From: Deroplatys truncata
Taxonomy: Eukaryota; Arthropoda; Insecta; Mantodea; Mantidae
Reading direction: 5' to 3'
Assembly (NCBI GenBank): GCA_030765065.1
Contig: CM060989.1
Coordinates: forward strand, 40,787,501 to 40,851,500
DNA length: 64,000 bases
A model generated the notes under the pieces. That model saw only the letters and a program-made list of their open reading frames with translations, had not been told where the DNA came from and searched no databases. Position 1 is the stretch's first letter. The number at the start of each line of letters is the position of its first letter. Shown one piece after another: positions 1 through 64,000 of the stretch. The position numbers were made by a program, and so were the translations under genes.

Positions 1-598
1 AAGGAAAAACATACCACACCATAACACCACCACTTCCGAATTTCACTGTTGGCACTGCACACGCCGGCAGATGACGTTCACCGGGCATTCGCCATACCCA
101 CACCCTGCCATCGGATCGCCACATTGTGTACCGTGATTCGTCACTCCACACGTTTTACCACTGTTCAATCGTGTAATGTTGACGCTCCTTACACCAAGCG
201 AGGCGTCGTTTGGCATTTTCCTGCGTGGTGTGTGGCTTATGAGCAGCCGCTCGACCATGGAATCCAAGGTTTTTCACCTCATGCCTAACTGCCATAGTAC
301 TTGGAGTGGATCCTGATGCAGTTTGGAATTCCTGTGTGATGGTCTGGATAGATGTCTGCCTATTACTCTTTACGACCCTCTTCAAATGTCGGCGGTCTCT
401 GTCAGCCAACAGACGAGGTAGGCCTGTACGCTTTTGTTCTGTACATGTCCCTTTATGTTTCCACTTCACTATCACATCAGAAACAGTGGACCTAGGTATG
501 TTTAGGAGTGTGGAAATCTCGCGTACAGACTGCTGACACAAGTGACACCCAATCACCTGACCACGTTCGAAGTCCGTGAGTTCCACTGAGCGTCCCAT
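1..598 (-). pseudogene. Tc1-like transposase fragment (N-terminal HTH, first catalytic Asp)
   Basis: Transposase for cut-and-paste transposition, decayed. The start is taken at 598 because MGRSVELTDFERGQVIG is shared with the other copies. Residues about 1-60 hold the first DNA-binding helix-turn-helix (SVREISTLLNIPRSTV), and the bipartite HTH continues to residue about 120. A TAA replaces a CAA (Gln) codon near position 157, just before the WSDES motif that carries the first catalytic aspartate. Past that stop the same frame continues through FGSGGVMVW to the window edge. The second Asp and the Glu are not in the window. A relic is much more likely than an active gene. Confidence 0.9.
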
Positions 599-715
599 TC
601 TAATGACTACTGAGGTCGCGGATAATGAGTACCAGGCAGTAGGTGGCAGCACAATGCACCTTAGATGAAAAACGTATGTTTGTGGGGGTGTCCGGATACT
701 TCTGATCACATAGTG
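1..715 (-). mobile_element. Tc1-like DNA transposon, copy 1 (cut by window edge)
   Basis: This is the 5' part of a Tc1-like element on the minus strand. Its outer inverted repeat ends at 715 and is followed by TA (716-717), the usual Tc1/mariner target duplication. The terminal stretch from about 687 to 715 matches the ends of the complete copies at 8883-10120 and 39691-40929, with a T-to-C type change at 702. The left part runs off the window at a point matching about position 9396 of copy 2, so roughly 0.5 kb, including the second half of the transposase and the other end, lies outside. Confidence 0.93.
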
Positions 716-1390
716 TATATGTAACAGACCTTAGTACATCATCTATTTCTTACAATAACCATAGTCTATGTAGCTTTTGTAGTGATCTCCGTCTCATACT
801 CCTCAACAATGCCACTTATGGGACTGTGATGTCATTAAGAAGCTAACGTATGACGTTACTTTAAATTCTGGTTACACAATAACTACGGAATGAATGGTAA
901 CCAAATTCGCGTTGGTCATACTTTATGTATTTATGAAAATAATGATTATAAAAATAATAAGTTAATGTTCGCTTAAAATTGTGCACAAGTGATAGAAGTG
1001 ACATCCTGCTTTATAGCTCAAAATTTTGCAACTCATCTTCAGGTGCACCTTCCTCGTATGATTTTGTTTCTGTGATCACTATTTTTTCCTTACATCACAT
1101 ACAAGATAATTTTATACTTTCATCTAAAAATTTTTCCAGTATCTATAAGCTGTCGAGGAAATTCAGTTTCTGTAAAACAAAGACGCAAATATCTATTTTT
1201 CATAAAATAGTTTTTACTCTCACATTTATTTTAAAAGCTGAAGAAAAAGTAGTTAAGTATAACGAGATATATCACAGAAATATCCAGCAATAATGTGTAT
1301 AGGTACATAGCTTTAATGCTTTTTAAGAGAAGTGCAACAGAAATATGGGAAGAAAAAAAAAAACAAGGGAATTGAGAAGAAAGAAAAAAA
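716..1390. other. AT-rich stretch without recognisable gene
   Basis: This stretch starts with the TA duplication of Tc1 copy 1 and continues as AT-rich DNA with poly-A runs near 1355-1390. The 104-codon open frame at 979-1293 has no recognisable domain and a composition expected of AT-rich noncoding DNA. Confidence 0.6.
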
Positions 1391-2057
1391 ACTGATGTGT
1401 TGCACTCACAAACGCTTATTCTCCATCTACTTCATGTTAATCGAGATAAACACTTGAAGACATATCTTATTACTAGTTTTCTTGTAGATGCAAGGGGAAT
1501 ATGGTAGGCTTTAAGCGATAGTCAAATATTTTAACGCTGGTTGCTATGCGGCGCATTCCATTCTCTTTGCATGTCCAGGACATAAAAAACGGATAACGAA
1601 TTCCCATTTAAGAAAAAGTATATGTATTGGAAAATTGAAACAAATAACAAAGAATAGCTCGAAAATGGTTCACTCGACGAAAAAAAAATGTATGTGACAT
1701 AAATTGTGTTTTTTAAGAAAACCAACGTTTTTCGTGTACCAAAATTTTGTCTATCTCTTACGGTTTACCAGTTATGTAAAAGTCATTCAGAATGAAGAGG
1801 ACTTTTGGGGACACTTCTAGAAAATCCAAGATATACATTTCGTTTGTCATGAAAATATCTTAAACATATGTCACTATATTAAAAATCGTTAGAGCCATTT
1901 TTGAGGAAATAAAAATTTTCGAAAAATGTTTTGCCTCAAGTATAGTCTGATGTGGAGGGATTTTCTTGAAAATCTTCGTGTGGCATAAACTAAACATATA
2001 CTAAACTCAAGTACCTAGTTTGGTATTCATCCGACTTTTCGTTTAAGGGTTATGCTG

Positions 2058-2091
<34 letters not shown>

Positions 2092-2223
2092 TATTTTTCC
2101 AAAAATGCATTATTCGGATTCAAGGTACTTCAAAACATGTATTTCCGGTGATATTTAGGTATCGAAATTTTGGGTGGAATGCAATACTTCCCCTACATAC
2201 TATACGTAGTAGAGGAAGTAAGA
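1391..2223 (+). mobile_element. fam-H repeat, near full length
   Basis: Strand + means reading from CTGATGTGTTGCACTCAC to GTAGAGGAAGTAA. The copy has the conserved internal landmarks: the TATTCTCCAT block, the CATTCTCTTTGCATGTCCAGG block, ACGGTTTACCAGTTATG, a CA microsatellite and the GTATCGAAATTTTGGGTGG block. It lacks the internal ACTTTCTCTACT arm and about 30 bases after it, where CACTCAC runs straight into AACGCTTATT. The copy is diverged, and no protein is encoded. Confidence 0.85.
2060..2088. repeat. (CA)n microsatellite inside fam-H
   Basis: An uninterrupted CA run at the fixed microsatellite position of fam-H, just after TTATGCTG and before GGATATTTTTCC. Confidence 0.95.
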
Positions 2224-2290
2224 ATACAATGGGAAATGTCGCTCCGTTTAAATGTGCAATTTAAAGGACCAAATTGATCAATAGGCTCAA

Positions 2291-2324
<34 letters not shown>

Positions 2325-3040
2325 TGCAACGTACGTTTCTGTCCCAATAGGAAATGGATTAAAGTAGAAATGATGGCAGATTACTACTTGACAATATATT
2401 ACATAAATTAATTAATAAGCCCAATTTCTTTCATTTAATAAATTTACACTTCTATTAAATACATAATTGCAATTTCAGAAACACTTGTTCTGCAACAATT
2501 CTTTAAATTCTTTACGGCTTCAATCCATTGAATTAAATTACAATTATTACATACTTGCCTCCTGCTCTCACATTTACCGATATATTTCAAATTTAGAACA
2601 CCAATAAGTCTATATTTCGCACGATCAATCTTTCCCAGTTAAGAATTACTAAAGATAATTTTGAATAAGTTAAACAAAAAGGAATGTCCGCAATGCCTTC
2701 TGCCTAAACGTTGCCCTGCTGTTTTCCTCGTGAAATTTCTCACCGTCGAAGAAAGACTGACTTCAACTTCGTCCACTGCACGGTGCGGAGAACTGGGACA
2801 CAACCGGCGCCTGCGCAGTCGACCACATTCGCCGACGTACTACGTGAATCACATTAACTGTGCCCTTTCTTCTTGGTCTTGACGTTTCCTTTACAAAGCA
2901 TCACCATAGTCATTTCACTATTGTTCTCGTAGACGTATATGATTTTAAAGCTGAAGATTTGCATTCTTTTATCACGTAAAAATGAAAAATCGAATGTTTG
3001 AAGCATCTCGACCTTCCAGTGCTCTTGTATCCCCTACTAT
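2224..3040. other. AT-rich non-genic DNA with a (TA)n tract
   Basis: Contains the TA run at 2292-2322 and AT-rich sequence. A short GC-richer patch lies at 2700-2880, where a 73-codon frame has no recognisable domain. No gene is supported. Confidence 0.6.
2292..2322. repeat. (TA)n microsatellite
   Basis: Simple alternating TA run. Confidence 0.95.
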
Positions 3041-3225
3041 ATATATTGTTAAGGTCTGTTTTATTACCAACGATATACATGATGAACCATTTAAGTTGAG
3101 ACTGTACAATATCTCCAAAACTAAGCGTTGTAGAAAGAAATGTCTTGGATAAAAGTTCCTTGATTTTATGGGGGAAAGTAAATGCCATTAGTCGTGTTTT
3201 ATTTGGAGGACGTTGCGATGGTCAA
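3041..3225 (-). repeat. Short dispersed repeat (family K), copy 1
   Basis: The reverse complement matches 39470-39620 and, in part, 3515-3616. Shared blocks are CGTCCTCCAAA, ACACGACTAATGG, TTTACTTTCCCCCAT, ACAACGCTTAGTTTTGGAG and a final GGTTCA-CCTGTATA-like end. No coding capacity. It is probably a small DNA-transposon derivative whose end carries a TATACAGGGTG-like motif. Confidence 0.65.
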
Positions 3226-3514
3226 TTTAGCTTTTTTAAAATGGGTAACTACCTGTTTTATGTTGTTTTCTCACTCCTCATAAGAAACTAAACAACATTT
3301 GTATAAAGCACTTTGCAATTGTTCTCACGCCAACGTAAATAACAACGGAAATTCTGAATGGCTGTGTACGAAGAGCGCAATGAATGGTTGGACCATCCAT
3401 GGATGGTCATTTGTGGGTCAAGTTACGTTTCGTAATTGGGAACCAACATTTTTTATTTTTTTCCTTATTCCTCATTGCAAAATAAACAGCTTTTTATAAA
3501 CCATTTTCTAATGA

Positions 3515-3616
3515 GTAAACAACATATCAAGCAACTTTTATCAAAGAGATTTCTTCCTACAACACTTGGTTTTGGCGATATCGTACAGTCCCAGTTTAAG
3601 TGGTCCACCCTGTATA
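3515..3616 (+). repeat. Short dispersed repeat (family K), copy 2
   Basis: Matches the ATCAAGCAACT, CTACAACACTTGGTTTTGG, GTACAGTCCCAGTTTAAGTG and CCACCCTGTATA blocks of the copies at 3041-3225 and 39470-39620. It is 5' truncated relative to them. Confidence 0.6.
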
Positions 3617-3689
3617 ATCAACAATCTTACAATTTTTATTATTATTCTTCCTATTATAGGTATAGGTTATACAATGGAGGGGGACACTT

Positions 3690-3850
3690 TACGCACTGTG
3701 ACCTACATAGATCTATTATGGCTACCACCCACAGTAGGAGGGGATGAAGTGAAGGAACCATATGAGGCTACTTGCGGCAGGCAGACAGACCACAGAGATG
3801 CGTGGGAAGTCTCTAGGCTCAAGACTCGTCCCATGCTGGAGCTGCTTTGA
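3690..3850 (-). mobile_element. SINE-1 3' fragment
   Basis: Resembles the reverse-oriented 3' part of the SINE-1 copy at 30480-30842 (GGCTAC, CCCACC, GTAGG, GGGATGAAGTGAA). It carries no tRNA-like head. It ends next to the putative hAT-like terminus at 3852. Confidence 0.45.
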
Positions 3851-3851
3851 G

Positions 3852-5545
3852 TAGAGTTCTGCACGGATTGGGGCCAAGCCCTGGATACGGGTTTGGGTTT
3901 AATTTGAAAAATGTTTGTTGTGCTCGGGCCGAGCTCGGACTTGAAAATAAACCCGAAAGAAATAACTTATAAAATTCAGTATATGCATTTTATTTGTAAT
4001 GTAAATACTTAAACATATGATATTTAATAAAATCGTTACACCACAGTTTATAAAATTAAAACAAGCAAAAAGTGAAACGTTTTTCATGTAAAGAGAAAAT
4101 AAGAACCAAAAAGATTAATTTATCACATTCTTTGGTCTCCGATATTGAGATGGCCAATTAAAAAAATTATCGCAGTACATGGTAATACTAGTAATTAACT
4201 CTAGAACTCTTGAGAAAACTTTGATGTGGTTTACAGACGGCTTAAAGCATGGCTCAGGAACACGATCCGGAGTTCATGGCACAAGACGAAGGTGCAAACG
4301 GTTTTTTCCCTTGGGTGAAGATGCTACTGTTTTCGAAACAGAAACTTATGCTATTATTCTACGCATACATGAGAATACAAGGAAAGCTTGCACTGGTAAA
4401 CAGATCCTTATCTTCTCAGATATCCAGGCTGCACTTAAGGCTTTAAGTAGTCATATAGTAACATCAGGACTCGTTAGCTTACAAGTTTGGCAGAACAGAA
4501 TTAAGTTCACTTTATTTAGGTGCCGGGTCATAGTGGCATTCAGGGAAATGTGAAAGCTGATACCTTCACAGTTTTTTAGGCCAGAGCCGGCTCTAGTAAG
4601 ATAGACTATTAAGAACTGGTCCAGAGTAGAACATCATCAAACTTGGCTTAAAATTCCAGGAAACAAACATGGCAACTATTTATTAGAAATACATGTAAGG
4701 AAAGAGCTGAAAGCTTACTGAATCGTAATAGACCTCGGCTGAGAACAATTATTGCATTTCCTACAGGATATACTCCTATGAAAAACCATCTTAACATGAT
4801 GGGAGTGTTTCAGGGTAACTTAGATTGCAGATTGTGCAAGAAAGAAACTGAAACAGCCCAGCACATTATATGTTCCTGTGAGGCCTTGGCTTACAGGAGA
4901 TATATTCAATTTGGGAAAATGATTTAGAACCAGAAGAATTTGAAACCATATCTGTTATAAGACTGTATTCCTTGGTAAAGGTTGCAGACATAATGAATTG
5001 GCTTTAAAACGATACAGGTAGCACAATAAGTCCAAAGCTGAAGTGCGTCCGGAGCAATGAGGAAATCTGTGTCGTGTAAGACAAGACAAGAAAATACTAG
5101 TAATAATAAATTAATACTAGCTTTGGCCAATTGCAAATAACACCACAGCAGCTGCAAACTCCACCTCCCTCCTTCCACCCTCACCCAGGACATCCTGGGC
5201 AGGGAGCAGTAATAGGGGCGGCATGGGATCAAAAAGAACATAAGGGTTCCAGGATATCAACTGCCATAATTTCTGTAAACTGGCTCCTCAGTTGGTCCCA
5301 AGGACCTAAGTGCATCCCTTATCATGTCGCTCAACAGGGCAAAAAATACCTATGCAGGTACCGGAAATCGAATTCAAGTTCATTCGTATAGCAGGCAGTA
5401 GGTATGGTGGAATGGTAATGGTAAATAAAACTGAAAATAATTTTATTTAAGACAAAATAAGTAATCGGGCTTGGTTAGGGTGGTGCTGTATAACATATTC
5501 TCGGGCCTGGCCGGGCTTAAGAATTACGGCCAGTGCAGACCTCTA
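3852..5545. mobile_element. Putative hAT-like TIR element containing a LINE fragment
   Basis: The left end TAGAGTTCTGCACGG and the right end, reverse complement TAGAGGTCTGCACTGG, form a short imperfect inverted repeat. Both ends continue into GGGCC- and CGGGC-rich DNA. The start TAGAG fits the YARNG rule of hAT ends. A related terminus lies at 23413, and the inner block at about 5145-5225 resembles 23530-23610. The flanking 8-mers (3844-3851 and 5546-5553) are only partly alike, so a target duplication is not proven. The LINE fragment at 4190-5010 lies inside, either inserted or captured. No transposase is visible. Confidence 0.4.
4190..5010 (+). pseudogene. Non-LTR retrotransposon 3' end: RNase H and Cys/His knuckle
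   Basis: Decayed C-terminal part of a LINE ORF2. The RNase H domain shows FTDG (first Asp, codon near 4233), then FPLGEDATVFETETYAI with the catalytic Glu, then FSDIQAALKAL with the second Asp. The final block is in another frame: translating from about 4520 gives VPGHSGIQGNVKADT, so a frameshift separates it. Further on, translation around 4800-4880 gives CRLCKKETETAQHIICSC, a Cys/His knuckle typical of the tail of jockey/I/R1-lineage ORF2 proteins. The tail ends near IMNWL at about 5005. No reverse transcriptase precedes it, so the copy is 5' truncated. It is not functional. Confidence 0.85.
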
Positions 5546-5559
5546 GCCTGCGATGAACG

Positions 5560-5775
5560 ACCTGTCAACCAAGCACCCCTCTAATGTCCACGATGGAATA
5601 CTCTTTCCTTTAAGCATGCATCCACCATCTGTCCGGCACCGCCGTACGAAACCTAGAATCACATCTGAAATATGAGAAGGAAACGGAACGAAAGGTAAAT
5701 GATGGACAGCAAATTGCAGTAAATGAGAAAACAAACCAACATTCCCCTACCGACCAGGGAAAACCCAAAAGCCTA
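5560..5775 (-). mobile_element. SINE-1 fragment (middle part)
   Basis: The reverse complement aligns with 24660-24890: GGTTTTCCCTGGTCGG, a GTTTTCTC block, CGTTCCGTTTCCTTCTCAT, GGCGGTGCCG and CAGATGG, then GGACATTAGAGGGGTGC. The tRNA-like head and the tail are missing. Confidence 0.75.
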
Positions 5776-6333
5776 TCCTGAATGACTATTGGATTCATAA
5801 CGAGTTTGCTTAGGTGCTTGATTTCTTTCCGGTCAACACCAATTTCCTTCAGAACATCTGAGAGGTTTCTCCGAATCTATGTCAAGTTTATCTATAGCGA
5901 GTCTGAAATGATTTATGTAAATTGCTAAGCTTATCGCCATGGGGTTCACTTAGAAATACCAAGGCGAACTGATTTATTGCCGGCCCTCGTAGCCGTGGTC
6001 GCTGGAGTGTATAGCTTCGGCGCTTCTCCAAGCTGAGGGTCGCGGGTTAGAGTACCGGCATGGGCATGGGTATGGGTGTTTGTGTGTATGTGTAATTTGT
6101 GTAATTGCGGTAATGAGCAGTAAAAGACAACAGTAAATAGAGTAATAATAAACTGGGTAAACAAGGTAACTTTATAAAATAAAAAAAATATATGAAAGAG
6201 AAGGGCGACACTGATTGAGACAGCACTCCACTGTTAGTAAAAGAAACTAAAAATACTTATAGCTTCTAAATACACTGGATTTAAACCTACGACAAGATAT
6301 AATTCAGAAATGGTTAACGCTACGAAAAAAATA
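5776..6333. other. Non-genic DNA with a tRNA-like module
   Basis: Holds the tRNA-like sequence at 5984-6060 and a GT-rich patch at about 6065-6110. No coding sequence recognised. Confidence 0.6.
5984..6060 (+). repeat. tRNA-like SINE head (family 3 or other)
   Basis: About 77 bases with a possible A box (TAGCCGTGGTCGCTGGA) and a weakened B box (GGTTAGAGTACC within GTCGCGGGTTAGAGTACCGG), at tRNA-like spacing. It is followed by a GGGCAT/GGGTAT-rich and then GT-rich tail. A tRNA-derived SINE head is more likely than a true tRNA because the B box departs from GGTTCGANTCC. Confidence 0.45.
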
Positions 6334-6448
6334 GTTTTTTACTTTCTCTTCCCTGTACATACTTGGTGAAGAAGGTATTCCATTCCACCGAAAAAATCTA
6401 TATCGAGATTTTGCCGGAAATAATGTTTTGAGGCTCCCTGAAACAAAA
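6334..6448 (-). mobile_element. fam-H terminal fragment
   Basis: Reverse-oriented end of fam-H: TTTTACTTTCTCT, GTATTCCATTCCACCGAAA, CGAGATTTTGCCGGAAATAA, TTTTGAGGCTCCCTGAA. It sits directly beside the forward copy at 6452, giving a tail-to-head inverted arrangement. Confidence 0.8.
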
Positions 6449-6451
6449 ATA

Positions 6452-7275
6452 TCTGATGTGTTACACTCACATGACTTTCTCTACTCTTGTACAAACTATT
6501 TTTACAAACGCTTATTCTCCATATGCTTCATGTTAATCGAGATATCGAGATATCAATCTTATTGGTAATTTTCATGTAGATGCAAGGGGAATTGGTAGTA
6601 TTTAAGTGATAGTCAAATATTTTAAGCGCTGGTTGCTATGTGGCGCATTCCATTCTCTTTGCATGTCCAGGACATAAAAGAAATGAATAACGAATTTGAG
6701 AAAAAGTATAAGTATTGCAAAATTTAAGGGAATAACAAGCAATATCTCGAAAGCGGTTCACTCAACAAAAGAAATGCATATGACAGAAATTGTGCATTTT
6801 AACGCGATCTACATTTTTTGTGTAGTAAAATTTTGTCTATCTCTTATGGTTTACCAGTTATGCAAAAGTCGTTCACAATGAAGAATACTTTTGGAGACAT
6901 TCCCAGAAAATTCGAGATATACATTTCATTTCTCATGACACTAAATCGTTAGAGCCATTTTTGAGAAAATTAAAATTTTCGTAAAATGTTCCATGTAAAG
7001 CGTAGTCTGGGGTGGGGAGATTTTCTTGAAAACCTTCGTGTCGCATCTCTGGAAGATACTGAGCCTAAATACCAAGTTTGGTGTTTATCCGACTGTTCGT
7101 TTCTGAGTTATGCTGTTCACAGACACACAGACACACACACGGACATGTTTCCAAAAATGCTTTTTTTGGATTCAGTGAGCCTCAAAACATGTATTTCCGG
7201 TGAAATCTCGGTATCGAATTTTTGGATGGAATACAATACTTCCCCTACTGACTATACGTAGTAGAGAAAGTAAAA
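6452..7275 (+). mobile_element. fam-H repeat, full length
   Basis: Begins TCTGATGTGTTACACTCACA and ends GTAGTAGAGAAAGTAAAA. The 12-bp arms are ACTTTCTCTACT at 6474-6485 and AGTAGAGAAAGT at 7260-7271, an exact inverted pair. The left arm lies 22 bases inside the element. A short CA tract lies at about 7120-7140. The 91-codon frame at 6986-7261 is discussed under rejected items. Confidence 0.92.
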
Positions 7276-7282
7276 AAACGCA

Positions 7283-7995
7283 ATTTTAGACAAAAGCTCG
7301 GGTGTGTGAGTTTGCGAACACCAAACTCCAAAAGGAAAAGTTCGATAAGAACTAAAATTGGTATTTATCTTTCAAAGATACGACACAGAGATTTTCAAGA
7401 AGATCCTCCTACCCCCAAAATGGAACCTTGTATAAAATGTTTTATTTTCTAAAAATGGCTATAACGATATGTAATAAAATGCCGTACATTAAATATATTT
7501 ACATGACAAATAAAATGTATATCTTGAATTTTCTGGGAATAGCCTGTGAAGTCCTCTTCATTCGGAAGGCATTTTATACACTCTTGTATAACCGGTTAAT
7601 GTTAAGCGACTTACAAAAGCATAAGTACACAAAAAAATGTATGTATGTTTGAAAAACACAATTTATTTAAAATAAAGTTTTTGACGCTTAAACCATTTCC
7701 AAGATATCCTTCATTAATAGCTGAAATTTTTCAATACTTTTGTCATTCTTTTAAACTACTGTCGATTCTGAACTATTTCTCATGATTGCGTGGAAACAGT
7801 ATAGAATTTTAAATGTATAGCGTCCAGTTCTTAAACATTTGAGTATCGCTGTTACCTTTGTATCTATAACGAAATGTGTAATGTAGCTATTTCTGCAAAG
7901 GTTTATCTCAATTAAAATTAAGTAGATATAAACATAAACTTTCGTTAGAATAATAAACGATAGAGGGCAGAGAAGTCGTGTAAATATAACACATC
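7283..7995 (-). mobile_element. fam-H repeat, diverged subfamily 2
   Basis: The reverse complement follows the fam-H order but with its own version of the distal half: ACTACTGTCGATTCTGAAC, a CATGATTGCGTGGAAACAG block, ATAACGAAATGTGTAATGTAGC, then GTGTAAATATAACACATCAG at the end. The same variant blocks occur at 21428-22172, 22173-22861, 34938-35347 and 52216-52855, so this is a subfamily rather than random decay. Confidence 0.8.
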
Positions 7996-8880
7996 AGTTT
8001 TCTTACATATATTGTAAGCTAAATTCTTCCTGTATTTAATTTGTCTATCTTTATTTGTTTCCCAACGAAATAAAATTTGATTGTAATGATGAGGGTTTCA
8101 CCGATTATTTTAAGATAAATATTTTCTTTTCATATTAATTTCTCAGCCCTATCCATTTCTTTTATTAAAATCGTTAGAGTACTCTTTAACCTGAGGTTTA
8201 CATGAGTTATTTGAGTGGAGATAAATTCCTGAAAATACACACACACACAGGCCCTCCAGAAGCTTCAAAGGTGTGATTTCAGTTAATATATAATTTTTTG
8301 GGCACAGTATAATATCTCCTCCCCGTTATTTAAGAAATTGGGCGTGTTGCTTTGGTGGCAGTGTTGATTGGAGAGAAGAACTTGTGATTGAGGGGTAACT
8401 GTGATTCCTTTCTTGTAACTCAGCAACAACATGGTGCTCTATTTGTATCTCAGATTAGGTAAACGACAACTCCAGTTAATTAAGCTTGGTTCACTTGTTT
8501 GTTAAAATAACTATATTTTTATATCGCTGGTTACCGACTATTTACAAAATGTTCCACCACCATTTTGCTCCCTGACATAACAATCATGTTTTGAACCATT
8601 CTATGCACTCCAGGTGCACGTCAAGCCGTGTGGAAGTAGTTTCTGAGCGTGCCCTTTCTAATTAAGAAACCTATATATTCGTCATATTACATGCTAATTA
8701 CCCTGAACAGTCGGGTGATGAGTTTTCCCCCTCGATAGTGCATAAATTAGTTTCGAAAACTTTCAAACTTCTTTACGTATTTTTCGTGCCTCTAGAAAGT
8801 TCCAGTTGCAATAATATCTGCTGAGCTTTGTCCTTAAAGCAGGACCATTCGTACGTTCACCCCGACCGTCATTAGGAACA
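7996..8880. other. AT-rich non-genic DNA
   Basis: Contains a short (AC)n at about 8238-8250 and a possible scrap of fam-H near 8163-8180 (TAAAATCGTTAGAG). No gene or clear element recognised. Confidence 0.55.
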
Positions 8881-8882
8881 TA

Positions 8883-10120
8883 CACTACGTGATCAAAAGT
8901 ATCCGGACACCTGGCTGAAAATAACGTACAAGTTCGAGCAGCCCTCCATCGGTAATGCTGGAAGTCAATATGCTGTTGGCCCACCCTTAGCCTTGATGAC
9001 AGCGTTCACTCTCGCAGGCATTCTTTCAATCAGGTGCTGGAAGGTTTCTTGGTGAATGGCAGCCCATTCTTCACGGAGTGCGGAACTGAGGAGAGGTATC
9101 GATGTAGGTCGGTGTGACCTGGCACGAAGTCGGCGTTCCAAAACATCCCAAAGGTGCTCGATGGGATTCAAGTCAGGACTCTGTGCAGGCCAATCCATTA
9201 TAGGGATGTTATTGTCGTGTAACCACTCCGCCATAGCCCGTGCAGTATGGACAGGTGCTCGATCGTGTTGAAAGATGCAATCACCATCCCCGAATTGCTC
9301 TTCAACAGTGGGAAGCAAGAAGGTGCTTAAAATATCAATGTAGGTCTGCGCTGTGATCGTGCCACCCAAAACAACAAGGGGTGCAAGCCCCCTCCAGGAA
9401 AAACACGACCCACCATAACACCACCACCTCCAAATTTCACTGTTGGCACTACACACGCTGGCAGATGACGGTCACCGGGCATTTACCATACCCACACCCT
9501 GCCATCGGATCGCCACATTGTGTACCGTGATTCTACACAACGCTTTGCCGCTGTTCAATCGTGTAATGTTGACGCTCCTTACACCAAGCGAGGCGTCGTT
9601 TGGCATTTTCCTGCGTGATGTGTGGCTTATGAGCAGCCGCTCGACCATGGAATCCAAGGTTTCTCACCTCACGTCTAACTGCCTTAGTACTTGGAGTGGA
9701 TCCTGATGCAGTTTGGAATTCCTGTGTGATGGTCTGGATAGATGTCTGCCTATTACTCTTTACGACCCTCTTCAAATGTCGGCGGTCTCTGTTAGTCAAC
9801 AGACGAGGTCGGTCTGTACGCTTTTGTGCTGTACATGTCCCTTCACGTTTCCATTCACTATCACATCAAAAACAGTGGACCTAGGGATGTTTAGGAGTGT
9901 GGAAATCTCGCGTACAGACTTCTGACACAAGTGACACCCAATCACCTGACCACGTTCGAAGTCCGTGAGTTCCACGGAGCGTTCCATTCTGCTGTTTCAC
10001 GATGTGTAATGACTTCTGAGGTCGCGGATAATGAGTGCGAGGCAGTAGATGGCAGCACAATGCACCTAAGATGAAAAACGTATGTTTGTGGGGTGTCCGG
10101 ATACTTTTGATCACATAGTG
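8883..10120 (-). mobile_element. Tc1-like DNA transposon, copy 2 (complete, 1238 bp)
   Basis: Both ends are present. The inverted repeats are about 29 bp (8883-8911 and 10092-10120) with one mismatch, CACTACGTG against CACTATGTG. TA lies immediately outside on both sides (8881-8882 and 10121-10122), as expected for the Tc1/mariner target duplication. Transcription of the transposase is on the minus strand. Length and ends match copy 3. Confidence 0.96.
8965..9987 (-). pseudogene. Tc1-like transposase, DD34E type, inactivated
   Basis: Three frame segments read in order on the minus strand. From 9987: MERSVELTDFERGQVIG with the first helix-turn-helix. From about 9799: DRRHLKRVVKSNRQTSIQ with the second DNA-binding part. 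From about 9456 to 8965: the catalytic core. The core shows FQHDRAPVHTARA (second Asp) and SPDLNPIEHLWD (Glu), with exactly 34 residues between Asp and Glu, which is DD34E of Tc1. Against copies 1 and 3, about 8-9 bases are missing near 9533-9540, deleting the WSD codons with the first catalytic Asp and creating a TAG. With the upstream frameshift, it cannot make an active enzyme. Confidence 0.94.
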
Positions 10121-10122
10121 TA

Positions 10123-10497
10123 TTTGCATCTTCTTTCCTATTCCTCAGGAATGCACCCAGATTCTTATCTTGCTAATAAAAGGTGTCGTAGATGTGCTCA
10201 GCGGTAAAACCCATCCGGTCCCATTTTCTACTTTCGTATCCTAACTCGGTCCTGTAGGAAATTAATCTCAGTCTAGCTCGTTTTAAAAGACTTATAACTT
10301 TCTGTAGACTTATAATGACTGCAAAACGATATTGCAGTTTCACGTTTCACTAAAACTAATTTTAACCGCATATAAAAACATTGCTGTGCTTAATGCATTT
10401 AATAGTGCTGTAAACTCCACACTGTATTATTAAAAAACTATAATTCTAATCAAATGAAAGATTTTGAAAAGCGCCAAAATATGTTATGTGTAATAAC
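10123..10497. other. Non-genic DNA between Tc1 copy 2 and fam-H
   Basis: AT-rich DNA with no recognisable coding or repeat family. Confidence 0.55.
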
Positions 10498-11322
10498 TTT
10501 TTACTTTCTCTACTACGTACAGTAAGTAGGGGAAGTATTGTATTCCACCCAAAAATTAGATACCGAGATTTCACTGGAAATACATGTTTTGGGGCCCCCT
10601 GAATCCAAAAAAAGCATTTTTAGAAACATGTCCTGTGTGTGTGTCATATATCTGAACAGCATAACTCAGAAACGAACAGTCGGATAAACACCAAACTTGG
10701 TATTTAGGTCCAGTAACAGGTTTTCAAGAATAACACCCCACCCCAGATTACCCTTTACATGGAAAATTTTTCGAAAATTTTAATTTTCTCAAAAATGGCT
10801 CTAACGATTTTGATTAAAATATCATTGTTTAAGATATTTTCATGACAAATAAAATGTATATCTTGAATTTTCTGGGAATGTCTCCAAAAGTATTCTTCAT
10901 TGTGAACGACTTTTGCATAACTGGTAAACCATAAGAGATAGACAAAATTTTACTACACACAAAATGTAGATCGCATTAAAATACAGTTTATGTCATATAC
11001 ATTTTTGTTGTTGAGTGAACTATTTTCGAGATATTGCTCGTTATTCCCTTAAATTTTCCAATATTTTTTCTCAAAAGGGAATTCGGTATTCATATTTTTA
11101 AGGAATGGACATGCAAAGAGAATGGAATGCTCCACATAGCAAACAGCTCTTAACAGATTTGACTATCGCTTAAAGTCTACCAATTCCCCTTGCACCTACA
11201 AGAAAATTAGCAATAAGATTAACTTCTCGATTAACATGAAGCATATGGAGAATAAGAGTTTGTAAAAATAGTTTGTATAAGAGTAGAGAAAGTCATGTGA
11301 GTGTAACACATCAGATTTTTTT
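10498..11322 (-). mobile_element. fam-H repeat, full length
   Basis: Reverse orientation: TTTTACTTTCTCTACTACG at the left, GAGAAAGTCATGTGAGTGTA then ACACATCAGATTTTTTT at the right. All fam-H landmarks are present, including the GTGTGTGTG tract near 10636. Confidence 0.92.
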
Positions 11323-11461
11323 GTTTAGGCTCTTGTGAAAAGCTACCAGCAATGTCGCGTTCACAACTAACTACTTGTGTTCAGTGCCACTATTAATTTT
11401 TCGTAACAGGGATGCCACACCACTTTGCATTTCACTATTCTCAGAGTATTATTACGGTTTC

Positions 11462-12480
11462 GTACTATGTGCTATGGGATCGATTTGGCTTGCTGACAAT
11501 ATATGCTAAGGGACTGAGTTAAATTTTTAACAATGTTTGCTACGGGACTGAATTAGATTTTTAACAATGTTTGCTACGGGACTGAGTTAAATTTTTAACA
11601 ATGTTTGCTAAGGGACTGAGTTAAATTTTTAACAATGTTTGCTACGGGACTAAGTTAAATTTTTAACAATGTTTGCTAAGGGACTGAGTTAGATTTTTAA
11701 CAATGTTTGCTACGGGACTGAGTTAAATTTTTAACAATGTTTGCTACGGGACTGAATTAGATTTTTAACAATGTTTGCTACGGGACTGAATTAGATTTTT
11801 AACAATGTTTGCTAAGGGACTGAGTTAAATTTTTAACAATGTTTGCTACGGGACTATGTTAGGTTTTTAACAATGTTTGCTATGGGACCGAGTTAGGTTG
11901 TTGACAATAAATGCTATGGGACGAAGTTGACTTTCTGATAATGTATGCTGCAGGACTGAGTTAAATTTTTAACAATGTTTGCTACGTGACTGAGTTAGAT
12001 TTTTAACAATGTTTACTACGGGACTGAGTTAGATTTTTAACAATGTTTACTACGGGACTGAGTTAGATTTTTAACAATGTTTACTACGGGACTGAGTTAG
12101 ATTTTTAACAATGTTTACTACGGGACTGAGTTAGATTTTTAACAATGTTTACTACGGGACTGAGTTAGATTTTTAACAATGTTTACTACGGGACTGAGTT
12201 AGATTTTTAACAATGTTTACTACAGGACTGAGTTAGATTTTTAACAATGTTTACTACGGGACTGAGTTAGATTTTTAACAATGTTTACTACGGGACTGAG
12301 TTAGATTTTTAACAATGTTTGCTACGGGACTGAGTTAAATTTTTAAGAATGTTTGCTACGGGACTGAGTTAGGTTGTTGACAATGTATGCTGCGGGACTG
12401 AGTTAGCTTGTTGACAATGTATGCTGCGGGACTGAGTCGATTTGCTGACAGTATATGCTAGGGGGCTGAGTTGGGTTGTG
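11462..12480. repeat. 34-bp minisatellite, about 30 units
   Basis: The unit is GGGACTGAGTTA, ATTTTTAACAATG, TTTGCTAC in order, about 34 bases. Central copies are nearly identical. A run at about 12000-12300 uses the variant TTTACTACGGGACTGAGTTA in about nine consecutive units, indicating recent local homogenisation. The flanks (11462-11530 and 12360-12480) hold more diverged units with TTGTTGACAATGTATGCTGC. No coding frame is maintained. Confidence 0.95.
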
Positions 12481-12884
12481 GACATCCTACTTTCGAAGAT
12501 AATGGAACGGAGTTAGGGGTTGAAGAAACTCGAAGCGTCCCTGTCTTGTTATAAATGTTTCCTGCACATCCTGTCTCGAGTACTTCTTCATACTTAAAAG
12601 TTTAAATATTACTTCACTCTTAAACACATATTATCCTTCTTTTAAATAAGAATACCCATTTGTGAAATTTCTAATATCTACAATTTCACTTGGATTCATT
12701 TGAAATTTTAATAAGCAAACATGGTTAATACATGGTGCTTACTCCAAATTTCATGCATAGATTTAAATTAGTTGGCGAGATATTATTTTTGTTATCGTTT
12801 TTTTTTTTACTGTTTTACAAAATTGCTCCATACAATGCAATTATTGTTTTAAAAAATTAAGATTTTATAATTAGATAATTGAAG
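12481..12884. other. AT-rich non-genic DNA
   Basis: Includes a poly-T run at about 12800. No element recognised. Confidence 0.5.
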
Positions 12885-13369
12885 TTATTTGAAATAAATT
12901 GCGTGTTTTAAACAGATCTACTTTTTTGTGTAGTATGTTTTCATCTATCATTTAACGTTTACCAGTTATACGAGATTACAAAATTTCTTCCGAATGAAGT
13001 GGCAAGATATGTATTTTATTTTTCATTTAAATATCTTTCATATAAGGTATTTTAATCAAAATCGTTACGAGGTAATTTCTAGAAATTCGAACATTTCGAA
13101 AAGTTCTCCATGTAAAGAGTAGTTGGGGTGGGGGGTTTTCTTGAATATCTTTGAGTAGCATATTTTGAAGATACTGAACTTGAATGTAAAGTTTGGTATT
13201 TGGCTGCTGCTGTTCACATATAGAAAGACCTTTTTTCTAAAAATGCTTTTTATTTATTTATTTATTCTGGGGTCTCAAAACATGTATTTCCTGTGTAATC
13301 TGGGTATAGAATTTTTGGGTGGGATGGAATACCTTCTCTCCCCACTATGTACGTGGTAGAAAGTAAAAA
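12885..13369 (+). mobile_element. fam-H repeat, 5'-truncated
   Basis: Starts within the repeat (TTGAAATAAATTGCGTGTTT) and runs to ACGTGGTAGAAAGTAAAAA. The CA tract is reduced to CACATATAG and a TTTATTTA expansion stands at 13249-13265. Confidence 0.8.
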
Positions 13370-14246
13370 TTCAGAGGTCAACACAATATATAACGGTTGA
13401 ACATCATTGCCAATATGCAACGACCTTATGTGTTACAGGCGCCATATAAATGAAACAAAAAAAAACAAGCTCATTAAGAGCATAAACACACAAGAAGGGA
13501 GATGAACAAAGATGCTTACAGTTGGATGTAAGCTCGAATGTGGAAACAGCAAATGCCTGAGCTGCTGTCAGTCTTGGCCTCTGTTTTTATTATCATTTCT
13601 TTTCCTATTATAAATCTCTCTAGATCCATTTTTCATCGCGTTGCTCCCCTCCTAGTCCTGACACTTTCCCCTTCCTTCACCCCTTTCCTTGCGCATATTC
13701 CTCCGCGATGCAAAAACATGGAAAGAGAGAAAGGTGCGCGCAGCTTCAGCCGCCAATACCATTCGTAATCCGTTATAAAACGCCCTGCGCAAATCTCGCC
13801 GTCTCCTTCCCTCTCGCGAGAGGGGTGAGCAGAGAAAAAAAGAGTTTTAAAATGATCTTATTGGTTGGGAGGTCTCGCTCTCCCCAATAAAAAATAGAGG
13901 AGAGGGGAGCATGCTCATGGAAGCATGGGATATGACGGCGAGGACGTCTCCGCTCCTACTGTATTGATTTTAATGACAGCGTCTCCTGCCGGAGAACTGC
14001 CCGCCATATATTACATAGCCGTCCACGATGGGGAAATGAACGGAAACTGATAGCTGGCTTCCGGCGAAAGGGACTTCGCTGCGGCCAATGATACAGCCCC
14101 TAGGGCCTTCAACGTCTTCTCCTTACTGCAGCATTTGGCTTAACAGCATTTAACATGGACATATCCTTTTTCTTTCTTTTTAACAGTCTTTACCATTTAC
14201 CTGAGTAGGCATTCCTCACAAAAATTCGATACATTCTTTTTTTTTT
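13370..14246. other. GC-richer, apparently single-copy stretch
   Basis: From about 13540 to 14150 the sequence is less AT-rich than its surroundings and matches none of the repeat families in the window. Two short frames (13538-13768 and 13708-13890) overlap in different frames and show no domain. It could be an unrecognised exon, a regulatory region or an old element; nothing decides between these. Confidence 0.4.
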
Positions 14247-14260
14247 ACTTTCCTTCTTTT

Positions 14261-14420
14261 CACTTTCTTTACCACCTACCCGAGTACGTAGAAGAAATAT
14301 TGCATTCCAGCCTAAACTTTTGATGTCGAGATTTCAGCGAAATAGTGCTTTGAGCGCCCTTAACCTCCCCCAAAAGCATGTTTACTTTCTCTACCACGTA
14401 TACTGGTGAGCATAAAATGT
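14261..14420 (-). mobile_element. fam-H terminal boxes, two in tandem
   Basis: Reverse-oriented fam-H ends: CACTTTCTTTACCACCTACC with ATTGCATTCCAGCC and GAGATTTCAGCG to about 14380, then a second start TTTACTTTCTCTACCACGTA at about 14380. Only the outer ~100-base box is present in each. Confidence 0.7.
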
Positions 14421-15004
14421 GGCCCTTAATGGAACGGAGCTGTTTATGTTGATAATGACAAAATCTAGCTACACCCCCTACCAGCGTGACTAGGTACCTC
14501 TATTTTTCGAGGATAATTCTATCCAATGGTTTGGCAGGGTACTCTCTCTCCCCCAAAATAGGTATGATTGAACTGCCGAAGTGTAAAATTACACCGTACA
14601 CCTTATATTTTCATGCTACACTACGTTTTCTGATTGCCGTTTAGTAGCAGCAAAAACTTAACCTTCGTCTCCATGTGGCTGATGAAGGCTCTGATATAAA
14701 TGTCGTAGTTGTCGTTCAGTTTAACCATATTTGTAAATGCTTAGCCTTTCCTTGGGAACCAATTGTAGCGAAACTTCCATAGAGGTGGTATTCGAACCAC
14801 CCCTTCATTCCATATAGATTATAAACTTCCTTCATTGGTTAGTTTTTATTCCCCTTAATTGTTTTACAAGCCAGTCACATAGAGAACCGATACCAGCTGG
14901 GTGGAGTCAAAAGTTGGTTACCTACAGGTGGAAACCTTACGGAGAGAAAAACACTATGGCGATCTAGGGAAATGGGCCACTTTTTATGCACGACAGTGTA
15001 GCTA
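14421..15004. other. Non-genic DNA, nothing recognised
   Basis: No open frame of note and no match to the repeat families here. Confidence 0.5.
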
Positions 15005-15164
15005 GCTAGAGACAATATTGCATTCCACCCAAAGAGTTCCATACCAAGATTTCATAAGAAATTAATGTTTTGAGGTCCCTTGAATCTAAAAAGTATGCTT
15101 ATTTTCTCTACGTACCTAGAAACAGAGGAAATATTGCTTTCCAATCCTAAACAATTCCATTAGA
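15005..15164 (-). mobile_element. fam-H terminal boxes, degenerate
   Basis: Two degraded outer boxes: CAATATTGCATTCCACCCAA with CCAAGATTTCATAAGAAAT and TTTTGAGGTCCC, then TATTTTCTCTACGTACCTAG with GGAAATATTGCTTTCCAA. Confidence 0.65.
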
Positions 15165-15640
15165 TTAGATAACGGGGATGTTTGTTGAAGTTTCTGGACC
15201 TTCCGCACGTCACCTAAAGGACTTATTGTGCAGTCCCATTGGAAAAGATACCTTCATTGTTTTCCAAAATCTGTTCCCTGAACAAGTGGCAGTATTTTGG
15301 TTCCAATGTCAGCATCCTTTCCTAGATCTTCCATGGTTATAAAAAGAGTAAGTCTCCTTCTTGCCAGGAATTGACAATCAAAGAGGATATGTGAGGCAGT
15401 TCCTCATACTCTTTGCACAATCTACAAATGGGCCTACTTTACGTAGATGTTTCCTGAAGTGACCATGTTTAGAAATTAATGCAGTTGCTTTCCTTATGCC
15501 TGTTGTGTCTAACCTTAGGAGAGAGAGGTAAGAGTGTTGCATGGCCCTAAGACCAGTTTCCTGACTTGCCTTTGTCCAGGATAAGTCTGCCACTTGAGTG
15601 GCAAATGTGAAATAGGATCTGCTACGTAATAGTTATGATT
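15165..15640 (-). pseudogene. LINE ORF2 C-terminal tail
   Basis: Translation on the minus strand gives, in shifting frames, PGQRQ, then LSLLRLDTTGIRKATALIS, KHGHFRKHLRKVGPFVDC, and ELPHILFDCQFLARRR. This is the Cys/His-containing tail that follows RNase H in jockey-like ORF2 proteins. At least two frameshifts are needed to read it through. It belongs with the RNase H piece at 16205-16445 on the same strand; the 560 bases between them hold the microsatellite and unrelated DNA. Confidence 0.8.
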
Positions 15641-15669
15641 ATGAACAAATTGATACAATTGCAGCCGCT

Positions 15670-15748
<79 letters not shown>
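15670..15748. repeat. (ATA)n microsatellite
   Basis: About 26 uninterrupted trinucleotide units. It makes the poly-Tyr and poly-Ile open frames seen on the minus strand, which are not genes. Confidence 0.97.
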
Positions 15749-15749
<1 letters not shown>

Positions 15750-16204
15750 ATAATACATAACTTGTTTGACGAAAGAAAGTGTAGTTTAGTAAATGTTTGT
15801 TATTGTATGCATACATAAGTACACCATTTAGAGTAAGAGCGAAGTAATATCTAAATTAAATTTTAGTTGAGATTATGGATATCTTGGAGAAACCGGGAGA
15901 AGTTTCTGCAGTTGTGCACGTTATCTACTTCCGCTGCAGTGACTAACTTCTGCCGTCGTGGCATTGGCGTAAAATTGTAGTGTTAATGGAAACATAGTGC
16001 GGAAAAAACTTCGCGCGCTGGTGAACTTTTTCAAGTGTGCACGATCCATACTTATTTTGCCCCATAAGGTAATTGTTTCATACCTGTTGGGCATGCACAG
16101 AGCCTTGAAACGTTTACAAGACAAGATATGCTAGCGACCATGTTGCCATGTTTCATAGAGTTTAGAGGAGTAACGTGGTAGGTTTAAACGCCGTAGATGT
16201 TAAA
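15749..16204. other. DNA interrupting the LINE fragments
   Basis: Separates two parts of what appears to have been one LINE 3' end. The 67-codon minus-strand frame at 15921-16124 has no LINE similarity that I can see. It may be a later insertion; no ends are recognised. Confidence 0.4.
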
Positions 16205-16445
16205 TTACCGCATATACGTTATGTTTAATGGCATTAAAAGAAAAAATAACCAGCTGTCTTGTGCTCTTATACTACAGCCATCACTGCATGATTTTACCGA
16301 GGTTTTTGCATTACGTATACCGACTCTAGCCCCGGGTTCAGAGTCAACATAGAGCGTCTCAGTACTCCTTTTAGCCAGCTGATCACCTTTTTTATTTTCA
16401 TAGATGCTCTGATGACCGTGCACCCAAGGTATTTCGAGCCTGTTG
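16205..16445 (-). pseudogene. LINE RNase H last motif
   Basis: The minus-strand frame gives HGHQSIYENKKGDQLAKRST, a degraded form of the RNase H motif usually written VPGHSGI-GNE-AD-LAK. It is followed by GARVGIRNAKTSVKS, as in jockey-like ORF2 proteins. Several key residues (PGHSG) are altered. Confidence 0.75.
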
Positions 16446-16470
16446 CGAGATTATAAGGCAATCAAGACAT

Positions 16471-17445
16471 TTAGAAACAATTCCATACCAAGATTTCACA
16501 GGAAAAAGTTTTGAGGTCTCCTTATTTTACCAAAAAGCATTTTACATCCACCACGTATCTAGTATGCTGAAGAAATACTACAAAAATTCCATACCGAGAT
16601 TTCCCAAGAAACGTTTTGAGGTCCTTGAAAAAAAACATTTTTAATTTATATATCCCATACCTAGTAGGCATGGATAATATCGCACTGCAACCAAAAATTC
16701 GATAGAAAGACTTTACCTAAAATAAACGTTTAAGGCTCTGTGCATCCTAAAAGGGCATAACTCTCTCTATCATGTACTTTTTAGGCAGAGAAACAGCCCA
16801 TTCCAAGCAATTTTACTGGAAATACACGTTTTGAGATCCTGAATAGTTAAAATGTTCTCGAATAAAGATCTGCGTGTGTGTTTGTGTGTCTGTGCGAAAC
16901 AGCAAACCTAGTATTTAAGTTCACCCAAACTACCCTTAAATAGAAAAATGTTTGATAATTTTTATTTTCTCAAAAATGGCTCTAACGATTTTGATCAAAA
17001 TGCAATGTTTAAGATATTTGCATAACAAAATGCATATCTTCAATTCTCTGGGAATAGCCTGTGAAGTCCTCTTCATTCTAAAACACTTTTGAATAATTGG
17101 TAAACAGTTATATATGGACGAAATGTCACTAAACAAAAAATATAGATCTCGCTAAAGCATACAATTTATGTCAAACTTTTTTTGTGGAGCTAACCATTTC
17201 GGAGATATTCTTTCTTACTGTTTTGTATATTTTGATACTTCAATTTCTTTTCATAATGGCTATTCGTTTCTCTCTCTCTTTCTTTTATCGTGGTCATGCA
17301 AGGAGGGTGAAATTTCAAATTACTGTACCCTACAACGAAGTTTGTAATTGTGTAATAAAGTTTATCTATAATAATCTTTTGTAAGAATAGTTTGTAGAAG
17401 AATAAATAGAGTAGGTTGTAACGTGAATGCAACACATCAGATTTT
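16471..17445 (-). mobile_element. fam-H repeat with multiplied terminal box
   Basis: Reverse orientation. The outer ~95-base box occurs about four times in a row (about 16475-16550, 16551-16640, 16650-16770 and 16771-16850), each with a CCATACCGAGATTTC-like or GATAGAAAGACTTT-like block and TTTTGAGGTCC. The usual interior follows: a GTGTGTGTTTGTGTGTCTGT tract, GGCTCTAACGATTTTGATC, and the end GAATGCAACACATCAGATTT. Confidence 0.75.
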
Positions 17446-18734
17446 TAAGCTGTTTAGCTTGTATATATTTTTCAATTAATTATTACTCTTCTAATATTTG
17501 TGTTATTTCTATCTCGTGGTTCATCTGAATGTGACTTGCATGTATTATCATTGTAATCAGGATTTTTCTATGTAGTTGAGCGGAAGAGAGAGCCAAACGA
17601 CCTTAGCTCTGCCAAATGAATAAATTATTATATAACAATAATAATTTACATTTATAGACATTTAGGTTTGGATATAATGACTGCCGTTCAATCAGAGCTT
17701 TGCATTAATAAATTCATGTCCCTAGCAACAGTTATCCTTCACACGTTTTCACGTATATAGGAATTAAGCAGGGAGTTTTAACCATGTTTTCCGAACAACT
17801 GAATTCTCTGGGAAAATGGAATTGACCTAAAAGACGTAAGGTACATAACTAAGTACTTATAAGGGATTGCAAGGTTTTCAGGTATGCATGTCTTTTTTTC
17901 AGAGAAATACGACCTTTTTATTGTTTAGTTTGGAAGGTTTTTACAAAATAAAGAGAGCTGGCTTTCTAACACAGCTCAACCTTCAAGATTTATTCTAACC
18001 TACATAAAACGGTTCCGCACCCCATTCATCCCTTCCATAAAAAAGGAGACCTTGAAACCCTTAAAATACATAAAAAGGTAGGGAAAAAGAACGGCTTTAT
18101 AAAAGCCTCCCCCCTCCTAACTTACAACCACTTTTCAGGAAAGCATAAAAAAGAGGTTTCTACCCTAAAACCTGCATAAAAATGAGTGTGGGATGCAAAA
18201 TTATTTACCCTCTCAGCTTCCCCTTCACGTGCAAAATTTTCCCATGAATCTGGAATCTAGTTTTTTTGTTCATTAATCCCATATGTTCTACCCTCCGGCT
18301 TTTTTCCTTAGAATGGTGAATGACGTCACTGCTTGCTACCAGAGGGGAGTATAAGGCAGTAAAATGTAGGTCAACTTTGCATCTATTGTCGCTTTTTTTT
18401 CTTTTCTCTTCTTTTCTCGTCTCCACCTGAATTAGTCATCCTAGAGTAGGTCAGGATTTGTACAATATTCAGAAGCTACATCCTTCCCTTTATTTGTTTC
18501 TCTTTCTTAGTGTGGATGATATGCAATTCAATACAGATTTTTAGATTTAGAGCAAATGGATATGGGAGTAGACTGTTGAAAAGTGTCATTGCATCCTTTT
18601 ACCTTCTAGCGATCCTCTTGTTAACAAAGAATGATTAATGAAATAGTATATTCCGATGCTAGTGTGGAAAGTACACTATTACAGAATCAAGAAATAGTTT
18701 GAAAAGTCGAGACGAAGTGGAATCGTTTCTATTT
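17446..18734. other. AT-rich non-genic DNA
   Basis: No recognisable coding region. Short CATAAAA-rich stretches occur at 18000-18190. A scrap at about 18637-18680 (AATAGTATATTCCGATG, AGTGTGG) resembles 60066-60100 and 60543-60580. Confidence 0.5.
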
Positions 18735-18873
18735 CCTAGAGTACGTTATGCATTTCGCACACATGTATTGCACATTAGTCTTTTTTAAAAATGTTTTTTT
18801 TATTCAGCGAGTTTCAAATCATGTATTTCTGTTGAAATCTTCTCCACCTACTATATACGTGGAGGAAAGTAAA
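18735..18873 (+). mobile_element. fam-H tail fragment
   Basis: Ends with CTACTATATACGTGGAGGAAAGTAAAAA and retains the ATGTATTTCTGTTGAAATC block. It is the first unit of a head-to-tail run. Confidence 0.75.
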
Positions 18874-19080
18874 AATATGTGTTGCACTCACATGAGTTTC
18901 TCTACTCTTGCACAAACTATTTTTACAAATGCTTATTCTCCATACGCTTCATGTTAATCTTATTGCTAATTTTCTTGTAGGTGCAAGGGGAATGTGGTAG
19001 ACTTCAAGTGATAGGCAAATGTTTTAAGAGCTGGTTTATATGTGGAGCATTCCATTTTCTTTGCATGCCCAGGACATTAA
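18874..19080 (+). mobile_element. fam-H head fragment
   Basis: Begins ATGTGTTGCACTCACATGAG and stops at the CATGCCCAGGACATTAAAA block. It lies between a tail fragment and a complete copy. Confidence 0.85.
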
Positions 19081-19086
19081 AAAAAA

Positions 19087-19805
19087 TCTGATGTGTTACA
19101 CTCACATGACTTTCTCTACTCTTGTACAATCTATTTTTACAAACGCCTATTCTCCATATGCTTCATGTTAATCAAGATATCGAGATGTCAATCTTATTGG
19201 TAATTTTCTTGTAGATGCAAGGGGAATACGGTAGGTTATAAGCGATAGTCAAATATTTTAACGCTGGTTGCTATGTGGCGCATTTCATTCTCTTTGCATG
19301 TCCAGGACATAAAAAAAATGAATAACGAATTTGAGAAAAAGTATAAGTATTGAAATATTTAAGGAAATAACAAGCAATATCTCGAAAACGGTTCACTCAA
19401 CAAAAGAAATGCATATGACATAAGTTGTGTATTTTAACGCGATCTACATTTTTTGTGTAGTAAAATTCTGTCTATCTCTTACGGTTTACCAGTTATGCAA
19501 AAGTCGTTCACAGTGAAGAATACTTTTGGAGACATTCCCAGAAAATTCGAGATATACATTTCATTTCTCATGACATTATCTTAAACATATGATATTTTCA
19601 TCAAAATCGTTAGAGCCATTTTTGAGAAAATTAAAATTTTCGAAAAATGTTCCATGTAAAGGGTAGTCTGGGGTAGGGGGATTTTCTTGAAAACCTTCGT
19701 GTCGCATCCCTGGAAGATACTGAACCTAAATACCAAGTTTGGTGTTTATCCGACTGTTCGTTTTTGAGTTATGCTGTTCACAGACACACACACACAGACA
19801 CACAG

Positions 19806-19845
<40 letters not shown>

Positions 19846-19982
19846 AGACATGTTTCCAAAAATGCTTTTTTTTGGATTCAGGAGGTCTCAAAAGATGTAT
19901 TTCCGCTGAAATCTCGGTATCGAATTTTTGGGTGGAATGCAATACTTCCCCTACTTACTATACGTAGTAGAGAAAGTAAAAA
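19087..19982 (+). mobile_element. fam-H repeat, complete reference-quality copy
   Basis: Starts TCTGATGTGTTACACTCACA. The 12-bp arms are ACTTTCTCTACT at 19109-19120 and AGTAGAGAAAGT at 19966-19977, perfectly inverted. A long CA tract lies at 19785-19849. This copy shows the family layout best: 22-base outer segment, internal arm, about 670 bases of noncoding body, microsatellite, about 120 bases, terminal arm, A-run. Confidence 0.95.
19785..19849. repeat. (CA)n microsatellite inside fam-H
   Basis: Interrupted CA/CAGA run at the fixed position in fam-H. Confidence 0.95.
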
Positions 19983-20590
19983 TAATAACGAATTCCCATT
20001 TGAGAAATAAGTAATAATTATTGGAAAATTCAAACAAATGACAAGCAATATCTCGGAAATGGTTCACTCGACCAAAAAAAAAAAAAGAAAAAAAAGTATG
20101 ACATAAATTGTGTGTTTTAACGAGATATACATTTTTTGTGTAGTAAAATTGTGTCCATCTCTTACGCAAAAGTCATTCAGAATGAAGAGGACTCTAGGAC
20201 ATTCTCAGAATATTCATGATACACATTCCATTTGCCATGAAAATATCTTAAATGTATGATATTTTAACCAAAATCATTAGCCATTTTTGAGAAAATTAAA
20301 ATTTTTGAAAAATGTTCCATGTAAAGGGTAGTCTGGGGTTGGGGAATTTTCTGAAAATCTTATTGTCGCATCCTTGGAAGACACTAAACTCAAATACAAA
20401 GTTTGGTATTAATCCCACTTTTCGTTTTTGAGTTAAGCTATTCACAGACACACACACGGACATGTTTCCAATAGTGCTTTATTTGGGATCAGGGCAGTCA
20501 GAACATGTAATTCCAGTGAAATCTTGGTATCGAATTTTTGGGTGGAATACAATACTTCCCCTACTTACTATACGTAGTAGAGAAAGTAAA
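19983..20590 (+). mobile_element. fam-H repeat lacking its head, in tandem
   Basis: Follows the complete copy directly and begins at the AATAACGAATTCCCATTTGA block. It runs to GTAGTAGAGAAAGTAAA, where SINE-2 is inserted. Confidence 0.9.
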
Positions 20591-20850
20591 TACGCTGGCG
20601 TCTAGTTCTCGAGGTCGCGGGTTCAAACCCGGCGGAGTGTGATGAATTTTTCGGGCGTAAAAACCTTAGCATGGCTTCCTTCGGAAGGGAATTAAAGCCG
20701 GTGGTCCCGTGTCGCAGATTTACGGCACGCAAAAGAATCTCAAGCCTGATAAAGAGGCCTGTGCAAAAGTTCCTGTCTTTTACGCTCAATATAGAATAGA
20801 CGCTTTGAATTGTAGGAGTTAAAGAACGTCCATAAATAAAACTCAATTTC
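20591..20850 (+). mobile_element. SINE-2, 5'-truncated, with 12-bp target duplication
   Basis: Contains a strong B box (GGTTCAAACCC within GTCGCGGGTTCAAACCCGGC), then the shared body GGGCGTAAAAACCTTAG, CTTCCTTCGGAAGGGAATTA, GCCGGTGGTCCCGTGTCGC, TTTACGGCACG, and the tail AATAAAACTCAATTT. The A-box side is lost. AGAGAAAGTAAA flanks it on both sides (20579-20590 and 20851-20862), a target duplication typical of LINE-mediated insertion. The target is the terminal arm of fam-H. A fuller copy lies at 51786-52079. Confidence 0.93.
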
Positions 20851-20862
20851 AGAGAAAGTAAA

Positions 20863-21427
20863 AATATTATCGGCAGATAATATCACACTAATATTAATGT
20901 CCTTTTAGTTATCTCCTTTGGAAGAGGTACGTACAAAGTGTTCACCAGTCTTCATCTGAAGCGAGACTGAAGAATTGATCGGAATAATGCTTCCGATATA
21001 GGGAATAAAGAAGCTCTTGCCTAGGTTTTATTTATTTCTTCAATTAAATTTGTACCAGAAGTTGGAACAATAATAACGAAAGCTGATTTACAACAAGGAA
21101 AGCTTCAGACAGCAGCCATAAATAACAAGATATATTTCAATCTTTACTGAAAGGCTGGTATACGTGCATAAATCAGCTCTCTCAGCTCCGAACTATAAAA
21201 ACAAGAGACTCTGTCGTGATTTCAGTTGCTCATAAAACATTATAGGCGAAATTTTACTGCCACGGAGGTCTCGTGGACTTTCCCTTCCACTAAACAAGTA
21301 TAACAGATAGTCAAATCCTGTCACTAACATTAAATAAGTTCACTTTATTATTGGATTCACTTCCTATAATCAGCGATCTTACGTAACCATCAACTTCTGC
21401 AATGTCCACGGTTAGATTTGAAACGTT
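20863..21427. other. Non-genic DNA
   Basis: No coding region or known family recognised. Confidence 0.5.
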
Positions 21428-22172
21428 CTTTTTACTTCCTAGAGAAGTATTGTGTTCCACCCATAAATTCGACAGCGAGATTTCATCGGAAATACACGTT
21501 TTGAGGCTCCCTGGATCCAAAAAGATTTTTGGAAAAACGTCCACGTGTGTGTGACCGCGAACAGCATAACTCAAAAACGGCACAAATATTTTCAAGAAAA
21601 TCCCCCCTCCCTAAACTACCCTTTACATGGAACATTTTAAAAAAAAAATTCTGAAAATTAACTCTTAAGGATTTTAATTAAAATACCACACATTAAAGAT
21701 ATTTACAGCGAAAATAAAATGTATATCTTGAATTTTTTTGAAACAGCCTGTGAAGTCCTCCACATGTGGAAGAAAGTTTGTATAATCTTGTGTAACTTGT
21801 AAACGTTAAGCGAGAGACGAAAACGTACCACACTGAGATATTTACCATTCTTAGATATCCGTTATTAAATGTTCGAATTGTTCAATACTTTTTTTCTTAT
21901 TCTTTTCTAGTTCTGTCGACTTTCAGTTGTTTCTCGCGATGGCATGGAAAGATTGTATGGACTTTTAAGGCCAACACATAGCGTCCATTCGACTGCAGTT
22001 GTTCCGTTTGAGTCTATAACGAAATGTGTAATGTAGCTATTTCTACAAACCTTTATTTGGATTAAAATAAAGTAGATAGAAAAATAAGCTTTAGTAAGAG
22101 TAGTTGTATACCCAGTAATAAACGATAGAGGTAGAGAAGGTCATGTGAATGTAACGCATCAAATTTTCAGAA
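21428..22172 (-). mobile_element. fam-H repeat, subfamily 2
   Basis: Reverse orientation, from TTTTTACTTCCTAGAGAAGT to GTGAATGTAACGCATCAAAT. The distal part shows the subfamily-2 blocks (CGCGATGGCATGGAAAGATT, ATAACGAAATGTGTAATGTA). Confidence 0.85.
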
Positions 22173-22861
22173 AAAGGTCCGTTGTATGACTATGTGTGTG
22201 TCTGAGCAAGTAACTCAAAAATGAAATGCCGGTTGAATACCAAACTTGGTATTTAAGTTTAGCATCTTTCAAGGATGCGAAACAAAGATTTTCAAGAAAA
22301 TCCTCCATCCCAAACTACCTTTAAAATAGAAAACTTTTCGTTTATTCTGATTTTCTCAAAAACGCTCTAGCGATTTCGGTTAAAATCCCATATGTTTATG
22401 GCATTTCATGACAAATTAAATGTATACCTTAAACTTTCTAAGAATAGCTGTTAAGTCGTCTCCATTTGGGATGAATTTTATATAATTTCGTTTAAGGGTC
22501 AACCATAAGATATAGTTAAAAAGTTACTAAACTACAAACGTTGATCTCTTTCAAACACACACTTTATTGCAAATAACTTTTTCTGTAGCATCAGCCATGT
22601 CTGAGATATCCGTTATTATTGCTGTTGTTTCTCAGTTGCTTTTTACGATGTCATGGAAATAGTATGAAATTTCAAGGCCAGTATATAGAGACATGTGACT
22701 ATGAATTCTACTTTCTGTATCCTCCTTGCACATACAACGAAATGTGTATTTCGATTAATATGACGTAGCTAGAAAAGTAAGTTTCGTACTAATAGTTTGG
22801 AGCAGATATATAAAAATAAATGATAGTGAGTCGGGCGATTCTTGTGAATGTAGCACATGAT
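22173..22861 (-). mobile_element. fam-H repeat, subfamily 2, in tandem
   Basis: Follows the previous copy without spacer. It enters at the GTGTGTGTCTGAGCAAGTAA block, so the outer box is missing, and ends GTGAATGTAGCACATGA. Confidence 0.8.
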
Positions 22862-23412
22862 TATATATACATTTATAGTTGTTTCATTTATGTAACCCCT
22901 TTAACTTCAGTGTTGATACGGGGAGCTTTGACTGCAGTAGCATCTCACTGACTGTAGTTCTTTGCACGTTTCTTTTTAATAATTTCTAACACTAGCTCAG
23001 TTGCACATGCATAATGCCAGACTTAGCGCAAGGTAAGGAAATATTCCAAACCAAAAAATATTTCACCGCTATGGCTGGGAATTTAACCCGGAATCTCCGG
23101 GTTGGGAAATCAGAACGCTGAGTAGTTGACTATAGGGGGCAATCTAAGCATATGTTTATAAATATACGCGTTGCTAGTTGAGCTCATCTTGTGTCAGATT
23201 ATTGATAGCAAAGGGAAAAATCATTAGTGTGAATATTTTGGGAAATAAACCTTAAAATAGTAAAATTTTAGGTGTATCCACATATAAATTACACCAAATT
23301 TGGCAATGATTTGGTGTATATTTAAAACGTGTAGAAACCTTTATTGAACATCATATATAAAATCTCAGCACCACGATTACAGTGCTTCGTGCGTAGTTTC
23401 GTGTGTGGACAG
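22862..23412. other. Non-genic DNA with a tRNA-like scrap
   Basis: Holds the minus-strand tRNA-like piece at 23080-23150. Nothing else recognised. Confidence 0.5.
23080..23150 (-). repeat. Degenerate tRNA-like SINE head (family 3)
   Basis: The reverse complement has GGGTTAAATTCCCAGCC, a B box with one key change from GGTTCGANTCC, followed by GCGGTGAAATATTTT. It resembles the region after the B box at 50940-50970 (GAGGTGGTGGAAATTTTTC). Confidence 0.4.
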
Positions 23413-23645
23413 TAGAGGTCTGCACAGGACGTTCAAGCCCATTGCCCTAGGACGGTTCGGCCCGCGGGATTGAAAATAAAAGACGCTCGCTTTGTACAAT
23501 TGCGAATAGCGTTACAACAACACGACAGCTTAAAGCTTAACTCCCTCCGTCCACCCACACCGAGGACACGCTGTGGAGAGGGCTGTAATATAGGCGGCAT
23601 GTGTTCAATAAAGCAGTACGCCACTTGCCTTACTACATGCAGATA
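23413..23645 (+). mobile_element. hAT-like terminus fragment
   Basis: Begins TAGAGGTCTGCACAGG, the same end as at 3852 and, inverted, 5545. The inner part (ACTCCCTCCGTCCACC, ATAGGCGGCATG) resembles 5160-5225. No second end is found before the SINE at 23646. Confidence 0.4.
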
Positions 23646-24195
23646 CCGAGTGTGGTGGCGCCATGGTAACATGTGCTACTCGATTTCGGAAGATGTCGGG
23701 TTCGATCCCCGGCACAGCCCACTCAAACCCATGGGTTTTTCATGGTTTCCCCGGGTCTGCAGGTGAATGCTGGAGTAGTTCATCTTCTACCACGACCTTC
23801 CGGCCCCTAATTTCCGTTCCCATTACCTTCCTTGTCATCTGCTTTAAGGTTGTAGGACCAGGCGACCGTGGCCGGCAAGTTGCGGCTGGACGGTGGCTGT
23901 GCGCTCTGTAGAGATTTCTTCCCTGGCATCGTTGTGGGACTGTTCAGTTAAGTCCCCACTCCGAGTGGGCTTTGCCCAGGGGATACTGCCGGAGGTTTGT
24001 GGCAGAATCGGGTGGCGTCGGATGCGCTCAATCTGGAAACATTAGTGACCCCGTCTGTGTTTGCACCCGTCGTCATCCAGCTCTACTCGCCCTTCGGGTC
24101 TCTCCCCTCATCCCTCCCTTCCGGGGGTCACAGGTAGAAGCACAAGGAGTCGACTGGCCTACGTACAGTATTCTTCACCGGTTTCGGGGTCATCC
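23646..24195 (+). mobile_element. SINE-1, long copy
   Basis: tRNA-derived head with a perfect B box, GGTTCGATCCCCGG, at 23698-23712, preceded by a CCATGGTAACATGTGC A-box region. The body has TTTTTCATGGTTTCCCCGGG, ACCTTCCTTGTCATCTGC, GTTGTAGGACCAGGCGACC, GCGGCTGGACGGTGGC, TTTCTTCCCTGG, then CTGGAAACATTAGTGACCCC. At about 550 bases it is one of the longest copies. No coding capacity; it would depend on LINE enzymes. Confidence 0.88.
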
Positions 24196-24396
24196 TCCGT
24201 TAGTTCTTACCTTTCTAGTACAAAGTGTGTAGGAGTTATGGTGTTTTTTATGTGAAGGATGCAAAATTCACGCACAGAATTGCAAATGCAGTACCATTTA
24301 CAAAAATACATTTAAAAAGTATTGTGCCAACAATGATAAAGTAAGTATATATACCATTTTTGGCAATGTTCATTATTTCTTTTCCTTAAGGGACAC

Positions 24397-25387
24397 TGGG
24401 AATGAATTTTAAGTTTCTTTTATTGTAAAGATATTTACTTGAAAATTGGTGCATTTAATAAATAAAGAAACCATTGTGCAGAAACTCAAGGTCCCAGTTG
24501 AAATAGTTTATCGTGTAATAAATTAAACATTTTAATTAACAAAAAAGCCCAAATTTTCTGAAACTGCCTTGTGCATTCAGATTTCTCAGATAAGTATGAT
24601 GGTGACACTGGTCCGCATTTGGGAGGTCCCGGGTTCGATCCTCGGCGATCGTCCACTCTGACCTATGGCTTTTCGCGGTTTCCCTGAGGTCAACAGGTGG
24701 CTACTGAAATGGTTTCTTCTCGGCCAAGATTTCCTTTCCGTCGTTCCGCTTTCATTCCGTTTCCTTCTCATCTTTCAGGAATGGTTCTAGGTCTCGTGGT
24801 GTATGGCGGTGCCGAACAGATGGCGCGGATGTATGCTCACTGGAAGGAATATTCCCCGTGGACACTAGAGGGCTGCTCGACTAGTGGGTTTTCATCGCCC
24901 TCTCTCGGTGGCTTCAGCAGGAAGACGGGTCTGCGGGTTTGGAACGTTAGGGACTTCCGCGCGTCTCTGTGGCCAATCTACCTACGACCTGTAGCCTCTT
25001 GTGCTGTTCCCTCGCTTCATCCCTTTCTCCTAAGTGCTGGTAGGCACAATGAAATTATGCAGGCCACGGTACACGAGGTGTCCCCCTTAAGTTGAACTAC
25101 CTATTACTATACCTACCTATGATAGTGAATTTTCTGATACTTTAGTATAGTGAAAATAAACATACGGATTTGATTGAAGTTAATGCCATTAGTTGTAAAG
25201 AAATCAATATATGTTTTTATGAAGTTGTTGATGATAAAAATTTTCCTGTTTTTTCACAGTTTAATTGATGTCGTGAAAAATGTTTGGTCAAAATTATTTA
25301 CAGGTGTCTATAGAATGTTTATTTGATTTAATTAGAAAATCAAAAATTTTGTCAGTTTAACCTAAAAGCTTTATCCCAATGTCCCTA
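24397..25387. mobile_element. Non-autonomous TIR element hosting a SINE
   Basis: The left end AGGGACACTGGGAATGAA and the right end, reverse complement AGGGACATTGGGATAAAG, form an imperfect inverted repeat that continues into TTTTAAG and TTTTAGG. A related right-end segment, opposite orientation, lies at 38757-38880. The interior contains the SINE-1 copy at 24585-25075. No transposase is seen. Superfamily and target duplication are undetermined. Confidence 0.55.
24585..25075 (+). mobile_element. SINE-1, nested in the TIR element
   Basis: Head with B box GGTTCGATCCTCGG at about 24631-24645, then TTTTCGCGGTTTCCCTGAGG, CGTTTCCTTCTCATCTTTC, GGCGGTGCCGAACAGATGG, and GGAACGTTAGGGACTTCCGC. The GTAGGACCAGGCGAC block seen in other copies is replaced by GGTCTCGTGGTGTATGG, so it may represent a variant. 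Confidence 0.82.
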
Positions 25388-25388
25388 T

Positions 25389-25645
25389 CGTGCGAGATGG
25401 CTCAATGGTAACGCGTGAGGCTCGCATTCGGGTTCGATTCCCTGTGGCAGCCCACTCTGATCAATGGGTTTTCATGGTTTTCCCTGGTTGACACAGGCTC
25501 TTCTCTCTCCGCAATTTCCTCTCATTTCTATACGCTTTCATGTTTGAGGCTGACACCGGTGGGGGCTGTGGTTCGTTCGCTATCGGGCAGTTGACACAGA
25601 CTTGCTCTTTGGAAATATTTCCCCGGCTCCACTATATAAATAAAT
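25389..25645 (+). mobile_element. SINE-1, short copy with ATAA-repeat tail
   Basis: Head GCGAGATGGCTCAATGGTAA (A box) and GGTTCGATTCCC (B box). The body shows TTTTCATGGTTTTCCCTGG and GGAAATATTTCCCCGG. It ends in an ATAA repeat at about 25634-25650. It begins one base after the right end of the TIR element. Confidence 0.85.
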
Positions 25646-25789
25646 AAATAAAATCTGTAATAGTCCATCCCGGCACCTTGTTACTTAAACCGGGACGAGT
25701 ATTAAAACAAATTTTCAGTTTATTAATACAATACACTTACATTATCATTGTACAGATAGTTAACTATAACTAATAAAAGGAAAGAAAAT

Positions 25790-25792
<3 letters not shown>

Positions 25793-25820
<28 letters not shown>
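25793..25820. repeat. (AT)n microsatellite
   Basis: Alternating AT run directly before a fam-H head. Confidence 0.95.
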
Positions 25821-25821
<1 letters not shown>

Positions 25822-25825
<4 letters not shown>

Positions 25826-26673
25826 ATGCGTTGCACTCATATGACTTTCTATAATCTTGTGCAAACTATTTTTACAAACACGTATACTCTCTATACTCTT
25901 GTGCAAACTATTTTTACAAACACGTATTCTACATTACATCATGTTAATCGAGATAAACTTTTGCAGAAACTATCTTATTGCTAATTTTCTTGTAGGTGCA
26001 AGTGGAATATGGAAGGCTTTAAGCGATAGTCAAATCTTTTTAAGAGCTGGCTGCTATGTGGAGCATTCCATTCTCTTTGTATGTCCAGGACATAAAAAAA
26101 ATGAATAACGAATTCCCATTTGAGAAAAAGTAGAAAATCAACTTATACATTTTCTTTGTTATGCAAATATCTTAAGGCACATGATATTCTACGTGCTATG
26201 GCATAAGTATTGGAAAATTAAAGGGAATAATAAGCAATATCTCGAAAATGGTTCACTCCACAAAAAAAATGTATATGACATAAATTGTGTATTTGAACGC
26301 GATCTACATCTTTGTATAGTAACATTTTGTCTATACCTTATGGTTTAGCAGTTATGCAAAAGTCGTTCACAATAAAGTATACTTTTGGAGACATTCCCAG
26401 AAAATTCGAGATATACAATTCATTTGCCATAAAAATGTCTTAAACTTAGGTTAATTTATTCAAAAACGTTAGAGCCATTTTTGAGAAAATTAGCATTTTC
26501 GAAAAATGTTCCATGCAAAGGGTAATTCGGGGTGGGGAGATTTTGTTGAAAACCTTCGTGTCGCATCTCTGGAAGATACTGAACCTAAATACCAAGTTTG
26601 GTGTTTATCCGACTGTTTGTTTCTGAGGTATGCTGTTCACAGAGAGACAGACACACGGACATGTTTCCAAAAA
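25822..26673 (+). mobile_element. fam-H repeat, 3'-truncated, with internal duplication
   Basis: Starts TCTGATGCGTTGCACTCATA. The segment CTTGTGCAAACTATTTTTAC occurs twice (about 25855 and 25899), a short tandem duplication. The copy stops at GACATGTTTCCAAAAAG, losing the last ~120 bases and the terminal arm. Confidence 0.9.
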
Positions 26674-27050
26674 GTAATAATAATAGTAAAAGTAACTAAA
26701 ATAAAGCGTTTAAATTTCCACCCACTATCTCAAAATAGACATACAACAATTAAATTTCTACTCGTAGCCAGTAAAAATAACTAACTAGTAGCCAACTATC
26801 TAATTAAACCATCTAAATAAATTCTAACTAAATATACGTCGGAAACCGACAACTTAGGCATTGGTATTCAGTACAAAACTAACCCTATAATAAACAAATA
26901 ATTCATAATAATTCGTTTATGGCTAAAAATGTATTTGTCTTTGTCTGCTTTAATTACTTATGAGATATTTAAATTTATTTTCTTTTATTTCCTTTGAGGT
27001 GTTTATATAATTATAAACACCGTCCCCACTGGAGGGATGTCTCCGAGCGG
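26674..27050. other. AT-rich DNA replacing the fam-H end
   Basis: Starts with an AGTAATAATAATAGTAAAAG stretch where the fam-H terminus should be. No gene or family recognised. Confidence 0.5.
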
Positions 27051-27167
27051 TGGGGTGGTGAAACATGAAACTGTTATGGAACTTTGCGCGTCTCTGTGCA
27101 CTTGCGCCGGTTTTGCAACCTGGTATCTCCTGTGGTTCCCTCAGATCATCCGTTCCTCCCGGGGGTG

Positions 27168-27276
27168 TATGCACAATAGATCCTTTAAGGGTCGCAGCGC
27201 TAGTGTCTCTTTCGTTCACTAGTCCAGTCCAGTCCCAATGTCCCTTAAAACAAAATTAGACAATCTTGTTGGGTAG
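27168..27276 (+). repeat. Direct repeat left of the jockey-like pseudogene
   Basis: Shares TATGCACAATAGATCC, TTAAGGGTC and then CCAGTCCCAATGTCCCTTAA, AACAAAATTAGACAATCT with 29270-29361. The two copies bracket the LINE and 5S-like region at about 2.1 kb spacing. Confidence 0.75.
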
Positions 27277-27309
27277 TGTGGTAGAGTATAACCTATTTTC
27301 GGAAGAACG

Positions 27310-28850
27310 ATGGAAAATGTCAACCTACAAGAAAAGAAACCATGGCGGATAATCAAATCCTTAAGGAAGGATAAAACCTAGTACCATGGCACTCGCGGGA
27401 GACTCGCTTTCAAGCCCCACGATAAAGCCACGGTGTTCGCAGACCATCTGGAACTGCAATTCGAACCTCTGGAGGAGCCCCAGGACGAGGACTTTACTGA
27501 CCTCGTGGAAGCGACTGTGGACTACCTCTATGAGGAGCCACAACTGCGTCACGAGGAGGTCCATCTTCCCATCGTCACCTCTAAACATGTGGCTTCCGAG
27601 ATCCAAAAACTCAACCCAAACAAACCCCCTGGACATGACGGCGTCACTGCGCCCATGCTCCAGCACCTCCCAAGAAGGCCGTCATCCATTTGACGCGGAT
27701 TTTCCATGTGCGCCTTCACCTTCGTCACTTTCCAACTAGTTGGAAGGAGGAAGGGTCTTTGAGCGGTTGCCCCTAGCCCGCCTCACACCTCTCTTTGAGG
27801 AAACGCACCTCCTCCAGGACTACCAGTTTGGTTTTCGTCATGGGCACTCCACGACCCTGAAGCTACTGCGATTGGCCGAGAAGGCCTCCCTGGGCTTCCA
27901 GGAGAACTTCAAGACCATAACGGTGCCGCTGGACGTATAGAATGCTGTTGTGGCATCAAGGCCTTTTGTACAAACTCAAGGAATCAGACGTCCCTCCCGC
28001 CTATCTCGCCCTAATAAGCGGTTTCCTCCGGGATCTCACTTTCAGGGTGAGAGTGGAGGGGAAGGTATCATCAGTCCGTCCCTTAGCCGCCGGAGTCACG
28101 GAAGGCAGTGTACTGTCCCCGCTTTTCTTTGCGGCCTATATGTCGGATATTCCCACGGAACCCAGGACGTTACGTGCCAGTATGCGGACGACGTCCTCAT
28201 CATGGCACATAACAAGAATGCCCGATTCTGTTTCCCTCCACTACAGCGACATCTCCGAGCCATTGGCGAGAAGTGGAGAATGGCCATTAGCTCGGGGAAG
28301 AGCTCTGCGCTTCTCCTAGCAAAGGTTCGTCGCTGGCGGCCCGAGCGGTCTCCGAGGCTGCGACGGAGGAGAATCCCTTGGGTTACCTCCGCCAAATACC
28401 TCGGAGTCACCCTCGACCGCAGGCTCACTTTCGCTCCACATGTCAGGGCAAAGGTCGGCCTCGGGTACACCGCACTCAGGCAGCTGTACCCTGTATTCCG
28501 CTCCAGAATGCCTACACACCTCAAACTACGCCTATATTAGGCGATTATCCCGCCCCTGATTCTGTATGGCTCGAGGTCTGGAGATCGGCGGCAGCGACTA
28601 CCATCCGCAGGCTACAGACCGTCCAGAACAGGGCGCTTCGGATGATCTATGATACCGGGCGTAGATTCCCGTCACACACCCACTCCGGTCTCCCATAAAT
28701 CGTGGACGTGGCACTGGAGAGAACCATGTACGTAAAAATCACTTACTAGACCAACCAGCTGGTGCACTCTTTGGGTCGCTATGACCATAAGGTGCCAAGG
28801 CGAAGAAAGAGTTACCGGTTGCCGAAGGACGGCTTGGGCCCCCGAGGCTG
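27310..28850 (+). pseudogene. Jockey-like LINE ORF2, reverse transcriptase pseudogene
   Basis: Decayed reverse transcriptase of a jockey-like non-LTR retrotransposon. In order: a pre-RT region (KATVFADHLELQFEPLEEP), LNPNKPPGHDGVTAPML (RT block 1), then FPTSWKE, which jumps straight to RVFERLPLARLTPLFEETHL, so about 30 residues of the fingers are missing. Next come DYQFGFRHGHSTTLKLLRLA, then a TAG with loss of the first catalytic Asp region (LDV then NAV), then LISGFLRDLTFRVRVEG and AAGVTEGSVLSPLFFAAYM (block 4). CQYADDVLIMAHN holds the catalytic YADD and is in another frame. Finally YLGVTLDRRLTFAPHV and IRRLQTVQNRALRMIYDTGR. Several frameshifts and stops make it non-functional. The GC content is clearly higher than in the neighbours. 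Confidence 0.93.
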
Positions 28851-28861
28851 AGGGCTGCCAA

Positions 28862-28935
28862 TCCTACACATCACAAGTTCCTCCAAGTTAAGCAGCATCG
28901 AGCTTGGTCACTAGCTGGATGAGTGACCATCTAGC
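28862..28935 (+). repeat. 5S rRNA-like sequence, copy 1
   Basis: AAGTTAAGCAGCATCGAGCT matches the 5S internal A box region, and TTGGTCACTAGCTGGATGAG plus TGACC matches the intermediate element and C box. It starts about ten bases after the LINE similarity ends. It is not a complete 5S gene because the 5' third is absent. It could be a 5S-derived SINE or part of the LINE 3' end. Confidence 0.65.
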
Positions 28936-29039
28936 AGCGACTTGCCCTGTTGCCAACTTAGATATCCCCATATACCATTACCTAATTTTCCCATCCTGCT
29001 TTGCTGCCATTCCGGTCTTCTTGGCTTGGCGACCACACA

Positions 29040-29112
29040 AGCGGTCGCCCAAGTTAAGCAGTATTGGGCTTGGTCCATACATGGTCGCTAGTACGCCCAG
29101 GTGGGAATATTG
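29040..29112 (+). repeat. 5S rRNA-like sequence, copy 2
   Basis: GCGGTCGCCCAAGTTAAGCA and GTATTGGGCTTGGTC follow the 5S A box and C box start. CGCCCAGGTGGGAATATTGA resembles the 5S end with bases inserted in between. More degenerate than copy 1, about 175 bases downstream in the same orientation. Confidence 0.55.
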
Positions 29113-29269
29113 AGAGCCGCCAATGGTAGCACAGTAAGCAAACTCCGCCTACAGACAGAAATCAAAAGCTTGTGTACATTCTTTTTATTTTCTATATTGC
29201 ATTTGCGGCTAGGTACTGTGGCGATCACATTTCGTCCAGGTGAACCTGGGCGACCTGCTCTCGATTGCT

Positions 29270-29361
29270 TATGCACAATAGATCCCTTGAGGGTCAGTGC
29301 TGCGTTCACCAGTCCAGTCCCAATGTCCCTTAAAACAAAATTAGACAATCTGGTCGGTTAG
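29270..29361 (+). repeat. Direct repeat right of the 5S-like DNA
   Basis: Second copy of the repeat at 27168-27276. Shared core TCCAGTCCCAATGTCCCTTA followed by AAACAAAATTAGACAATCT. Confidence 0.75.
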
Positions 29362-29866
29362 GGCTCAGGTGGACAGCGGTGGAACCGAGAAAGGGCGAAG
29401 GCATTTAAACACGTCTGTAATAGGACTAACGAAATTTCCCACAATTGGGTTAAGTACTGTATATCGTAACAGTAAGTGATTCCCTTGGATATTTACTTCA
29501 CAGCTCACACAGAAACCTAACGTTTATCACGATGACTGAATCTCTGTTGTGAAGTTCAAAGCACAGAGAGTTTACACAACAGCTCTGGGGCGGCCGCATT
29601 GTTTTCTCCAGAACCTCTTATTGGAACTGAGCTGCCGTTTCGGATGTGGAACAGAAGTGATTTATTTTTAAGCTTGGAAGGTATAGTAGTTCGTGATAAT
29701 CTGCTTTTGAATTCGAACGTGACTTCAAAATGGCAGATTAGTTGCAACCCTTCTTACTGGATCATGATTCACGAACTTCATAAGCTGTGTGCAAAGTAGC
29801 GTAATACATTTCGCTTTCATTGATCTGTAGCACGGAGGCTACATTTAGGTGCGTTCGCATAACAAG
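29362..29866. other. Non-genic DNA
   Basis: Contains two overlapping small frames on opposite strands (29556-29799) without a recognisable domain. Apparently single copy within the window. Confidence 0.45.
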
Positions 29867-29867
29867 A

Positions 29868-30000
29868 TAATCGTGCGAAATGGCTGCGTGGTAACCTCAC
29901 ATTCGGGAGGCCCCGGCTCCACAGGCCGGTCATTCTGACCTTGGGATTTTCGCGGTTTTCCCTGGTTGGTAGGCGAATGGTGAAGTGGATCATATAATGC
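29868..30000 (+). mobile_element. SINE-1 head fragment
   Basis: A box GTGCGAAATGGCTGCGTGG. The B box is damaged (CCCCGGCTCCACAGGCC). Then TTTTCGCGGTTTTCCCTGG. The body is lost after about 130 bases. Confidence 0.75.
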
Positions 30001-30479
30001 CATCAATGTTCCTGTAGTTTCATTTCCTTATTATCAGGCATAAAATTTCTTAAGCAGTTGCCTTTTAGTTATCTACTGAAACCATTATTTGTTTATTTAT
30101 TTACTCCCTTTCAACGGGACATTAAGTCTGAATTGCAGATAGTAAAGAAACAGTAACACAAATAAATACACTGAGAATTTAATTTCGTCTCGTACTGTCA
30201 AGCGACAGATATTTAAATATTTATACAGTAAACTGTTTGTTATAATAATTGTAATCTTTTCATGCCAATTTTGTTAGGTTAAGACTGTTATAAAAAGTAT
30301 TAAAATTAAATGAAAGTGCATATTTTTGCAAGCTAATGCTGCGAAACTGTTTGGAATCACCAAGTTTTTAAGTATAGAAAAGTTGCATCCAGCGAGGAAA
30401 GCTGACGTTTTATGATGAGAGAAGAGAATCTTTTGTAAACTTGAGAGAGGGTAGCATGGATGTGTTTTTCGGAGGGGGG
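30001..30479. other. AT-rich non-genic DNA
   Basis: No coding region or known family recognised. Confidence 0.5.
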
Positions 30480-30842
30480 GCACCCTTTCACTGCGACCAG
30501 TTTGTTTTATTGTGGCTACACCCACCCCCGGTAGGCAGGGATGAAGTGAAAGAGTAGTAGGAGGCAGGTCCGCAGGCAAAGATGCACAGCAGTCCTTAAT
30601 ATTTCCAGATTGAACACCCGCGCACCAGAAGAGGCGAAGAATTCCGACAGAGGGCAAGGAAGCGACTAATGGACAGGACCGAAAGCATGGAGAGGAAATA
30701 GAAGTCGTGGTAGTTCGCCTAAGCGACCAGGAGAAAACCACGAAAAACCCCATGGTCAGAATGGGCGGTCACCGAGAATCGAACCCGGGACTTCCCGAAT
30801 GCGGGCCACAGCCGATGTCGCCTGAGCTATTCCGCTCGGTTT
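30480..30842 (-). mobile_element. SINE-1, reverse copy
   Basis: The reverse complement starts AACCGAGCGGAATAGCTCAG (A box) and GGTTCGATTCTCGG (B box), then GTTTTTCGTGGTTTTCTCC, TTTCCTCTCCATGC, GAATTCTTCGCC, and a 3' part that matches the fragment at 3690-3850. The central GTAGGACCAGGCGAC block is missing or strongly changed. Confidence 0.85.
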
Positions 30843-31772
30843 GCAAGAGGGCAGAAATTATTTTTATATTTGTTCAATAAATAATTCGCCGTAACCAAGT
30901 TGAAGGTGGGAGGAAAACTCCAGTATACATTTCGGGGGAGGTCCCTAGCGAGTCTAAGCTTGATGATTGCCATCTGTCAGGGCCGAGAAGACTTTCCAAT
31001 GAGCAGCAACCGCGCCAGCTGTCCGATACCGACCAACACTGTAACTTTCTAAACCTACCTGAAACATGAAAAGGGGAGCGAAATAATAGGAAATACGGGA
31101 AAGGAAATTTGTGCCAGAACCCACCCAGTATTCGCATTGCCAATCAGAGAAGACCACGCAAACTCCGCGATCAGAGAGATCGACCCCAGGAGTCAAAATC
31201 ACGTCTAAAGGCAGTTTTATCTTACAAAACGAACCTATCAGTGTGAAACCAGCTCACAGCTTTTACTCAAGCTACTATGTAAGAGCTAGTCAGTAATGTA
31301 GAGGAAGTTCCCTGCCTGTTCTCATCTGATCATTTAAATGCTTCTACATTTACCTCAATGTTGTAGAACATTGACAACAGCTCTAGGCAGTGCTGGGTTG
31401 GAGGTGGTTGCGTAATTGTTGCTGCTACGTTTCTACGTTTAATTTCTCAAGTACGGAGATTTTGCAATCACTTGAATTAATTTAAATATTCAACATATTC
31501 TACCTGAGCCAAAGGCGAATGTTAAATAGGAGTAATCCAGTATTCTAACAAGCTAAGGAAATAATGAATAATACATTATCAGCAACAAACAAGTATAAAA
31601 TGCACTTGTTTAACTCCAAAGGCGTTCAGAGATAAATCATTCTGAACAATACTTGGCCTCATTACAGCATAATCCAATAGTTTATCATTAGCATATTATT
31701 TTAGCTACTTGTTAATGCAAAAAAAATTTCAATTCACATATTTCGTTATTCGACACAGGAGGCAAATTGAGT
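30843..31772. other. Non-genic, partly GC-balanced DNA
   Basis: Overlapping small frames at 30874-31296 have no recognisable domain. No repeat family from this window is recognised. Confidence 0.45.
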
Positions 31773-32063
31773 CTGAAAAGTATAAGTATTTGAAAATTCA
31801 AGGAATACTTTGGAAATGGCCTATGTTGATATAAATTGTGTACTTTACCGAGATCTACTTCTTTTGTAGTAAGATTTTGTCTATCTCTTACGATTCACCA
31901 ATTATACAAAACTCATTCAAAATAAAAACGCCTTCACAGTTATTTCCAGAAAATTCAAGCTATACATTTAATTTGTCTTGCAGATATCTTAAACATATGG
32001 TATTTTAATCCAAATCGTTACAGCAACTTTTCAGAAAATAAAAAATAACGAACATCTTTCCAT
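31773..32063 (+). mobile_element. fam-H repeat, left part (interrupted)
   Basis: Runs from the AAAAGTATAAGTATTTGAAA block to AACATCTTTCCA, where a piggyBac-like element is inserted at TTAA. It continues at 34428. Intact copies read CCATGTAAAGGGTAGT at this point. Confidence 0.9.
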
Positions 32064-32219
32064 TTAACTCCTTAAGTGCCAGTAGATATTTAATGAAATT
32101 TTCCTACGGACCGTTGAGACTTTTTCCCAAAAATCAATAAAGGGCTCACCAAATATTAACTTACTACAAAGATTAGTGTTGTAGAGAACTTTATAGACAA
32201 TTAATATAAAATATAATTT

Positions 32220-33195
32220 GAGGCAGTATTTTAACACTCAAATAATTTCAATTAAATTATATAAATTCAATTACAGCCCGCCTTGAAGCAATATGTGTAT
32301 GTAATAAATTGTAGAATGTATGTAACAGTCATTGCATATGCTTATATTATTGTAAACATGTTCACATAATGTTATGTGAATGCATTACGTAATTTAATAA
32401 TGTAGGAGCTGTGAGAAATAAGTTAAACGTTGCTAACAATAGGTAACCTTGAGACAATAATGAGTTTGAGAGTTTAAATACTACTAATCATTATTAGAGT
32501 AGCAATAATGTAAATTTTGAGACAGTTTAAAAAATAGCCAATCAACAACCAAAAAAAGCTTTAGTTAAAAGCAGATATTCTATTGGACTAGGATTAGCCA
32601 CTCAGAGACTTGAAATACAGAGATTTACAAGTTTAGACGGCTGAAATCCATTCAGTTGCCTGCAGACCGTGATAGTAACTGGATGCAAGATGCGTCCTCT
32701 AGAGAAATATAATACGTATTCGTGTGAGACGAAAAATAAGTATATGTGTTAAAAGGTACAAGTAATTAATTAAAGAATCTCACAGGTCTCAATATCAGTG
32801 AAGTGCTGTTTAATTTGTGTCAAGGATTAATAAAAAAGGAGTGAATTAAAACTTAAAAATCTACATTCTTAGTCTAACAAAACCCTGCCTAAGAGAAACG
32901 TGTCTCTAACAATAATACTGACGCAGTCGAGGCAAACATAAATATTTAAAGAAGCAGTTTAATAACAAAGCTAATATTTTTTTTAAACTTGGGGCAAATG
33001 CCACCTGAAAGTACATTTAGGGCGAAGGCTACCGGAAACTATTTAACATGCGTGAGATTGCAACTACTTCAAGTGTTCGGCTCCCCATCAGTTGAAATAC
33101 GATACAACTCCTTCAATACAAACTACTTCAAATTGACGCGTGGTGCAAACTCCTACAACAAAACAGCTTCTTCAAATTGGCGTCCATACATGGAG
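32220..33195 (+). repeat. 1-kb LTR-like dispersed repeat, copy 1
   Basis: Corresponds, in reverse complement, to 52935-53948. Shared blocks include GAGGCAGTATTTTAACAC, ACAGCCCGCCTT, CATTACGTAATTTAATAATG, TAGGAGCTGTGAGAAATAAG, GAGACACGTTTCTCT as its complement, and TACATTTAGGGCGAAGGCTA. Toward its right end CTTCAAATTGGCG-like motifs recur. The copy lies inside the piggyBac-like element, so it was carried in or inserted later. Confidence 0.8.
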
Positions 33196-33584
33196 CTAAT
33201 AAAATAATCCTATCTTCAAATTGGAGCTAACTGTTGCAAACAAGTTACAATACAAACAAAACCTTCTCAAATTATGAAATTTTACTGTGGAACCAGCGGT
33301 CCTGCATAGCAACCCGCGGCAATTTTTAGCAAATGTATGGATTTATTGAAGTAGATTTTATTTTTTTCCCCACTCAGAGCGCCTCTGGTGCCTTGAATAA
33401 TATGTCTGTATTGTTAGGTTGGCAGCCTTTATCTGTAATGTAGAAAGCACGCTTTCGCAATGTTTGCCATTACTGAATAATGGGATTTTTGTCCTCACAC
33501 TTACATCACAGATTTCAAAGAAAAGAAAGAAAAAAATCATAGAAGGGTTATTGTTCTCAAATGAAACTCTGAGAGCAGCAGCAG

Positions 33585-33845
33585 ATGTCAATTTATAGGA
33601 AAAGGACGTCTCTAAATACGCCTACATTCAAGAAACACGACGGACTAGCTCTTAAGGTACGAAAGTATTGTAAAGGATGCTACAAAAAGAAACTCTCAGG
33701 ACATTTGTCAAAACATACAGTGAAGAAAGTAACCAGTTACAGCGAAGAATACGACAGAAAACCTCATTTTTGCTTCACATGCTTTGCTAATTTTCATTAT
33801 TTAAAATTAAAAACCAGGAGCGTCATTGTCCGAATTTCCTTGTGA
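33585..33845 (+). pseudogene. piggyBac-like transposase C-terminal Cys-rich domain, relic
   Basis: The 86-residue frame ends with a region like the cross-brace zinc-binding domain that closes piggyBac transposases: RKYCKGCYKKKLSGHLSK, then KKVTSYSEEYDRKPHFCFTC and FANFH. The first Cys pair (C-x2-C) and the last one (C-x2-C with a following FH) are present. The middle pair, usually Cys-x-x-Cys after a Tyr, has become Ser and Tyr-containing (SYSEEYD). The catalytic DDD core is not found upstream; most of it seems deleted or replaced by the LTR-like repeat. Its place between TTAA-flanked ends supports the assignment. Confidence 0.82.
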
Positions 33846-34427
33846 ATTTAAAGACACGTTTAGCCTAAGAGAAAGCCATCTTTTGTTTCTTAAATGTTAA
33901 ATATTTATATTAAAAGTACATATCTCGTTAATTTATCTTTTGCTGGAGCAATAATATACAGTAGCCTAATCATTTTTCATAACTTGGGGGGCGCAATTGA
34001 TCCCCTGTAGCAGAAGTGACGCCCCTGAACTAAACATTTCTGATACTCCATAGTCTGTATACTTTTAATGTTAGAACTAAACGCATTTTTGACAGCAATT
34101 CTAATTAAGCTTTTGATTGATAACATCATTTTGTTCCATTGCCTGACTGCACATAAACATAGTTAATAAATTTTCTTCACGCTGACAAAATTTTTTATAT
34201 TGAAATTTAGACCTGCATAATATACCAATTCCAAACCAAGTGGTAGTAATGTTTAGATAAGGATCACAGAGATCCATTTCATAACTAAAACTCAATGCTT
34301 CAGTGGACCGCTGGATTGTAGAAATCTAAAAATTAGTCCAGAAACGTAGCGGTCATGAGGACCGCCACGGCCCGACAAGAATTGATAGGGCAGGCTCCAG
34401 GGATCGCTCTGGCGCTTAACGTGTTAA

Positions 34428-34523
34428 AGGGCAGTTTGGAGTGGGGGATTTTCTTAAAAATCTTAATGTCTGATCCTTGGAAGAGGCTGAAATTAAACGA
34501 CCTTTTTCGTTTTTGAGTTATGC

Positions 34524-34604
<81 letters not shown>

Positions 34605-34733
34605 GGATATTTTTCTAAAAAGCTTTTACTTTTGGTTCAGAGAATCCAAAAACGTGTATTTCCGGTAAAATCTTGGCATCGAATTTTTGGTTGAAATGCA
34701 GTACTAACTATAGCAAGTAAGTAAAAATTGATA
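34428..34733 (+). mobile_element. fam-H repeat, right part (interrupted)
   Basis: Resumes as AGGGCAGTTTGGAGTGGGGG after the piggyBac-like element and runs to GCAAGTAAGTAAAAA. The microsatellite has grown into (TC)n plus (AC)n. Confidence 0.9.
34527..34599. repeat. (TC)n(AC)n compound microsatellite in fam-H
   Basis: About 44 bases of TC followed by about 29 of AC at the fam-H microsatellite position. Confidence 0.96.
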
Positions 34734-34797
34734 CCATAACTTCATATTCGTCATTTACAACGTGTGTTTTTCAGAACTTTTCTATATTGTTTAATTT

Positions 34798-34836
<39 letters not shown>
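34798..34836. repeat. (AAT)n microsatellite
   Basis: About 13 trinucleotide units. Confidence 0.95.
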
Positions 34837-34937
34837 TCTTCGACCTTCAGTATCGCTGGGAAATTGACAAACATTTAGTAGAGGGATTTTAAAACGGTAA
34901 CTTGTAATTAAGCTTCCAAAGCCATTGTTTTGGGGAA

Positions 34938-35347
34938 AAAATGTTACATTCACATGACTTTCATTACCCTCTATCGCCTATTAGTGGGTATACAAAATTC
35001 TTACGATATTTTATTTTCCTGTTTCATTTCAATCGAGATAAAGCTTTCCGGAAATAGCTACATTACACATTTCATTTCAGATACAAAGGGAACAGCGTTA
35101 GTAAAATGTTTTAGAACTGGGCGCTATATGCTGGTCTTAAAATTCCATACTCTTTCCATGACATCGTGACAAACAATTGAAAATCGACAGGAGTTTAAAA
35201 AATGGCTAGCATTAATGATGGATATCTCGGAAAAGGGCCACAAAAAAGTTATTTGAAATAAATTGTGTGTTTTAAAGACATCTACATCTCTTGTGTGGTA
35301 CGTTTTCGTCTATCGCTTAACGTTTACCAGTTATAAAAATTATAGAA
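34938..35347 (+). mobile_element. fam-H repeat, subfamily 2, head part
   Basis: TGTTACATTCACATGACTTT, then the subfamily-2 blocks TACATTACACATTTC, ATTCCATACTCTTTCCATGA and ACAATTGAAAATCGACAGG. It stops at CGTTTACCAGTTATA, directly before the next copy. Confidence 0.85.
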
Positions 35348-35351
35348 AAAA

Positions 35352-36276
35352 AATCTGATGTGTTGCACTCACATGACTTTCTCTACTCTTGTAAAAACTA
35401 TTTTTACAAACGCTTATTCTCCATCTACTTCATGTTAATCCATAAACATTTGCAGAGTCCATCTTATTGCTAATTTTCTTGTAGATGTAAGGGGATAATA
35501 TATTTACAAGGGCAATTTGGAAATACAGTAGCCTTTAAGCACATACATATCTCTTAATAACTGTTTGCTAGGTACAGCACCATTCTCTTTCCCACAGATT
35601 AATACTCTTTGCATATCCAAGACAAAAAAAAATGAATAACGAATTCCCATTTGCGAAAATAAGTATTGAAAAATATAAGACAATAATAAGCAATATCTCG
35701 AAAATGCTTCACTCAACAAAAAAATGTATATGATATAAATTGTGTATTTTAACGCGATCTACATTTTTTGTTTAGTAAAATTTTGTCTACCTCTTATGGT
35801 TTACCAGTTATGCAAGTCGTTCACAATGAAGAATACTTTTGGAGACATTCCAGAAAATTCAAGATATACATTTTATTTGTCATAAAAATATCTTAAACAT
35901 ATGATATTTTAATCAAAATCGTTAGAGCCATTTTTGAGAAAATTAAAATTTTCGAAAAATGTTCCATGTAAAGGGTATTCTGGGGTGGGGTAATTTTCTT
36001 GAAAACCTTCGTGTCGCAGCTATGGAAGATACTGAACCTAAATACCAAGTTTGGTGTTTATCCGACTGTTCGTTTCTGAGTTATGCTGTTCACAGACAGA
36101 CACACACACAGACAGACACACAGACAGACACACAGACACACACGGACATGTTTCCAAAAATGCTTTTTTGGATTCAGGGGTCTCAAAACATATATTTCCG
36201 GTGAAATCTCGGTATCGAATTTTTGGGTGGAATACAATACTTCCCCTACTTACTATACGTAGTAGAGAAAGTAAAA
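35352..36276 (+). mobile_element. fam-H repeat, full length
   Basis: TCTGATGTGTTGCACTCACA to GTAGTAGAGAAAGTAAAAA, with both 12-bp arms and an ACAGACAGACAC-type microsatellite at about 36094-36145. Confidence 0.94.
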
Positions 36277-36690
36277 ATTCTTTGGAATGAAGTGGACTTT
36301 AAAGGTTATTTCCAGAAAGTTCAAGATATTCATTTTATTTGTAAGTAAATATGTTTATTATATGGTATTTTAATCAATATCTTTAGAGCCATTTTTTAAA
36401 AAATCAAAACTTTCGAAAAATGTTCGAAGGCGAGGAAATTTTTGTGAAAATCATATTGTCGCATCTTTGGAAGATACTGAAATAAAATACCAAGTTTGGT
36501 ATTTATCCGACTATTCGTTTCTGAATTATGCTGTTCACAGATACTCATACACGGAACGTTTTCTAAAAATGCTTTTTTTGGGGTTCAGGGGACCTCAAAA
36601 CATATTTCCGGTGAAACCTCAACATCTAATTTTTGAGTGGAATACGATACTTCCCCCTACTTACTATACGAGAAGAGAAAGTGAAAATAA
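36277..36690 (+). mobile_element. fam-H repeat, 3' part, in tandem
   Basis: Begins at the TTCTTTGGAATGAAGTGGAC block and ends TACGAGAAGAGAAAGTGAAA. It follows the full copy directly, giving a third unit in the run. Confidence 0.85.
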
Positions 36691-37101
36691 ACACAAGAAA
36701 ATAGGAGTGAATGCTCATTTCCATGGCTATGGCATATTCAGATTTCAAAATGGTGGTGACATATAAAAAGACCGCCATGTGTCGGCAATAAAAATGCAAA
36801 CCGAAAAGGAGGGTGACAAGGGGTTGAAAAGAACCTCCGCCCTGCCACGCGTTCGTTATGACTATTGGATTGGTTCTGCGGCGAGCTAACCAACAAGGCC
36901 TTTGATAATTCTTTTTAACCCTTTTACTTTACACTCGCTCCTAAGCAAAGAATTATTTATACAATCCTCTTTCTGAGGGGCCGTGTGCCGCAGCGCGCGC
37001 ATGTCATGAAAGCCTGGGACTCACCCCTTCCCTTATTCTTTCATGTCTCTGGGGTAACAGTGGCTTAAGTGCGACCGAGTCCGCATCAGATGCTATACTG
37101 C
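36691..37101. other. Non-genic DNA
   Basis: Includes a GC-rich patch (GCCGCAGCGCGCGCATGTCA at about 36990). No recognised gene. Confidence 0.5.
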
Positions 37102-38022
37102 ATTCACTCTTAGGTTGATCCGCGCCAAAACAAACGCACGTGACCAGTGCACCGTGGTACAACACTGTAGCAATGCGAGCAAGAAAGTAGTCCCATGCAA
37201 TAGTCTAAAGTTTAGAATGAATTTATCCTTAAATGATATAATATTCTATACAAATTCTTTAAAGTCTAATTAACGCTAATTTGTACCGTTAAACAGAGCT
37301 ACAAAGCTCAACATACAATTCGTATAAGTACCTGACATCCGGATATACGCAGAATATTGTTTGTAGCAGTTTCTGTTTAGTATCATGACGGACGGTGATT
37401 TTCTCAAGCGTTTTCGTCGACTTACGTAAAGCATACGCGAGCTAACCATTGACTAGTGGTGAAAAAAACAATAGAGTTGGAAGTTTATTGTAAGTTATGT
37501 GAGAAATATCTAACACTTCCCGTGAAAGAAGTGGTGAAATTAACTTTTGAGTTCACCGATGTTTCGAGTATAAACAATGCTCGTTAAAAAAATCTGAAAC
37601 GGGAAAGTTGTTACACGGGGAAAAGCAGAAAGCGTATGAAATACGCGATGCAGGAATGTAACAAGAATACAATTCACGTAACAATATACAATTTCTTTTT
37701 TTAAAATAAGCCGCCAACAGTTGATAAAGTGCCGCTTCCAGAGAGCAAATAAATGTAAGATATAGCATACCTGTTACTTTCTTTTTCGCTCGTTTCTTTT
37801 AGAACTATTATTATATGTGTAAACATTTATTTTGTTTTTGCGAATATCGGACTTATCACCTTCAACCGTTTAAGCTGTAGGATCCTGTTCTCTTTGTATT
37901 TTGTGGTCACAGTGTCGTGAAAGGTATGAAAATATTTCTGGTACGAATGGCGGAAGGATACATTATAACGGTGCACTGGTCACCTGAGTTTTGTTTTGGC
38001 GCGGATCAACCTAAGAGTGAAT
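37102..38022. mobile_element. Non-autonomous element with long TIRs (921 bp)
   Basis: The left end ATTCACTCTTAGGTTGATCC continues into GCGCCAAAACAAA and then GTGACCAGTGCACCGT. The right end is the inverted copy of all three blocks with a few extra bases between the last two. The inverted repeat is about 50 bp. No target duplication is obvious. The interior is AT-rich. A scrap reading CEKYLTLPVKEVVKLTFEF could come from a BED-like or other zinc-binding region but is too short to classify. Superfamily unknown. Confidence 0.8.
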
Positions 38023-38199
38023 AAAGTTTGGACCTATTCTCATATCTGTCAGGGACGAAATTTAACATGTATAACCGTCCAGCATTTAGCACAAGTATAG
38101 AATATTTTCGCCCTTATTACAGAAAATGATGACTGAACGAGGTGAAAAATTTATAAAACTTGAGAAAATTAAATTTGTTTAGTATAAAACTGATCGCCG

Positions 38200-38645
38200 C
38201 GCAAGATGGCTATGCGGTAGCGTGTCAGTCTCGCATTTAGCAGGTCTCGGGTACGAATCTCGTTGGTCGGGCCACCCCGCCTTGGATTTTATTTCGTGGT
38301 TTTCCCAAATCGGTAGGCGAATGCTCTTCTACCATGAATTTCCTGTCCATCGTTTTCTATTCTGATTCACTTTCATTTATCCCAGGACCAGTGTTATAGA
38401 CCAGGCGACGGCGATTGGTGCGTGAGCAAAGGATTTATCCCTGGTGCTTGGATGGCCGGTTGGTTCCCCTTCGTGGCGGTGATCCTTCCTGGGAACCCCC
38501 AAGTTAAAATGGCGCAGACAGGCTCAGGCCGCCGTCAGGATTGGTGTAATTCTGGTATCGTTAGGAACCTCCTCCATTTCGTCAGGTTCTGGTCGCCCTT
38601 CGGGGTCTCCCTTTCCTCTCAGGAATCCGTAATACACGAAGATTA
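38200..38645 (+). mobile_element. SINE-1 copy
   Basis: A box GCGCAAGATGGCTATGCGG. The B box is partly changed (GGGTACGAATCTCG). Then GTGGTTTTCCCAAATCGG, CCAGGCGACGGCG, a GGATTTATCCCTGGTGC block and GGTATCGTTAGGAACC. It aligns best with the copies at 55027 and 60600. Confidence 0.82.
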
Positions 38646-38756
38646 TTGGTCCGGTATCGCATCCAATAAAAATCAGAAGATTTTTCGAAAAGACGAAGAT
38701 TGGAACTAATAAAATTGAAAACATTAATCGTCTAGAACATACAGAGCATTTACACG

Positions 38757-38880
38757 TTAAGGAACACTGGGACAGAGTTTTTAGGTGAAAATAACATTTT
38801 TGTTTTTTTAATTATTCATATAAATATTCTATAGACCCTGTGAATGATTTTGGCCAAACATTTTTCAATCCGCCATTTTT
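38757..38880 (-). repeat. Fragment of the 24.4-kb TIR element
   Basis: Matches the reverse complement of about 25265-25387: AGGAACACTGGGACAGAG, TTTTTAGGTGAAAA, AATATTCTATAGACCC, CCAAACATTTTTCA. The other end is not found nearby. Confidence 0.65.
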
Positions 38881-39469
38881 AAAGGCCCTTCGACATATTT
38901 AAATCACCCGCGTGCTACTTTTTCGCCCCATTGAACCCTTTCTGTGTGCGTTTTTCTTCTTCTCAGTTTTACATTTTTGCGCAGAAATTCATTTTTCTTA
39001 CATTTAGTTTTGTTCTTATTTATATGCAAGTTTGCAAACATAATCTAAAATGTGCCATCTAAAGATGAAAGTATGCATTTTATGATTGCTTTATCCACTG
39101 GCTCACAAAATATTACCTTATATTGAAAAACAAGGCAAATTGTAACACCAGGAACTTCATAAAAAAAACTTTATTTCTCTACAACTAATAATATCAATTT
39201 CATTCAAATCCTTACATTTATTTTCACTGAACTAAAGTATTAGAAAATGCCCCGATTATACTTCTTTGACAAATGTGAATGCCTAAGACAGTTTTAGAAA
39301 ATTTGCATTTTTTCCTTAATTAAAAATATTTAATTACATTACCTGAGAATCTATTTGAGACAGAACTTTGAACTTTCACACGGCTTTTTATATACCATTT
39401 TCTAATGAAAAAACATCATAAAAATGTAGGTCCGCATTTAAAAAAAATTAATTTACCCTAAAATGACCA
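38881..39469. other. AT-rich non-genic DNA
   Basis: No recognised coding sequence. It may be a continuation of the element fragment to the left. Confidence 0.45.
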
Positions 39470-39620
39470 TAATAACGTCCTCCAAACAAAACACGACTAA
39501 TGGAATTTACTTTCCCCCATAGTATCAAGCAACTATTATTAAAGGCATTTCCTTCTACAACACTTAGTTTTGGAGATATTGTACAGTCTCAACTTAAATG
39601 GTTCACCCTGTATATGATAT
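39470..39620 (+). repeat. Short dispersed repeat (family K), copy 3
   Basis: ACGTCCTCCAAACAAAACAC, GACTAATGGAATTTACTTTC, CTACAACACTTAGTTTTGG, GGTTCACCCTGTATA. Same order as in the copies at 3041-3225 (reverse) and 3515-3616. Confidence 0.7.
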
Positions 39621-39690
39621 GGCAACGACTCATAATACTAGCAGAAGATCGAAATAGTGAATCTTGTGTAAATAAATTGTCTGGTGATTT

Positions 39691-40929
39691 CACTACGTCA
39701 TCAAAAGTATCCGGACACCTGGCTGAAAATGATGTACAAGTTCTTGGCGCCTTCCATCGGTAATGCCTGAAGTCAATATGGTGTTCGCCCACCCTTAGCC
39801 TTGATGACAGCGTTCACTCTCGCAGGCATACTTTCAATCACGTGCTGGAAGGTTTCTTGGGGAATAGCAGCCCATTCTCCACGGAGTGCGGAACTGAGGA
39901 GAGGTATCGATGTACGAGGTAGGTCGGCGAGGCCTGACAAGAAGTCGGCGTTTCAAAACATCCCAAAGGTGTTCTATAGGATTCAAGTCAGGACTATGTG
40001 CAGGCCAGTCCATTGCAGGGATGTTATTGTCATGTAACCACTCCACCACAGCCCGTGCAGTATGAGCAGATGCTCGATCGCGTTGAAAGATGCAATCACC
40101 ATCCCCGAATTGCTCTTCAACAGTGGGAAGCAAGAAGGTGCTTAAAATATCCATGTAGGTCTGCGCTGTGATCGTGCCACACAAAACAACAAGGGGTGCA
40201 AGCCCCCTCCATGAAAAACACGACCACACCATAACACTACCACCTCCGAATTTCACTGTTGGCACTACACACGCTGCCAGATGACGTTCACCAGGCATTA
40301 GCCATACCCACACCCTGCCATCGGATTGTCACGTTGTGTACTGTGATTCGTCACTCCATACAACGTTTTGCCACTGTTCAATTGTGTAATGTTGACGCTC
40401 CTTACACCAAGCGAGGCGTCGTTTTCCATTTTCCTGCGTGATGTGTGGCTTATGAGCAGCCGCTCGACCATGGAATCCAAGGTTTCTCACCTCACGCCTA
40501 ACTGTCATAGTACTTGGAGTGGATCCTGATGCAGTTTGGAATTCCTGTGTGATGTTCTGGATAGATGTCTGCCCATTACTCTTTACGACCCTCTTCAAAT
40601 GTCGACGGTCTCTGTCAGTCAATAGACGAGGTCGGTCTGTACATGTCCCTTCACGTTTCCACTTCACTATCACATCAGAAACAGTGGACCTAGGGATGTT
40701 TAGGAGTGTGGAAATCTCGCGTACAGACTTCTGATACAAGTGACACCCAATCACCTGACCACGTTCAAAGTCCGTGAGTTCCACGGAGCGTCCCATTCTG
40801 CTGTTTCACGATGTCTAATGACTACTGAGGTCGCGGATAATGAGTACCAGGCAGTAGGTGGCAGCACAATGCACCTAAGATGAAAAACATATGTTTGTGG
40901 GGTGTCCGGATACTTTTGATCACATAGTG
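39691..40929 (-). mobile_element. Tc1-like DNA transposon, copy 3 (complete, 1239 bp)
   Basis: The left end starts CACTACGTCATC and the right end closes GATCACATAGTG, inverted repeats of about 29 bp with two mismatches. The right flank is TA (40930-40931); the left flank is TT, so the left TA has probably mutated. Same length and layout as copy 2. Confidence 0.95.
39785..40796 (-). pseudogene. Tc1-like transposase, DD34E type, nearly intact
   Basis: The start MGRSVELTDFERGQVIG is at 40796. The N-terminal part keeps both DNA-binding HTH regions and reaches NVVWSDESQYTT, with the first catalytic Asp present. A TGA then stands where copy 1 has TGG (Trp). The same frame continues through KFGGGSVMVWSCFSW, CIFQRDRASAHTARA (second Asp) and SPDLNPIEHLWD (Glu, DD34E spacing). 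About four extra bases near 39915 shift the frame after LKRRLLVRPRRP, spoiling the last ~45 residues. It is the best-preserved of the three, yet still inactive as it stands. Confidence 0.94.
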
Positions 40930-40931
40930 TA

Positions 40932-41557
40932 TATCTAGTGACTCGAGTTAGGAAGTTGACCGCCCTGGCATGTCACATCAGTCATCTTTATTGTTTAGTA
41001 ACCTGAGTTAGTCTGCGTCCTGTATAACAATTTTGTTCTACAATTTTATTTTTGGCAAAGGAGCTACAAGACAAAAATCCCTTATCAAAGACTTCCTTTA
41101 CAAGCCTTGTTGCTCAAAAACTTAAGCCACGAAAGGTAATGCGTAAGATTTCGAACAACAGTTTGATCTGCACAAAGCGAGAGTAAAAGAGCAAAGAGTT
41201 TAAGTGAAATTTACGACGTTGTTTATGGCTCTACTGTCCTAAATGGTAGATTGCTCTGAGAATACGTCTCCAGTTTTCAAATTAGTAATACTGAAAATGC
41301 GCAACATTAGAATTCAAGATCCACAAGTGCATCAATCTAAACTAAAACAGCAACTTCTCTCTGTAATCCCAAAATTGGTTTCCTGCAAGACTACAAGAAA
41401 ATTGATGCATTGCCTTGTGGAATCTATTGGACATGCAATAAAGTATGTTGTTATATTTTGATTCGATCAGTAATGCAATCTGCCTCTCAATATGGAATAT
41501 TATTCTTAGAATACCCTAAACATAGAGGATGTTTGTATTATATTCCACAAAAAAAAT
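40932..41557. other. Non-genic DNA
   Basis: The 72-codon frame at 41243-41461 has no recognisable domain. No repeat family recognised. Confidence 0.5.
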
Positions 41558-42389
41558 CCTGATGTGTTACACTCACATTACTTTCTCTATTCTTTTACAA
41601 ACTATTTTTACAAAAGCTTATTGTCCATCTACTTTATGTTAATCGAGATAACTATCTTATTGCTAATTTTCTTGTAGCTACAAGGGGAATATGATAGACT
41701 TTAAGCGATAGTCAAATCTTTTAAGAGCTGGTTGCTATGTGGAACATTCCATTCTCTTTGTATTTCCAGGACATAAAAAAACGAATAACGAATTCCCATT
41801 TGAGAAAAAGTATAATCATTGGAATATCCAAACAAATAACAAGGAATTTCTCGGAAATGGTTCGTTCAAAAAAAATGTATATGACATAAATTGTGTGCTT
41901 TAACGAGATCTACATTTTTTGTGAAGTAACATTTTGTACATCTCTTAGGGTTTACCAGTTATGCGAAAGTCATTCAGAATGAAGAGTACTTTGAGAGACA
42001 TTCCCAGCAAATTTAAGACATACATTTTATTTGACATAAAAATATCTTAAACATGTGATATTTTATCAAAATCGTTAAGAGCCATTTCTGAATATTTCCG
42101 AAAACTGTTCCATGTAAAGAGTAGTCCGGGGTGGGGGATTTTCTCAAAAATCTTCGTGTCGCATCCTTGGAAGATACTAATCACAAATACCAAGCTTAGT
42201 AGTTATCCAACGTTTCGTTTTTGAGTTATGCTGTTCGCAGACTGACAGACACACAAACGGACATGTTTCCAAAAATACTTTATTTGGATTCAGTGCACCT
42301 CAAAACATGTATCACTCGTGAAATCTAGGTATCGAATTTTTGGCTGGAACGCACTTCCCCTACTTACTGTACGTAGTAGAGAAAGTAAT
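41558..42389 (+). mobile_element. fam-H repeat, full length
   Basis: CCTGATGTGTTACACTCACA to GTACGTAGTAGAGAAAGTAA. The internal arm is changed to ACTTTCTCTATT. The microsatellite is very short (ACTGACAGACACACAA). Confidence 0.92.
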
Positions 42390-42413
42390 TAGAATTTCAG
42401 GCTCCACCGGAAA

Positions 42414-43029
42414 TACGAGGCGTATTATTAAAGTACTGATAATTTTTTAAAAAATATAACAACATAATTTACCAAATAGTTTATTATCGCTCATTACCTA
42501 ACACCCCTTCTCATCATAGTAACTGCCGTTACTCAGGTATTTGTAACGGGAAACCAGTTTTTGTCTGCATTCGTCAAAGAATGGTGCCGCCTGTGATGAA
42601 GCCGTCTTCTCTTCTTGTTTCACATTAGCATTTTCGTTGAAATGTTTTTCGCAAGGAATTTCTTCAGAAGAAGAAACAGATAATCACTTGGTGCCAATTC
42701 CGGACTGTAGGGAGGGTGGTCGAATTGTTCCCAACCAAAAGCTGCGAGCAGATCTTGAGCTTATTTAGCTGTGTGTGTGTGGTCGGGCATTGTCACTCAT
42801 TATTTCCCCATAAACCTCACACAATTGGCAGTAAATGTTTGCTGATCTAACATTTCTCGCATTAAAAACACAAATCACTGATCTGACTCCACAGTCAGGG
42901 GGTCGTTTGTTTGTTTTGAACACTTCGAAACACTCTAACAACAGGAAACACACAATGGCGATCGCTCACAGCTGGCTTCCTAATGAAAAGAGGAAGTGAT
43001 TGCGCATGTTCAAAATCGCGTCTCGTATA
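42414..43029 (-). mobile_element. Internally deleted mariner element, inserted in fam-H
   Basis: The ends TACGAGGCG (left) and, inverted, TACGAGACG (right) lie at TA dinucleotides. The left flank ACCGGAAA and the right flank GTTTTGAGGCCC together rebuild the fam-H sequence GGAAATA-GTTTTGAGG, so the element sits inside a reverse fam-H copy. At about 615 bp it is half the usual ~1.3 kb of mariner. Confidence 0.85.
42480..42953 (-). pseudogene. mariner transposase, deletion derivative
   Basis: The minus-strand frame begins MCFLLLECFEVF and passes VRSVICVFNARNVRSANIY and QLCEVYGEIMS, the N-terminal helix-turn-helix region of mariner transposases. It jumps directly to DNARPHT, the motif with the second catalytic Asp, and then, after frame breaks, QDLLAAFGWEQFDHPPYSP and ELAPSDY, which holds the third Asp of the DD34D triad. 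The roughly 100-150 residues between, with the first catalytic Asp, are missing. The C-terminal part decays after LKKFLAKNIST. Not functional. Confidence 0.88.
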
Positions 43030-43195
43030 GTTTTGAGGCCCTCTGAACCCGTGAACATCATAACTCAAAAACGAAAAGTTCGATAAATATCAAACTTGGT
43101 ATTTCAGTTCAGAAGGTTTTAAAGATACACCAAGATTTTCAAGAAAATCTCCTCACCCAATACTACCCTTTAGATGAAATTTTTTTCAAAATTAC
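43030..43195 (-). mobile_element. fam-H fragment, reverse, right of the mariner
   Basis: GTTTTGAGGCCCTCTGAACC, AACATCATAACTCAAAAACG, ACTTGGTATTTCAGTTCAG, TTTTCAAGAAAATCTCC, ACTACCCTTTAGATG. The outer part of the same copy lies left of the mariner at about 42390-42413. Confidence 0.85.
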
Positions 43196-43242
43196 ACATG
43201 AATGACTAATTTATCTTTGCACCAATAATAATCCGAATAGTT

Positions 43243-43248
<6 letters not shown>

Positions 43249-43275
<27 letters not shown>

Positions 43276-43276
43276 C
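43249..43276. repeat. (TTC)n microsatellite
   Basis: About nine units, adjacent to the 3' end of the LINE fragment on the minus strand, so it may derive from the LINE tail. Confidence 0.93.
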
Positions 43277-43880
43277 TACTTCACGGTTTTAGGCCGTTTA
43301 GTTTGTTCCGGCTCCAAAATCTTGTTGTGTCCATCTCTCTTTTTGATTGTCCTGCGTTTCTGTATCCTTGGGGTCTGTAGTTATATCTTGCTCGGGGTAT
43401 CCTATTTAATGACATTCTTTCTAAGTGTTGTTTCCAGTTAGTTCTATAGTCTATTATTACTTTATTTAACTCTTCTATTTTTAACTTTTGCCTTATTTCG
43501 TTGTTTGGCTTTTTATTCAGTCTTGTGTATCCTGCTATAGGTCTGAGAAATTTCAATTTCAGCTGTCTGTATCCTTGTTTTATTTTCTGTTGTCACTGTC
43601 CATGTTTCAAACCCATAAGTTACTGTGGGGATGACCATTTTTTTATAAAGTTTTATTGTTGAATCTCTTCTAATTTTATTTTTGGTGTTCTCTTTATGGT
43701 TCCTGTTATGTAATTGAATGTATTTAGCTTTTTATTAATGTCTATTTCAGACCCATATGTCATTTCACATCCTAGAAAATTAAATATTTATACTTGTTTT
43801 ATACTTTTATTTTCTATAATTATTTTAGACCGGACCGAGTGAGTGCCTTTAAATGCCATAGCTTTAGTAATAGTTTTCCT
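43277..43880 (-). pseudogene. Non-LTR retrotransposon C-terminal region (RTE- or CR1-type)
   Basis: Reading the minus strand from 43880 gives ITKAMAFKGTHSVRSKI, IIENKSIKQV, FNFLGCEMTYGSEIDINKKL, a stretch with frame breaks, MVIPTVTYGFETWTV, then MKFLRPIAGYTRLNKK, NWKQHLERMSLNRIPRARY and a final GYRNAGQSKREMDTT, a changed form of the usual RxxGRPxxRW end. This is the thumb and C-terminus following a LINE reverse transcriptase. No RNase H follows. Truncated at the 5' side; several stops. A second fragment of the same type lies at 54140-54400. Confidence 0.85.
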
Positions 43881-44326
43881 AACAAGAACATTTATCAATT
43901 ATACGGTTTGTTCTGAGTTAAACAGGTATTTAATCTGGCAGTGCATAGTAAACGAGGACGTACAGTGAAATGTCAGAAAGTGTGCGTGCTGAACACAAAC
44001 GAGACATCTGTGTGAATTGTTTGTGAATTCTTGCCTCAAAGTCCAATGCTTCTCTAATATTAGTTATGGAGGTGCTGTAACACAAAATAAAAATTGAAAT
44101 TGACATAATATTAATAAAACGAGGTTCTATGGTATCCTATGTGTACAGCAATGTGTTAAATTCAGACACATGCAATCTACGGCGAAAACCAATTTGCCTA
44201 ACTGCATGCAGATCGTTTGCTATGTTTATCTCCATTTCATCTTCAACCATAGTGGTGATGTACATTCAAATATATACATTCATGCCTAATTAATGGACAT
44301 TTCTTGTTCCATGTTTGAGGAACATA
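43881..44326. other. Non-genic DNA
   Basis: No coding sequence or family recognised. Confidence 0.5.
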
Positions 44327-44830
44327 CAGGGTTATTCTAAAAGAAGGAACAGACTTTAAACATTTATTTCTAATTAACGACAATAGATGGCGACACGTGC
44401 GATAACCACCAAAATAGAGGAGAGTTCAAACTTTTATTTTGTGTGTTCAAAATGAGTACCATTTGTTATACGAGGACGACCAGTGCTTTTCAGTTTGCAT
44501 ACGTAACCATCTTCTACGAATTTATTGTATCAATTGTAGATTTTTTATGACGAGGCGGCTCGTTGTTGAACTTATAACGAAATGTACGCTGAAATGAAAT
44601 AATGGATTCACTCTTTACATACTGCAGCACACAAAACGACTTTTCCTGTGGCGTTGCCATTTTCTCGTAAACAAACACAGCGCTGCTATAGGCACTGAAT
44701 GGAACTAATAGGTGGGGGCTTAAAACTTTGAACTTTCCTCTATTCAATGATGTGTCATATGTGTTGCTATATTTTGTCGTTCATTAAAAATTAATATTTA
44801 AAGTCTGTTCCTTCTTTTTGAATAACCCTA
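44327..44830 (-). mobile_element. Tc1/mariner-like deletion derivative with ~37-bp TIRs
   Basis: The left end CAGGGTTATTCTAAAAGAAG continues GAACAGACTTTAAACATT. The right end is its inverted copy with about three differences. TA lies outside on both sides (44325-44326 and 44831-44832). The interior (504 bp total) has a piece of transposase N-terminus at the right and a small C-terminal piece (reverse of TTTTGTGTGTTCAAAATG) at the left, so the middle has been deleted. Confidence 0.88.
44514..44660 (-). pseudogene. Transposase N-terminal HTH fragment
   Basis: From 44660: MATPQEKSFCVLQYVKSESI, then ISFQRTFRYKFNNEPPRHKK. This is the first helix-turn-helix of a transposase type common in insects, likely Tc1/mariner superfamily. 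The start is chosen at MATPQ because the codons upstream (MNRGKFKVLSPH) lie in the element's leader. The catalytic region is deleted; the frame ends after about 49 residues. Confidence 0.8.
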
Positions 44831-45824
44831 TATATGAATCTTATGATATTTAGAATAATTCCGTATGTTTGAGCAGTGAGGACTGACTTCGTTTGAAAAC
44901 CTCCCTCGCTCCATCCACTAAGTTGGATGACAGAGAACATTAATTCCCAGTGACAATGAGTTGTATTTAGAAATCAATAAACATTCTGAAACGCTCTTTT
45001 GTGCTCGTGCCTTCAATAAAGCGAAATGATGTAAGGAAAAGCTGCAGTGCGGATGCGGGGACAAAAAGGCGGGCAGAAATCGAGCTGAAATGTCATCTGG
45101 AGGCAGATGGCTCGACCAACCTATCGGAATCCCAAATGGATGACTTCCGGTTTGCAAGAGCTTCTGTCTCTCGCACACAAGAACAGAGTTTTGCAGACTT
45201 TTTGATTGGCGTGTTTTCTGAAAAGTGATACTCCCGCCTTTACAAAGTAAGGCGTTGTGATCATATACACTCAGCTGGAGTTTCTTCCCTTGAGAGGTTA
45301 GGGTAAATCAGTTGATTTGCAATAATGAACATTATCTTAATGCACTCATATCAGAAACCTGTTTTCACGCGATTGCTTCGTTGAGAGATTCCCAACTGAT
45401 ATAAAACACCTCAGCAGTTTTTTCTTTCTAGGTAATCGGTATTAATGTAGAAACTGTTTACATAATCAATATATATATATATATATAAATACAATTTTTA
45501 GACAAGCCCTTATTTCTTTCATAAAAATTCTACTTATTAGCTTCTCCTCCAAATGTCCACAAATTCCATTTCACTTGTGGGAGTGTTGAAGTAGTAAAAA
45601 CTTTGTTTCAGGTTAGGTAGTATATTATTAAATTTATCTGCCTTTTTGTGGATGCTTTCTAGTGGTGTTGTAGTGGTATGAGTTGAGCTGGTATTTGCGT
45701 GCGGTAGTCTTAGTAGTGGTGTTGGAGATATAGTAATAGCGTTATACTAGTAGTAGAAGTTGGTGGTGCTATAATGGTATTGGTAATAATAATAATAATA
45801 ATAGATATGATGGTATAATGGAGT
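44831..45824. other. Non-genic DNA with an (AT)n tract
   Basis: Two antisense frames at 44918-45228 share the same DNA and show no domain. A short AT run lies at 45470-45487. From 45650 on, GGTGGT/AGTAGT-rich DNA leads into the minisatellite. Confidence 0.5.
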
Positions 45825-45825
45825 G

Positions 45826-45860
<35 letters not shown>
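45825..45860. repeat. (GTA)n microsatellite
   Basis: About 12 units directly before the 29-bp minisatellite. Confidence 0.95.
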
Positions 45861-45861
<1 letters not shown>

Positions 45862-48350
45862 ACAGTAGTATTGCCAGTAGTGGAAAGGTTGGTGTAGTAA
45901 TGCCAGTAGTGGAAGAGTTGGTGTGGTAATGCGAGAAGTGGAAGAGTTGGTGTGGTAATGCGAGAAGTGGAAGAATTGGTGTGGTAATGCCAGTAGTGGA
46001 AGAGTTGGTGTGGTATAGCTAGTAGGGGAAGAGTTGGTGTGGTAATGTCAGTTGTGGAAGAGTTGGTGTGGTATAGCTAGTAGGGGAAGAGTTGGTGTGG
46101 TAATGTCAGTTGTGGAAGAGTTGGTGTGGTATAGCTAGTAGGGGAAGAGTTGGTGTGGTAATGCCAGTTGTGGAAGAGTTGGTGTGGTATAGCTAGTAGG
46201 GGAAGAGTTGGTGTGGTAATGCGAGAAGTGGAAGAGTTGGTGTGGTAATGCGAGAAGTGGAAGAATTGGTGTGGTAATGCCAGTAGTGGAAGAGTTGGTG
46301 TGGTATAGCTAGTAGGGGAAGAGTTGGTGTGGTAATGCCAGTTGTGGAAGAGTTGGTGTGGTATAGCTAGTAGGGGAAGAGTTGGTGTGGTAATGCCAGT
46401 TGTGGAAGAAGTGGTGTGGTATAGCTAGTAGGGGAAGAGTTGGTGTGGTAATGCCAGTTGTGGAAGAAGTGGTGTGGTATAGCTAGTAGGGGAAGAGTTA
46501 GTGTGGTAATGCCAGTTGTGGAAGAATTGGTGTGGTAATGCCAGTAGTAGAAGAATTGGTGTGGTATAGCTAGTAGGAGAAGAGTTAGTGTGGTAATGCC
46601 AGTTGTGGAAGAAGTGGTGTGGTATAGCTAGTAGGGGAAGAGTTGGTGTGGTAATGCCAGTTGTGGAAGAATTGGTGTGGTAATGCCAGTAGTGGAAGAA
46701 ATGGTGTGGTATAGCTAGTAGGGGAAGAGTTAGTGTGGTAATGGCAGTAGTGGAAGAATAGGTGTCGTAATGCCAGTAGGGAAGAGTTGGTGTGGTAATG
46801 CCAGTAGGGGAAGCGTTGGTGTGGTATAGCTAGTAGGGGAAGATTTTGTGTGGTAATGCCAGTAGGGGGGAGAACTGGTGTGGTAATGCCAGTAGTGGAA
46901 GAGCTGGTGTGGTAATGCCAGTAGTGGAAGAGCTGGTGTGGTAATGCCAGTAGTGGAAGAGCTGGTGTGGTAATGCCAGTAGTGGAAGAGCTGGTGTGGT
47001 AATGCCAGCAGTGGAAGAGCTGGTGTGGTAATGCCAGTTGTGGAGGAGTTGGTGTGGTTTAGCTAGTAGCGAAAGAGTTGGTGTGGTAATGCCAGTAGTG
47101 GAAGAGCTGGTGTGGTAATGCCAGTAGTGGAAGAGCTGGTGTGGTAATGCCAGTTGTGGAGGAGTTGGTGTGGTATAGCTAGTAGCGGAAGAGTTGGTGT
47201 GGTATAGCTACTAGCGGAAGAGTTGGTGTGGTATAGCTACTAGCGGAAGAGTTGGTGTGGTAATGCCAGTAGTGGAAGAGCTGGTGTGGTAATGCCAGTT
47301 GTGGAGGAGTTGGTGTGGTAATGCCAGTAGTGGAAGAGCTGGTGTGGTAATGCCAGTAGTGGAAGAGCTGGTGTGGTAATGCCAGTAGTGGAAGAGCTGG
47401 TGTGGTAATGCCAGTTGTGGAGGAGTTGGTGTGGTATAGCTAGTAGCGGAAGAGTTGGTGTGGTATAGCTACTAGCGGAAGAGTTGGTGTGGTATAGCTA
47501 CTAGCGGAAGAGTTGGTGTGGTAATGCCAGTAGTGGAAGAGCTGGTGTGGTAATGCCAGTTGTGGAGGAGTTGGTGTGGTAATGCCAGTTGTGGAAGAAG
47601 TGGTGTGGTAATGCCGGTTGTGGAAGAAGTGGTGTGGTAATGCCGGTTGTGGAAGAAGTGGTGTGGTAATGCCGATTGTGGAAGAATTGGTGTGGTAATG
47701 CCAGTAGTGAAAGAGCTGGTGTGTAATGCGAGTACTGGAAGGGTCGGTGTAGTAATACCAGTATAGGAAGAGTTGGTGTAGTAATACCAGTATAGGAAGA
47801 GTTGGTGTAGTAATGCCAGTACTGGAAGAATTGGTGTGGTAATGCCAGTATAGGAAGAGCTGGTGTGGTAATGCCAGTAGAGGAACAATTGGTGTAGTAA
47901 TGCCACTAGTGGAAGAGTTGGTGTAGTAATGCCAGTAGTGGAAGAGTTAGTATGGTAATGCAGTAGTGGAAGAGTTGGTGTGGTAATGTCAGTATTGGAA
48001 GAGTGGGTATGGTAATGCCAGTAGTGGAAGAGTTGGTGTGGTAATACCAATAGTGAAAGAGTTGGTGTGGTAAAACCAATAATGAAAAGTTGGTATAGTA
48101 ATGCCAATATTGGTTGGTTGGTATGGTAATGCTAGTAGTGGAACATTTGGTGTAGTAATGCCAATAGTGGAAGAGTTAGTATGGTAATGCCAGTAGTGGA
48201 AGAGCTGGTATGGTAATGTCAGTATTGGAGGAGTTGGTGTGGCAATGCCAATATTGGAAGAGTGGCGTGGCAATGCCAATATTGGAAGAGTTGGTGTGGC
48301 AATGCCAATATTGGAAGAGTTGGTGTGGCAAAGCCAATAGTGGAAAGTAG
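45861..48350. repeat. 29-bp minisatellite with higher-order structure, ~85 units
   Basis: The basic unit is GGAAGAGTTGGTGTGG then TAATGCCAGTAGT, 29 bases. A second type has TATAGCTAGTAGG in the second half. Types alternate as 58-bp dimers at about 46010-46500. A nine-unit block at 47149 recurs at 47410, a shift of 261 = 9 x 29. The array is flanked by GTA and TAG microsatellites. Three units (87 bases) make a whole number of codons, which explains the 211-codon minus-strand frame rich in HYHTNSS and LPLL; it is not a gene. Confidence 0.96.
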
Positions 48351-48435
48351 TAGTAGAGTTGGTGTGGCAATACCAGTAGTTATGTTGGTGACGGCGGTAT
48401 AGTGATGGTAGTGGTATTAAGTTTGTGGTTTTGTA

Positions 48436-48436
<1 letters not shown>

Positions 48437-48484
<48 letters not shown>
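48437..48484. repeat. (AAT)n microsatellite
   Basis: About 16 units. Confidence 0.96.
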
Positions 48485-48546
48485 GAGCTGGTTGGGTAAT
48501 GCCAGTAGTGGTATAGTGGTAGTGTTAGTGTTAGTACTAATAGTGT

Positions 48547-48625
<79 letters not shown>
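48547..48625. repeat. (TAG)n microsatellite
   Basis: About 26 units at the right side of the minisatellite, matching the GTA run at the left side. Confidence 0.96.
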
Positions 48626-48626
<1 letters not shown>

Positions 48627-48889
48627 ATGATGGTGGTGGTGGTTTAGCAGTGTTTTAAATGCTTTTAAAACATCTAACGTAACACTTTCACGCGATTTTT
48701 TCTACCAATGACAAATTACTCACATGTTACATATAATACTATTCATATAAACATTATTTTTATATCCGGTCGATTGATTAACATATTTTTGGTTAGGAAT
48801 AACATCAAATTAAAAAAGAGTTACAGCATGCGGAAACGGCATTCCAATGTTTATGCCAGCTATACTTGGGTCACAATTTTCCACATAGT

Positions 48890-49375
48890 ATACTTCGAAA
48901 ACGGTTAATGCAACGCAAAACTATCATAAAATGTGTATTTTAATGAGCTCTGCATTTTGCTTGTAGCAAGATTTTGTTTCCTCTATTTTAAAGTTTTCTA
49001 ATTATGCAAAATTCAATCAAATAGAAGGGGATCCATAAGTTATTCACAGAAAATTCAAGGTATACAGTTTGTTTCTCATGTGAATATATCAGACATGTGA
49101 TATTTTAATTAAAATCATTAGAACCATTTTTGAGAAAACAAAGCAGGAACTAAATATTTTCCAAGTAAACACCACGAAGTTTTTGGGTAGGTGATTTTTT
49201 TTTTAAATATCTTCGTATCGCTTTCTTGGAAGATACTGAATTTGAATACAACATTTCGTTAGACACACACTCATGCATGAAACCTCAAAATTGGCATTTC
49301 CAGTGAAATATCGACATTGAATAATGGATGGGATGCAACACTTCTCTATCTTCTATAGACAGGGGGTAAAGGAAT
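48890..49375 (+). mobile_element. fam-H repeat, degenerate 3' half
   Basis: From the TACTTCGAAAACGGTTAATG block to TCTTCTATAGACAGGGGGTA. Landmarks are recognisable but diverged. The microsatellite is reduced to ACACACACTCATGC. Confidence 0.75.
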
Positions 49376-49922
49376 TAAACATTCTTCAAACCACGTCGAA
49401 AGTTAGACAAATATAATTTAATTCAAGCTGCCTTACAGAATGATCTGATGCAAATGTCATTCATAAGAAGAAAGGGTCTATATTTCTAAAGTATATGTCG
49501 TTCACGTCTCTTCAAAAATTATAACGAACCCATGATCGTTGCATTATTCCTTTACAATAAAGATCCACGTTTAGATTTAGGGTTGGATTCTCATAATAAA
49601 CAGATGTAAATGAAACATTGTTATAGTACAATCCAAGTAAAGCTTTTGTATGAAAAGATGATTTGAGTAGGGGAAGCGAATCAACAAAGGATGCTTTTTG
49701 AGTTCAAAATACAGCAGTAATTCGGCTCAACTCGCTCTGAAAAAGCCAGTATACTCATACATAAAGAATATAATTACTCTCTCTCTCCCCCTATGCTTTT
49801 TTTCTTTCTTTCTCTTGTGTTTCCAGCATTTGTTTCCTGATGACAACCGCGGTAACAAACTGGTTATAAGGAGGGTATATTAGATAATGTTGGTTGAAGG
49901 AAATAGTTACATATGAAATATC
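49376..49922. other. AT-rich non-genic DNA
   Basis: Nothing recognised. The short frame at 49698-49883 has no domain. Confidence 0.5.
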
Positions 49923-50766
49923 TTTTTACTTTCTCTACTACGTATAGTAAGTAGGGGAAGTATTGTATTCCACCCAAAAATTCGATACCAAGATTTCACC
50001 GGAAATCCAAAAAAAAAAAAAACATTTTTGAAAGCATGTCCGTGTGTGTGCCTGTGTCTGTCTGTCTGTGAACAGCATAACTCAGAAACGAACAGTCGGA
50101 TAAACACCAAACTTGGTAATTAGGTTCAGTATCTTCCATAGATGCGACACGAAGGTTTTCAAGAAAATCCCCCCACCCCAGATTACCCATCACATAGTAC
50201 ATATTTCGAAAATTTTAATTTTCTCAAAAGTAGCTCTAACGATTTTTATTAACATATCATATGTTTAAGATATTGACAAATGAAATGTATATCTCGAATT
50301 TTCTGGGACTGTCTCCAAAAGTATTCATTGTGAAGGACTTTTGCATAATTGGTAAACCATAAGAGACAGACAAACTTTTACTACACAAAAATGTAGATCG
50401 CGTTAAAATACACAATTTATGTCATAAACATTTTTTTTGTTGAGCGAACCATTTTCGAGATATTGCTTGTTATTCCCTTAAATTCTCCAATACTTATACT
50501 TTTTCTCAAATGGAAATTCGTTATTCATTTTTTTTGGTCCTGGTAATGCAAAGAGAGTGGAATACTCCACATAGTAACGAGCTCTTAAAATATTTGACTA
50601 TCGCTTAAAGCCTACCAATTCCCCTTGCATCTACAAGAAAATTAGCAATAAGATTAACATTTCGATATCTCGATTAACATGAAGCATATGGAGAATAAGC
50701 GCTTGTTAAAATAGTTTGTACAAGAGCAGAGAAAGTCATGTGAGTGTAACATATCAGATTTTTTTC
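49923..50766 (-). mobile_element. fam-H repeat, full length
   Basis: Reverse orientation: TTTTACTTTCTCTACTACG to GAGAAAGTCATGTGAGTGTA plus ACATATCAGATTTTTT. A stretch around 50006 (the ATGTTTTGAGGCCTC block) is replaced by a poly-A run. Confidence 0.93.
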
Positions 50767-51772
50767 TTTCCATGTTCCATTTATATCCTGCCTTATCCTC
50801 GGTCATATCGTCGCCTTTTAACTTTGGAACATACCGTTGTGAGTGGATTACTGATTTTTCTTTGAATTTTACACATTAGAGTACTCATATATTTATCTCT
50901 CATTTATACCTCCAGACTCTGGGGAAGATAGGGAATAATCTTGGCTAGAGAAAAATTTCCACCACCTCAACCGGGGATCGGACCTGGGACCCCTCGCTCT
51001 ACTGACTGAGCTACGGGTCCAGCCCTGCAACATCTTGACTATGGCACGAGTGAGTTTTCACGAGTTGGATACATTTATGCATTCTTAGCATTATAGATTT
51101 TAGGATATAAATCATGAAATAATTCGGCAACCATAGCTTATATAAGTGAGGGCATCTGCATATGTTCGTAAATGACATGTTAGCTTCTCTCCCTGTATTT
51201 CATTTGTTATTACCTGGCGTGTTGAACTGATAAGCAAGACAGTCACTTGCATACACTCCCTTCTTGGGAGAGAAGTGTGAGCAGGTGTTACGGACTGTGA
51301 TGTAGCCTCTTATCAGCACAGCGTGTTAAGTTATTCTGAATTAAGAGCCTTTTGCAATTTCGTTACTCAAAGAAAAGAATATCTCAAAATTGTTTCATCT
51401 TCTCTCTACCTAAAGCAACTTGGAATACCGATATTATGTCATTACTATAATAAATACGTCACTGCCATTATTGACAGATGTGCTATAATAAGTCAATTAT
51501 GCACGATATTAAATACAACTGTTTATAATGGTAAAGTTGCATAAAGGTTTATACGACCACAGTTTAGAGATTGTAGTTAAAAGATTTTGGTTGACTGTCG
51601 TCGTGCAAACGGCTTCATAAGAAAAATAAACTTTAAATTAGAGAAACTCGTACGATTCACCAAAGTTGAACATTTCTGCTACACTAGAAGGAAGATGTAA
51701 TCGATGAGTAAGTGTAAACCTGATATGCGAGGTGTTTTCTGCAAAGGGCACAGACAACAATGCATAAAGAAA
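50767..51772. other. Non-genic DNA with a tRNA-like SINE head
   Basis: Contains the tRNA-like module at 50940-51025. The 73-codon frame at 51323-51544 has no recognisable domain. Confidence 0.5.
50940..51025 (-). repeat. tRNA-like SINE head (family 3)
   Basis: The reverse complement reads GGACCCGTAGCTCAGTCAGT then AGAGCGAGGGGTCCC, with A box TAGCTCAGTCAGTAGAGC and B box GGTCCGATCCCCGG, followed by TTGAGGTGGTGGAAATTTTT. The anticodon arm is reduced to GAGGGGTCCCA, so it is not a functional tRNA. A related tail lies at 23080-23150. Confidence 0.65.
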
Positions 51773-51785
51773 TCAGACTTTCTCA

Positions 51786-52079
51786 AAAAATAAATTGAGT
51801 TTTATTTATAAACGCTCTTTAACTACTATGATCCTTAGCGTCCCATTCTATATTGGGCGTGAAAGATTGGTAATTTTGCTCAGAGGCGTCTATCAGGCTT
51901 GAGGTTCTTTTACGTGCCGTAAATCTACGACACAGGACCACCGGCTTTACTTCCCTTCCGAAGGATGCCATGTAAAGGATTTTTACGCTCGAAAAAAATC
52001 CATCGTTCTCCGCCGGGTTTGAACCCGCGACCTCGGGAACCAGAGGCTAGAATGGTACCCCTAGACCACGGAAAACACC
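51786..52079 (-). mobile_element. SINE-2, full-length copy with 13-bp target duplication
   Basis: In the reverse complement a tRNA-like head of about 65 bases (A box TGGTCTAGGGGTACC, B box GGTTCAAACCC) leads into GGGCGTAAAA-type body blocks written here as GAGCGTAAAAATCC, CTTCGGAAGGGAAGTAAAGC, CGGTGGTCCTGTGTCG, TTTACGGCACG, and the tail AATAAAACTCAATTTA. The direct repeat TCAGACTTTCTCA flanks it (51773-51785 and 52080-52092). It aligns with 20591-20850 over nearly its whole length. Confidence 0.94.
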
Positions 52080-52215
52080 TCAGACTTTCTCACTGTTCTT
52101 ATAAAAATGTGAGATGAAAATAATAGAACGTCAACTATAACAAATAAAATAACTACGCATGTCCCAGCCTTTTTTAACTACACCACAAAGTGCTGGGAAA
52201 GAAAGAAAAAAAAAT

Positions 52216-52855
52216 TCTGATGTCACATTCACTTGGCTTTTTCTACCCAATGTCGTTTATTATTATATAGTTTTACAAACCATTCTTACGAAAGCTTGCC
52301 TTGCATGTACAAAGGGAATAGAGTAAACCTTATTAATAGATGTTTAAAAGCGTGTCGCTATAAACTGGCCTTTAAATTCCATACTAATTCCATGGCATCG
52401 CGAGAAACAACCGGATAGCGACAGCACGCTAAAATAACAAAGGCATTGACAAATTCAAACCAATGATAACGTATATCTCGGAAATGGCTGATGTCACAAT
52501 CAAAGTTACTGGAAATAAGTTGTGTGTTTTAAAGAGCTCTACATTTTCTGTGTAGCAAGTTTTTGCTTATCTCTTATCGTTTACTAGTTATACAAGATTA
52601 TACAAAATTCCTTCCGAATGAACAGGACTTCACAGCCTATTGCCAGAAAATTTAAGATATACATTTTATTTGTCATGTAAATATCTTTAATATGTGGTAT
52701 TATAATCAAAACCATTGCAGCCATTTTTGAGAAAATAAAAAATAATAAAACAAATTTACATGCAAAGCGTAGTTTGGGATAGGATAATTTTCTTAAAAAT
52801 CTTCCGTGTTGCATCATTGGAAGATGCTGAACAACATCAAATTTGGTGTTTATTA
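52216..52855 (+). mobile_element. fam-H repeat, subfamily 2, 3'-truncated
   Basis: TCTGATGTCACATTCACTTG, then ATTCCATACTAATTCCATGG, CGGATAGCGACAG and ACTTCACAGCCTATTGCC. It ends near ATTTGGTGTTTATTATTTC, about 80 bases before the inverted LTR-like repeat. Confidence 0.85.
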
Positions 52856-52934
52856 TTTCTTTATCTGTGCATTACTAACTTCCGAACAGCACACAATCGC
52901 GATACGAGATTTTACGCTATCTACTGTGGCGAAG

Positions 52935-53948
52935 CAAAATTTCTGCCCTACGTATGGGCGCCAATTTGAAGAAGATTATTACATCTTTACATTATTTGCA
53001 CCACACTTTGGGCTTCAATTTAAAGTAGGTTGTATTGAAGGAGTTGTATTATATTTCAACTGTTGGGGAGCCGAACTTGAAGTAGTTGCAACCGCGCGTA
53101 TAGTAAACAGTTTCCGGTAGCCTTCGCCCCAAATGTACTTTCAGGAGCCGTTTGCCCCAAGTTTAAAAAATATTAACTTTGTAATTTGACTGTTTCTTTA
53201 AGTATTAAATATTAATGTTTGCCTTGGCTGTGTCAGTATTATTGTTAGAGACACGTTTCTCTTAGCAGGGTTGTGATGGGACAAGAATGTAGGCTTACAC
53301 AGATTATAATTTTACTTCACTCCTTTATTAATGTTTGACACGATTTAAATAACACTTCACTGATAGAGAGCTGTGAGATTCTTTTATGAATTACTTGCAC
53401 TTTTTGAACACGTAAACTATTTTCGTCTCACACGAATACGTATTATACTTCTCGAGGACATGTCTCTCATCATCTCTCATCTCAAACACTGTCTGCAGGC
53501 AACTGAACTCTAAATTTGTAAAATTTTCTCCTTTTCAATTTCTGATTGGCTAATCCTACTCCAATAGAATACCTTCATTTAACTAAAGCTTTTTCTGGTT
53601 GTTGATTGGCTATTTTATAAACTGTCACTAAAATTACATTATTGCTTCCAAGAATCAGAAGTAGTATTGTTAAACTCTCAAACTCATTATTACCTCAAGG
53701 TTACCTCATTGTTAGCAACGTTTAACCTATTTTTCTCACAGCTCCTACATTATTAAATTACGTAATACATTCACATAACATTATTAAACATGGATACAAT
53801 AATATAAGCATTTACAATGACTGTAATATACACTTTTTATATATAGTTACATACACATATTGCTTTAAGGCGGGCTGTTACTGAATTTATATATTACATA
53901 TATAATTTGACTGAAATCATTTAAGTGTTAAAAACACTGCCTCAACTG
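52935..53948 (-). repeat. 1-kb LTR-like dispersed repeat, copy 2 (inverted)
   Basis: Reverse complement of 32220-33195 with indels. Its outer end in that orientation reads CTTCAAATTGGCGCCCATAC and then GTAGGGC, close to the tRNA-Lys primer-binding site of many LTR retroelements (TGGCGCCCAACGTGGGGC). Similar degraded motifs precede it (TTGAAGCCCAAAGTGTGGTG). This suggests an LTR plus leader, but no partner LTR, gag or pol is present. Confidence 0.7.
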
Positions 53949-54139
53949 TAAAATCATGTCGCTCTTCCATTGGCCGTGCCACACCATTTTAAATACTGAC
54001 GCGAGATGCTAAATTGCTGTTTGCTTAACACAACACTTTATGTCTTATTTATTTATAAATACTGGATGAATTTCATTTTGAATATTATGGTTATGTTATT
54101 CAATCTGAAACTTGCGATACGCTCGGAAGATTTCCTGAG

Positions 54140-54400
54140 TGCAATTTACAGATCTAGAAACCCGTGTTAAGTTCTTGCGTTACTTCTACGGCTGCATGGG
54201 TCCTTATGTCGCACCCTAGGAAGTTATATTTTCATAATTGTTCAATAATCTTGTTTTCTATCACTATTTTAGACTGAACTATGTATGGGCATTTGAAAGG
54301 CATTACTTTCGTCTTCTCTATGGAGATTTCCATATTAAATATCATGGTTAGTATATTTAATCCTGTTTCATTTTTACGGTGTAACAATAATACAGTAGAA
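54140..54400 (-). pseudogene. Non-LTR retrotransposon fragment, same type as at 43.3-43.9 kb
   Basis: The minus strand reads NETGLNILTMIFNMEISIEK then TKVMPFKCPY and KIVIENKIIEQL, a stop, and YNFLGCDIRTHAAVEV. This parallels the reverse-transcriptase thumb region seen at the start of the 43.3-43.9 kb fragment. Very short and broken. Confidence 0.72.
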
Positions 54401-55025
54401 CCCCGCTTAACCGAACTAAAGGGAACCATTTCGGACGATGCATATTTATGTATTTTTTTCAGATAGTCGATAATGGTTGCAAGCAGGGAGAGGAAGAAAA
54501 TAAATTGTATCCCAAATGCATATTACAAATATTTAATAAAAGGCTACTACTACATAGGGTATCAAAATATGCATTACAGTATTCACAAAGATTGTTTCAT
54601 AAAATCAAAATTTTTCTGAACTTTCTTCTCTCAACGCCTGCGAATAGCTGTATCACGCCATCGTTTGATTAGCATTATATCTGTTGGTGTTGATTCACTG
54701 CTTTGTTCCATAAAACGCAAGTTTGTGTGTTACTGATAGTGTCGTAATTCAAGATTAGCGTTCAGATTTGAACATGAATGTGTGGTCTTTCTTTTCTCTA
54801 ATGCTTTGAATTCCTGGTCCGCTGTAGCCTTCGCGTTTCTGATGAGTGCTCATTAAAACACGCTTTCTTTTCACTGACGTCCTAAACACAAATAAACCAC
54901 ACAGACTAACACCAACAGTAAAGTGCAAGCATTTAATGCTTGTTATAACGGTACAGTATTTATTTAAATGTGGGGAAGAGGGAGAAGGAGAATTAACTGC
55001 ATACAATAACAAGTGCCTGTTCTGG
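54401..55025. other. Non-genic DNA
   Basis: Contains ACAGTAGAACCCCGCTTAAC at about 54392-54411, a motif seen at transposon ends in many animals, but no partner end is recognised. No coding region. Confidence 0.45.
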
Positions 55026-55026
55026 A

Positions 55027-55560
55027 CCGAGCGGAGTGGCACTGTTGCTCACATTAGCGAAGTCCCGGGTTCGATCCCCGGCGACCCCCCAACTCTGACC
55101 TACGGGTTTTTCATGGTTTCCCTAGGTCGACAGGCGAATGCTGGGGTGGTCCATCTTCTACCACGACTCTCATTTCCTGTACCCTCATCTTCCTTGCTAT
55201 CTGTTACAGGGTTGTACGACCAGACGACGGTGTTCGGCGGGTTACGGCTGGGTGGTGGTTTGCCTCTGTAAAGGTTTCTTCCCTGGAGTCGATACGGTAC
55301 CGTTCCTCCGAGTGGGCTCCGCTCCGGGGAACCTGAAGGTTGGTGGCTTGTGGGCAGGGACCGGGCGTCGTCGGATGTGTTATATCTGGAAACGTTAGGG
55401 ATCCTCTCCGTGCTTGCACCCGTCGGCATCCGGATCTGGCTGCCTTTTGGTTCTCTCTCCTCATATCTCTCTCCCAGGAGTCACGTTGGAAGCAAAAAGG
55501 GCCGTTATGGTCTACTTTTGGTGCTCTGCCCCGGTTCCGGGGGTCCCTGCAAAATATGTA
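55027..55560 (+). mobile_element. SINE-1, long copy
   Basis: Head ACCGAGCGGAGTGGCACTG (A box region) and GGTTCGATCCCCGGCG (B box). Body: TTTTTCATGGTTTCCCTAGG, GGGTTGTACGACCAGACGAC, GGTTACGGCTGGGTGGTGG, GGTTTCTTCCCTGG, CTGGAAACGTTAGGGATCC, TCACGTTGGAAGCA, and GGTTCCGGGGGTCCC at the end. Best-preserved SINE-1 here, about 530 bases. The 100-140-codon frames on both strands across it are accidental. Confidence 0.92.
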
Positions 55561-55747
55561 CCTTAACCTTTTACCTGTATTGGGATTTAGTGCTGGGGCA
55601 AAAGAACATTGCCAACTGTCACAACTACATTGGCACACGAACTTCAGCACCTCGTATTTTTTCGTTCATTCCTTCCTACACCACACCCACCTCACCGCCG
55701 TTGCGGTTAAGCCGGGTTTCAGTTACGTGAGGTAATACTCTGATGAT

Positions 55748-55776
55748 GATGATAATAATAATAATAATAATAATAG
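55748..55776. repeat. (ATA)n microsatellite
   Basis: About nine units, following TGATGATGATGA. Confidence 0.93.
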
Positions 55777-56261
55777 TAATAATCTGTAAAGCCTCTAGAA
55801 TGCGAAGAGGGCGGAAACAACTCTGTGGCGTCTCCTAAGAAAGTAAATCTCCTAAAGTTGCCATCTCATTAGCAGACTGCATTCCCTTGATGGCGGCCCC
55901 TAGGATGAGAATGCAAAGTGGCTGACCCAGAACCACTTCTCGTCTCCCTCGCGTGAACGGCTCAAATGGCAGCGGGATAAAAGAAGAAAATACTAAACAG
56001 ATGCAGCTGTCCCCTCGGCATTCCTTTCGTTTTTCCCCTACTATGCAAAAACCGAGGGTTCGCCACCAAAGAACCTAAACCATCGTGTCTTCTATCTTAA
56101 GGAAGTCTTTTACAACTCCAAAGACTCAGAAAACTAACCATTTATATTCTCCATGGGTTATATTATCATTCTTTGATTAAACAAGTACCATGCTTTTACA
56201 GCATGGTGCGAGTATGGATCTAAATAAATCTAAGTATAAGTTTGATAGACTACACAATTTA
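55777..56261. other. Non-genic DNA
   Basis: No recognised coding region or family. Confidence 0.5.
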
Positions 56262-56343
56262 TTTTTACTTTCTTTTACTATAAGCATTCCTCCCAAAAAT
56301 TCAATAGCGTGATTTCACCGGAAATACACGTTTATTCCCTGAA
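56262..56343 (-). mobile_element. fam-H outer box at minisatellite edge
   Basis: TTTTTACTTTCTTTTACTAT, CATTCCTCCCAAAAATTC, GATTTCACCGGAAATACACG. It is followed by a head-like GTTGATGTCTTAAACTCACA that passes into the 36-bp array. Confidence 0.7.
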
Positions 56344-56369
56344 TAAACAAGTTGATGTCTTAAACTCAC

Positions 56370-58540
56370 ATAACTCGTGAAATGACAGCGAACACTGAAC
56401 TAAATCACACAGGTGAAGTAACTGTGAGCACTGAACTAAATCACAGAAATGAAGTAACAGCGAACACTGAACTAAATTACAACAAGTAAAGTGACAGTGA
56501 ACACCGAACTAAATCACACAAGTGAAGTGGCAGCGAACACTAAACTAAATCACACAAGTGAAGTGGCAGTGAACACTGAACTAAATCACAAAGTGAAGTG
56601 GCAGCGTACATGGAACTGAATCGTTAAGTTAAATAACAAAGAACACTGAACTAAATCACCTAAGTCAAGTGGCAGTGAACACTGAACTAAATCGTTTAAG
56701 TTAAATAACAAAGAACACTGAACTGAATCACATAAGCGAAGTGGCAGCGAACACTGAACTAAATCGTTTAAGTTAAATAACAAAGAACACTGAACTAAAT
56801 CACATAAATAAAGCAACAAAGAACACTGAACTAAATAACATAAGCGAAGTGGCAGTGAACACTGAACTAAATCGTTTAAATTAAATAACAAAGAACACTG
56901 AACTAAATCACATAAATAAAGCAACAAAGAACACTGAACTAAATCACATAAGCGAAGTGGCAGTGAACACTGAACTAAATCATTTAGGTTAAATAACAAA
57001 GAACACTGAACTAAATCACATAAGCGAAGTGGCAGTGAACACTGAACTAAATCACATAAATAAAGCAACAAAGAACACTGAACTAAATAACATAAGCGAA
57101 GTGGGAGTGAACACTGAACTGAATCGTTAAGTTAAATAACAAAGAGCACTGAACTAAATCACCTAAGTCAAGTGGCAGTGAACACTGAACTAAATCGTTT
57201 AAGTTAAATAACAAAGAACACTGAACTAAATCACATAAGCGAAGTGGTAGTGAACACTGAACTAAATTACACAAGTGAAGTGACAGTGAACACCGAACTA
57301 AATCACACAAGTGAAGTGGCAGAGAACACTAAACTAAATCACACAAGTGAAGTGGCAGCGAACACTGAACTAAATCACAAAGTGAACTGGCAGCGAACAG
57401 TGAAATAATTCACCTAAGTGAAGTGGCAGCGAACACGGAACTAAATCACATAAGTGAAGTGGCAGCGAACATGGAACTGAATCGTTAAGTTAAATAATAA
57501 AGAACACTGAACTAAATCACCTAAGTCAAGTGGCAGTGAACACTGAACTAAATCGTTTAAGTTAAATAACAAAGAACACCGAACTAAATCACATAAATAA
57601 AGCAACAACGAACACTGAACTAAATAACATAAGCGAAGTGGCAGTGAACACTGAACTAAATCGTTTAAGTTAAATAACAAAGAACACTGAACTAAATCGT
57701 TTAAGTTAAATAACAAAGAACACTGAACTAAATCGTTTAAGTTAAATAACAAAGAACATTGAACTAAATCACATAAATAAAGTAACAAAGAACACTGAAC
57801 TAAATAACATAAGAGAAGTGGCAGTGAACTCTGAACTAAATCACATTAGTGAAAACAGTGAACACTGAACTAAATCACATAAATAAAATAGCAAAGAACA
57901 CTGAACTAAACCACATAAGTGAAGTGGCAGTGAACCGTGAACTAAATCACATAAGTGAAAACAGTGAACACTGAACTAGATCACATTAGTGAAAACAGTG
58001 AACACTGAACTAGATCACATTAGTGAAAACAGTGAACACTGAACTAAATCACGTGAGTGAAGTGACAGCGAACACTGAACTATACCACACAAGTAAAGTA
58101 ACAGTGAACACTGAACTAGATCACACAAGTGAAGTAACAGTGAACACTGAACTAGATCACACAAGTGAAGTAACAGTGAACACTGAACTAGATCACACAA
58201 GTGAAGTAACAGTGAACACTGAACTAGATCACACAAGTAAAGTAACAGTGAACACTGAACTAGATCACACAAGTGAAGTAACAGTGAACACTGAACTAGA
58301 TCACACAAGTGAAGTAACAGTGAACACTAAACTAAATCACCTAAGTGAAGTGACAGCGAACACTAAACTAAATCACCTAAATGAAGTGACAGCGAACATT
58401 GAACTAAATCACATAAATGAAGTAACAGAGAACACAAATCACATAAGTGAAATGACAGCGAACATTGAACTAAATCACAGAAATGAAGTGACAGTGAACA
58501 TTGAACTAAAACATAAGTGAAGTGTGAACTAAATCACGTT
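56370..58540. repeat. 36-bp minisatellite, about 60 units
   Basis: The unit is GAACACTGAACTAAATCAC, ATAAGTGAAGTGGCAGT. Variants with GTTTAAGTTAAATAACAAA alternate with CATAAGCGAAGTGGCAGT at 56620-57830. A homogeneous block (GTGAAGTAACAGTGAACACT) lies at 58080-58320. Because 36 is 12 codons, long frames stay open on both strands (VNTELDHTSEVT on plus, CDLVQCSLLLHL on minus). Neither has a signal of being a gene: no conserved start context, and equal openness on both strands. Confidence 0.96.
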
Positions 58541-59149
58541 AGTGAAACAAGAGTGCAAACTGCAGAAAGTCACAACATTAAGATAAATTATCATATTAAA
58601 TAAGAAACTAGTTTGTATCGCAAAACAACTTATTCCACGATAACATTCAATGAGAGGTGACTAGTGTACGTTAAGTTTCATGTAACAGGGTTTAAAATCG
58701 AGACACAAAGGGTTTTATTGCTACTAAATGCGCAGTTCTACACGGTGTCATCATCCCGTAAGGCGTACTTTCCGCGAACGTTAAAATCTAGCAACTTCAT
58801 TAAATTTCAAGCGGTGAAATTTTTGGGATGCACAGTGGAGAGTGTGCACTCGTGTCCAAGCAAGTTAACCGTAGCGGAATGTAAATGAAACCACACACAT
58901 GCATATAGTTGCGTGCCTGTTCGTATGCAGGCAGCAGGGTGGCAGTCTCGTGCAGGCATGTTAATGTAATGCAAACGGTGTCGGGGTCAGTTCAGTTATT
59001 ACATGCATCAAGATAAGCCTAAGCGTTCTTACACTGCCTTCCATCAACTCGAAAACTGCAAGTAGACTACTCATCAACAACAGCCCATTATTTATTGATG
59101 AAGGAACGCAGGGTAGAGACGTGTATACCATAACTAGAACCGAGCGGAA
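58541..59149. other. Non-genic DNA
   Basis: The 74-codon frame at 58664-58888 has no recognisable domain. No family recognised. Confidence 0.5.
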
Positions 59150-59590
59150 TGGTTCGCTGGTAACGTGCGAGGCTCGCTTTCGGGAGGTCCAGGGCTCGAT
59201 TCCTTCGGCATCTCCTGTCCTCTTCGTTTCCTTTTATCTGTTTCATCTCCTTTGTTTCAGGGCTGTAGGTCGGCGGTTGGTGCTTTGCGGCAGGACGGTG
59301 GAATTTGCGCTCTGGAGATATTTCTTCCAGGTGCATGACGACACTACAGGGACCCCCTTCCTTTCTGGGAGTGTCTCGTCTATTCCCGGAACCCCCCAGG
59401 TAGGGGTGGTTCAGGCATCAGCATTGGTGTCATGCTGGAATCATTAGGAACCCCATCCTATTGGCGCACGTCGATGTCCGGATTTGTCGCCCTTTGGGTC
59501 TCTCATATCCGTTCCTTCCAGAGGTCACGTTGGAAGCACAAAAGGGTTACTATAGCCTACGTGCGGTGCTGTGCTTCAAAATGTACACAT
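59150..59590 (+). mobile_element. SINE-1 copy with minisatellite at its tail
   Basis: A box AGCGGAATGGTTCGCTGGTA. B box changed (GGGCTCGATTCC). Body GGGCTGTAGGTCGGCGG, GGCAGGACGGTGG, ATTTCTTCCAGGTGC, GGAATCATTAGGAACCCC, TCACGTTGGAAGCACAAAAG. The block between the head and GTTTCCTTTTATC is shortened. The tail passes directly into the array at 59595. Confidence 0.88.
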
Positions 59591-59594
59591 TTTG

Positions 59595-60025
59595 GAGCAG
59601 ACTGGAGGTCCCTCAGGCAGAGCAGCCAGACTGGAGGTCCTTCAGGCTGAGTAGTCAGACTGGAGGCCCCTCAGGCTGAGTAGTCGGACTGGAGGCCACC
59701 CAAGCTGAGTAGCCAGACTGGAGGCCTCTCAAGCTGAGTAGCCAGACTGGAGGCCCCTCAGCCTGAGTAGCCAGACTAGAGGTCCCTCAGACTGAGTAGC
59801 CAGGCTGCAGGACCTTCAAATTAGTAGTCAGACTGCAAGCCCCTCAGGCTGATTAACCAGACTGGAGGTCCTTCAGATTAGTAGTCAGAATGGAGGCCTC
59901 TCACGCTGAGTAGCAAGACGGCTCCTCAAGCTGAGTAGCCAGAGTGGAGGGCCCTTAGGTGGAGCAACCAGACTAGATACTCTTCAGGCTGAGCAGTAAG
60001 ACTGGATGCCCCTCAGGCTGGCTAC
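59595..60025. repeat. Second 29-bp minisatellite, about 15 units
   Basis: The unit is GGAGGCCCCTCAGGCTGAG, TAGCCAGACT. Same length as the array at 45.9-48.35 kb but unrelated in sequence. It starts where SINE-1 ends. Confidence 0.93.
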
Positions 60026-60599
60026 TCCTAAGTCCTAAAACATATCCCACTTTATAACATCCGTAATAGTATATTTCGATACAAGTGTGGTAAGCACATC
60101 ATTGGAGAACGAGGAAAAGTTTGGACATAGAGACAAAGTTAAGAATTTGCGCGAAAATAAAATTAATTACTAACAGGTGTTGAACATTATGGTTCCAGTA
60201 GAAAACCCACAAATATTAATATTGAGGCGAACAGGCGATCGATAACCACATTTAGTTGTTGACCTTAAAAAAATCAATAACTTTAAGCTCATGCTTAGCT
60301 GCTACATTAACGAAAGAAAAGGAAGCAAAGAACCAGGTAAGAGTTAAATGGTAAAATTGGACTATCAGATATTATGAAACTCCATGTTTGTATTAATAAA
60401 TACCATAAACGTTAGAAAATTTAATATAGTCCATCCAAATACACGCAGTAAAATAGGTAAAGCACACGGGTAGGATAGGAAATTCGACTTTCCATCATAA
60501 CAGCATCAAAGAAAAGTGGATAAAAAAATACATTATTGTCGAAAATAGTATATTGCGATACAAGTGTGGTAATTTCTCACTTAATAACAGAGCAGGATG
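60026..60599. other. Non-genic DNA with a short duplicated motif
   Basis: AATAGTATATT-CGATACAAGTGTGGTAA occurs at about 60066-60093 and again at about 60545-60573; a diverged form lies near 18637-18660. The region between is AT-rich without coding features. Confidence 0.55.
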
Positions 60600-61010
60600 A
60601 CTCAGATCTGTGGCCCAAATTCGCGAGGTTCCACGATCTATACCAGGCGACCGCTCACTTTGGCCCATGGGTTTATCGTGGTTTCCCCGGGTCTCCTTCC
60701 TCTCATTTCCTGTACCCATCATCTGTTTGGGGTTGTAGGACCAGACGACGGCGTTCGGCGGGTTGCGGCTGGACGGTGGCTTGTTAACTGCAATGGTTTT
60801 TTCCCCTGGCGTCGCTCAATTAGGTCTTTCCTCAGCCTCGGGCTCCGCCACGGGGGGGGGGACCTGAAGGTTAGTGCCTTGTGGGCAGGGATCGTGCGGC
60901 GTCAGATCCGTTCTATCTGGAAACGTTAGGGACCCCGTACACGCTTGCGCCTTTCGGCATCTTGATCTGGTTGCCCTTTAGATCACCCCCTCATCCTTCC
61001 TGTTAGACCG
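60600..61010 (+). mobile_element. SINE-1 copy, damaged head
   Basis: The head lacks a clear B box (GAGGTTCCACGATCTATACC). The body is well kept: TTTATCGTGGTTTCCCCGGG, GTTGTAGGACCAGACGACGG, GGGTTGCGGCTGGACGGTGG, TTTTTTCCCCTGGCGTCGC, CTGGAAACGTTAGGGACCCC. Confidence 0.85.
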
Positions 61011-61427
61011 TAGCGAGCCACAGTGAAATCACACAGTCCTTGGTTCACTATTTAACCCCAGATTAGTGTATGATGTGTGTGAACTGGATTAATATTCGTT
61101 ACAAGGACATTTCTTCATCTCAGCGACCCTGAAAATATGGATTACACACTTCGCACACCGCAAGCATTCACAGCGACCCTGAAACCTATGGATTCGACAA
61201 CGACATCGTTTTTACATGTCACGTTTCCTACACGCAGTATTGTTTTCCAGATTGTAAGTCATATACTGGGTGCTCGGTATAAAACCCGACCGCTCGCAGG
61301 TGTTGTACGCCAAGACAATGCCGGCCTGCTTACCCCCCGTCACAGATTCCACACTCTCGACAGGCTTTCTGTCCTTCAGTTACCACGTAATTATTAGCGC
61401 CAGTAGTCCACTTGCATTTCCGAGAAT
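61011..61427. other. Apparently single-copy DNA with a TATAAAA motif
   Basis: GGTATAAAACCCGACC at about 61276 looks like a TATA box, and the sequence is balanced in composition. A repeated CAGCGACCCTGAAA motif occurs at about 61120 and 61172. No exon can be defined; the only downstream frame runs into the 12-bp array. Confidence 0.4.
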
Positions 61428-63924
61428 GGTTCTTAGTTTCTTTCTTAGTTTCACTCTCAGTTGCGTTCTTAGTTTCTTTCTTAGTTGCGTTCTTAGTTTC
61501 ATTCTTAGTTTCGTTCTTAGTTCCGTTCTTAGTTTCTTTCTTAGTTTCGTTCTAAGTTGCGTTCTTAATTTCTTTGTTTCCTTCTTAGTTGCGTTCTTAA
61601 TTTCTTTCTTAGTTTCTTTCTTAGTTTCGTTCTTAGTTTCATTATTAGTTTCTTTCTTAGTTTCTTTCTTAGTTTCGTTCTTCGTTTCATTCTTAGTTTC
61701 ATTCTTAGTTGCGCTCTTCGTTTCTTTCTTAGTTGCGTTCTTAGTTTCATTCTTAGTTTCTTTCTTAGTTGCGTTCTTAGTTTCATTGTTAGTTTCTTTC
61801 TTAGTTGTGTTCTTAATTTCTTTCTTAGGTGCGTTCTTAGTTTCTTTCTTAGTTTCATTCTTAGTTGCGCTCTTCGTTTCTTTCTTAGTTTCTTTCTTAG
61901 TTGCGTTCTTAGTTTCGTTCTTAGTTTCGTTCTTAGTTGCGTTCTTAATTTCTTTCTTAGTTGCGTTCTTAGTTTCGTTCTTAGTTTCATTCTTAGTTTC
62001 TTTCTTAGTTGCGCTCTTCGTTTCTTTCTTAGTTTCGTTCTTAGTTTCATTCTTAGTTTCTTTCTTAGTTGCGTTCTTAATTTCTTTCTTAGTTGCGTTC
62101 TTAGTTTCTTTCTTATTTTCATTCTTAGTTGCGTTCTTAGTTTCTTTCTTAGTTGCGTTCTTAGTTTCTTTCTTAGTTGCGTTCTTAGAATCTTTCTTAG
62201 TTGCGTTCTTAGTTTCGTTCTTAGTTTCTTTCTTAGTTGCGTTCATAATTTCTTTCTTAGTTGCGAAAATTAGTTTCTTTCTTAGTTTGTTTCTAAGTTG
62301 CGTTCTTAGTTTCTTTCTTAGTTGCTTTCTTAGTTTCTTTCTAAGTTGCGTTCTTAGTTGCGTACTTAGATTCGTTCTTAGTTGCGTTCTTAGATTCGTT
62401 CTTAGTTGCGTTCTTAGATTCGTTCTTAGTTGCGTTCTTAGTTTCTTTCTTAGTTGCGTTCTTAGTTTCTTTCTAAGTTGCGTTCTTAATTTCCTTTCTT
62501 AGTTTTTTTCTTAGTTGCGTTCTTAGTTTCTTTCTAAGTTGCGTTCTTAATTTCCTTTCTTAGTTTCTTTCTTAGTTGCGTTCTTAGTTTCTTTCATAGT
62601 TGTGTTCTTAGTTTCTTTCTTAGTTGCGTTCTTAGTTTCTTTCTAAGTTGCGTTCTTAATTTCTTTTCTTAGTTTCTTTCTTAGTTGCGTTCTTAGTTTC
62701 TTTCTTAGTTGCGTTCTTAGTTTCTTTCTTAGTTGCGTTCTTAGTTTCTTTCTTAGTTGCGTTCTTAGTTTCTTTCTTAGTTTCTTTCTTAGTTGCGTTC
62801 TTAGTTTCTTTCTTAGTTGTGTTCTTAGTTTCTTTCTTAGTTGCGTTCTTAGTTTCTCTCTTAGTTGCGTTTTTAGTTTCTTTCTAAGTTGTGTTCTTAA
62901 TTTCCTTTCTTAGTTTCTTTCTTAGTTGCGTTCTTAATTTCCTTTCTTAGTTTCTTTCTTATTTGCGTTCTTAGTTTCTTTCATAGTTGTGTTCTTAGTT
63001 TCTTTCTTAGTTGCGTTCTTAGTTTCTTTCTTATTTCGTTCTTAGTTTCTTTCTAAGTTGCGTTCTTAGTTTCTTTCTTAGTTTCTTTCTTAGTTGCGTT
63101 CTTAGTTTCTTTCTTAGTTTCTTTCTTACTTTTTTTCTTAGTTTCGTTCTTAGTTGCGTTCTTAGTTTCTTTCATAGTTGTGTTCTTAGTTTCTTTCTTA
63201 GTTGCGTTCTTAGTTTCTTTCTTATTTGCGTTCTTAGTTTCATTCTAAGTTGCGTTCTTAGTTTCTTTCTTAGTTTCTTTCTTAGTTGCGTTCTTAGTTT
63301 CTTTCTTAGTTGCGTTCTTAGTTTCTTTCTTAGTTTCTTTCTTAGTTGCGTTCTTAGTTTCTTTCTTAGTTTCTTTCTTACTTTATTTCTTAGTTTCGTT
63401 CTTAGTTGCGTTCTTAGTTTCTTTCTTAGTTGCGTTCTTAGTTTCTTTCTTAGTTTCATTCTTAGTTGTGTTCTTAGTTTCTTTCTTAGTTGCGTTCTTA
63501 GTTTCTTTCTTAGTTTCTTTCCTAGTTGCGTTCTTAGTTTCTTTCTTAGTTACGTTCTTAGTTTCTTTCTTACTTTTTTTCTTAGTTTCTTTCTTAGTTG
63601 CGTTCTTAGTTTCTTTCTTACTTGTGTTCTTAGTTTCTTTCTTACTTTTTTTCTCAGTTTCTTTCATAGTTGCGTTCTTAGTTGCGTTCTTAATTTTCTT
63701 TCTTAGTTTCTTTCTTAGTTGCGTTCTTAATTTCCTTTCTTAGTTTCTTTCTTAGTTTCTTTCTTAGTTTCTTTCATAGTTGCGTTCTTAGTTTATTTCT
63801 TAGTTTCTTTCTTAGTTTCTTCCTTAGTTGCGTTCTTAATTTCCTTTCTTAGTTTCTTTCTTAGTTTCTTTCATAGTTGCGTTCTTAGTTTCTTTCTTAA
63901 TTGTGTTCTTAGTTTCTTTCTTAC
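61428..63924. repeat. 12-bp minisatellite, about 200 units
   Basis: Units TTCTTAGTTTCT and TTCTTAGTTGCG, with GTTTCG, GTTTCA and AATTTC variants, in mostly alternating order. Because the unit is four codons, several frames stay open: FLVSFLVA on plus over 410 codons, KETKNATK and KLRTQLRK on minus. Indels of 1-2 bases every few hundred bases switch the open frame, as expected of noncoding DNA. The array passes directly into a fam-H end. Confidence 0.96.
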
Positions 63925-64000
63925 TTTTTACTTTCTCTACTACGTATAGTAGGTAGGGGAAGTATTGCATTCCACCCAAAAATTCGATACCGAGATTTCA
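63925..64000 (-). mobile_element. fam-H repeat, cut by the window edge
   Basis: Reverse orientation: TTTACTTTCTCTACTACGTA, then TAGTAGGTAGGGGAAGTATTG-type DNA and ATTCGATACCGAGATTTCA. The outer arm ACTTTCTCTACT is intact. The rest lies beyond the window. Confidence 0.92.

Follow-up and report, generated by a model that had tools for sequence, protein, structure and literature searches.

The repeat family fam-H, of which one complete copy lies at 19087-19982 on the minus strand of the 64,000-nucleotide stretch of Deroplatys truncata DNA analysed here (the window), can almost certainly be read as a HINE, the non-autonomous passenger of a Helentron that appears to be active now or to have been so very recently. 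This Helentron/HINE reading, which had been put forward from the letters of the window, is supported by a Rep/PIF1 partner with the same ends, by a T-run target and by the absence of a 5-bp duplication.

Direct reading of the focal copy on the element strand gives the order TTTTT, ACTTTCTCTACT, body, AGTAGAGAAAGT, the tract CATGTGAGTGTAACACATCAGA and T8. The features of this copy and of the sequence around it are as follows:

19983..20590, minus strand: 5' part of an older host HINE around the focal copy (blastn, query 3-669 at 20590-19978)
19087..19982, minus strand: focal HINE copy, 5' end at 19982 and 3' end at 19087, 96.9% identical to the 17-copy consensus
19978..19982, minus strand: 5' TTTTT, probably element-borne, with TTATT in some other insertions (flank comparisons)
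19966..19977, minus strand: 5' subterminal inverted arm ACTTTCTCTACT (read directly, and arm count)
19944..19955, minus strand: inner arm AGTAGGGGAAGT (element strand) of the 5' inverted repeat, pairing with the 5' arm in one hairpin
19784..19850, minus strand: TG-type microsatellite at a near-fixed place (bounds approximate, by eye)
19311..19318, minus strand: internal T-run, T8 on the element strand, a recurrent self-insertion site that is unfilled here
19109..19120, minus strand: 3' subterminal inverted arm AGTAGAGAAAGT (read directly, and arm count)
19091..19107, minus strand: 3' hairpin-like tract with stem ATGTG/CACAT and a 7-nt loop, the stem being also in the autonomous partner
18877..19086, minus strand: 3' part of the same host HINE (query 665-892), including its T-run at 19079-19086 (blastn)

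The inverted arms pair at 12 of 12 bp and are asymmetric, lying 5 bp from the 5' edge and about 25 bp from the 3' edge; the pair, its asymmetry and the flanking T-runs are all as the sequence-only reading had described them. With up to 2 mismatches allowed, the 12-bp arm has 38 matches in the window, compared to a mean of 8.31 and a maximum of 21 in 100 shuffles. An inverted repeat of the DINE-1 type adjoins the 5' arm, and its hairpin, ACTTTCTCTACT...AGTAGGGGAAGT, has a folding energy of -4.7 kcal/mol (z = -2.05; 4 of 200 shuffles equally good). At the other end, ATGTG and CACAT of the claimed 3' hairpin can pair, and this stem occupies the same place in the HINE and in the autonomous partner, but the energy of the 5-bp stem does not exceed that of shuffled sequence (z = 0.10 and -0.49 for HINE and partner, respectively).

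A consensus was built from 17 distinct full copies, leaving out 17 further copies from one satellite, so that the consensus foreseen earlier now exists from sampled copies and not from the genome-wide set. The 17 full copies are 86.4-98.4% identical to this consensus, in which no stretch longer than 79 codons is free of stops. The microsatellite that had been noted at a set place was confirmed there, the place being near-fixed, since YG-type (TG/CG) runs of at least 4 units begin at copy positions 114-163 in 15 of the 17.

Within the window, blastn with the focal copy (E ≤ 1e-5) retrieved 34 pieces covering 11,862 bases, or 18.5% of the sequence; the previous estimate of 27 pieces and roughly 23% was of the right order, and its exact figures were not reproduced. 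Further copies include:

1408..2224, minus strand: near full-length diverged HINE (query 1-844, 79%; blastn)
6452..7276, minus strand: full-length HINE, apparently an insertion into the A7/T7 run of an oppositely oriented, diverged HINE
10498..11315, plus strand: full-length HINE copy (blastn, consensus)
35354..36277, minus strand: full-length HINE, apparently within diverged HINE-related sequence (blastn, consensus)
41559..42388, minus strand: full-length diverged HINE, 86.4% identical to the consensus (blastn, consensus)
49923..50758, plus strand: full-length HINE copy (blastn, consensus)
63925..64000, plus strand: HINE 5' end running off the window (blastn)

Just before the last of these, a long degenerate simple repeat of the TTCTTAGTTTC type spans 61500-63900, and the segment 60001-64000 has a strong AT skew (-0.46). 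A strong GC skew (+0.46) was seen over the 4 kb at 44001-48000. No Rfam family matched the window at gathering scores.

Across the genome (4.29 Gb) we counted 177,870 exact 18-bp 5' tips (89,269 forward and 88,601 reverse) and 126,012 exact 31-bp 3' ends (62,823 forward and 63,189 reverse), with no genome-wide matches to the reversed-pattern control of either. The window has 7 exact 5' tips where the genome averages 2.65 per 64 kb, an enrichment of about 2.6-fold, and it holds 3 exact 3' ends compared to a mean of 1.88. Scaling the 18.5% of this one window gives, very roughly, a genome share of about 7-12% for fam-H. We claim no abundance record, and for the class as a whole high abundance has a precedent: the cited part of a work on the very large genomes of grasshoppers reports that Helitrons make up 7-20% of the repeats studied there (PMC7486953).

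A genome search with the Pfam family Helitron_like_N returned at least 152 matches (150 of 291 candidates scored), none of them, among the matches listed genome-wide, inside the window; in control genomes the result was 0 of 14. The best-scoring Rep loci (L009-L028) reach up to 196 bits and carry internal stops in 17 of 20 cases, and a second set near 104 bits contains many long open frames. Ten loci were taken from the 15 listed with open frames of at least 2324 aa, their flanks not being consulted in the choice; two elements (A on C10, B on C8) were fetched whole, and the other eight as end pieces only. The open frames of these autonomous elements are 2324-2543 aa long, and both Rep and PIF1 domains were found in the two ORFs searched. 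Upstream of the open frame the HINE 5' tip is present in all ten (8 with exact TTTACTTTCTCTACTACG and 2 with the one-change form ATTACTTTC), at a distance of 2.0 kb in A and of 2.8 kb in B, where the stretch holds a nested HINE. Downstream, all ten carry the near-identical 3' end GTAGAGAAAGTTATGTGAATGTAACACATC, its distance from the end of the open frame being 904-905 bp in both elements measured. The autonomous partner that was missing from the sequence-only reading is therefore found, as elements with a Rep/PIF1 ORF and fam-H ends, and the Rep/helicase search it had called for gave these ends in 10/10 elements examined.

Identity to A is 87% for the first ~700 bp of the HINE, which match the 5' region of A, and 94% for the last 33 bp. 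The part in the middle gave no same-orientation match to A or B, and pieces of it match in inverted orientation. The HINE is thus not a plain deletion derivative of A or B, because the same-orientation match beyond ~700 is limited to the terminal 33 bp. Outside repeats, A and B differ by 47 nucleotides in 1702 codons (dN = 0.0067, dS = 0.0197), a divergence that points to recent movement under some constraint.

The boundaries of the element were defined by flank comparisons. In 47 distinct 5' flanks, T occupies positions -5 to -1 in 44, 43, 36, 47 and 45 cases, with A at -3 in 8; the edge is sharp, as T is found at -6 in just 12 of the 47. Seven of 50 flanks had the variant TTATT, and most of these lie at sites unrelated to each other. 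At the other end, 36 distinct 3' flanks have T in 33-35 for five places, and then in 29, 24 and 16. Among 34 flank pairs, 24 are all T on both sides and hence uninformative, and none of the 10 informative pairs agrees with a 5-bp target duplication (the pairs are not all independent, and 2 of these 10 have degenerate 3' ends); such a duplication was accordingly rejected.

For a HINE lying in element B, insertion-free counterparts were found at L073, L083 and L081, with 100, 99.4 and 99.4% identity over 160 bp, calculated after removal of TTTTT plus the core (three listed of 16 spanning matches). By eye, and among the matches listed, 59 of 69 non-satellite rows of the unfilled internal run show T7 or T8; filled sites have T5 on the left in 82 of 100 and T7 on the right in about 61 of 100. 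Each insertion therefore adds the core plus about five T. The simplest reading is that the 5' T5 is element-borne, or that the T's are divided between both ends; a target duplication of T or TT is not contradicted. The empty-site comparison that had been proposed thus bears out insertion into a T-run without a 5-bp duplication, while the exact point between T and T cannot be placed, because the insertion sits inside the run. Neither fixed-length duplications nor a transposase- or LINE-encoding parent with the same ends, the two outcomes named beforehand as contrary, appeared in the material examined.

When the flanks of the focal copy are joined, they align through other HINE copies: the focal copy was inserted into the internal T-run of an older HINE. 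Exact patterns of such junctions are found genome-wide at 17,611 5'/5' and 8,059 3'/3' positions, next to 33,422 intact internal T-runs, and controls for the junction and intact-run patterns gave no matches in the genome. In the 17 sampled copies, the host motifs are retained in 14/17 and 6/17 and the tip in 15/17. After correction for this retention, which is rough and leaves the 3' motif uncorrected, and with heritable double ends included in the 5'/5' count, the numbers become about 24,000 5'/5', 23,000 3'/3' and 95,000 intact runs, so that the two sides match, as expected from nested insertion. Very roughly, about a fifth (~20%) of the internal T-runs are filled genome-wide. We do not claim 5'-end reuse from the raw 2.2-fold excess of 5'/5' junctions, as this excess vanishes after the motif-retention correction.

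Autonomous copies occupy the same site: 6 of the 10 (B, L075, L079, L081, L085 and L087) lie in the HINE-internal T-run. Their host modules are 89.9-97.8% alike on the 5' side and 88.9-98.3% on the 3' side, and comparison HINE copies (136 pairs) have a median of 93.4% and a range of 82.2-98.4%. The six nested autonomous copies therefore look like separate insertions, since their host modules vary as other HINEs do. By eye, left and right host modules are balanced in 9 of the 10 autonomous copies, with one extra on the right in L085/L086.

Seven B-type copies carry, further upstream, a second 5' module of ~620-675 bp. It is 98.2-99.8% identical among the copies and ends at an identical junction, ATGCGTTATTCATTTT/ACTTTC, in all seven. 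Being near-identical and sharing this junction, the second module travels with the element (heritable, 7/7).

A satellite-like array lies near the start of contig C1 (~20-123 kb, L039-L064), with a period of ~3.41 kb and 31 units by the internal-run pattern or 26 by the 3' end. The units examined each carry a whole HINE copy, bounded by ATATTTTT-AATTTC on the left and CAGATTTTTAAAGG on the right. A tandem repeat search in one satellite locus, covering periods up to 500 only, found none.

A mechanism can be proposed for these arrangements. Rep would nick at the 5' end, a strand would be displaced along the element, and replication would terminate where the 3' arm and the hairpin tract lie. This single strand, either linear or after circularisation, would then be joined into a T-run, and the fused endonuclease may nick the target run. 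Elements would thereby insert into one another, giving stacks with 5' ends on the left and 3' ends on the right; mutual insertion is frequent because every HINE carries its own T7-T8 run. A nick at the outer 5' end could result in two 5' ends carried as one unit, comparable to what is found in the one Helentron lineage here. It is possible, if on balance doubtful, that the Helentron favours its own passengers, with the T-run of the HINE acting as a landing pad that diverts insertions and the stacks seeding transposons with several 5' ends, one lineage of which is already spreading.

The internal T-run may alternatively be hit no more often than its fraction among all T-runs would dictate, without self-preference, an explanation that we consider a serious contender, falling somewhat short of an even chance. 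A count by eye places about 6 of the 67 T-runs of at least 7 in the HINE-rich window inside HINEs, a proportion similar to the 9.9% of exact 5' tips that are located at a HINE-internal T-run genome-wide; given the roughly 2.6-fold enrichment of the window in exact tips over the genome mean, however, the genome-wide share of HINE-internal runs should be lower. The autonomous copies also speak against proportional hitting, as 6 of 10 in the HINE site has p = 1.5e-4 if such sites make up 10% of T≥7 runs and p = 0.004 at 18%, values to which survival bias or regional clustering may contribute.

It is unlikely that the stacks arose mainly from misfiring of rolling-circle replication (end bypass, concatemers) rather than from repeated insertion into T-runs. 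The near-identical second 5' module that seven copies of one Helentron lineage share would fit such an origin, but the divergence of the six host 5' modules, within the range of other HINEs, points to separate insertions, and the roughly corrected 5'/5' and 3'/3' totals are about equal.

The class of the autonomous element can be diagnosed from its proteins. At loci L029-L038 the Rep motif reads VEFQMRGSPHEH, with a serine of the Helentron type in 10/10; the RG(S)PHxH serine is given as the Helentron Rep signature in the cited part of PMC4067079. A second diagnostic triplet of Helentrons is F/Y w/l/y/k R near Rep motif 2; here YYQR precedes the Rep motif, the exact alignment column of the triplet not being fixed. 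Of the 20 loci L009-L028, 11 yielded the motif, each with leucine at the diagnostic place. Rep copies with the leucine of canonical Helitrons thus coexist with the Helentron in this genome.

ORF B contains Herpes_teg_N (E = 2.2e-9) near its start, followed by charged repeats, DUF6570, Helitron_like_N and PIF1. At the C-terminus of ORF A, Exo_endo_phos_2 (PF14529), reported for mite Helentrons in the cited part of PMC4067079, scores just above the cut-off (E = 2.8e-6; 27.6 bits, cut-off 27.4), and that of ORF B matches PF03372 below the Pfam cut-off (E = 0.0062). The endonuclease domain thus reaches the cut-off in one of the two ORFs searched, and A and B are 99% identical across the region. 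A PDB sequence search with the ORF B C-terminus gave no match (best E = 0.4). With its second half, the PDB search retrieved PIF1-type helicases and Helraiser, a canonical Helitron transposase (E = 3e-25), a match that does not discriminate Helentron from Helitron because it is limited to the helicase part. A Helitron2 without endonuclease does not fit, given the domain above cut-off in ORF A.

In the PDB, the ORF B N-terminus (L071:4778-5677) has as its best match the deneddylase of a herpesvirus large tegument protein (E = 0.0027). Among the proteins carried by the Helentron group, the cited part of PMC4067079 names OTU-like cysteine proteases, and it reports an RPA-like second ORF for mite Helentrons. 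A 63-bp tandem repeat inside the L071 and L069/L070 ORFs (~aa 300-690 in B) encodes highly charged 21-residue repeats, roughly eighteen of them in ORF B (by eye). ORFs A and B differ in length by 135 aa, ahead of the Rep part, and 126 aa of this gap equal six repeat units.

Two other classes of element can be given hardly any credence. Separate Rep copies with a Helitron-type leucine motif would be compatible with a derivative of a canonical Helitron (Helitron1; 5'-TC, CTRR-3', insertion between A and T), but this origin is contradicted by the autonomous partner and by the fam-H ends, which are ACTTTCTC...CACATCAGA in T-runs and not TC/CTRR between A and T, and no fam-H tip (≤2 mismatches) was found within 1.5 kb at 19 of the 20 loci L009-L028. 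Just as improbable is an ordinary MITE or another cut-and-paste DNA element, which would have inverted repeats at its ends and duplicate its target: the 12-bp inverted pair near both ends and the T-runs on both sides, which resemble duplications, would suit it, yet the arms are asymmetric, a 5-bp duplication is seen in 0/10 informative pairs, and the partner encodes Rep and helicase domains.

The assignment of fam-H to a Helentron links a repeat that is among the most conspicuous in this genome to its likely driver, with long, nearly identical Helentron ORFs. The tens of thousands of self-insertions form a natural data set on target choice, end positions and the origin of multiple 5' ends. Self-preference, if true, would give a high-copy transposon a means of limiting its harm to the host.

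Helentrons and HINEs were defined by these features by Thomas, Vadnagara and Pritham in 2014 (PMC4067079), and, as far as the cited part of that work goes, fam-H resembles HINE/DINE-1 elements in its subterminal arms (12-15 bp), its inverted repeat with the 5' side in the 5' arm, the position of its putative 3' palindrome, its microsatellite, its T-rich target without duplication and its Helentron partner with an endonuclease. Compared with the same account, fam-H differs in not having arisen by simple deletion from either of the two partner copies it was compared with, in its very sharp 5' TTTTT/TTATT edge, in extensive self-nesting at one internal site, and in a 3' arm about 25 bp from the end (38-60 bp in mite HINEs). 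Satellite-like repeats of the Pacific oyster are described in the cited part of PMC7492417 as non-autonomous Helentrons with tandem repeats, as here, although the internal repeat of fam-H is a short microsatellite, unlike the oyster repeats. The grasshopper genomes of PMC7486953 are large and Helitron-rich, as is this one, and the terms Helentron and HINE have a count of zero in the part of that source covered. A limited search of the open literature yielded no description recognised as fam-H and, for Helentron self-insertion, PMC5148889 alone.

The latter concerns FoHeli, a fungal Helitron2 of Fusarium oxysporum, for which the cited part reports self-insertion, multiple 5' termini and a model of their origin. 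Self-insertion and double 5' ends are thus not new, having this precedent. FoHeli shares with the fam-H system asymmetric inverted repeats, self-insertion and several 5' ends with one 3' end. As described in that part, FoHeli is without an endonuclease, whereas the Helentron here has an endonuclease domain, and its duplicated 5' piece is typically <200 bp, compared to ~620-675 bp here, heritable in 7/7 copies of one lineage. Nesting junctions, unlike in the cited account of FoHeli, are found here by the thousands, and the self-nesting of fam-H is unusually clear.
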